Assembly (NCBI GenBank): GCA_022567295.1
Contig: JADFHE010000019.1
Location: forward strand, 1 to 36,988
DNA length: 36,988 bases
Source of the DNA: Pseudomonadota bacterium
Lineage (GTDB): Bacteria; Pseudomonadota; Gammaproteobacteria; Steroidobacterales; Woeseiaceae
Direction of reading: 5' to 3'
A program made the translations under genes and the position numbers. The notes under the pieces were generated by a model, which worked only from the letters and a program-made list of their open reading frames with translations, searched no databases and was not told where the DNA came from. Position 1 is the stretch's first letter. Each line of letters starts with the position of its first letter. Below are positions 1 through 36,988 of the stretch, piece after piece.

Positions 1-627
1 GATGTCACCCATAATGGGTATCGCACGGATTTCGGTGACCGTCTTGGCATTGTTCAAGCCGGACTTCATGATGTCCAATGGCGTTGCACGGCTGACCGCA
101 TCGAACGAAATGGCATCTGGCAACGATCCGGTTAGCGTGAATTGCATCGTCTGCAGGATCGTCAGCGCCTGGTAGTCGAGATCACCCATGCGCGGTGCAA
201 CCCAAAGATTAAGGTGCACAGGGAATGCAACAAGAATAAGGACGTAGCCCGCCATCGCCGGGTTGAAAATGTTGAAGCCCAGTCCACCGTAAAGGTGCTT
301 GGCAACAACGACGGCAAAAAGAGCCCCCGTGGCCGTGACCCACCACGGCGTCAATGACGGCAGAGCAAAAGCAAGCAATGCCGCGGTTACCAGTGCGCTG
401 TAATCCGACAGACCGGTACCCGGCTTGCGACTGCGCAGGCCGAGCATCAGTGTTTCACCACCGGCCGCGAAAACCGCTGCAACCAACAGGTTAAAGACGA
501 AACCAGGGCCGAAAAACCAGACATGTGCCATCGCCGCCGGCACCAGCGCAGCGAGTACTTGCAACATCATCGAGGCGACATTGGCTCTAGGGCCGAGGAA
601 TGGGGCTTCGCGGCGAGGGAATTCCAT
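1..627 (-). CDS. rnfD: Rnf complex subunit RnfD, N-terminal 209 residues (cut by window edge)
   Basis: Membrane subunit of the ion-translocating Rnf (ferredoxin:NAD+ oxidoreductase) complex in the inner membrane. I translated the minus strand from an ATG at 625-627; the frame stays open to base 1, giving 209 residues. The protein is strongly hydrophobic with several membrane segments. It shows the NqrB/RnfD signature GLGFNIFNPAMAGY at about residues 116-128 and a flavinylation-type motif DAVSRATP at about 176-183. By analogy with the family, Thr182 would carry a phosphoester-linked FMN. The start codon overlaps the rnfC stop (TTA at 627-629), so the two are translationally coupled. rnfG and rnfE would be expected beyond the left edge. 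The identity is secure; only the C-terminal part is missing. Confidence 0.93.
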   Translation of the reverse strand, partial: MEFPRREAPFLGPRANVASMMLQVLAALVPAAMAHVWFFGPGFVFNLLVAAVFAAGGETLMLGLRSRKPGTGLSDYSALVTAALLAFALPSLTPWWVTATGALFAVVVAKHLYGGLGFNIFNPAMAGYVLILVAFPVHLNLWVAPRMGDLDYQALTILQTMQFTLTGSLPDAISFDAVSRATPLDIMKSGLNNAKTVTEIRAIPIMGDI

Positions 628-2147
628 TACTCGTCGTCCTCGCTCTGCTGTCGCTTGCGCTTGAGAATTTCAGCAATTGCAGCGGGTCCGGCCGTCCTGG
701 CGGTCTCCTTTTGCTGTGCGAGTTCCGCGTCTCTCTCGGCCTGTTCACGCTCGAGGCGTTCGTTGCGAGCCTCAAAGCGCTGCCGTGCACGGACAGCGCG
801 TGCTTTCTCATCGGCTAGTTCTCTTATGCGACCTTTGGCCATGCGAAAGTCGAAGGTAAGCGGGATATGACTCGGACACACGAGGTCGCAGCAGCCGCAT
901 TCGATGCAATCTATCAGCCCAAAGTCACGCATTTTCTTTTCATCGTCCGCACATGCATACCAGAACAGTTGTTGCGGCAGCAGTTGCACGGGACACACGG
1001 ATGCACATTCGCCGCAGCGTATACAGGGTAGTTCGGGCCCGGGAGACGGTGCTTCAGAAATGACCAAGACGCAGTTAGTGGCTTTGACGATCGGCACCCG
1101 ATCCGATGTCACTGACTTGCCTGTCATCAAGCCTCCAATGATCAGCTGCTGCGCGCGGTCGGTATAGCCGCCAGTGAAGTTAACAATGTCGGCGACCGTG
1201 GTGCCAATTCGGGCACGAACATTCATTGGACTCGCAACACCATCACCCGTGACAGTTGTTACGCGGGATATCAACGGCTCATGATCAATAACCCAGTCGT
1301 GAACCGCAGCGGCGGTACCGACGTTTTGCACCAGGCAACCAACGTCCGTTGGCAGTCCGCCGCTTGGTACTTCACGATTCGTCACGAGTTGCACAAGTTG
1401 ATCTTCACCGCCAGAAGGGTAAATCGTCGGCACTTGTTTCAACGTGATACGTTCGTCGGCGACCGCGCCCAAGACGCTGCCCAATTCGTGCAAAGCTTCG
1501 GGTTTGTCGCTTTCTACAACCACGAAACAGATATCGATCTGCAGCGCATGCATGAGGATTTGCGCGCCACTGATAATTTCTACGGCACGCTCGCGCATCA
1601 GCACATCGTCGCAACTGATGTACGGCTCACACTCAACACCGTTGATGATCAGGTACTCGATCTCGCAAGTGCGCGCCTGCATCAGTTTCTGCGCGGTCGG
1701 GAATACGGCGCCACCGAGCCCGACGATGCCACCATGCATGATTTGGGCTAGCAAGACCTCGGGTGGCAATTGAGTGAATTCGGGTGCGATCTCAGCGCGC
1801 TCGATGTGGCGATCCTCGCCATCGCACTCAATCACAATGCACGGCGCATTATCACCAAAGCGCCGCGAGACCGGCCACGGCTCGATCGCCACGATTTTTC
1901 CAGACGATGACGCGTGCACAGGAGCGCCGAACGTGCCGTCCTGTTCTGCGATAAGCTGACCTTTGAGCACTCGCTCGCCGATGCCGACGACTGGATGCGC
2001 CGGATCGCCGACGTGCTGGGTGATGGGCAGGACGAGCTGCGCGGGAACCGGTATGTCGAATATCGGTTTGGCCGTTGACGCGGATTTATTTGCCGTTAGT
2101 CGCAGCCCGCCGTGTAGCGTACCCAGGTCATAGGTCGGCGCAGTCAC
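627..2147 (-). CDS. rnfC: Rnf complex subunit RnfC, NADH/FMN and 4Fe-4S subunit
   Basis: Peripheral subunit of the Rnf complex that exchanges electrons with NAD(H), related to the 51-kDa subunit of complex I. It has 506 residues. A glycine-rich nucleotide/FMN segment ([11 protein letters not shown]) lies near residue 137. Two ferredoxin-type 4Fe-4S motifs follow, [12 protein letters not shown] at about 374 and [12 protein letters not shown] at about 413. The last 65 or so residues are rich in Ala, Arg and Glu and look like a short coiled coil, much shorter than the repeat-rich tail of E. coli RsxC. The start is a GTG at 2145-2147 that overlaps the rnfB stop codon. The position between rnfB and rnfD is the standard rnfABCDGE order. 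Confidence 0.96.
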
Positions 2148-2626
2148 GTTAGTGGTCTCATGCTAATGCAGTCAACCGGACAGGGTGCAACGCACAATTC
2201 GCAGCCCGTACATTCACTTTCGATCACGGTGTGCATCAGTTGGTGAGCACCGACAATCGCATCGACAGGGCAGGCTTTGCGACAGTGCGTACAGCCGATA
2301 CACAGTGTTTCGTCGATGACCGCAACAGAGGGATTAACGCTCGCGGCGAGCGGAATGATCTCCCGTCCGAGAAGGTTCGCCAATCGTCGCACGGTTTCTT
2401 CACCGCCCGGTGGACAGAGGTTGATCGCTGCGGAGCCATCGACGATGGCCGCCGCAAACGGGCGACAGCCAGGATAACCGCATTGCGCGCATTGCGTTTG
2501 TGGCAGCAGTTCATTGACCTGTTCAACGAGGTCTTCGTTGTTGGATGGTAAGCGAGACGACGCGTAGCTGAGGGCGATTCCTGCAACGAGTGCGATGGCA
2601 GCAATTGTGATGACGGCAATCCACAT
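2144..2626 (-). CDS. rnfB: Rnf complex subunit RnfB, polyferredoxin
   Basis: Membrane-anchored iron-sulfur subunit that passes electrons within the Rnf complex. It has 160 residues. One N-terminal membrane helix (about 3-22) is followed by an Fe-S domain with cysteines at 46, 49, 54 and 71 (CAQCGYPGC...C), then two 4Fe-4S ferredoxin motifs, C109-x2-C-x2-C-x3-C119 and C139-x2-C-x2-C-x3-C149. It ends soon after the last cluster, so it lacks the roughly 30-residue tail of E. coli RsxB. The ATG lies 9 bases after the rnfA stop and its own stop overlaps the rnfC start, which indicates a tight operon. Confidence 0.96.
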
Positions 2627-2635
2627 AAGCTGCTA

Positions 2636-3217
2636 TCACGGCCTGGCCATGCCGGAAAATCCCATGAATGCCAGCGACATAAAGCCTGCCGTTATCAGGG
2701 CTATCGCTGTGCCGCGAAACGGGGCTGGAATGTCCGCTGCCGCGATTCGCTCGCGCATTGCCGCGAACATGATGAGCACGAGGGCGAAGCCTGCAGACGC
2801 CCCAAAGCCGAAGAAAACTGACTGCACAAAGCCTTTGGACTCCTGCACGTTTAGTAATGCAACACCCAATACTGCGCAGTTTGTGGCGATTAGCGGAATG
2901 TAGATGCCGAGTACCTGATCGAGCATCGGACTCAAACGGCGCACCATGATCTCGGTGAACTGTACGCTGGCGGCAATCACCAGAATAAAACTGATCGTCC
3001 GCAAGTATTCCAGTTGCAGCGGAACGAGTAAGTACTCGTGCAACAAGTAGGCGGTGGCCGATGACAGCGTCAGAACGAATCCAGTAGCCAGCGACATTCC
3101 GGTCGCTGCCTCAAGATTGCCAGATACTCCCAGAAACGGGCACAGCCCGAGGAATCGGACCAACACGAAGTTGTTGACCAGAACGGTGCCGATGAGAATG
3201 ACGATAAGGTTGGTCAT
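2636..3217 (-). CDS. rnfA: Rnf complex subunit RnfA, integral membrane protein
   Basis: Integral membrane subunit of the Rnf complex, homologous to RnfE and NqrD/NqrE. It has 193 residues, the same length as E. coli RsxA, and about six hydrophobic helices. The N-terminus carries the family sequence [18 protein letters not shown], which includes the conserved Cys believed to take part in a membrane Fe-S centre shared with RnfE. It is the first gene of the rnf operon here, 75 bases downstream of metG on the same strand. That gap contains overlapping GC-rich inverted repeats but no convincing terminator. Confidence 0.96.
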
Positions 3218-3292
3218 TTCTCTATTGTAAGGATTCCTCGACGTGCATGCCCGGTTTTGAACCCGGTCAGGCTGTCCGGGTCAAAGTCCGCG

Positions 3293-4966
3293 TTACTGCC
3301 GGTCAGGGACTGAGGTGCTCTCCCGGGATTGCTCAACCATACGATGAACCTGATCAGCCTCAACGCGCGTGAGTAACGGTTGGAATTTGGGCAGGATCGT
3401 GCCTAGCAACGGGGATGATGCGTGTGACCACTGCCATTGATCTTCATTGAAATATGTACGTGCCTTCTCCGCAACCGCTGGGATAACGGGTGCCAGGTAA
3501 ATCATCAGGCTGCGGAACATATTCAGCCCCTGCGTGCAGACCAATTGCACGTCGTTGCTCTTGTCATCGTCTTTTATCATTATCCAAGGCTTGGTTTCGT
3601 CTATGTAGCGGTTGGCTCTGTCGGCCAGCGCCATGATCAAACGCATTGCCTTGGAATACTCACGAGCCTCGAAATGTTGTGCGATAGTCTCGGACGCAGC
3701 GGTGAATTCCGCGAACAAATCAGGAGCGGCTAACTCGTCGGCAAGCTTCCCGGCAAATCGTTTGCTGATAAAACCGGCGCATCGACTCGCAATATTGACT
3801 AACTTACCGACCAGATCTGAGTTAACGCGCGCAATGAAGTCCTCGAGATTGAGATCGATATCTTCGATCGTTGGCCCGAGCTTGGCGGCGTAGTAATAAC
3901 GCAGGTAACTTGGGTCCAGGTGATCGAGGTAGGTACGTGCGTTGATGAACGTGCCGCGCGCTTTGGACATTTTCTGCCCGTTAATGGTCAGGAAGCCGTG
4001 CGCATACACACTGGTGGGTGTTCTGTATCCGGCGCTACTCAACACGGCGGGCCAGAACAAGGTATGAAAATACATAATATCCTTGCCGATGAAGTGATAC
4101 ACCTCGGCATCGCTGCCAGCTTTCCAGTAGTCGTCAAAGTCCAGGCTATCGTCGCGGTCGCAAAGATTCTTGAAGCTCGCCATGTATCCAACCGGCGCAT
4201 CCAGCCATACATAAAAGTACTTGTCTTCAGTCCCCGGAATCCGAAATCCGAAGTACGGTTCGTCACGCGATATATCCCAATCTCGCAGGCCGGCGTCGAA
4301 CCACTCGTCGAGTTTCGCAATGACGCTCTTATGCAGTGCAGCGCTGCTGATCCATTCGCGCAGTCGCTCTTCGTAATCGCTGAGTTTGAAGAAGTAATGT
4401 TCGGACTCACGCTTGACCGGCTTGGTACCGGACAATACCGACACCGGATCGATCAGGTCCTCTGGCGAGTAGGTAGCGCCGCATACTTCACAGGCATCGC
4501 CGTATTGATCCTTGCTTGCGCAGCGCGGGCAAGTGCCGCGAACAAATCGATCAGGAAGAAATATGCCTTCCTTCTCGTCGTAGGACTGTTCGATCGTACG
4601 TGTGTAAATATCGCCGCTATCGCGCAGCGTTTTGTAGATAGCACCGACCAGTGCTTCGTTTTCGGCGGAATGGGTCGTGTAGTAGTTATCGAAGTCGACG
4701 CCGAAGTCCGAGAAGTCCTGCACGAATTCAGCGGATATTTTTTCGGTCAGTTCTTCCGGTGACACTCCAAGCTCACGCGCTTTGAGCATAATTGGCGTGC
4801 CATGTGCGTCAGACGCACAAACATAAGTGCAGTCATGGCCCCGCAACTTTTGAAAACGCACCCAGATATCGGTCTGCAGGTACTCGACGAGATGACCCAT
4901 ATGAATTGACCCATTGGCATAGGGCAGGGCACTCGTAACTAGAATCTTTCGTTTTTTCCGGGGCAT
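3293..4966 (-). CDS. metG: Methionyl-tRNA synthetase, short form
   Basis: Charges tRNA-Met with methionine in the cytoplasm. It has 557 residues. The class I HIGH motif appears as HMGH at about 22-25 within [12 protein letters not shown]. The connective peptide has a zinc knuckle with two CxxC-type pairs (CPRC...CEVC, about 145-163). The KMSKS loop reads KMSKA at about 332. It ends after the anticodon-binding helical domain and lacks the C-terminal EMAP-II-like dimerisation domain of the roughly 677-residue E. coli enzyme, so it is probably monomeric. Truncated E. coli MetRS of similar length is known to be active. It lies 54 bases downstream of the second PilT-like gene. Confidence 0.97.
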
Positions 4967-5020
4967 TCTGGCGGGTCATCGGCTGGTCGATGGGCGCGAT
5001 TATGCCACGGTCAGCGGAAA

Positions 5021-6082
5021 TTAATCGGTGTCTTTAAGGTTCTCGAATCTGTGCTTGTTGTTGGACTGCTGGTAGGCCTCCTGACCGGAAACCCAGCCTT
5101 TGTCCACGAGTTCCATGAGTGCGTCGTCCATGGTTGTCATGCCGAATCGAGCGCCACTCTGGATGGCGGTTTCCAACTGGTCGAGCTTGCCCTGGCGAAT
5201 CAGGTTCGCGACGGCTGGGGTGTTGATCATCACCTCCAGTGCAGCCGCTCGTCCGGGGCGATGAATGGTCGGCAGCAGCTGCTGGGACACGACGCCGCGC
5301 AACGACGTCGAAATCATCGTGCGGATATGGCTTTGCTTGTCAGCCGGGAATGAGTTGATGATACGGTCAATAGTCGGCGCAGCCCCGTTGGTGTGCAGAG
5401 TTCCCATAACCAGAATTCCCATTTCAGCCGCGGTTACCGCGATACTGATGGTCTCGAGATCACGCATTTCGCCGATCAGAACGACATCGGGATCTTCGCG
5501 TAACGCAGAATGCAGCGCACTCGCAAAACTGGGGCAGTGCACGCCGATCTCGCGCTGACTGATAAGACAGCTTTTCGCTGTATGCACAAACTCAATGGGA
5601 TCCTCGATCGTGATGATATGGCCCTTCGTATTTTTGTTGATTTCGTCAATCATTGCGGCAAGCGTCGTAGATTTACCGGAGCCTGTCTTGCCGGTGACGA
5701 GAATCATGCCTTGCGTGTGACGGCAGAGGGTCCGCACGACGTCCGGCATATCGAGTTCATCGAGCGTCATCGCCTTCGACGGAATAGCCCGAAAAATAGC
5801 GCCGATGCCATTGAGATGCCGGAATACGTTCACTCTGAATCGCGAGACATCTTCAATTTCGTAGGCGAAGTCGGCAGCGTCGTCGTTGTCGAATGCTTTT
5901 TGCGTCGTGCCGTCCATAATTTCAATCATGGCCTCCTGCACGGCCTCGGTCGTCAGTTTTTCGTCCATGATGGCTTGCAGGCTACCGTGTACGCGGACGC
6001 GCACCGGGTCGCCCGAGACAAAATGCAGGTCGGACGCTTTCTGCTTCAGGGCTGCCTGCAGGTATTTGTCGATCTTCTTCAT
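5021..6082 (-). CDS. PilT-family twitching-motility ATPase (paralog 2)
   Basis: A hexameric motor ATPase of the secretion-ATPase superfamily; PilT members power retraction of type IV pili at the inner-membrane base. The start was set at the ATG at 6080-6082 because the family begins with a segment like KIDKYLQAALKQKASDLHFV. An upstream in-frame extension would lie inside the preceding gene. This gives 353 residues, close to PilT (344). Visible motifs are Walker A GKTGSGKSTT, Asp box TIEDPIEFVH, Walker B GEMRDLETI as in PilT, His box TLHTNGAAPTIDRI, and an AVANLIRQGK segment resembling the AIRNLIRE motif needed for retraction. It starts 4 bases after the stop of a second, divergent PilT-like gene. 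No pilin or assembly genes are present here, so the pilus it serves is unknown. Confidence 0.9.
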   Translation of the reverse strand: MKKIDKYLQAALKQKASDLHFVSGDPVRVRVHGSLQAIMDEKLTTEAVQEAMIEIMDGTTQKAFDNDDAADFAYEIEDVSRFRVNVFRHLNGIGAIFRAIPSKAMTLDELDMPDVVRTLCRHTQGMILVTGKTGSGKSTTLAAMIDEINKNTKGHIITIEDPIEFVHTAKSCLISQREIGVHCPSFASALHSALREDPDVVLIGEMRDLETISIAVTAAEMGILVMGTLHTNGAAPTIDRIINSFPADKQSHIRTMISTSLRGVVSQQLLPTIHRPGRAAALEVMINTPAVANLIRQGKLDQLETAIQSGARFGMTTMDDALMELVDKGWVSGQEAYQQSNNKHRFENLKDTD

Positions 6083-6086
6083 TGCA

Positions 6087-7190
6087 TCAGACCGTCGACT
6101 CGTCGCCCATATCGAGGACCGGCACCATGCCTGAGTCTGTAACATAGCGCTGGAATTTCTTCTTATCCGTGGCGAAGCGAATAGCGTCGTCGGCGTCGAT
6201 TTCCTTGGCGCTGATTGCGTCCAGCAGCGAGCGGTCCATTAGCTGCATGCCAAGATCCCTACCGGTTTGCATCTGCGAGGGAATCTGGTGCGTCTGATCG
6301 GACGTGATCAGGTTGGCAATCGCCCGGGTGTTGACCAGAATTTCGAGTATGGCTCGTCGCGCGCGCCCGTCCGGCGTTTTTATCAAAACTTGAGTAACGA
6401 CCGCTTTCAGACTCATCGCCAAAAAGCCCTTGGTTTGTTCACGAAGCTCACCCGGCAGCGCATCAATAATTCGATCAAGTGTTTTGACAGCATTGGTCGT
6501 ATGCAACGTGGCGAGTACAAGATGACCGGTCTCGGCCGCCGTCATTGCCATGGAAATCGTGTCGGCGTCGCGCAATTCACCGACCAGAATAACATCCGGG
6601 TCTTCACGCATTGCGGAGCGGACGCCGTCGGCAAAGCTGGTGACGTGGGTACCGAGTTCTCGCTGAATGACCTGACTCTGTTTGCTTGGATGGACAAACT
6701 CGATCGGGTCTTCGAGACTGATGATATTGAGCGAGCGTGTTGAGTTCAGGTGATCGATCATCGCAGCAAGTGTTGTCGATTTTCCGGTGCCCGTCGAACC
6801 GGTCACCAATATCATTCCCTGGTGGTAGTCACAGAGCTTCGTCAGAATCGGTGGCATATTAAGCTGCTCTAGCGTTGGCACATCGTCAGGAATGAATCGG
6901 AAAACCGCGCCGTACCCAGTCGCCTTGCGAAAAACGTTGACACGAAAACGGCCGCCTTCCTCAGCCACATAGGAAAAGTCGAGGTCGCTGCCCTGATGCA
7001 GCACGTCCTTTTGTTTGGCAGTCAGTATTTCGAGTATGTAGGACTCAAGTTCTGTGTCGGATAGTTCGCGAAACTTGATAGGCATGAGATCGCCATTCAT
7101 GCGCAGCATGGGTGGCACCCCCACAGCCAGGTGAATATCCGAGCATCCCTGTGCGAGTCCGAGTTTTAGAAAGGCGTCTATCCGTGCCAT
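6087..7190 (-). CDS. PilT/PilU-family motor ATPase (paralog 1)
   Basis: Second PilT-family ATPase, 367 residues, clearly diverged from its neighbour. It begins MARIDAFLKLGLAQGCSDIHLAV, the usual N-terminal PilT segment. Walker A is GSTGTGKSTT (about 130), the Asp box is SLEDPIEFVH, Walker B is GELRDADTI in place of the GEMRDLETI of PilT, and the His box is TLHTTNAVKTLDRIID. The C-terminal tail is longer than in PilT and ends in an acidic DMGDESTV, somewhat like PilU accessory ATPases. It starts 8 bases after the HEAT-kinase gene and ends 4 bases before the other paralog, so the three are probably co-transcribed. Whether it acts as PilU, forms a mixed motor, or drives another machine cannot be told from sequence. 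Confidence 0.88.
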   Translation of the reverse strand: MARIDAFLKLGLAQGCSDIHLAVGVPPMLRMNGDLMPIKFRELSDTELESYILEILTAKQKDVLHQGSDLDFSYVAEEGGRFRVNVFRKATGYGAVFRFIPDDVPTLEQLNMPPILTKLCDYHQGMILVTGSTGTGKSTTLAAMIDHLNSTRSLNIISLEDPIEFVHPSKQSQVIQRELGTHVTSFADGVRSAMREDPDVILVGELRDADTISMAMTAAETGHLVLATLHTTNAVKTLDRIIDALPGELREQTKGFLAMSLKAVVTQVLIKTPDGRARRAILEILVNTRAIANLITSDQTHQIPSQMQTGRDLGMQLMDRSLLDAISAKEIDADDAIRFATDKKKFQRYVTDSGMVPVLDMGDESTV

Positions 7191-7198
7191 TACGGGCC

Positions 7199-9628
7199 TC
7201 AGGCGCCGACTGAGTCGAGCGCTTCATTGAGTTCGCTCATGGACTGATGACGCTTGGTCTTGTCAACCGACATGGCCTTGATAATCAAATTCGCGTAGTC
7301 GTCAGACAGGTCCGGGTTGATTTCCTGGCAATGCTTTGCTTTGCCCTGCACGTGCTGGTACATGACAGACATATGATCACCACGACTATACGGAGGAATG
7401 CCAGTCACCATTTCGTACATGATCACCCCTATGCTGTACACGTCAGCGGTCGCATCGACTTTCTTGCCAAGAATCTGTTCGGGCGCCATGTATTTTGGAG
7501 AACCGATAACGTAACCGGTCTTGGTTAGCTGAGTATCTCCACTACTGGCTGCGGCCGCGACCCCAAAATCCACGATCTTCAATAGCCCATCGGTATTCAC
7601 GAGGATATTTGCAGGCTTGAGATCGCGATGAATAACGCCCGCCAGGTGGGCGACATTCATGCCCGTCGCCATATCCTTTGAAAATCGGAGGGCCTTGTCA
7701 AGGTCCATCGGCTTACTGTCCGGAATTTCTCCCGACAGTGTATGCGACGGAAAATACTCCATCGAAATGGCAAAACATCCCTGCAACTTCAGAAAATCGT
7801 AAATTCTTATGACGTTGCGGTGCGTAATTTTTCGCGAGTAACGCAGTTCGTGTACAAAGCGTTTCATCATTTCCTCGTCTGAGGAAACGTTCGGATTCAG
7901 GAACTTTAGAATTAGTTGCTCATCGACAACCTCATCTTCCATGAGAAGCACGGTACCGAAAGCACCCTTGCCGATTTTTTCAATATACTTGTAGCGACCG
8001 TCGATCACATCACCCGGCACAAGTTTCGTAATATCAAGAACTGGAGGCGCCGTCGGTGCCGCAGCGTCAGCTCCGTCTGCCGCTTGCTGTGCGGCTTGCG
8101 CACCGAGCAGCTTCTCGAGATCTTCGTTATCGATGAGCAAAGTCTTCGTGTGTGAAGCAATTTTCTCAGCTCGAACGTTTTCTTCGAGGACCGTTTCAGA
8201 GTAGCGATCATCGAGGCTCTTTAATGCCGTGTCGGCTGCGTTAATTATCGTACGATCTTCCGATTGCTGAATTTTTTTCAGGATGCCACGAATGGATTCT
8301 GCATGAGACTCGTCAGCAAGCAGTGACAAGGCTTTGATTGCCTCGACCTGAACTTCGCGCTCCGCTCCCTGCAGTAGCGGAACTATTTTCGCTATGTGTT
8401 CGGCACTGCCGAGCTTGCCGAGCGCGCGGACAACGACCGTGTCCGTTTTTGCATCGACGCCCAGCATGGATTCGAGTTTCGGCAGCGCCTTGGTACTGCC
8501 GATCTTTGACAGCGCGTCGACGGCTCGCTCACGAACCCACCAATCGGCATCGTCGGTTGCTTTGATCAGCCCATCGACAGCGCGCTCGTCCTTCGCCGAA
8601 TTTAAAATCTCGATCGCGGTGCGACGAATTTCTTCGTCTTTGGACGAGATCAGCTTGACCACAGAGTCAACGACTTGCGGTCCACCGATTTCAGCGAGTG
8701 CGTCACCGGCACGCGAACGTACCCACCAGTCATCGTCTCTTATCGCACCCAGCAAGTCCTGCACAGAATTTTTGTCGCCGACTGCATTAAGTACTTCGAC
8801 GGCTGCGCGGCGGGCATACTCGGATTCGTCTTTGAGCGCCGGAATCAGGTAGCGAATTGTTTCGGGGTGATTGATTTTTATCATAACGTCCACGGCCTTG
8901 CCCTGAACATCAAGGTCCGGGTCTGTGAGCACTGCAGCGATCTTGTCGATACTAATGCCAGACGGATCGCGCTTCGCCAAGGCAGCGAGAGCTGCGCTCC
9001 GGACCATCTTGTTCGGGTCCTTGAGTTGCATCTCCAGCGCGTTCGTAATTTCGGGCTTGTTGAATTTGGAAAGCAATTGCATCAGGTGGATCTTGATCAC
9101 CGGATCTTTACCACCCATACGGGCAATCAGATCGGGAACCATCGCAGGCTTTAACGTTTCCTTGATGATTTTGAATATCGCTGCTTTTTCCTTGGGGTCG
9201 CATTGGTACGCGCGCCGCAGCAATTCGTGAACACTCAGGTCCTGTTTGTGCACGCGCAGGATATCGATGAGGGCCGATTTTGATACCTCGGGGTCGTCGA
9301 AGAATTCCAGTAGACCATTGGCGTTGTAGTCGGTACTGCTTGACAGGGCCCAGGCGGTTCCCGACACGACGCGCTCGTTGCCGTCAGCCAAGCCTTCCTT
9401 GTACAAGACCAGGTTCTTGTCACTGACCATGCCACCGAGGATGTCGACAAGGACCATGGTATGAGTCTTGTCAGAGAGGGCGAGGGCGTCGATAATCTTC
9501 GGCACGGCTTTGTTGCCCGCACCTTTTAGTTTGTCGACCAGCTTCCGGGCAGCCGGGGACGCGGGATCCTGCTCTGCGATGAGCCGTCCGAGGAGCTGTT
9601 CAGAGCGAAATGATGCGAGGATACCCAC
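7199..9628 (-). CDS. HEAT-repeat protein fused to a C-terminal Ser/Thr protein kinase
   Basis: An 809-residue two-part protein with no signal peptide or membrane helix. Residues 1 to about 480 are alpha-helical HEAT/PBS-lyase-type repeats; two units share a DWWVRxRAxDALxxIG core near 298 and 359. An Ala/Pro-rich linker (about 510-535) leads to a Hanks-type kinase from about 545 to the C-terminus. The kinase has a glycine loop GKGAFG, an ATP-binding Lys in LKFL, catalytic HRDLKPAN (about 666), DFG (about 686) and APEQ (about 714), so it appears catalytically complete. The start is taken as the GTG at 9626-9628; the ribosome-binding site is weak, so this is uncertain. It sits directly upstream of two PilT-like ATPases with short gaps, suggesting it senses, scaffolds or phosphorylates that motor; this is inference. 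Confidence 0.9.
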   Translation of the reverse strand: MGILASFRSEQLLGRLIAEQDPASPAARKLVDKLKGAGNKAVPKIIDALALSDKTHTMVLVDILGGMVSDKNLVLYKEGLADGNERVVSGTAWALSSSTDYNANGLLEFFDDPEVSKSALIDILRVHKQDLSVHELLRRAYQCDPKEKAAIFKIIKETLKPAMVPDLIARMGGKDPVIKIHLMQLLSKFNKPEITNALEMQLKDPNKMVRSAALAALAKRDPSGISIDKIAAVLTDPDLDVQGKAVDVMIKINHPETIRYLIPALKDESEYARRAAVEVLNAVGDKNSVQDLLGAIRDDDWWVRSRAGDALAEIGGPQVVDSVVKLISSKDEEIRRTAIEILNSAKDERAVDGLIKATDDADWWVRERAVDALSKIGSTKALPKLESMLGVDAKTDTVVVRALGKLGSAEHIAKIVPLLQGAEREVQVEAIKALSLLADESHAESIRGILKKIQQSEDRTIINAADTALKSLDDRYSETVLEENVRAEKIASHTKTLLIDNEDLEKLLGAQAAQQAADGADAAAPTAPPVLDITKLVPGDVIDGRYKYIEKIGKGAFGTVLLMEDEVVDEQLILKFLNPNVSSDEEMMKRFVHELRYSRKITHRNVIRIYDFLKLQGCFAISMEYFPSHTLSGEIPDSKPMDLDKALRFSKDMATGMNVAHLAGVIHRDLKPANILVNTDGLLKIVDFGVAAAASSGDTQLTKTGYVIGSPKYMAPEQILGKKVDATADVYSIGVIMYEMVTGIPPYSRGDHMSVMYQHVQGKAKHCQEINPDLSDDYANLIIKAMSVDKTKRHQSMSELNEALDSVGA

Positions 9629-9743
9629 TCAATCAGTCTGCCATTTTTGTCGTATTATGTAACGCCAATAGTCAATTCGCTCTTGCCCAAGCAACGCGGC
9701 ATTATGCCACATCAGAACCTGCACATTGCCCGCCAATACTGGC

Positions 9744-9772
9744 TTTCAGACACCAGCTGGCTCCGTTACAAT
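9744..9772 (+). promoter_or_regulatory. Possible promoter for mrp
   Basis: A TACAAT -10-like hexamer at 9767-9772 is preceded after exactly 17 bases by TTTCAG (9744-9749), a poor -35. It lies about 70 bases before the mrp start, in the 217-base gap between the divergent HEAT-kinase and mrp genes. Support is by eye only. Confidence 0.35.
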
Positions 9773-9845
9773 GTGCTCGCGAATTCCTGGCTAGCCAGTC
9801 ATTCGTATTCGAATTTTACCTAATGCCTGCTAGGGAAGTGTGACG

Positions 9846-10937
9846 GTGTCATCAGAATCGGATGTGAATAAGTTCCTCAATTCCATTGAGTTAGAGTCGA
9901 TCGGTCGTCCGCTGGGGGAGATTGGGCGGGTCTTGAACATCGCCGTGAGTGGGAGCGCAGTTAGCGCAACCATCGAACTCGGAATTCCAGTCAACAGCGC
10001 GGTTGACCAGATCCGTGCGCAAATCGAGGCGGATCTGTGCGCCCATACCGGGGCTGAGACGGCAGATGTCGAGGTCACGATGAAAATTTCGTCGCATGCC
10101 GTACAAGGTAACCTCAAGCCGGTTCCGGGAATCAAGAACATTATCGCGATTGCGTCCGGGAAAGGTGGCGTAGGCAAATCCACGGTCGCGACCAACATTG
10201 CGCTCGCTCTGGCCGGTGAAGGCGCGTCGGTCGGCATACTGGATGCGGATATTTACGGGCCGAGTCAGCCACACATGCTCGGCCTGACAGGCGAGCGGCC
10301 CGTTAGTCCCGACGGTAAGACGATGCTGCCTTTGAGCGGCCATGGATTGCAGGTCATGTCGATTGGTTTTCTGGTTGATCCGGATCAACCCATGGTCTGG
10401 CGAGGACCCATGGTCACATCGGCGCTGAATCAACTCATATATCAGACTGAATGGAAGGAACTCGATTATCTGATTGTCGATATGCCGCCAGGGACTGGTG
10501 ACATACAGTTAACCTTGTCGCAGAAAGTGCCGGTATCAGGCGCTGTGATGGTCACGACGCCACAAGAAATCGCGACATTGGATGCGCGCAAAGGATTGGT
10601 CATGTTTCGAAAGGTCTCCATTCCCGTATTGGGCGTCGTCGAAAACATGAGCATGCACGTCTGTTCGTCTTGCGGTCACGAAGAAGCCATTTTTGGCACC
10701 GGCGGTGCCCAGCAGATAGTGGATGATTTCGACATTCCACTGCTCGGCCAGCTGCCGCTTGAGGCTAAAATTCGCGAGCAGGCCGACAGCGGCGTGCCGA
10801 TAGTTATAGCGGCACCGGAATCCGCGGCAGCCATTGCTTATCGTGAGACTGCGATCCGCATTGCCACGGCCCAGGCCGCACAGCGCATGGATTACAGTTC
10901 CAAGTTTGGCAAAATTGTTGTTGAGGAAGCTGGTTGA
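9846..10937 (+). CDS. mrp: Mrp/ApbC-type iron-sulfur cluster carrier P-loop ATPase
   Basis: Scaffold or carrier for 4Fe-4S cluster delivery to apoproteins in the cytoplasm. It has 363 residues. An N-terminal DUF59/MIP18 domain (about 1-85) is followed by a ParA/MinD-type ATPase with the deviant Walker [10 protein letters not shown] at about 105, a DMPPGTGD segment, and the CSSC cluster-binding pair at about 273. I chose the GTG at 9846 because the AGGGA at 9832-9836 is then 9 bases away; the in-frame GTG at 9840 would leave only 3. The stop overlaps the TTG start of dcd. mrp-dcd beside metG is a familiar gammaproteobacterial arrangement. The neighbouring Rnf operon encodes abundant Fe-S clusters. 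Confidence 0.94.
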
Positions 10938-11500
10938 GCATTAAGTCGGATCGATGGATCCGCCGTATGGCTGCTGAGCAGGGCATGATTGAGCCGTTCG
11001 AGCCAGGTCAGGTTAGCGAAAATGGTGACGGTCGTATCGTTTCATACGGTACCTCTAGCTACGGATACGACGTTCGCTGCGCTGACGAATTCAAGATCTT
11101 CACGAATATCAATTCCGCGATCGTCGACCCCAAAGCATTCGACGAGACGAGCTTTGTTGACGTGCAGAGCGACGTTTGCGTCATTCCGCCGAATTCGTTT
11201 GTCCTGGCGCGCACGGTTGAGTTTTTCCGAATTCCGCGAACGATCCTGACGATCTGCGTCGGCAAATCGACGTACGCTCGTTGCGGCATTATTGTGAACG
11301 TCACGCCATTGGAACCTGAATGGGAAGGGCATGTGACACTGGAGTTTTCAAATACGACGCCGTTGCCAGCGAAAATATATGCGAACGAGGGTGTCGCGCA
11401 GATGCTGTTTCTTGAGTCGGACGAGCCATGCGAAACGTCTTATCGTGACCGCGGCGGCAAGTACCAGGGCCAAACTGGCGTGACGTTGCCGAAAGCCTAG
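10934..11500 (+). CDS. dcd: dCTP deaminase
   Basis: Deaminates dCTP to dUTP, feeding dTMP synthesis. It has 188 residues and matches the Pseudomonas-type Dcd closely: it begins [13 protein letters not shown] and contains [14 protein letters not shown], the [10 protein letters not shown] segment with the family's catalytic region, [14 protein letters not shown], and ends GRGGKYQGQ-like then GVTLPKA. The start is a TTG at 10934-10936. It is supported by family length and the conserved first residues, and it overlaps the mrp stop (TTGA), so translation is probably coupled. Confidence 0.97.
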
Positions 11501-11557
11501 GGAAATACTGAATTGATCAGAGCTTCCCAAGTGGCGCGACACGAACTTGTCGGGCCA

Positions 11558-12205
11558 CTAATAGGTCTGAATAACCGGCTCTGCCGCCTGTTCGCCGTCA
11601 ATCCAGCTTCGGCCGTCTCGATATTGCACCTTGCCCGATCCTACCCAGGCGGCCGCCTGCGGATAAATCTTGTGCTCCACTGCCTGTACGCGTAATGCGA
11701 GTTTCTGCGCCGATTCTCCTGGGACGACGGCAAGTCGCCCCTGCAGGATGCGTGGTCCGCTATCCAGTTTTTCAGTCACGAAGTGCACGGTGCTGCCATG
11801 CCATTTGTCGCCAGCGTCAAGGGCTCGCTGATGCGTGTTGAGTCCTCGATACAGGGGCAGGAGTGCCGGATGTATGTTGAGAATTCTGCCTCTGTAATGC
11901 GCAATAAATTCTGCGCTCAGGATACGCATAAAGCCGGCCAGGACCAGCAGATCGGGTTCGAATCGATCCAGCTCCGCGATGACGGCCTGATCAAATAACG
12001 CTCTATCCGTATAGTCGGCATGTTGAATACACGCCGTAGCGATGTTGGCTTTTTCGGCCCGCTCCAGTCCAAATGCGTTCGGGTCGTTGCTGAAAACGAT
12101 GGATAAATCGAGACCCAGATCACGGTCTTGTACGGCGTCGATAAATGCCTGCAAATTGGTACCGGATCCGGAAATCAGGATCGCCGTTCTGCAGCGCTTT
12201 GCCAT
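11558..12205 (-). CDS. purN: Phosphoribosylglycinamide formyltransferase (GAR transformylase)
   Basis: Transfers the formyl group from 10-formyl-THF to GAR in purine synthesis. It has 215 residues. ISGSGTNLQAFIDA near residue 11 forms the GAR phosphate site. The catalytic triad equivalents of E. coli N106, H108 and D144 are visible as N110 and H112 in LNIHPALLP and D148 in EKLDSGP. The start ATG overlaps the purM stop (TGATG at 12203-12207). It is the second gene of a purMN operon that runs divergently from the DUF2066 gene. Confidence 0.97.
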   Translation of the reverse strand: MAKRCRTAILISGSGTNLQAFIDAVQDRDLGLDLSIVFSNDPNAFGLERAEKANIATACIQHADYTDRALFDQAVIAELDRFEPDLLVLAGFMRILSAEFIAHYRGRILNIHPALLPLYRGLNTHQRALDAGDKWHGSTVHFVTEKLDSGPRILQGRLAVVPGESAQKLALRVQAVEHKIYPQAAAWVGSGKVQYRDGRSWIDGEQAAEPVIQTY

Positions 12206-13236
12206 CAGACGTAGTGCACTACTCTGGGTGAGTCAGGGTCGCCACTGACAATGCGTCCAATCTGCCAGGCGTTTTCGCCGTGCTCATTGAGGATTTGTAT
12301 TGCGCCGGACGCGACCCCTGCCTCGACAATAATCACCATGCCAACACCGCAGTTGAAGGTCCGGCGCATCTCGGCAGTTGCAATTTTGCCGATATCGGCC
12401 AGCCAGTCGAAGACGGGTCCACGCGACCAACTGGCGGTGTCAATTTCCGCATCGACTGATCCCTGAAGAATGCGAGGGATGTTCTCCGTGATGCCGCCGC
12501 CCGTGATGTGCGCCAGTCCCTTCACCGTTACCGATTTTATCAGCGACAGCACCGGCTTTACGTAGATACGTGTGGGTTCGAGCAGTCTCAGCTTTGCGGC
12601 CTTACCGTCGATCTGATCATCGGGCGCACGATCAAGCACTTTGCGAATCAGTGAGTAGCCATTGGAATGCGGTCCGCTCGAGGCGATACCAATGATTACG
12701 TCACCGGCGCTTATGCTGCTACCGTCGATCAGATTTTCGCGTTCAACAACGCCTACCGTGAACCCGGCGAGATCGTAGTCGCCAGCCGAATACATATCGG
12801 GCATCTCGGCCGTTTCGCCGCCAATTAGCGCGGTACCTGCCCGCAAGCAGCCTTCGGCGATGCCGGCAATAACATTCTCGGCGACGTCGCTGTCGAGTTT
12901 GCCGCACGCAAAATAATCGAGAAAAAACAGCGGCTCCGCACCTTGCACGAGCACATCGTTGACACACATCGCGACCAGGTCAATGCCAATTGTGTCGTGG
13001 CGCTGCAATTGTTGTGCGAGCATCAGTTTAGTACCGACGCCGTCGGTGCCAGATACCAGTACTGGTTCACGGTAGCGTCCGGGCGGAAGCGCGAACATAC
13101 CACCGAAACCGCCGAGCCCGGCCAGAACTTCAGGGCGCCGTGTTTGCTTGACGAGAGGCTTGATGCGCTCGACGAGTTCGCTGCCGGCGTCGATATCGAC
13201 CCCGGTGTCTCTATAGGTAAGGGGTTTATTGGTCAT
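12205..13236 (-). CDS. purM: Phosphoribosylformylglycinamidine cyclo-ligase (AIR synthetase)
   Basis: ATP-dependent ring closure of FGAM to AIR, the fifth step of purine synthesis. It has 343 residues, the usual length. Recognisable PurM segments are the N-terminal [12 protein letters not shown], the glycine-rich GGFGGMF region, [22 protein letters not shown], and [13 protein letters not shown]. It is the first gene of the purM-purN pair, with a one-base overlap. I see no strong ribosome-binding site ahead of the ATG. The 64-base gap to the divergent DUF2066 gene must hold both promoters. Confidence 0.97.
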
Positions 13237-13264
13237 TAGGGAGTGGCATACTCTGTGAGGGCGA

Positions 13265-13270
13265 TATAAT
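13265..13270 (+). promoter_or_regulatory. Consensus -10 hexamer before the DUF2066 gene
   Basis: A perfect TATAAT sits 30 bases before the TTG start of the DUF2066 gene, inside the short gap between divergent genes. No good -35 is present at 16-18 bases upstream. It is reported as a likely plus-strand promoter element, not proven. Confidence 0.45.
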
Positions 13271-13300
13271 AGTGCTTGGCAATGAACGGGGAAACCACCC

Positions 13301-14431
13301 TTGTTGATAACTCAAAAAATTCTTAGTGCCGGATGTGTGCGGCATCCTCTCATTTGCGCTGTGGCGGTGCTGTTTTTTTCAATAGGCGCAACGCTTCCGG
13401 TACAGGCTGTCGATGTACCCATGTTGTTTACGGCGGAAGTGCCGCTGGATCAAGAGTCCGACAATCCGCGCGACGATGCCTACAAGGCTGCGTTGATCGA
13501 AGTGCTGACACGCGTATCGGGATCGGAGTTCAGCGGCAATCTGCAGGCGATCGACGAACTGTTTCCGGTGCCTTCGGCCTATGTGACGCAGTTTCGACCC
13601 GGCGCAGACGATACATTGTGGGTATCTTTCGACGACGAGGCGATTGAACGCATTTTACGGTCTTCCGGGCGACTGGTCTGGGGTCGTGACCGGCCTCTGA
13701 CGCTGGTCTGGCTGGCCGTTGACTGGGGACAAGGCAAGCGGGAGATTATCGCGGCCGGCGATCCGGAAAGGACGCAGCGGCAAGGACGGTCAATTGATCG
13801 CAACCGCCTGCTGCGAGAACGCGTGCTTGCGATTGCCCAGAATCGAGGATTGCCGTTGGTATTTCCGTTGCTGGATACGATGGACCTTCAAGGTGTGACA
13901 TTCAGCGATATCTGGGGTGGCTTTGACGAGCGCATCGTTGCGGCATCAAAACGCTACGATGCGAATTCAATCTTGATAGGTCGAATTCGCCCGTCATCCA
14001 GTCAGCGCAATCGCTGGACCTATATTTTCGGCAGTGAGAGACGCAGCTGGACCGGGCCGCCGGAAATGATTGTTGGCCAGATTGCCGACATGCTTGCCGC
14101 CGAATTCGCGGTAGGCGGCGACGCGCCCCTGGAAATGGTTACGCTCAACATTTCGGGTGTCGAATCGGTAGACGCCTACGGCTCCGTTCAAAAACTGCTA
14201 TCTGGCGTCAGCTTGATCGAAAGCTTCATAATTGCGGAAGTAGCGGGTGATACCGTTAGCTATAAAGTTGAAGTGCGCGGTGGCGCAGAGCGCCTGCGGC
14301 GTGCACTGCGTTTTACGTCGCTGCTCGAGCAGGAGCGTGACATCGGTTCCGGCTATCCCGGTGCTGACTCAACATTAGAATTTTTTTACAGTCCCAAAGA
14401 ATTAATCATTAACTCCTCGAATGTCTCTTAA
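13301..14431 (+). CDS. DUF2066 domain exported protein of unknown function
   Basis: A 376-residue protein with an N-terminal hydrophobic signal segment and a likely cleavage site after VQA near residue 36, so it is probably periplasmic or envelope-associated. The mature part begins with [27 protein letters not shown], typical of DUF2066 proteins. No catalytic motif is recognised. The start is one of two adjacent TTG codons (13301, 13304), placed about 9 bases after a GGGGA stretch. An ATG upstream at 13282 is in another frame. It overlaps the next gene by 11 bases. DUF2066 genes commonly sit between purM and hda in gammaproteobacteria; the function remains unknown. Confidence 0.85.
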
Positions 14432-14966
14432 CTGGTTACCCAACGCGATTTCGCTGCTACGCATTGCGCTGGTCGCACCGATCCTGATGATGATCCTGGC
14501 AGGAAGCTTCGGCTGGGCGCTGGCATTATTCTGGCTGGCCGGTTTTTCTGACGGTGTCGACGGCTATCTCGCGAAACGCTTTGACTGGCACACCCGGCTG
14601 GGTGCGCTCCTTGACCCGGTCGCGGACAAGTTACTGGTGGCCGGAATATTTATGACGCTCGCGTACACACAGCATATTCCGGTTTGGCTGGCCGCGATTG
14701 TCATCTTGCGTGACGTCATCATCGTCACGGGTGCGATCGCGTATAACTTTATCGTCGGCCCCGTACAAGGTGAACCAACACGCATCAGCAAATTGAATAC
14801 TGCATTGCAGTTATTGTTTCTGCTGTTCGTTCTCAGCCGCGCAGGATTCGGCTGGCCGGATGAGATCGCGATCACGGTACTGGGCGCGTCAATTCTGGTC
14901 ACGGTCGTAATCAGCGGCATTGACTACGTCTGGTCCTGGTCGCGCCGGGCGTGGAATAAGGAGTGA
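14421..14966 (+). CDS. CDP-alcohol phosphatidyltransferase (PgsA family)
   Basis: Integral membrane enzyme of phospholipid synthesis that moves a phosphatidyl group from CDP-diacylglycerol to an alcohol, most likely glycerol-3-phosphate. It has 181 residues. The family signature D-x2-DG-x2-A-K/R-x8-G-x3-D-x3-D is present as SDGVDGYLAKR followed by LGALLDPVADK (about residues 36-63); the usual AR pair reads AK. Several hydrophobic helices surround it. It starts inside the end of the DUF2066 gene. It resembles PgsA, but exact substrate assignment is not safe because no uvrC partner is visible here. Confidence 0.88.
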   Translation: MSLNWLPNAISLLRIALVAPILMMILAGSFGWALALFWLAGFSDGVDGYLAKRFDWHTRLGALLDPVADKLLVAGIFMTLAYTQHIPVWLAAIVILRDVIIVTGAIAYNFIVGPVQGEPTRISKLNTALQLLFLLFVLSRAGFGWPDEIAITVLGASILVTVVISGIDYVWSWSRRAWNKE

Positions 14967-14969
14967 CAC

Positions 14970-16028
14970 ATGCAAACTGATCTGCGCCTGAACTGGCTGA
15001 TCGCCATTACTCTTACTGGCTGGCTGTTTTACCTGTTGGCGCCAGTGCTGACACCCTTTATTGCGGCCGCATTGCTCGCGTACATGGGTGATCCACTCGC
15101 CGATCGACTGCAGAAGTTCAAGCTGCCGCGGACCTTGGCGGTGATTGCTGTATTTCTGATCACGATCGTGTCGCTCGCGCTACTCATACTGTTGATCGGG
15201 CCGGTGGTCAAAACCCAGATTGGTGCGCTGTTTCAGGCGCTGCCTGACATCGCGCGGCAAATCGAACAGGTCTGGTTGCCGACACTGCTTGGTTGGATGA
15301 AGGTTGAACCAGGCGATGACGTTGGTATCGGTGCGTTCCTGGCTCGCTACGGCGACATGGTAGGAAGCTGGAGCGGCAAGATACTGTTGGGCGTTGGCAA
15401 GTCCGGCGGGGTGCTGGCGGCCGCAGTTCTAAGCTTTTTCCTGATTCCGATTCTGACGTTTTACATGTTGCGCGACTGGGACTCTTTCATGGCGCATCTC
15501 GGCGCATTGGTGCCGCGAAGCCAGCGTGACACCGTCATTCAGCTCGCGCGCGAAACGGATAGTGTATTGAGCGCATTTCTGCGCGGGCAGGTGCTCGTCA
15601 TGCTCGCGCTGGCGATAATTTATTCGTTAGGATTGAGCATAGTCGGGCTCAAGTTTGCTATCGCGATCGGCGTGGTTGCCGGACTGGTCAGTTTTGTGCC
15701 CTACCTCGGATTTGTATTTGGCATCGGACTGGCCAGCCTCACGGTCGCCCTTGAGCCTGAGCCGCTCTGGCACCTGGTCGGCGTGATCGCCACATTTACG
15801 ATTGCGCAGATCATCGAGGGAACCGTGCTGACGCCGAAATTGGTCGGCGACCGTATTGGTTTGCACCCGGTCATCGTGATTTTTGCTATCGTAGCTGGCG
15901 GCCAGCTCTTTGGCTTCTTCGGAATTCTGCTGGCGCTGCCGGCTGCCGCCGTTCTGTCAGTATTGATTCGATTCGCCTATCACCGTTATCTCAAAGAACA
16001 TCCTGAGCTGGATGCGGAGCTTGAATGA
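14970..16028 (+). CDS. AI-2E/PerM family membrane protein
   Basis: A 352-residue polytopic inner-membrane protein of the AI-2 exporter/PerM superfamily (PF01594). Hydrophobic pairs near the N-terminus (about 7-35 and 55-78) are followed by an amphipathic central region and a cluster of C-terminal helices with the family-like VSFVPYLGFVFGIG and IEGTVLTPKLVGDRIGLHP segments. Members have been linked to AI-2 export, Na+/H+ exchange or general permease functions, so the substrate is unknown. It starts 3 bases after the phosphatidyltransferase, and its stop overlaps the hda start (ATGA). Confidence 0.9.
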   Translation: MQTDLRLNWLIAITLTGWLFYLLAPVLTPFIAAALLAYMGDPLADRLQKFKLPRTLAVIAVFLITIVSLALLILLIGPVVKTQIGALFQALPDIARQIEQVWLPTLLGWMKVEPGDDVGIGAFLARYGDMVGSWSGKILLGVGKSGGVLAAAVLSFFLIPILTFYMLRDWDSFMAHLGALVPRSQRDTVIQLARETDSVLSAFLRGQVLVMLALAIIYSLGLSIVGLKFAIAIGVVAGLVSFVPYLGFVFGIGLASLTVALEPEPLWHLVGVIATFTIAQIIEGTVLTPKLVGDRIGLHPVIVIFAIVAGGQLFGFFGILLALPAAAVLSVLIRFAYHRYLKEHPELDAELE

Positions 16029-16711
16029 GCCAGCTGGCGCTGCCACTGCAGCTTGCAGACCACGCCGTCTTCGCGAGTTTTCTGAATAGCGGCAACGAGA
16101 CCCTGGTTGCGACGCTGACCGGAATCGCGACCGGCGATGATAATCATGGCTGCTGGCTTTGGGGTGCGCCGGCCACTGGTAAGACGCACCTGTTGCAAGC
16201 GGTGTGCGAGGCGGCCGGTGATCGATCGGTGTATGTACCGCTCTCGATGTTAGCCGCTGCGGGGCCGGAAATCCTGGACGGTTTGGCGAGCAGGGAACTT
16301 ATTTGTATCGACGATATCGACTGCGTCATGGGTCAGCCGGCCTGGGAGGCCGCGCTATTCGATCTGTGTAACCAGGTATTCGACGCCGGCGCGCAACTGA
16401 TCATCTCCGCAGACTCCACGCCGCGTGAGTCTGCGACCGAACTCGCTGACCTCGGCAGCCGGCTGGCGAAACTGCCCGTATTTCAAATCCACGCGCTGGG
16501 TGAGGCTGAGCGCGTCATCGCGCTGCAATTGCGTTCACGTCACCGCGGATTGGAACTTCCGGACGACACGGCAAAATATCTGACGAAACGCAGTCGCCGG
16601 GATATGGCGAGCCTTTACGAATTGCTCGACAGGTTGGACCGGGAAGCCTTACGCGCAAAGCGCCGCCTCACCATTCCATTCGTTCGGGGAGTGCTCGAAA
16701 GCCGTGGCTAG
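16025..16711 (+). CDS. hda: DnaA regulatory inactivator Hda
   Basis: AAA+ protein that, bound to the DNA-loaded sliding clamp, stimulates ATP hydrolysis by DnaA and so limits re-initiation. It has 228 residues. An N-terminal clamp-binding motif QLALPL (residues 3-8) is in the expected place. Walker A GAPATGKT is at 47-54 and Walker B LICIDDID at 92-99, followed by the sensor region and a helical lid. It lacks a DNA-binding domain IV, which separates it from DnaA. It overlaps the preceding gene by 4 bases, and its TAG stop shares a CTAG with the convergent wrbA stop. Confidence 0.95.
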   Translation: MSQLALPLQLADHAVFASFLNSGNETLVATLTGIATGDDNHGCWLWGAPATGKTHLLQAVCEAAGDRSVYVPLSMLAAAGPEILDGLASRELICIDDIDCVMGQPAWEAALFDLCNQVFDAGAQLIISADSTPRESATELADLGSRLAKLPVFQIHALGEAERVIALQLRSRHRGLELPDDTAKYLTKRSRRDMASLYELLDRLDREALRAKRRLTIPFVRGVLESRG

Positions 16712-17301
16712 CCGGCCAGTTTCGCGGCAATTTCGGCAACTCGCTGGCCGAGCGCGCTGGCCAGGTAGTTTTCATCAGCGGACAAACTATCCGGGTTCTT
16801 ATTCCAGGTTACGTGGGTGGCGCCGTAAGGTGAACCACCGGTCGTTGTCGAGGTCAGTTTCTCTTCCGAATACGGCAGACCGACGTACAGCATGCCGTGG
16901 TGCAGCAGCGGTATCGCCATTGTCAGCAGGGTAGTCTCGTTGCCACCGTGTACCGTTGACGTGGATGTGAACACTCCGGCTGGCTTGCCGACCAATGTGC
17001 CTTTCACCCAGTCGCCGCCCGTCGAGTCGAGAAAATACTTGAGCGAGGCGCTCATGTTGCCGAATCGGGTAGGACTGCCCATGACCAAGCCACTGCACTC
17101 GGCAAGATCGTCGGTGGTGACGTACGGCGGGCCGGAATCCGGTATCGCGTCTTCGACCGATTCCGAGACCGCGGACACAGGTGGCACAGTGCGCAGACGT
17201 GCCGTACAACCCTTTACAGAGTCGACACCTTTGCATACTTCTCTAGCCATGGCTTCGGTAGCGCCATATCGTGAATAATACAGAACCAGTATTTCATTCA
17301 T
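16708..17301 (-). CDS. wrbA: WrbA-family NAD(P)H:quinone oxidoreductase
   Basis: FMN-dependent flavodoxin-like enzyme that reduces quinones by two electrons, a protective role in the cytoplasm. It has 197 residues. The N-terminus ILVLYYSRYGATEAMA is the FMN-phosphate loop. GSPTRFGNM near residue 75 and the TSTVHGGNETTLL region are typical of WrbA. The start overlaps the arsC stop (TGATG). Its stop interlocks with that of hda in a CTAG. The wrbA-arsC pairing next to hda matches the order I recall in Pseudomonas. Confidence 0.94.
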   Translation of the reverse strand: MNEILVLYYSRYGATEAMAREVCKGVDSVKGCTARLRTVPPVSAVSESVEDAIPDSGPPYVTTDDLAECSGLVMGSPTRFGNMSASLKYFLDSTGGDWVKGTLVGKPAGVFTSTSTVHGGNETTLLTMAIPLLHHGMLYVGLPYSEEKLTSTTTGGSPYGATHVTWNKNPDSLSADENYLASALGQRVAEIAAKLAG

Positions 17302-17657
17302 CAGGGGAGAAACTGCAGCACGTTCTCCGGCGGCCGGCCAATGACGGCTGCGCCCGATTCATCGTCCACAACAATGGGGCGCTGCAGCGCGACAGGATGC
17401 GCCTCGAGCCAGTTTGCCAGACCCGCATCGTCATCGAGATCGGGAAGATCAGTGGCATCCTTAAACACGCTTTCACCGCGTCGTAACAGGTCGGCAAGCG
17501 GCATTCCGAGTTTTTTCGCCAAGTCTGTTATCGCCACAGCATCGGGCGTGTTCTCCAGATACAGCACGACTGTGTGCGCCGTGCCGGCTGCAATAATTAA
17601 CTCCAGCGTTTTTCGGGACTTGGAACAGCGCGGGTTGTGGTAGATAGTGACAGCCAT
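17301..17657 (-). CDS. arsC: ArsC-family arsenate reductase (glutaredoxin type)
   Basis: Thioredoxin-fold enzyme that reduces arsenate to arsenite using glutaredoxin, in the ArsC/YfgD family. The ATG at 17655-17657 is chosen because it gives the canonical MAVTIYHNPRCSKSRKTLEL start and has GAGGA five bases upstream. The reading frame continues 11 codons further upstream without family support. It has 118 residues. Catalytic Cys11 and arginines at 60, 93 and 108 match the essential Cys12, Arg60, Arg94 and Arg107 of plasmid R773 ArsC, so activity on arsenate is plausible. No ArsB, Acr3 or ArsR gene is nearby, so this is a housekeeping copy and not an ars operon. Confidence 0.93.
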   Translation of the reverse strand: MAVTIYHNPRCSKSRKTLELIIAAGTAHTVVLYLENTPDAVAITDLAKKLGMPLADLLRRGESVFKDATDLPDLDDDAGLANWLEAHPVALQRPIVVDDESGAAVIGRPPENVLQFLP

Positions 17658-17812
17658 GGAGTCCTCGGAAAGTACCCGGTAATAAGGCAAAAAGCACTCT
17701 AACAGGAGCGGCTAGCGGCGTCAGCGATGACAATTATGCTTGACGGGAAGCGGCGCAAGTTGGTAGCTTGGATCGGTTTCCGCACACAAAAAACTACAAC
17801 AAAACCGTGGCT

Positions 17813-18148
17813 ATGCATATTTCTGTACTTCGACTGAGATTTAGCCTGCAAGTTGGCCTGCTGGCGGCTTTCTGTTGCCTTGCGGCCTGTGAAACAGCAC
17901 CACCCGTGCAGGAAATGAGCGACGCCCGGCAGGCGATCGCCGTGGCTAAAGAGGCAGGAGCGGCTGATCTCGCTGCATTTCACCTGCGAGCGGCTGAAAA
18001 CTACCTGGCCAATGCCGAACAAAATTTGGGTGAACGCGCCTACAGTCAAGCACGTCGGAACGCAAAGCAGGCCATAATGAAGGCACTGGATGCGCAGAAG
18101 GCCGCTGAAGATAAGAGCGAGTCCCGGCAAGGTTCTATCGATAACTGA
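17813..18148 (+). CDS. Small DUF4398-like outer-membrane lipoprotein
   Basis: A 111-residue predicted lipoprotein. The ATG at 17813 begins a signal peptide with a clear lipobox LAAC, lipidated Cys at position 26 and Glu at +2, which favours outer-membrane sorting. An in-frame TTG at 17768 would add 15 unlikely residues. The mature part is a short Ala-rich helical region (AxxAxxAGAADLAAFHLRAAE, then ANAEQNLGERAYSQARRNAKQA), resembling DUF4398 proteins that pair with OmpA-like or TPR proteins. No strong ribosome-binding site is visible. It precedes the acylphosphatase gene by a few bases. Function is unknown. Confidence 0.8.
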   Translation: MHISVLRLRFSLQVGLLAAFCCLAACETAPPVQEMSDARQAIAVAKEAGAADLAAFHLRAAENYLANAEQNLGERAYSQARRNAKQAIMKALDAQKAAEDKSESRQGSIDN

Positions 18149-18161
18149 TTCCGAACCTCGT

Positions 18162-18425
18162 GTGGCGCGGCTGTATACGGCAACAGGTCGTGTGCAGGGC
18201 GTGTGGTTTCGTGACAGTACCCGGCGCAGAGCCGAACAGCTCGGAATTACCGGCTATGCAACAAACCTGGCCAATGGCGACGTGGAAGTTCTGGCCTGCG
18301 GTAGTCCCGAGGCTTTGGAAAGCCTGCATGAGTGGTTGCAAACCGGACCGCCGCTTGCGAAGGTTAGCGAGGTCACCGAGCGGACTGTGGAGGTTCGGGC
18401 GTTTAGTACGTTTGAGATCGCCTAG
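18162..18425 (+). CDS. acyP: Acylphosphatase
   Basis: Small enzyme hydrolysing acyl phosphates. Taking the GTG at 18162 gives 87 residues, the normal size. The frame also offers an ATG at 18090 inside the preceding lipoprotein gene, which would add an unsupported 24 residues. The phosphate-binding motif GRVQGVWFR contains the catalytic Arg (residue 17), and GYATNLANGDVEV supplies the catalytic Asn (residue 35). It lies 13 bases after the lipoprotein gene. Its stop interlocks with that of the convergent transglycosylase gene in a CTAG. Confidence 0.92.
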   Translation: MARLYTATGRVQGVWFRDSTRRRAEQLGITGYATNLANGDVEVLACGSPEALESLHEWLQTGPPLAKVSEVTERTVEVRAFSTFEIA

Positions 18426-18997
18426 CCCTGATACCATTTCTTGCTGAGTTTATCGATGACTTTGTTCGGGTATTTTCGTCTGCCCAGACTGCCGTTGTAT
18501 CGACCGAGCGCGCGCCTCAGATCTCCGTTTTCCTGCTCAATATAGAACTTCAGGATGGTGCAGCCGTAGCGCAAATTGGTATCAACGTGCAGCAGATTGT
18601 CATCCGGTCGTCCGATTTCGTCGAGCCAGAATGGCATGATCTGCATCAGGCCGATGGCACCGGCAACCGAGATAGCATAGTGATCAAAATTACTTTCGGT
18701 TTCTATGACGGCCAAAATGAGTTCCGGCGGGAGTTCGACTCGACTGGCTTCGAGGTGCACCAGCTTAAGTATTGTGATTCGCTCGTCCGGATTTATGACC
18801 TGACGTTCAAGGCGTCGCGACATGTCGGTCAGCCAGACTTCGGCATCGAAACGATCGATGAAGCTCGCGGTGTCACTAGCGGCGGCGAGCAATGCAGCGC
18901 GCAGCTCGGGGTCCGGCTGGCCCTGAGCCAAAGCGCCGCCTGCCGCCAGCCAGGCGGTGAGTACGAATCCGGCAATGAGAAAGCGTGCTCGCTTCAT
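18422..18997 (-). CDS. Exported lytic transglycosylase (SLT domain)
   Basis: Periplasmic peptidoglycan-cleaving enzyme. It has 191 residues with a signal peptide, cleavage expected after ALA at about 24. The soluble-lytic-transglycosylase core has the catalytic Glu in ETESNF (E101), GLMQIMP at about 116 and the ALGRYNGS motif at about 163. There is no LysM or other wall-binding domain. It is followed upstream by proS on the same strand. An acylphosphatase-transglycosylase-proS neighbourhood is familiar from Pseudomonas. Identity as an SLT-family enzyme is firm; the exact mlt subclass is not. Confidence 0.92.
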   Translation of the reverse strand: MKRARFLIAGFVLTAWLAAGGALAQGQPDPELRAALLAAASDTASFIDRFDAEVWLTDMSRRLERQVINPDERITILKLVHLEASRVELPPELILAVIETESNFDHYAISVAGAIGLMQIMPFWLDEIGRPDDNLLHVDTNLRYGCTILKFYIEQENGDLRRALGRYNGSLGRRKYPNKVIDKLSKKWYQG

Positions 18998-19020
18998 GAG
19001 AGAATTATAGTGTAAATGAA

Positions 19021-20730
19021 TTATGAGCTTACAACGGTTTCGTGCAGTAATTTGAGAACTTCTTCACGTTTTAAATTTCGCGATTTCGAGTCGCTGCGGT
19101 GACGATACTCGAGTTCGCCAGCCGCCAGACTGCGGTCACTGATGACGACGCGGTGCGGTATGCCGATGAGCTCAGCATCCGCAAACTTCACACCGGGTCT
19201 GGCGTTGCGATCGTCGAGCAGGACCTCGAATCCCTCGTTGCGAAGCTCGTCATACAGCGCCTCAGCTGCTGCGTGGACCGCCTCTGAACGATGCATGTCA
19301 ATGGCAACCAGCACAACGTCAAACGGCGCCATTGGGGCTGGCCAGATAATTCCCGCATCGTCGTGATTCTGCTCGATGGCTGCGCCGACAATCCGCGTTA
19401 TTCCAATTCCATAGCAGCCCATCGACAGGACCTGATTCTTGCCATCAGGATCCTGAACTGTGGCGTTCATCGCTTCGCTGTATTTGGTGCCCAACTGGAA
19501 GATATGGCCGACCTCGATTCCACGCGCGATAGTCAGAGTGCCGTTGCCGCCGGGCGTCGGATCGCCTGCTACGACGTTGCGGAGATCGACGGTTTCCGGC
19601 GCATCGAGATCGCGACCGAAATTAACGCCAGCGTAGTGCATGTCCGGTTCGTTTCCGCCACAGACGAAATCGGCCATATTCGCTGTCGCGTGGTCATAGA
19701 AGATGGGAATATTGAGTCCGACCGGGCCCGCGAAGCCGGGTCCGCAGCCCGTGACTTTCGCGATGGTTTCCGGGCTAGCCATGGTCAGCGGCGTGGCGAC
19801 GCCGGGAATTTTCTGTGCCTTGACTGCATTGAGTTCATGGTCGCCGCGTAATGCCAGCGCGACCGGACCGTCAGTGCCGTCGACAATCAGCGTCTTCAGT
19901 GTCTGCTCAGCCGATACCCCTAATGAATCGCAGAGCGCATCGATCGTTCTCGCCCCGGGTGTGGCGACTTTTTCGAGTTCCCTGGTGGCATCGGGAATGT
20001 TGCCGCCGACCGGCATCGTCGCCGCTGTTTCAATGTTGGAGGCGTAATTGTCCTCATCGCTGTAGGCAATCGCATCTTCTCCAGTGTCGGCCAGAACGTG
20101 GAATTCCTGCGAACGACTGCCGCCAATCTCGCCGGAATCCGCATCAACAATGCGGAAAGTCAGGCCCAGGCGTTCAAATATGGCCGTATACGCTGCATGC
20201 ATACGGGCGTATGAGGCATCGAGGCCCGCCTGATCGATATCAAACGAGTAGGCGTCCTTCATGATGAACTCGCGCGCGCGCAGGATACCAAAGCGGGGCC
20301 GAATTTCATCGCGGAATTTGGTCTGGATCTGGTAAAAGTTGACCGGTAATTGCTTGTAGCTGCGGAGTTCCTTACGCGCAATGTCAGTGATGACCTCCTC
20401 GTGCGTTGGGCCAAAGCAATAGTCGCGGTCGTGGCGGTCATTCATGCGCAACAGCAGTGGCCCATACTGGTCCCAGCGTCCGGACTCCTGCCACAGCTCC
20501 GCCGGCTGCACGGCGGGCATCAGCAATTCCAACGCGCCGGCGCGATTCATTTCTTCACGCACCACGGCTTCAACTTTGCGCAGAACACGCAGTCCCAGTG
20601 GCATCCAGGTGAAAAGGCCCGATGCCAGCCGGCGTATGAGGCCGGCCCTCAGCATCAGCTTATGGCTGACGATTTCCGCATCTGCAGGCACTTCCTTGTG
20701 TGTCGTCAGTCCGAATTCCGAAAAACGCAT
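19021..20730 (-). CDS. proS: Prolyl-tRNA synthetase, bacterial type with editing domain
   Basis: Class II synthetase charging tRNA-Pro. Starting at the ATG at 20728-20730 gives 569 residues, matching the 572 of E. coli, and the family start MRFSEFGLTTHKEVP. The frame runs open for 69 more codons upstream, but these have no ProS character and would overlap the divergent gene. Motif 2 (FRDEIRPRFGILRAREF) and the CFGPTHEE segment are in place. A YbaK-like insertion of about 180 residues in the middle of the protein indicates post-transfer editing of Ala-tRNA-Pro. The anticodon-binding domain is at the C-terminus. Confidence 0.96.
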   Translation of the reverse strand: MRFSEFGLTTHKEVPADAEIVSHKLMLRAGLIRRLASGLFTWMPLGLRVLRKVEAVVREEMNRAGALELLMPAVQPAELWQESGRWDQYGPLLLRMNDRHDRDYCFGPTHEEVITDIARKELRSYKQLPVNFYQIQTKFRDEIRPRFGILRAREFIMKDAYSFDIDQAGLDASYARMHAAYTAIFERLGLTFRIVDADSGEIGGSRSQEFHVLADTGEDAIAYSDEDNYASNIETAATMPVGGNIPDATRELEKVATPGARTIDALCDSLGVSAEQTLKTLIVDGTDGPVALALRGDHELNAVKAQKIPGVATPLTMASPETIAKVTGCGPGFAGPVGLNIPIFYDHATANMADFVCGGNEPDMHYAGVNFGRDLDAPETVDLRNVVAGDPTPGGNGTLTIARGIEVGHIFQLGTKYSEAMNATVQDPDGKNQVLSMGCYGIGITRIVGAAIEQNHDDAGIIWPAPMAPFDVVLVAIDMHRSEAVHAAAEALYDELRNEGFEVLLDDRNARPGVKFADAELIGIPHRVVISDRSLAAGELEYRHRSDSKSRNLKREEVLKLLHETVVSS

Positions 20731-20832
20731 CGCGAGTTGAACCAATAGTGTATGAGGCGCGCATTCTAACCGTATTGACAGATAAGCCAAAGCAGAGGAA
20801 GGTCCGGAATCTTTGACTGCAGGGATGTCACA

Positions 20833-21429
20833 TTGCACGGTCGTCGAAATCCATTTATCGCGCAAGAAGGCGTGCCGCTGCTTGGGCTCGTTTTCGTTGC
20901 AGCCATACTGCTCATTGGTTACTCCAATCCCTGGCACGCACTGTTTCCAGCGGCAATCTTCGTGCTGCTCTATTTAGTCTTCCGTGACCCCCATCGTGCG
21001 ATACCGTCAGTCGCTCTTGGTGTGTTCAGCCCCGTGGATGGCGAGGTGATCGAGATTGGCCGGACGGATAACGGGGAGACAGGCGCGCCAGCGCTGCGGA
21101 TCGTTATCAAGGTCGACACTCTCGGCACCTACACGGCTCGCAGTCCGGTCGAAGGGACTATCAAGGACCTGGGTAAGAAGGCGCTGTGGCTGCAAACCGA
21201 TGAAGGTGACGATGTTGTTCTGAAGTTTGGCGGCTACCGGCTGGGCCTGGCGCCGCGGGCGTTGGCGAAGTTCGGCGAACGGCTCGGGCAGGGTCAGCGT
21301 TGCGCTTATCTGCGCTTGACCCGTGTTGCCGAGGTGCAATTGCCTGCCGATGGCAAGGTATTGGTCGAGCAGGGCCAGCTCGTCGCAGCCGGAATCGACG
21401 TAATCGGAACCGTGCCGAGTCCAAGGTAG
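20833..21429 (+). CDS. Phosphatidylserine-decarboxylase-like membrane protein, catalytic motifs not visible
   Basis: A 198-residue protein with two N-terminal membrane helices (about 13-30 and 36-50), then FRDPHRAIP and FSPVDGEVIEIG, which match the start of the short (archaeal/type II-like) phosphatidylserine decarboxylase domain. In true enzymes a conserved His sits in a segment like NVHVxRxP, and the pyruvoyl group comes from self-cleavage at a Gly-Ser in IRFGSRVD. Here these read TYTARSP (about 100) and LRLTRVAEVQLP (about 160), with neither His nor Gly-Ser. It is therefore probably not a decarboxylase and may be a lipid-binding or structural derivative. The start is TTG at 20833 with GGGA about 9 bases upstream. 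Divergent from proS. Confidence 0.72.
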   Translation: MHGRRNPFIAQEGVPLLGLVFVAAILLIGYSNPWHALFPAAIFVLLYLVFRDPHRAIPSVALGVFSPVDGEVIEIGRTDNGETGAPALRIVIKVDTLGTYTARSPVEGTIKDLGKKALWLQTDEGDDVVLKFGGYRLGLAPRALAKFGERLGQGQRCAYLRLTRVAEVQLPADGKVLVEQGQLVAAGIDVIGTVPSPR

Positions 21430-21513
21430 GCGGGGTCGGCGCAAAGCTGGCAGTGAAATGCGCGGGTCACCGTGGCAAAATCAATACTGAACTTTACAGC
21501 GCGGTCCCGGCGA

Positions 21514-22197
21514 ATGATCCATCCTGAACATCAACGACGTGCCTACCTGCAGGCAATGGGCATTGATGTGTGGTTGCCGCGCGAGGCAGCTGAGCCGGCT
21601 GTTGTTGAGAGTCCTGTCAGCAATGTCGCGCCCGTCCATGACCTGGACTGGGATGAGTTACGGCAGTGTGTCGCTGACTGTACTCGCTGCGAACTCGCGG
21701 CAAGCCGGACACAAACGGTTTTTGGCGTGGGTAATCGGAACGCCGAATGGATGATCATCGGTGAGGCGCCAGGCGCAGAGGAGGATCGCCGCGGCGAGCC
21801 CTTCGTTGGTCGCGCTGGCAAAATGCTGGATGAAATGCTGCGAGCCATAGGTCAGAGCCGGGAGTCTGTCTTTATCGCCAACATTCTCAAATGCCGGCCA
21901 CCGAACAATCGCGATCCAAAGCCGGCCGAGGCAGCCGAGTGCCGAGGGTACCTGGAGCGGCAAATTGCGATGGTGAAACCGAATATCATTTTGGCGGTTG
22001 GCAGAATCGCCGCACAGAATTTGTTAGCTAGCGACGAACCGGTTGGGCGCATGCGTGGTCGACGGCACGACCTCAACGGAATTCCACTGGTTGTGACCTA
22101 TCACCCGGCCTACTTGCTGAGGAGTCCGTCCCAGAAGCGGAAATCGTGGAGGGACCTGTGTCTTGCGAAGGCACTGTCGATGGAGGTGGCTACATGA
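21514..22197 (+). CDS. Family 4 uracil-DNA glycosylase (Fe-S)
   Basis: DNA repair enzyme that excises uracil. From the ATG at 21514 it has 227 residues and begins with the family-like [19 protein letters not shown] at 21472 would add 14 residues and cannot be excluded. Four cysteines suited to a 4Fe-4S cluster are at 56, 59, 127 and 143. Motif A is [20 protein letters not shown] (83-102), [14 protein letters not shown] follows, and motif C is TYHPAYLLR at about 195. Its stop overlaps the rimI start (ATGA). An extra N-terminal stretch of about 40 residues, common in proteobacterial members, precedes the catalytic domain. Confidence 0.92.
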
Positions 22198-22670
22198 TTA
22201 CGCCGATGGCGGAGCCGCCGACCACGATTCGGGAGATGAATCACGATGACCTCGCGATGGTGTCTGATATCGAGCGCCGCAGCTATGAATTTCCTTGGAG
22301 CCACGGCGTATTTCGTGACTGCCTGTTGGCGGGATACCAGTGCGTCGTTTTGATTCGCGAAGATCGAGTTGCCGGATATTCGATTCTGTCGGTAGCAGCA
22401 GGCGAGGCACATATTCTCAACCTGTGCATTGATCCCGATGTCCGGGCACTGGGTTACGGTGAAAGAATGCTGGACGAGGTGCTATACCGTGCCCGGTCGG
22501 CATCGGTGCGAGAGATTTTTCTGGAAGTACGGCCGTCCAATGAGACCGCAATCGGTCTGTATCGCAAGAAAGGATTCCATCAGGTTGCTGCGCGGCCGGC
22601 CTACTATCAGGCCGACCAGGGTCGAGAAGACGCGGCAGTGCTGGTCAAGAAACTCGTCGTCGAAGAGTGA
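22194..22670 (+). CDS. rimI: RimI-type ribosomal protein alanine N-acetyltransferase
   Basis: GNAT acetyltransferase that acetylates the N-terminus of ribosomal protein S18 in E. coli. From the ATG at 22194, which overlaps the preceding stop, it has 158 residues. A further ATG at 22206 is possible. It shows IREMNHDDLAMVSDIERRSYEFPWS at the N-terminus, the ILNLCIDPDVRALGYGERML acetyl-CoA motif at about 74-93, and EVRPSNETAIGLYRKKGF at 111-128, all typical of RimI. tsaB, a frequent partner elsewhere, is not here. Confidence 0.92.
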   Translation: MITPMAEPPTTIREMNHDDLAMVSDIERRSYEFPWSHGVFRDCLLAGYQCVVLIREDRVAGYSILSVAAGEAHILNLCIDPDVRALGYGERMLDEVLYRARSASVREIFLEVRPSNETAIGLYRKKGFHQVAARPAYYQADQGREDAAVLVKKLVVEE

Positions 22671-22685
22671 GCGGACGGTTTCGCA

Positions 22686-22771
22686 TGTCGGATGATTCGA
22701 TACTGCGTTGCAGCGCTTGAAAAGGACCGGCCATTTCCTGCACACTGCGCCTTGCCTCGAATCATCCGACA
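22686..22771. repeat. Perfect 15-bp inverted repeat flanking a 56-bp spacer
   Basis: TGTCGGATGATTCGA at 22686-22700 is the exact reverse complement of TCGAATCATCCGACA at 22757-22771. The pair fills much of the 170-base gap between rimI and prfC. It could be a long structured leader, a transcription end for rimI, or a small mobile palindromic element with terminal inverted repeats. There is no T-run after the second arm, so it is not a standard terminator. I found no obvious flanking direct repeat. Confidence 0.8.
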
Positions 22772-22840
22772 GGCTCTGAACCCATCATTATCGCCTTGCC
22801 GGTGTACTTAACTGCGCCGCCTCTGAATTCTTAACTAACA

Positions 22841-24421
22841 ATGCCAAACCTAGACGAACAAGTCAGCAAACGGCGCACGTTCGCGATTATTTCGCATCCT
22901 GACGCCGGCAAGACCACGCTCACCGAGAAGCTGCTGCTCTACGGCGGCGCCATTCAGCTCGCGGGTGCGGTCAAAGGACGCAAGGCGAGCCGTCACGCGA
23001 CGTCCGACTGGATGGCGCTGGAGCAGCAGCGTGGAATTTCGATTACATCCTCGGTGATGCAGTTTCCGTACAACGACCACATTATCAATCTGCTTGATAC
23101 ACCGGGCCACGAGGACTTTTCAGAAGACACTTATCGAACGTTGACGGCGGTCGATTCGGCGCTGATGGTTATCGATTGCGCGAAGGGCGTCGAGAAACGC
23201 ACCATCAAGTTGATGGAAGTGTGTCGTCTGCGCGATACCCCGATCATGACGTTCATCAACAAACTCGATCGAGATGGCCGGGAGCCGATCGAGTTACTCG
23301 ACGAGATCGAATCGGTGTTGCAGATTCAGTGCACCCCCGTTACCTGGCCGATCGGCATGGGCCGCTCGTTGCGGGGTGTGTATCACCTGTTGCAGGACAA
23401 AATCTATCTTTATGAGCGGGTCCGAAGCGAAAAGGTGACCGAGCGGCGCGTCATCGATGGATTGCAGTCCGATGAGGCGACCGTCGCTCTTGGCGACATG
23501 GCAGATGAGTTCCGCGAAGAAATCGAGTTAGTCAAAGGCGCGTGTCCGGAACTATCAGTCGAGGATTACCTGGCGGCGATGCAGACGCCGGTGTTTTTTG
23601 GTTCGGCGATCAGTAATTTCGGTGTTAAGGAATTACTCGACGAGTTCATCAACTATGCGCCAGCACCGCTGGACCGTGAAAGCGAACAGCGCTTTGTGCA
23701 GCCGCGCGAGCCTGAGATGACGGGTTTCGTCTTTAAAATTCAGGCGAACATGGACCCGGGTCATCGTGACCGGATTGCATTTATGCGCATTTGTTCGGGC
23801 GAGTACCGCAAGGGAATCCGTGCGCTGCATGTTCGTTCTGGTAAGCAGATGAAGATTCTCGACGCGGTCACGTTCATGGCGGCGGACCGGCAACACGCCG
23901 AGACGGCATACGCCGGCGACATTATCGGTATTCATAATCACGGCACCATAAATATCGGCGACAGTTTTTCTGAAGGTGAAGAAATTCGGTTTACCGGAAT
24001 CCCAAACTTCGCACCAGAGATATTTCGCCGTGCCGTTTTGAAGGACCCATTGCGACTAAAGGCATTGAAAAAGGGTCTCGCGCAATTGTGTGAAGAGGGT
24101 GCGACGCAGTTGTTCAGGCCGATGCGCAATAACGACCTGATTCTTGGTGCCGTCGGCCCGTTGCAGTTTGAAGTCGTGGCACATCGATTGCGCCATGAAT
24201 ACAAGGTGGAATGTCAGTTTGAAGCTATCAATGTCGCAACGGCGCGCTGGATCGAATGTGACGACGCGAAAATGCTCAGTGATTTCGAGCGCAAGGCGCA
24301 TGACAATCTTGCACTGGATCATAGTGGTAGTCTGGTCTACATTGCACCTACACGGGTCAATCTCAACCTGACTGAGGAGCGCTGGCCAGATATCGATTTC
24401 CGCAAGACCAGAGAGCACTAA
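22841..24421 (+). CDS. prfC: Peptide chain release factor 3
   Basis: GTPase that recycles RF1/RF2 from the ribosome after peptide release. It has 526 residues, near the E. coli length of 529. G1 is HPDAGKTT (19-26), G3 is [14 protein letters not shown], and G4 is NKLDR, as in RF3. The protein also shows the [20 protein letters not shown] switch region. The ATG has no evident Shine-Dalgarno sequence. It lies downstream of a gap containing a long inverted repeat and is followed after 34 bases by an MFS gene. Confidence 0.97.
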
Positions 24422-24455
24422 TCGTCAGTCCTTTGTCTGCGGCAAGAGTTTCCCG

Positions 24456-25718
24456 ATGTCTTCGATACTTACCAAGAAAGTCATTACCTGGGCCTTGTAT
24501 GACTGGGCCAACTCGGCATTCGCTCTTAGTGTGCTGGCTGTCCTGTTTCCTCTCGTGCTCGGCAATTACTGGGGCGAAGCTGACGGTGGCGCGTCGGCAA
24601 CCATTCGATTGGGTTGGATCACTTTTGCCGCCAGCCTGGTCGTATTTCTCGCAGCGCCCATACTCGGCACGATCGCGGACGCAGGAGGCTACCGGAAACG
24701 ATTCCTGCTTCTGTTCGCTGTTGTTGGTGCGCTAGCGACGGCCGGCCTCGGACTGGTGGGGCAGGGCGAGTGGCCGCTGGCGCTGGGATTGTACCTTATC
24801 GCGTCGGTTGGCTTTTACAGTTCGTCCGTCTTTTACGACTCGTTGCTCATCGACGTAACCGAGCCTCGCAATTACAGTTTTGTTTCAACGCTCGGGTATT
24901 CAGTCGGCTATCTCGGCGGCGCTGCGCTGTTGGCGATACATCTCTGGATGTTGAAGTCGCCGCAAACTTTCGGGCTGGAGAGTACGGCCGAAGCGTTTAG
25001 TTATGCCTTTATTTCGGTCGGCATCTGGTGGCTCGTATTCTCATTGCCGTTGTTGTTTTTCGTGCCTGAAAAGCACAGTGCGATCGAGGTAACCAGCGGC
25101 AGGATCCGGGCCGCTTACGCCGAACTCCGTTCGACGGTTCTCGAAATAAGGAAGTATCGCAACGTAATGATTTTTTTGTGCGGCTACTGGCTCTATATCG
25201 GTGGCGTGTTTACTGTGATCTTCATGGCTGTCAACTATGGGCAGCGGCTGGGGTTTGAGGACAGTGACCTCGTCATGGCGTTACTGATTGCGAACTTCGT
25301 CGGCTTTCCGGCGACGTTGATTTACGGTGTGCTCGCGCATCGCTTCGGAGCAAAAAAGGGTATCTACTTTGCATTGTTCGCATATGTTGGTGCCTGCCTG
25401 TGGGGCATCCAGATGACGGACGTCAGGGAGTTCTTCATCATGGCGGTCGTTATTGGAGCCGTGCAGGGTGGCGCGCAGGGCCTCAGTCGTTCGGTGTACG
25501 CAACATTGATTCCGTCGGATCAACCGGGTGAGTTTTTTGGCTTCTACAGTATGACGACGAAGTTTGCGCACGTGCTCGGCCCGGCAATGGTCGCCATTTC
25601 TGCAATGCTTTCGGATGATCCGAAGTGGGTTTTGCTCGCGCTGATGCCGATGTTTCTGGCCGGTACGTTATTGCTCACACTGGTGCGTCTTCCGTCTGAA
25701 GATTCCGCAACAAATTAG
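24456..25718 (+). CDS. UMF1/Atg22-like MFS transporter
   Basis: A 420-residue membrane protein with about twelve hydrophobic helices. The N-terminal ITWALYDWANSAFA is the hallmark of the UMF1 family (related to yeast vacuolar effluxer Atg22) within the major facilitator superfamily. GTIADAGGYRKRF after the second helix is an MFS loop-A type motif. The substrate is unknown. It starts 34 bases after prfC and may be read through from it. It is the last core-like gene before the accessory-looking stretch. Confidence 0.9.
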   Translation: MSSILTKKVITWALYDWANSAFALSVLAVLFPLVLGNYWGEADGGASATIRLGWITFAASLVVFLAAPILGTIADAGGYRKRFLLLFAVVGALATAGLGLVGQGEWPLALGLYLIASVGFYSSSVFYDSLLIDVTEPRNYSFVSTLGYSVGYLGGAALLAIHLWMLKSPQTFGLESTAEAFSYAFISVGIWWLVFSLPLLFFVPEKHSAIEVTSGRIRAAYAELRSTVLEIRKYRNVMIFLCGYWLYIGGVFTVIFMAVNYGQRLGFEDSDLVMALLIANFVGFPATLIYGVLAHRFGAKKGIYFALFAYVGACLWGIQMTDVREFFIMAVVIGAVQGGAQGLSRSVYATLIPSDQPGEFFGFYSMTTKFAHVLGPAMVAISAMLSDDPKWVLLALMPMFLAGTLLLTLVRLPSEDSATN

Positions 25719-25845
25719 ACGGCTGGGCACGATCGTGACCGACGCGTATCAGATCTGGGCTGTCACGGCGTTTCCATTGAGGGTTCGCTTTACACTAAAG
25801 AGCGGCCGGTGTTGCATCGACCGGTTGAAATCGCAACCCGGAATT

Positions 25846-25886
25846 GGTCATTGAGCTAATATTGGTGAAATAGTCCGCTAATGACC
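25846..25886. repeat. Imperfect inverted repeat
   Basis: GGTCATT at 25846-25852 is the reverse complement of AATGACC at 25880-25886. Flanking bases extend the match imperfectly on both sides (TGAGC against GCTA inside, TT against AA outside). It lies between the MFS gene and the riboswitch promoter. Function unknown. Confidence 0.4.
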
Positions 25887-25960
25887 CAAAGGCGACATCG
25901 CCGGACGCTCGAAAAAAGCCCAATTATGTTAACAATCGGGTTATTTCCAGCCACTAGGCG

Positions 25961-25966
25961 TATAAA
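25961..25966 (+). promoter_or_regulatory. Probable -10 element for the riboswitch transcript
   Basis: TATAAA placed so that transcription would begin near 25973-25975, just at the 5' end of the aptamer. No good -35 is visible at normal spacing. The position relative to the aptamer is the main support. Confidence 0.4.
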
Positions 25967-25975
25967 GAAAGCACA

Positions 25976-26090
25976 CCAAACGACAAAGCCAAACCTGTCG
26001 AAAGACAGGGACGGAAAGCCACGGGTCCTCGCTTCCTCCGAGAAGCCATGGACGACTCCCCGAAGGACCCAAGATCGCCGGGCTATCGAA
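25976..26090 (+). promoter_or_regulatory. Cyclic di-GMP-I (GEMM-I) riboswitch aptamer
   Basis: The conserved GEMM-I core is visible: AAAGCCAAACC, a perfect hairpin CCTGTC-GAAA-GACAGG (25994-26009) with the GNRA tetraloop, then GGGACGGAAAGCC ending at 26020. A second stem GGGTCCT (26023-26029) pairs exactly with AGGACCC (26064-26070) and encloses a further GCTTC/GAAGC hairpin. The 3' segment GATCGCCGGGC supplies the conserved C. Aligned by eye with the Vibrio Vc2 aptamer, the position of G20, which selects c-di-GMP, is G. The next pair is C-G instead of G-C on both strands, a compensatory change. It sits in the leader of the secreted-protein gene at 26172. Confidence 0.88.
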
Positions 26091-26171
26091 TTCAATGTTC
26101 GATTGCTTACGAAGTATCGCGACGCTGACCACAGCGTAACAACGAGTACTGGTATTCAAGGGAGAAAAACA

Positions 26172-26708
26172 ATGAAGATTAAAAATATATCCGTCGGTAT
26201 TGCCGGCTTGATCCTGCTTCTTGCGGCTGGCTTGCCGCAGACGGCGCTCGCTAAAGACGTCGAAATGAACCTGCGATTCGCGGGGGCATTTATATCGAAC
26301 AGCCTTCCTAGCGCGTTGATCCACGTGCAAGCTAAGGGCAGCCCGGGCAAAGCGGTAATCCGAGGGTACGGCGCGAGCGGGGCTGCAGATCCAGATCCCG
26401 TTGTGGTCTCAGACTGTTTAAGCGGAACAGACGGCGCATTCCTAAGCATCATAGCCGGGGAAGATCCTCTCATCTTTACCTTCCAGGATTTGTCGCTTTT
26501 GTTCGCCGACGGCAGCGGGGAGATTTGCGTTGATTCAGCGACCGGCAATGCTGAGTTCAGGTTCGACATCACGTTCATAGGGGGCAGAGGGAGATTCGAG
26601 GGCGCGACCGGTACTGCCGTGATTACAGGCGAGGCACAGCCCGTGAGTGCCGACGGATCGTTTCTCGCTGAAACCGGGACGATCGTCGGAACGATTGTCC
26701 TGCCATGA
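26172..26708 (+). CDS. Small secreted beta-rich protein, c-di-GMP riboswitch-controlled
   Basis: A 178-residue exported protein of unknown function. It starts at the ATG at 26172, 8 bases after AGGGAG. The signal peptide is hydrophobic with cleavage after ALA near residue 28. The mature part has no membrane segment and is rich in short beta-strand patterns with Gly/Thr turns. The C-terminal GGRGRFEGATGTAVITGEA and ETGTIVGTI resemble allene-oxide-cyclase/dirigent-like barrels; this is a weak structural guess. Two cysteines (in SDCLSG and GEICVD) could form a disulfide. It is a monocistronic unit: riboswitch leader upstream, strong terminator 51 bases downstream. A biofilm or surface role would fit c-di-GMP control but is inference. 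Confidence 0.85.
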   Translation: MKIKNISVGIAGLILLLAAGLPQTALAKDVEMNLRFAGAFISNSLPSALIHVQAKGSPGKAVIRGYGASGAADPDPVVVSDCLSGTDGAFLSIIAGEDPLIFTFQDLSLLFADGSGEICVDSATGNAEFRFDITFIGGRGRFEGATGTAVITGEAQPVSADGSFLAETGTIVGTIVLP

Positions 26709-26758
26709 CGACGATGGTGATGATGACGGCTGACAATTAACCACCAGTATGTTTCTGG

Positions 26759-26785
26759 AGCCCTGCTTCGGCGGGGTTTCTTTTT
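26759..26785 (+). terminator. Rho-independent terminator
   Basis: Stem CCCTGC / GCGGGG closed by a TTCG tetraloop (26761-26776), extended by an A-T and a G-T pair, followed by TTTCTTTTT. It ends the plus-strand secreted-protein transcript. On the minus strand there is no T-run, so it does not serve the convergent HNH gene. Confidence 0.92.
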
Positions 26786-26835
26786 GCTAAATGCAAAGTC
26801 CGCTTCTGATCGATGCTGCCCTTAGTCGTTGCATA

Positions 26836-28140
26836 TCAAAACAACGCGGATACTGCAGCATTCCAGTCCGTCTGTTCTCCGGCGTGCCATCTGGCGGCAC
26901 ACGTTTCGCTATCGATATTGGCCTCGAAGAACTCCCTATCCATCCATTCTCTTATATCGGCATCGGTGGCAAGGCCCGGAAAATCGGGTGATGGGTCGAG
27001 TGGCTGGGCTCGCTGGTTCCTGAACGTGACGTCACCGTCCTTTTGCTTCACACAGACAAACCCACCCTCGTGAACAAGATGATGATGGTGCCTGCAAAGT
27101 AGTACCAGGTTGTCCAGGCTGGTCTCACCACCATCGGCCCAGTGCTTTATATGGTGCCCGTCGACAAATCGGGTGTTGGTGCAGCCTGGAAAGCGGCATC
27201 CACCGTCTCGAACACGTAACGCACGACGCATTGGAGGTGGAATGGAGCGGGATCGCCGGCCAATGGAGAGTGGTTCGCCGTTTTCATCCTCCTTGATGCC
27301 GACGATGGTGCTGTCGCATGCGATTCGGCGGGATGTTTCCGCGGTAACGTGGGGACCGTCTTCAATATGAGAGTCGCGGGCAGGGCCCGCTCCTACAACA
27401 TGGACAACAACCTGGTAGCGATCGGCGGTGGACCCGGATGACTCATTGTTGTTGAGGTAGGTTTCGGCAATGTCGCTAAGGGCATCGGCACGGCGGGCGG
27501 CGATAGGTTCGGGGCAAGCTTCATTGTCGCGGCCAGGGGCCGCTCCTACAAAGGACGCATCCAATGCCATTTCGAGCGCCTTCACGATTAACGCTCCCTG
27601 CTCGGCAGGAAGTCGCGCCTTTATGACCAGGCACCCGTCGTGATCGTAGTAGTGGCTGACTTCCCGCTGCTTGTATTGCTCGTTCGCAATCTCCGCATCT
27701 TGTAGCCGCTTCGCGGTGCGGTATTTCGATACCAGCTTCTCAACGTGATGTGCTGTGCCGTGCTCGGCGATCATTAGAAGGTAATCTTCATTGGTCTCAT
27801 CGGCGATACGCGTTATTGCACGTACCTTGGAATAGCTCAACTGACCAACAGAAAACGCCTCATTGATCTTCGGTAGCCCGGCCAAGGCATGAGCCACCCG
27901 CAACTTTTCCCTGGCCGCGTTCATGCCGATACCGCATTTGAAATTCAGCCAGTGCGCACAGGAGCAAAGACCCAACGAGGCCCAGTACTGTTTCTCGTCA
28001 AACTCACGGATCAGTCCCAATAATCGGGCCTCTGCGGCGTAGAGATAACTGCAGAGTTCGGTGATTTCAGCGCCGAGTTTTTCGGCCTCCGGGGGACTGG
28101 ACTGAGGTATGACTTCAAGAATTGCGATGGCGGTATACAC
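26836..28140 (-). CDS. DUF222/HNH endonuclease family protein (13E12-like), SOS-box controlled
   Basis: A 434-residue protein. The N-terminal DUF222 helical domain (about 20-190) is followed by a variable region and an HNH nuclease domain at about 315-356, with C315, C320, DGHHIKHWADGG, N344 and C349-RHHHH, so zinc-binding and catalytic residues appear intact. The start is a GTG at 28138-28140 with a strong GGAGG six bases upstream. A LexA-type box covers the promoter about 25 bases before the start. The variable region contains two in-frame 27-base palindromic repeats encoding VGAAPGRD (198-205) and VGAGPARD (249-256). The family is common in actinobacterial 13E12 repeats and scattered in proteobacteria; substrate and role are unknown. 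Convergent with the secreted-protein gene. Confidence 0.92.
   Translation of the reverse strand: MYTAIAILEVIPQSSPPEAEKLGAEITELCSYLYAAEARLLGLIREFDEKQYWASLGLCSCAHWLNFKCGIGMNAAREKLRVAHALAGLPKINEAFSVGQLSYSKVRAITRIADETNEDYLLMIAEHGTAHHVEKLVSKYRTAKRLQDAEIANEQYKQREVSHYYDHDGCLVIKARLPAEQGALIVKALEMALDASFVGAAPGRDNEACPEPIAARRADALSDIAETYLNNNESSGSTADRYQVVVHVVGAGPARDSHIEDGPHVTAETSRRIACDSTIVGIKEDENGEPLSIGRRSRSIPPPMRRALRVRDGGCRFPGCTNTRFVDGHHIKHWADGGETSLDNLVLLCRHHHHLVHEGGFVCVKQKDGDVTFRNQRAQPLDPSPDFPGLATDADIREWMDREFFEANIDSETCAARWHAGEQTDWNAAVSALF
27373..27399 (-). repeat. REP-type palindrome within the HNH gene, copy B
   Basis: On the coding (minus) strand it reads GTTGTAGGAGCGGGC, a three-base loop, then GCCCGCGAC. 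The stem is GCGGGC/GCCCGC, with a conserved TGTAGGA tail as in repetitive extragenic palindromes of Pseudomonas and relatives. It has the same orientation and frame as copy A, 153 bases away. Confidence 0.85.
27526..27552 (-). repeat. REP-type palindrome within the HNH gene, copy A
   Basis: Same length and layout as the copy at 27373-27399, with stem GCGGCC/GGCCGC. Apart from the last outer base, the two copies differ at only two positions, and these are paired partners in the stem, so the palindrome is preserved. Confidence 0.85.
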
Positions 28141-28160
28141 GGTTCCCTCCGGTCAATATT

Positions 28161-28166
28161 ATTATA
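28161..28166 (-). promoter_or_regulatory. Perfect -10 hexamer of the HNH gene
   Basis: TATAAT on the minus strand, abutting and slightly overlapping the LexA box. The implied transcript start is near 28153, leaving a leader of about a dozen bases that contains GGAGG. No strong -35 is seen. Confidence 0.6.
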
Positions 28167-28184
28167 CTGTGAATACGTACAGTA
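28165..28184 (-). promoter_or_regulatory. LexA-binding site (SOS box)
   Basis: TACTGTGAATACGTACAGTA has the canonical CTGT-N8-ACAG arrangement. The inverted repeat is perfect for nine bases on each side (28162-28170 and 28179-28187). It overlaps the -10 region of the HNH gene and lies 25 bases from its start codon, an ideal position for repression by LexA. Confidence 0.85.
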
Positions 28185-28206
28185 TAACCTTAACTCGCTG
28201 ATATTA

Positions 28207-30165
28207 CTAGGGAATAGCAGCGATCGCAGTTCGGAGTTTTACCTCGGCGCCAGCCGAAGCCGGACCATATCGAGCGTCCAGATAAGCGATAGTCACAGAT
28301 TCTATGTTGTCGGTGGGCAACGTACTCTCTGTCGACGCTCGCAGCCCGAACTCCTGAGCCGTTTCTCCAATGCGCCGCTCGAGCCCCGTTTTCTTGACAA
28401 ACTTGTTGTAAAGAATGGTGGCCCGATCTTTCCTGGGTGCGCGATTCCGCAGCATCATGAGTCCACTGATCGCCAATACCAAAGCGACGACAATGGTGAC
28501 CAGCGTTAACAACATTTTGCGCCAGTCCGGTTCATTCATTCCCAGCCATTCCATGAAACTGTTCTGTTTGTCTGGTCCGTAGCCCAGAATCCAGTCATTC
28601 CACTTGGCGTTCATTGCGTCCCAGGTCAGGGTCAGCTTCTGCAGCAGTTCGGACGGCGCAGAGAACCCCCACGACGCTCCAAAGCCCTCAAGTGCGGCGT
28701 CCCGGACACCGTATTCGATGCGTTCCGGCGCGACCGCGGCTGTAGGATCGATACGGTACCAGCCATAGCGTTCGAGCCAAACTTCGGTCCAGGCGTGCGC
28801 GTCAGATTGACGCACAATCAGGTGTCCGCCGAACGGGTTGATCTCGCCACCCTGGTAACCCAGGACAATACGCGATGGGATACCGGCACTGCGCATCATG
28901 AACGCAAACGCTGACGCGTAGTGTTCACAAAAACCCTGTCGCGTATCAAACAGGAAACGATCAACCGGGCTGCTGCCCAACGGGGGGGGGTGCAATGTGT
29001 AGAAGTACTCTTCGTCGTGAAACTTCGCGAGTACCGCGTCGATGAAGGCGGTATCGGAGCCGGCCGCGTCGTGCATTTGTTGTGCGAGTTCCGCTGAGCG
29101 CCGGTTGCTGCCGCTCGGCACCTCGGTGTAATAGCGGCGATAGATCGTCGGCAGTGCCGCCTGTACCTGGTATTCAGGGTAGGAGACAACCTCATATGCA
29201 ACGCGCTGCTCGATCGGCGTAACCCGGATTAGCTGCTGTTGCGGGCCCATAAACGTCCTGTCCAGCGACCAGGACATCGGCATATCCATCGCGAAGACCC
29301 ACTGTTGACGTGTTGGTTCCAACGTAACTTCGTAGGCAAAAGACTTTCCGCTGAAAGAAATTTGCCGTTCGACCGGAGCACCAGCTCGTGGTTCCGATCC
29401 GGTCCACGTTCGGCCGTTGAAGCGCGTCATCACAAGTCCACGCCAATATCGATCATGCGGTTCCGGTATGTCGCCGTCGAAGCGTACGCGAAACGCAACC
29501 TCGTCTGACATAGAAAGAGAACTGATATCACCAGGACTCATTGAGTCGCTCAACCCTGAGGTCGCGCGGCTGGTATCAATCGGTACCGCCCAGAAAGGCG
29601 ACGCCAGTCTGGGGAAAAAGATCCACATCGCTATCGCCAACGGTGCGGCGTAAAGAAGTAGCCGGCCGCCGGTCGAAAAACTCTGTCTCGCGGTTTCGCC
29701 CTCGCCAGCGGACATCCGTAACCAAGCGGTCAAAATAATCAACGTGCTGATGATCAGGTACGGTAGTGACCACAGGAATTGCTCACGCAGCAGTGAGGAC
29801 ATCACGAGGAAAATTGAAATGAACAACAATACAAACTGATCCCGGCGTTTTCGAGTTTCCAGTAATTTGAGCGCTGCCATAATGGCCAATAGAGCCGAGC
29901 CGGGACCGACGCCGCTGATCGATGAGTAGGTGCCGAACACACCGAGAAAACACACCAGCGCAAGGCCGCCGCGCAACCATCGAGATGGCAGCATTCGGCG
30001 TTGCTTCTCGATTGTAAAGCGCCAGGCAGAACAGCAGATGAACGCACCCGTAATCCAGACGGCCAGGTACGGAACGTGCGGCGCGAGCGATACCGCGAGC
30101 GCCCCCAGCGTCCACGGCAAACTTGCCAGTAATGAACCATCAGTGCCTCTGGGTTGTGCTCTCAT
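28207..30165 (-). CDS. tgpA: TgpA-like membrane transglutaminase (DUF3488/transglutaminase-core/DUF4129)
   Basis: A 652-residue membrane protein. About five or six N-terminal helices (DUF3488) precede a large periplasmic region with a transglutaminase core. The catalytic triad is visible as Cys in QGFCEHYASAF (about 411), His in SDAHAWTEV (about 456) and Asp in YRIDPTAAV (about 472). A further helix near 555 and a cytoplasmic DUF4129 tail follow. The start is the ATG at 30163-30165, which overlaps the DUF58 stop (ATGA); a frame extension to 30204 is not supported. The moxR-DUF58-tgpA order is the standard operon. TgpA is reported essential in P. aeruginosa. A run of nine C lies in the coding strand at 28982-28990, just before the catalytic Cys. 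Confidence 0.92.
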   Translation of the reverse strand: MRAQPRGTDGSLLASLPWTLGALAVSLAPHVPYLAVWITGAFICCSAWRFTIEKQRRMLPSRWLRGGLALVCFLGVFGTYSSISGVGPGSALLAIMAALKLLETRKRRDQFVLLFISIFLVMSSLLREQFLWSLPYLIISTLIILTAWLRMSAGEGETARQSFSTGGRLLLYAAPLAIAMWIFFPRLASPFWAVPIDTSRATSGLSDSMSPGDISSLSMSDEVAFRVRFDGDIPEPHDRYWRGLVMTRFNGRTWTGSEPRAGAPVERQISFSGKSFAYEVTLEPTRQQWVFAMDMPMSWSLDRTFMGPQQQLIRVTPIEQRVAYEVVSYPEYQVQAALPTIYRRYYTEVPSGSNRRSAELAQQMHDAAGSDTAFIDAVLAKFHDEEYFYTLHPPPLGSSPVDRFLFDTRQGFCEHYASAFAFMMRSAGIPSRIVLGYQGGEINPFGGHLIVRQSDAHAWTEVWLERYGWYRIDPTAAVAPERIEYGVRDAALEGFGASWGFSAPSELLQKLTLTWDAMNAKWNDWILGYGPDKQNSFMEWLGMNEPDWRKMLLTLVTIVVALVLAISGLMMLRNRAPRKDRATILYNKFVKKTGLERRIGETAQEFGLRASTESTLPTDNIESVTIAYLDARYGPASAGAEVKLRTAIAAIP

Positions 30166-31172
30166 GACACATTCTTGTCGAACAGTGCGAGTGCTTCGAG
30201 ACACTGGCGCCGATGAGCATCACCATGAGCCGGTGGAAATTCATTGCCGGGCAGTCGAAGTCCGTAATCTTTCAATGTTCGATCCGCATTGACGATCCAG
30301 CGAGTCAGTATCGACAGCCGGTCCTCGACATCGGCAACAGGTATCTCTTTGAAGTCGAACCACTGGCTGCTGGTATCCGCTCCAGCAAATTGTTTCGATA
30401 GTAATTGCCCGCTGCGAGCATAAGCTTTCCAGGCGACATGCCGGGGCGAGTCGCCTTCGACGTATCGGCGCAAGCCGGCGAAATCTTCTTCGCCACGCGC
30501 GTCATGTTGCCGGTGCCCGTGCGCGACCCGTGTCGGTGGAGGCTCCCGGTCGTCCTCACTCGGCATTGGATAAACGAGTCCGCGTAAATCCATGTGCAAC
30601 CATGCCCACGAGTAAAACAGCTCGAACGGAAATAAAGTTCGAATGCCGAACCGGTCGAGTTCAATCCAGCCGCGACGGTCAGTTGCCATTGGCAATATAA
30701 AAACCTTGCTTTCGCCCGGTTGGAGATCATACACATCGCTTTGCACTTTATCGTGGTACAGGCGGATGCCGAAGCGGGCGCTTTTGGCCTGATTGGTGAT
30801 CGCGATGCGAAACCGGACCATCTGTCCGCTGAATACCGGATCCGTACCGGCGAAAGTCAGCTCTAGGCCAACAAGATTTCGTTGGCACTGGTGCATGGCG
30901 ACAAAGCCTATTCCGATAAGAAGAAATGTCAGAACGAATGACAGATTATTGTTGTAGTTCATCGAACCCAACAACATGGCGAAAGTCATTAGTCCGAAGA
31001 CAATCCCAACACCGGTCGGAAGAATATAGACGCGGCCTGGCCGCAACGTTGTGTTTATGGCGTCAGTGCCCTGGCGCCTTCGGGCCCAGCGATGGACACG
31101 CAATGTCGCGCTGTTGCGAACATTGCCGAAGAGTCCGCTCGGACTAGGGAATTGCCACTGAGTCGAGGACAT
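30162..31172 (-). CDS. DUF58 domain membrane protein
   Basis: A 336-residue protein with two adjacent membrane helices at about 49-90 and a large soluble C-terminal part. The DUF58 signature, GEEDFAGLRRYVEGDSPRHV followed by WKAYARSGQLLSKQF, lies at about 228-263. DUF58 proteins have a von-Willebrand-A-like fold and are partners of MoxR AAA+ ATPases, thought to act in assembly or maturation of membrane or metal-containing complexes. It overlaps the moxR gene by 29 bases and the tgpA gene by 3, so the three are translationally linked. Confidence 0.92.
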   Translation of the reverse strand: MSSTQWQFPSPSGLFGNVRNSATLRVHRWARRRQGTDAINTTLRPGRVYILPTGVGIVFGLMTFAMLLGSMNYNNNLSFVLTFLLIGIGFVAMHQCQRNLVGLELTFAGTDPVFSGQMVRFRIAITNQAKSARFGIRLYHDKVQSDVYDLQPGESKVFILPMATDRRGWIELDRFGIRTLFPFELFYSWAWLHMDLRGLVYPMPSEDDREPPPTRVAHGHRQHDARGEEDFAGLRRYVEGDSPRHVAWKAYARSGQLLSKQFAGADTSSQWFDFKEIPVADVEDRLSILTRWIVNADRTLKDYGLRLPGNEFPPAHGDAHRRQCLEALALFDKNVS

Positions 31173-32109
31173 GCTGGCAAAGTTCGGAGGGATTGCGGAA
31201 TCGTGTGCTGCCAGCCGGTTTCAGACGGTGTCCGGCAACTGACGGGAATACCGTCTGGATGTCATCGGGGTAGACGCCTGAATGGTTTTCGATAAACGAT
31301 CGTGCCCGTGCTGCGGCAATCAGTGCCTGAGCGCCGCGCGGTGACAAGCCTGTTTCAATATCGGCCGATTTACGCGTAAAGCGAACCAGCGCCTGTACGT
31401 AGTCGATCAGCGGCTCACTGACGTTCTGTTTGCGCACAGACTGCTGCAACTCGACCAGCGTTTCAGGACCTGCGATCGGCTCGATTTCATCGAGCATCAG
31501 GCGCCGGTCGCCTCCGGAAATGAGCTCGCGCTCGCTGGCTTCGTCCGGATAACCGATTGCGATCCGCATCAGGAAACGGTCGAGCTGCGATTCGGGAAGC
31601 GGAAAGGTTCCGATATGATCACCCGGATTCTGTGTTGCAACCACGAAGAAAGGAGTAGGCAGCGGCCGCGTTTCTCCGTCGACAGATACCTGGTACTCCT
31701 CCATCGCTTCCAGCAGTGCGCTTTGTGCTTTTGGAGTCGCGCGATTGATCTCGTCGGCAAGAATAAGTTGCGAGAAAACAGGCCCGGGCTGGAACTCGAA
31801 CTCACCGCTGTCCTGTCGAAATACCGAAACGCCGATGATATCGGCGGGCAGCAGATCACTGGTAAACTGAATGCGGCGGAAGGTCAAACCCAGCGTCTTG
31901 GCGAGTGCCTGTGCCAGCATGGTTTTGCCGAGCCCTGGCAGGTCTTCTATCAAAAGATGGCCACGCGCCAGCAAACAGGATAGTGATAATGATAATTGCT
32001 CGTCTTTGCCGAGTATGATTCGTCCGAGTGCCTTTAGGGCACGCTCAACAACGCTGCGTTGTTCGTCCAGGCTGGTGGGCAGTTGTTCAATTGTATTGCC
32101 GCGCTGCAT
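31144..32109 (-). CDS. MoxR-family AAA+ ATPase
   Basis: A chaperone-like AAA+ ATPase of 321 residues when started at the ATG at 32107-32109. A frame extension of 42 codons upstream has no family similarity and runs into the valS gap. A GGAGG lies about 11 bases before the ATG. Walker A is EDLPGLGKT (about 55-63), Walker B ILADEINRA (115-123), sensor 1 is in VATQNP, and an arginine-finger region follows ESQLDRF. It is first in the moxR-DUF58-tgpA operon. Confidence 0.94.
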   Translation of the reverse strand: MQRGNTIEQLPTSLDEQRSVVERALKALGRIILGKDEQLSLSLSCLLARGHLLIEDLPGLGKTMLAQALAKTLGLTFRRIQFTSDLLPADIIGVSVFRQDSGEFEFQPGPVFSQLILADEINRATPKAQSALLEAMEEYQVSVDGETRPLPTPFFVVATQNPGDHIGTFPLPESQLDRFLMRIAIGYPDEASERELISGGDRRLMLDEIEPIAGPETLVELQQSVRKQNVSEPLIDYVQALVRFTRKSADIETGLSPRGAQALIAAARARSFIENHSGVYPDDIQTVFPSVAGHRLKPAGSTRFRNPSELCQHVLDSVAIP

Positions 32110-32209
32110 ATGATCAGTGGTCCTCCAACCGGTATCGTTGCCGAAAAGCGGCAAATTTGCACTGGAACCGCGACCGGAGTGTGATGTAGTACTCAGAAAA
32201 TAACCAGTA

Positions 32210-34960
32210 TCAGGCGAGCCCGTCCAGTTTCTCAAGTTGTTCGGTCAATTGAACGATGGTCTTTTCGAATTCTGCAACGCGTTGCCTTTCCAGTGTGACT
32301 ACCTCAGGTGGCGCGTTGTTCACAAATTTTTGATCACCGAGCTTGCCGCTGCTTCGCTGCAAGTCCGTTTCTACCTTTTTCCGCTGTTTCAACAGTCGGG
32401 CACGTTCGGCTTCGACATCGATCAATCCTTTCATCGGCACGAGAAGGCGCAGGTCGCCTAATAATGCGGTCGCCGCGACGGGCGGTTCATCGCCCTCGGC
32501 GAGGGCGGCTATAGATTCGACTCGGCCGACCCGTTGCAGCAGCAACGCGTGATCAGCAGCACGCTGCCGGTCCGCAGTACTGGCACCCTGCAACAGTACG
32601 GGAAGCAGCTTGCCAGGTGAAATATCCATTTCTCCACGAATCCGGCGAATACCGAGGATGAATTGTTTGACCCATTCGATATCCGCGACGGCATCATCGT
32701 CGATGTCAGCGGACGTTTCCGGGTAGGGACGCAACATGATGGTTTCGCCGTCGATGTTTGCGCGCCTGGCGACCTGTTGCCATATCTCCTCGGTGACAAA
32801 CGGCATCAACGGATGCAGCAGTCGAAGAATCGACTCAAGAACTTCGACCAATGTCTGTCGTGTTCCGCGCTGCATAGCCGCCGAGGACTCATCAGACTGC
32901 AGGACGGGCTTCGATAATTCCAGGTACCAGTCGCAGAACTCATGCCAGGTAAATTCGTAGACCGATTGTACGGCGAGGTCCAAGCGGTAGGATGCGAAGT
33001 GCTGATGCATTTCGCCGGTTGTTTGATTCAGCCGATTCCGGATCCAGCGATCGGCAGAGCTGTACTGGATGTCACCGTCATCGAGCGTCTCGGTGTTCAT
33101 CAATACGTAGCGTGCGGCGTTCCACAATTTATTGCAGAAGTTCTTGTAGCCTTCGATGCGTCCCAGGTCGAAGCGTATATCGCGCCCCGTCGTCGCCAGC
33201 GCCGCAAAAGTCAGGCGCAGTGCGTCGGCGCCGAACCGGTCGATACCGTCAGGAAAGTGTTTGCGCGTTGCTTTCTCAATCCGTGGTGTGAGGTGATCCT
33301 GCATCATGCCCTTGCTACGCTTTTCAACCAGTGATTCGACATCGATGCCGTCTATCAGGTCGATAGGGTCGAGCACATTGCCTTTGGCCTTCGACATTTT
33401 CTGGCCGTCGTGGTCACGAATCAGGCCGTGGATATAGACCTCGCGAAACGGAACGTCGTCCATGAATTTCAGGCCGAGCATGATCATGCGCGCGACCCAG
33501 AAGAATATGATGTCAAAACCGGTGACCAGAACGTTGCCCGGGTAAAATTCATCCAGCGCTGGCGTTTTCTCAGGCCAGCCCAGCGTGCTGAACGGCCACA
33601 ACGCTGAGGAGAACCAGGTATCGAGTACATCTTCGTCCTGACGTAATGGAATATCGCCGAGCTTGTTTTTCTCACGAACGTCGTCTTCCGTGTACCCGAC
33701 GTAGACAGTGCCGTCCTCGTCATACCAGGCTGGAATTCGGTGCCCCCACCACAACTGCCGACTGATGCACCAATCCTGAATGTTGTACATCCATTCGAAA
33801 TAGGTTTTCGACCAGTTCTCAGGTACGAATTTTATGCGACCGGTTTCAACGGCCTCGATCGCCGGTTTTGCGAGTGGTTCGATTTTTACGTACCACTGGT
33901 CGGTGAGGTAGGGTTCTACAATCGCGTTACTGCGATCGCCGCGCGGTATTTTGACGACGTAGTCCTCGACTCTGTCGAGTAGGCCCAATCGCTCAATTTC
34001 CGCAACAATTGCCTTGCGCGCATCAAATCGGTCCATGCTGCGATAAGCATCGGGAACCTCGTTGTTCAGTGCAGCACCATCGGTCAGGATGTTGAAGATC
34101 GGCAGATCGTGGCGTTTGCCGATTTCGTAGTCATTGAAATCGTGGGCCGGCGTTATCTTGAGGCAGCCGGTGCCGAACTCGGGATCGACGTAGTCATCGG
34201 CAATGATCGGAATGCGCCGACCGACAATCGGCAAAATTATTTCCTGGCCGACCAGGTCTTTGTAGCGTTCATCGTCAGGATGTACGGCAACGGCGCTGTC
34301 ACCCAACATCGTTTCGGGTCGTGTCGTTGCGACGGTCAGGTGACCTTCGCCGGACGCTAACGGGTAGCGGAAATGCCAAAGATGCCCGTCTTCATCATTG
34401 GACAGCACTTCAAGATCGGATAAAGCCGTGTGCAACACCGGGTCCCAGTTGACCAGGCGCTTGCCGCGATAAATCAGACCCTCATCGTGCAGCTGTACGA
34501 ATACTCTTCGTACCGCCACGGATAATTCGTCATCCATCGTGAAGCAATCACGATCCCAGTCGAGTGAAGAACCCATGCGGCGAAGTTGGTTGGCTATCTG
34601 GCCGCCGGACTCTTTTTTCCATTGCCAGACGCGCTCGACAAATTTTTCACGGCCGAGATCGTGCTTTGACTTGCCTTCTGCGTTCAGCAATCGCTCGACC
34701 ACCATTTGCGTCGCGATGCCGGCATGATCCATGCCTGGCTGCCATAATGCGCGATCGCCTCGCATGCGATGATAACGAGTTAGCGCGTCCATGATCGTAT
34801 CCTGAAACGCATGACCCATGTGCAGGGTGCCTGTTACATTGGGCGGCGGAATCATAATGCAGTACGGGGTGCCTTCACCTTGGGGGGCGAAGTAGCCTTG
34901 TTCTTCCCAGCGCTCGTAGATGCGCTGCTCGATGTCTTTGGGTTGGTAGGACTTGTCCAT
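32210..34960 (-). CDS. valS: Valyl-tRNA synthetase
   Basis: Class I synthetase charging tRNA-Val. It has 916 residues against 951 in E. coli. The HIGH motif appears as HMGH at 47-50 in [13 protein letters not shown]. The CP1 editing domain is at about 190-330 and the KMSKS loop, [12 protein letters not shown], at about 520. The anticodon-binding helices are followed by the C-terminal coiled coil typical of ValRS (last 60 residues). The start is one base away from the holC stop, forming a pepA-holC-valS operon that is conserved in gammaproteobacteria. Confidence 0.97.
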
Positions 34961-35379
34961 CAGAGCTTGTGAGTTTCTATCGTGTGACCCTGGTCACGGT
35001 AGGCGGCGTATCGAAGCCGGCCTTTTTTCCTGCAGCTCTCGTCGGAGGTTACAAGTTCGGCGACGCGGGGAAAAGTATCGGCAAACGATGGAATTTCGTC
35101 ACAGAGTGTGATCAGCAGGTCGCGTGCTTCAACCGCCGAAGGGCCGTAGCCGATGGTTATCGGTGCGTCGTTACCGCTTCCCGCAAGTTCGTGTGGAACG
35201 AAACTGCCATCACGAAACGTCCACAAGAGTGCATCGAGATGTTCCGCATCCGCCCGGGTCATCGTATGAATGTGTATGGTGTTTTCCAGCCGCCAGGCCT
35301 TTTCAGCCAGCTTGCAGGCGAGAGTATTTCGAGCTTGTTCGCCGACCCGGTCGAGAACGTAGAAGTCAACTTGTGCCAC
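34960..35379 (-). CDS. holC: DNA polymerase III chi subunit
   Basis: Clamp-loader accessory subunit that links the replicase to SSB. Taking the GTG at 35377-35379 gives 139 residues with the typical start [28 protein letters not shown]. The open frame continues 54 codons upstream but into the pepA gene. [18 protein letters not shown] and ITIGYG are chi-family segments. It is 8 bases downstream of pepA and its end overlaps the valS start by one base. Confidence 0.94.
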
Positions 35380-35387
35380 GGTATCTG

Positions 35388-36884
35388 TCAGGGCAGGGCG
35401 CCGGCACGTGATAGCAGAAACTGCGACAGCAGCGGAACGGGTCGACCGGTTGCTCCTTTGTGCGTGCCGGACTTCCACGCGACGCCGGCGATGTCCAGAT
35501 GCGCCCAGTTCATGTCCTTGGTGAATTTGGCGAGGAAACAAGCGGCGGTAATTGAGCCACCGCCCGATCCCCCAATGTTGGCCATGTCGGCGAAATTGCT
35601 TTTCAGCTGCGCCGCGTATTGATCACCCAATGGCATTGGCCACCCGATGTCTTCCGAATTGTTACCGGCCGTGAATAATTCGTTCTGCAAAGTGTCTTCG
35701 TTCGCATAAATCGCACACCGGTGATGTCCGAGCGCGACAACGCAGGCACCGGTCAACGTCGCGACATCAATAAGAGCGGCTGGCTTGAAACGCCGTGCAT
35801 ACGTCAGTGCGTCACACAATATCAGCCGTCCTTCGGCGTCGGTATTCAAGACCTCAATGGTCTGCCCGGACATGCTCTTGACGATATCACCGGGGCGCGT
35901 GGCCGTGCCGCTCGGCATGTTCTCGACGGCTGGGACGATGACGGTCAGGTTTATTGGTAGCTTCATCTTGTTGATCGCCACCAGGGTACCGATAACGCTC
36001 GCCGCACCGCACATGTCGAACTTCATTTCGTCCATGCCGGAACCCGGTTTAAGAGAAATACCGCCGGTATCGAACGTGACACCTTTGCCAACCAGCACCA
36101 CAGGGTTGTCTCTGCCGGCGCCTTTGTACTGCATCACAATAAGTTTTGCCGGTTCGACGGCGCCGGCGGTCACTGACAACAGAGATCCCATTCCCAGCCG
36201 CTTCATCTCAGTTTCGGAAAGGACGCGGGTCGTCAGTCTGCCGTTGCCGGTGGCGAGTTTCTTCGTTATTCGAGCCAGGTAACTCGGCGTGCAGACATTG
36301 GCAGGCAGATTGCCGAGGTCCCTGGCAAGTGACATGCCGATGACGATCCCATCGGCATGCTCGGCGCCTCGTGTTGCTTTGCCTGCGTCGCCGCGTTTCG
36401 CGATAGCGACGCCGATCGTGTTGAGAGGCATCGCGGCTTTCTTGGGGCCACTCTTCATCTGGTCGAATCGATACAACGTACCACCGATGCATTCAACGGT
36501 GTGCCGGGCGAGGTAGTACGGATTGCTGTTGGCTACCGGTTCGAGTGTCAGGCAGTTCAGAATTTGCCTGGTCTTGGATTTGGCAATAGCTCGTGTGGCC
36601 GTAACGACCGCTTTTCTGAAGCCGGCCGCGTCCAAACCGCCAGGCTTGCCCAGACCGACTACCACAACCCGGCTGGCTTTGACGCCGACTACATTTGTCA
36701 GTACAGCGACCCTGCCCGTAGCTCCCGAGATATCGCCGGACTTGATAAGACTGCGAATTCGCCCGTTACTCGCTGCGTCGATATCGGCAGCGCCGACACC
36801 CAGCTTGCCGCGGTTGTATATGCCGACGATGATGCAGTCGACAGCGCGGCCGGACGCTTTACTCGTAGTCGCAAAGTATTTCAT
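35388..36884 (-). CDS. pepA: Leucyl aminopeptidase (M17)
   Basis: Hexameric two-metal aminopeptidase of the cytoplasm; E. coli PepA also binds DNA in Xer recombination and carAB control. It has 498 residues. The M17 signature NTDAEGRL is at 347-354, with the metal/catalytic Lys segment VGKGVTFDTGGISLKPG at about 266-282. The ATG at 36884 has AGG five bases upstream. It is first in the pepA-holC-valS operon. No sign of truncation. Confidence 0.97.
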   Translation of the reverse strand: MKYFATTSKASGRAVDCIIVGIYNRGKLGVGAADIDAASNGRIRSLIKSGDISGATGRVAVLTNVVGVKASRVVVVGLGKPGGLDAAGFRKAVVTATRAIAKSKTRQILNCLTLEPVANSNPYYLARHTVECIGGTLYRFDQMKSGPKKAAMPLNTIGVAIAKRGDAGKATRGAEHADGIVIGMSLARDLGNLPANVCTPSYLARITKKLATGNGRLTTRVLSETEMKRLGMGSLLSVTAGAVEPAKLIVMQYKGAGRDNPVVLVGKGVTFDTGGISLKPGSGMDEMKFDMCGAASVIGTLVAINKMKLPINLTVIVPAVENMPSGTATRPGDIVKSMSGQTIEVLNTDAEGRLILCDALTYARRFKPAALIDVATLTGACVVALGHHRCAIYANEDTLQNELFTAGNNSEDIGWPMPLGDQYAAQLKSNFADMANIGGSGGGSITAACFLAKFTKDMNWAHLDIAGVAWKSGTHKGATGRPVPLLSQFLLSRAGALP

Positions 36885-36988
36885 AAGTACCTGGGTTGCC
36901 TTGTTATTGTTCAGGGACTGTCACGGACAAAACAAAAGCGGTAGTCTAACCGTTTCAGCTATCCACAGCTACGACATTCCCGGACACC
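36885..36988. promoter_or_regulatory. Upstream region of pepA, right edge of window
   Basis: No gene visible. On the minus strand TTGTCC is followed after 17 bases by ATAACA, a weak promoter candidate for pepA. In many gammaproteobacteria lptF starts here on the plus strand, but its coding sequence would lie beyond the edge. Confidence 0.3.

Follow-up and report, generated by a model that had tools for sequence, protein, structure and literature searches.

The leader of a small secreted-protein gene from a bacterium of the family Woeseiaceae is very probably a real RNA switch that senses a cyclic dinucleotide, built in an enlarged shape. The window analysed here is a stretch of 36,988 nt, and its aptamer (25979-26091, + strand), judged by sequence, belongs to a known clan, c-di-GMP-I, and has an enlarged shape that is widespread and a conserved pocket of an unusual type. 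As one of the three letters that touch the ligand is changed, the aptamer may not sense the usual signal, c-di-GMP. It is somewhat probable that the mRNA of a lone dirigent-like protein, which is secreted, starts with a c-di-GMP-I-clan riboswitch that has a long P3 and the pocket G20/A47/U92, and that folding of this riboswitch on the ligand changes the access to the ribosome-binding site. Sequence comparison shows the aptamer with its conserved core, the swapped pair beside the pocket, U92 kept in the close orthologues, and an aptamer conserved above its surroundings; it also shows that no terminator precedes the gene. The ligand, control at the level of translation and the switching partner are inferred.

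Identification of the aptamer

In a cmscan search, the clan match spans the whole model. RF03167 (c-di-GMP-I-GGC) gives 68.6 bits (E 2.4e-14) against a gathering cut-off of 59, and RF01051 gives 64.0 bits in the genome-wide search against a cut-off of 35, a significant match to the model that a first-pass annotation of this DNA had proposed for its check. The RF01051 search matched none of 14 control genomes. This is also the sole Rfam match above cut-off in the 37-kb window, one lower-scoring, overlapping match of the same clan being omitted from the scan. R1, a covariance model of the relatives described below, scores 131 bits here, the window being part of its training set.

The first-pass annotation had read the leader as a c-di-GMP-I riboswitch leading a lone secreted-protein gene. 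The GEMM-I core, the GAAA-capped hairpin and the G at position 20 on which it relied are all found in their places in the cmscan alignment, and the clan match and the gene context agree. The clan was therefore rightly named; c-di-GMP as the ligand is less secure, because G20 is one of three contacts and C92 is a U.

A TATAAA just 5' of the aptamer (25961-25966, + strand) may be a -10 box. The AGGCGTATAAA at this place is also seen by eye in the G054 orthologue, and a sigma-70 scan of 25700-26850 gave no sites.

Six RF01051 matches, five of which are above the cut-off, lie in the host genome (G000), an assembly of 3.0 Mb with a completeness of about 86%. A weak one, at 29.8 bits (L006, G000:C20:6506-6584), has the form AAAGCCAAAC...GGGACGGAAA and precedes a short-chain dehydrogenase-like ORF. 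In two short-shape aptamers of the same genome (L002 and L005), the 3' end touches the start codon (GTTACCAATATG, GTTACCATCATG), so that no separate expression platform lies between them.

Distribution of the long shape

Matches to RF03167 are present in 97 of the 107 genomes of the host's family. They come in two shapes, short (about 80-88 nt) and long (103-116 nt, three of 92 nt). All 14 of the long-shape loci that were examined with cmscan were best matched by RF03167. Among five short-shape loci, four were best matched by RF01051 and one (L004) by RF03167 below the cut-off; cmscan of the sixth, the weak L006, gave no match.

The model R1 was built from 34 aligned long-shape loci, the window included. 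At E 1e-6 or better it matches 96 of the 107 family genomes, short shapes also being caught at about 1e-12. It matches 316 of 396 genomes of the order and, at a strict 1e-14, 4 of 369 genomes of the class, two of them of the host genus. Other families of the order also have long-shape matches, their best E values running from 1e-21 to 1e-29; examples are G114, G240, G242, G109, G108, G127, G136, G123 and G259. Altogether, 152 long-shape loci were gathered from 59 genomes of the order, 134 in the family and 18 in other families. They were taken from the top of the R1 and RF03167 score lists and so do not sample the order at random; 149 of the rows are distinct, and the counts leave out L073, which is short-shape, and L353, which was found later. 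The 28 short-shape loci used for comparison are the 24 top RF03167 scorers and four of the host genome, their loops and position 92 being read by eye.

The shape also appears in genomes labelled as lying beyond the class. The exact 22-mer AAAGCCACGGGTCCTCGCYTCC, which spans the 5' edge of the P3 extension, occurs in at least 116 stretches of species-level genomes. Among the 80 matches listed, 15 are titled as coming from outside Gammaproteobacteria, and all 15 match R1: seven from Thermoanaerobaculia (three MAGs), four from Gemmatimonadetes (four MAGs), and one each from Poribacteria, Rubricoccaceae, Bacteroidetes and Deltaproteobacteria, three of these single-label loci lying on contigs of 3.3-3.6 kb that may be binning errors.

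Two divergent pairs of long-shape aptamers were observed within the collection. In G035, L126 (G035:C17:35752-35863, - strand) and L143 (35978-36090, + strand) are 114 nt apart; in G102, L114 (G102:C14:15081-15194, - strand) and L130 (16015-16128, + strand) are separated by about 820 nt.

Architecture of the aptamer

The P2 stem with its GAAA loop (25994-26009, loop 26000-26003, + strand) covaries strongly in the relatives, with 222 double-sided changes against a shuffled mean of 72, a count reached by none of 1000 shuffles (149 distinct rows). Next to it, C44 (26012, + strand) forms the interhelical pair with G26077, which is standard in 148 of 149 distinct loci and nearly invariant on both sides. 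Such a Watson-Crick pair between P2 and P3 is called universal in one study (PMC4744006).

The 5' strand of P3a/P3b (26018-26027, + strand) pairs with 26073-26083, and these positions are 97-99% paired in the relatives. Beyond it lies the P3 extension of 45 nt (26028-26072, + strand), with stretches that are near-invariant and a distal stem (26040-26042/26056-26058) identified by covariation. The distal pair 63/79 changes from C-G to A-U and is paired in 113 of 137 cases as compared to 42% in shuffled rows (0/1000 as high); the distal part of the extension is thus a structured stem. Over the 149 distinct rows, the pair 21-46, P2, P3a and the distal extension stem covary beyond all 1000 shuffles. 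P3b and the UCCU/AGGA pairing (56-59/86-89) are nearly invariant, with paired cells above all but 4 of 1000 shuffles and no double-sided support, and the short P1 has no covariation beyond shuffles (327/1000 as high).

It had been stated earlier that the aptamer has a second perfect 7-bp stem, enlarged by an extra hairpin. The complementarity is there: GGGUCCU (26023-26029, + strand) can pair with AGGACCC (26064-26070), is 96% complementary in the relatives, and gives the more stable fold without ligand in 114 of 120 loci. It excludes P3, with which it competes for GGGUC, and in 149 distinct loci it has no double-sided change and a pairing that 168 of 1000 shuffles equal; it was rejected as the main second stem. 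The enlargement is equally real, not as a local oddity but as an architecture common to the 152 loci in the order.

The docking of P2 on P3 is where the two shapes differ. The window has the GAAA loop of a type I tetraloop/receptor pair, while the UAA-type receptor is absent and the extension stands in its place. Among the 28 short-shape loci, read by eye, 26 have a GNRA loop and 25 a UAA/UCUA-type P3 stretch. At the position of this short-shape receptor, 136 of the 152 long-shape loci carry the CUCG internal loop of the extension, and their P2 loop is CAAA in 66, GAAA in 47, AAAA in 20, UAAA in 16 and other in 3. Since CUCG replaces the receptor and the P2 loop no longer needs to be GNRA while nearly always keeping AAA, we infer from these sequences that P2-P3 docking differs in the long shape.

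The ligand pocket

The pocket positions are given in Vc2 numbering. In Vc2 structures, position 92 pairs with one ligand base; which C of the aptamer corresponds to C92 was taken from the Vc2 structure and is presumably right. The residues in contact with c-di-GMP are named as G20, A47 and C92 in two studies (PMC4744006, PMC11218506), in the first of which mutation of G20 in Vc2 is reported to cause a 30,000-fold loss of binding (PMC4744006).

In the window, G20 is retained at 25988 (+ strand; RF03167 alignment), as in 145 of the 152 long-shape loci, the other 7 having A. A47 is retained at 26015 (+ strand) and is found in 151 loci, with C in one; the RF03167 consensus has G there. The third contact is changed. 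U26086 (+ strand) replaces the usual C92, the count at this position being C 147, U 4 and G 1. A G at the ligand-selecting position, noted in the first reading of this DNA, was thus correctly seen; it covers one of the three contacts, and the U at 92 had been missed.

In the alignment to RF03167, U26086 falls in the unpaired column that precedes the 3' strand of P1, and it corresponds to U92 of the RF03168 consensus. In columns 20/47/92, the consensus of RF03168 ('UAU') reads U, A, U and that of RF03167 ('GGC') reads G, G, C. These letters fit the columns, which supports the mapping of position 92, and from a reading of the consensus lines the Rfam variant names appear to spell positions 20/47/92. 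Under such naming, the window aptamer reads 'GAU' and is none of GAC, GGC and UAU: with RF03168 it shares U92 and has G20 for U20, and the A20 of 3',3'-cGAMP riboswitches (GEMM-Ib) is G25988. Membership of c-di-GMP-I-GGC was rejected despite the best Rfam score, as the naming residue G47 is absent (A47; model consensus GGGACGCGAA). A pattern for G47 aptamers with the same P3 base matched one of 396 genomes of the order (L357), where Rfam reports tRNA matches and no riboswitch.

A20, the letter of cGAMP riboswitches, is seen at seven of the 152 loci (L068, L098, L120, L136, L160, L202, L105). Two of these, L068 (G057:C23) and L098 (G003:C40), combine A20 with C21-G46, and both lie before the same lipoprotein-like gene.

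The pair adjacent to the pocket is C25989-G26014 (+ strand), i.e. C21-G46, where Vc2 has G21-C46. It had been proposed that a change on both strands relative to Vc2 argues for a selected structure, and the relatives bear this out: position 21-46 is CG in 24, GC in 127 and GU in 1 of the 152 loci, and it is a standard pair in 149 of 149 distinct loci with 24 double-sided changes. None of 1000 shuffles reaches 24, so the argument from compensatory change holds.

Conservation of U92 and the controlled gene

The gene behind the leader (26172-26708, + strand) encodes a protein of 178 amino acids with a start that looks by eye like a signal peptide. Long-shape aptamers often precede proteins with such starts (by eye). 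The gene stands alone, with a same-strand MFS/Atg22-type transporter gene (24456-25718) on one side. On the other side lies a convergent DUF222-HNH endonuclease gene (26836-28140, - strand). Searches with the protein gave no match in Pfam (at E 1), PHROGs or NCBIfam (at E 0.1), and one homologue gives a weak Dirigent match below the cut-off (E 0.4). Its AlphaFold2 model, made from 10 sequences, is a beta-barrel with a pLDDT of 73.4, and the best PDB matches of the model are dirigent proteins (E 8.3e-4, TM 0.48). The product is thus predicted, from the model, to be a secreted dirigent-like barrel.

Of the 107 family genomes, 11 have a homologue of this gene, and all 11 belong to the host genus. 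In 7 of the 11 loci, a long-shape aptamer lies directly upstream on the same strand; at the other four (G043, G049, G063, G097), no R1 match was found in the DNA examined around them. U92 is present in four of the 152 long-shape loci: the window, L092 (G054), L146 (G056) and L182. The first three all carry U92 and C21-G46 before the same gene, so a sequencing error at U92 was rejected. The proteins of G054 and G056 are 82% and 86% identical to that of the window, and the next homologue, in G035, is 53% identical and has C92 in its aptamer. L182 appears decayed, as its interhelical C is gone too.

Over the three pairs among the window, G054 and G056, the aptamer is 93-96% identical, third codon positions 77-87%, the leaders 84-86% and the 110 nt upstream of the aptamer 61-62%. 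The aptamer, U92 included, is thus held more tightly than its surroundings. Within P2, pair 20/27 has a compensated change from U-A to C-G in both orthologues, and in each of them a single P2 pair is also broken.

When the order was searched with a pattern for U92, 5 of 396 genomes matched (G000, G054, G056, G133, G076). In G133, which belongs to another family, an independent G20/A47/U92 aptamer (L217, G133:C1:1697759-1697834) precedes a PEP-CTERM-like secreted protein; its best Rfam match is RF03168, below the cut-off (47.7 vs 65.9 bits). The G076 locus (L221) has no Rfam match. In a literature search made mostly outside subscription papers, no report of natural U92 members or of the long-P3 shape was found, nor any that combined 'Woeseia' and 'riboswitch'.

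The ligand and its supply

GGDEF domains number 15 in the host genome, 17 in G054 and 13 in G056. In the host, 11 of the 15 have an intact GHxxGD and GG[DE]EF-like motif, and by these sequences c-di-GMP is very probably made. Two kinds of cGAMP synthase were looked for. A SMODS (DncV-type) enzyme was found in none of six genomes searched, which are 76-100% complete, so that this absence weighs little. A Ser at the specificity Asp of GGDEF domains marks Hypr enzymes, and it is found in none of the 15 host domains, which have Asp in 13 (one without a GGDEF motif), Thr in 1 and Glu in 1. As neither kind was found, a weakened sensing of c-di-GMP by the U92 aptamer appears likeliest, and cGAMP sensing is the bold alternative.

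There is a little less than an even chance that the aptamer is an ordinary c-di-GMP sensor, which works like other GEMM-I riboswitches and in which U92 is neutral or lowers the affinity, being kept since the signal is abundant. The 15 GGDEF domains fit this. Long-shape aptamers with C92 lie before the homologous genes of G073, G074, G102 and G035, and the structure 3MUR is reportedly that of a C92U mutant with c-di-GMP. Crystal structures of Vc2 mutated at G20 and C92 exist, 3MUM, 3MUR and 3MUT being named in PMC9049102. Against it stands the rarity of U92, which 4 of the 152 long-shape loci have and none of the 28 short-shape ones, all 28 having C92 (by eye); U92 is thus not freely tolerated.

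A rather unlikely reading is that the specificity itself is altered, with U92 reading the second ligand base and the aptamer preferring 3',3'-cGAMP in an orientation opposite to that of A20/C92 riboswitches (G by G20, A by U92). The pairing of position 92 with a ligand base would allow this. The Rfam variant families UAU (U20, A47, U92) and GGC already differ exactly at these positions, U92 is kept in two close orthologues, and L217 carries the same pocket independently in another family. The Geobacter cGAMP riboswitch also has C21-G46, and its listed contacts include A14 and C15. An engineered G20A/C92U double mutant of Vc2 binds c-di-AMP (PMC7288161, PMC9049102), and positions 20 and 92 therefore set the specificity together. 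That neither synthase was found speaks against this reading, as does a further long-shape copy in the G056 genome (L128), which has C92. It is likewise a minority prospect that G20/A47/U92 is a further natural pocket of the GEMM-I clan which prefers adenine at the 92 side, most simply in a reversed 3',3'-cGAMP, within a multi-phylum long-P3 shape whose tetraloop receptor has been replaced.

It is distinctly improbable that the riboswitch is dead, U92 having abolished ligand binding and the aptamer surviving as a leader structure. A second long-shape copy in the host genome (L353:601-714, G000:C23:3549-3662) also ends in GGGCTATC like the window copy; its core is degenerate (RF03167 at 22 bits), and the gene that follows it, a relative of one in G004, has an apparently broken frame. 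The lost interhelical C of L182 and the broken P2 pair in each close orthologue point the same way. The window aptamer, however, keeps all its other core residues, is conserved above its surroundings in three genomes, and has the compensated 20/27 change in both orthologues.

Expression platform and proposed mechanism

On the + strand, no terminator-like site was found between the aptamer and the ATG, as had been claimed earlier; the site picked up by the terminator scan (26757-26780, + strand) comes after the gene. As the gene has no terminator in front of it, control at translation is the natural guess. A Shine-Dalgarno sequence AAGGGAG (26158-26164, + strand) lies 7 nt before the ATG at 26172. 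Start codons of 143 of the 152 long-shape loci were chosen by script, and over these 143 the median distance from aptamer to start is 36 nt. In a strict test, where a terminator requires a perfect stem of at least 7, none of the 152 loci of the order has one overlapping the aptamer end.

The same strict test was applied to the 80 listed 22-mer loci over 68 nt from the P3 extension onward. In two of them, both from Gemmatimonadetes (L263:7272-7386 and L280:6526-6641), a U-tailed terminator uses the 3' strand of P3 as its 5' arm; these are two of the four Gemmatimonadetes loci. A folded aptamer should thus allow read-through there, and by analogy this hints at an ON direction.

In the window, an alternative hairpin can form at 26074-26117 (+ strand; -12.7 kcal/mol for the whole and -5.3 for the core AUCGAAU/GUUCGAU at 26085-26103). 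It would take in the P3 3' strand, A91-U92 and the P1 3' strand. Its core is kept in G054, and by eye a weaker version is present in the shorter leader of G056. The mechanism considered somewhat probable, G20/A47/U92 sensing with a change in ribosome-binding-site access, would proceed as follows. P1 and P3 would be stabilised when a cyclic dinucleotide binds, c-di-GMP remaining the most likely one, with a weaker contact at U92. The stabilised helices would keep the 3' strands of P1 and P3, together with A91-U92, from being drawn into the downstream hairpin of the alternative fold, and this change of fold would alter access to the ribosome-binding site. The window would then use the same exchange as L263 and L280, at the level of translation.

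The folding results are mixed. The pairing energy between the aptamer tail and the leader of the window is no better than with shuffled leaders, 35% of which match it; across 119 loci, the pairing of tails with leaders is somewhat stronger than with shuffles (z -3.1), 68 of the 119 lying below their own shuffle mean. In nested folding, which models neither pseudoknots nor ligand, the ribosome-binding site of the window is unpaired at 0.53 with the aptamer fold and at 0.82 with the alternative fold, contrary to what an ON switch would give. The mean shift across 120 loci is small (0.44 vs 0.40) and leans ON (36 vs 21 loci, p 0.046). State-dependent access as a clear switch was rejected, the shift being small and inconsistent.

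An ACGCUG/CAGCGU hairpin before the ribosome-binding site (26122-26137, + strand, -8.3 kcal/mol) had been suggested earlier as the controlling element. It exists, and G054 has a compensated ACGCCG/CGGCGT; it is absent in G056, whose leader has 31 nt.

It is very unlikely that the long-P3 extension is itself the switch, with CUUCCUCC in its 5' strand (26032-26039, + strand) forming a pseudoknot with the ribosome-binding site when P3 is open: aptamer positions 52-63 are indeed the part most complementary to ribosome-binding sites (mean -10.0 kcal/mol, 143 loci) and pair with leaders better than with shuffled ones (z -9.2, 119 loci), as any Shine-Dalgarno complement would, and UCCU is present in 145 of 152 loci, but matched loci do no better than permuted pairs (p 0.11 and 0.15; 0.27 for 37 variant loci) and UCCU already has its partner AGGA within P3. 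An anti-Shine-Dalgarno in the extension as a proven switch was rejected, the complementarity being present and matched loci no better than permuted.

Comparison with known systems

The predicted protein resembles dirigent/AOC-type barrels, its model matching GePTS1 (6ooc; E 8.3e-4, TM 0.48). It differs from them in being a bacterial secreted protein with no Pfam match of its own and about 14% identity.

The known specificity variants of the clan are marked by changes of this kind, conserved and at one of the three ligand contacts. If the ligand differs, the aptamer would represent a second natural way to read a cyclic dinucleotide that contains A; if it is the same, a natural change from C92 to U would show how far the pocket can drift. 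In either case, the long-P3 shape, with 152 loci in 59 genomes of the order, is a large natural test set for a rebuilt docking of P2 on P3.

With RF01051 (Vc2, Vc1, Bc1), the aptamer shares the P1-P2-P3 fold, the AAAGxCAAACC and GGGACGxAAAGCC core, the GAAA loop of P2, G20, A47 and the interhelical C-G pair; it differs in having U92 instead of C92, C21-G46 instead of G21-C46, and a 45-nt P3 extension in place of the UAA-type receptor. With RF03167 (c-di-GMP-I-GGC), which scores best in Rfam, it shares the P3 base CCACGGGUC...GAyxGCCGGGCU, while A47/U92 stand against G47/C92 of the model and the extension is an insertion relative to it. RF03168 (c-di-GMP-I-UAU) has the same U92 and A47, but U20 and GUAA where the window has G20 and a GAAA loop. 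The GEMM-Ib/3',3'-cGAMP riboswitches (Geobacter, 4YAZ) have a C21-G46 pair and a GCCGGGCUGCC-type P3 base in common with the window; their pocket is A20/C92 whereas that of the window is G20/U92, so that the odd letter sits on the other ligand base.
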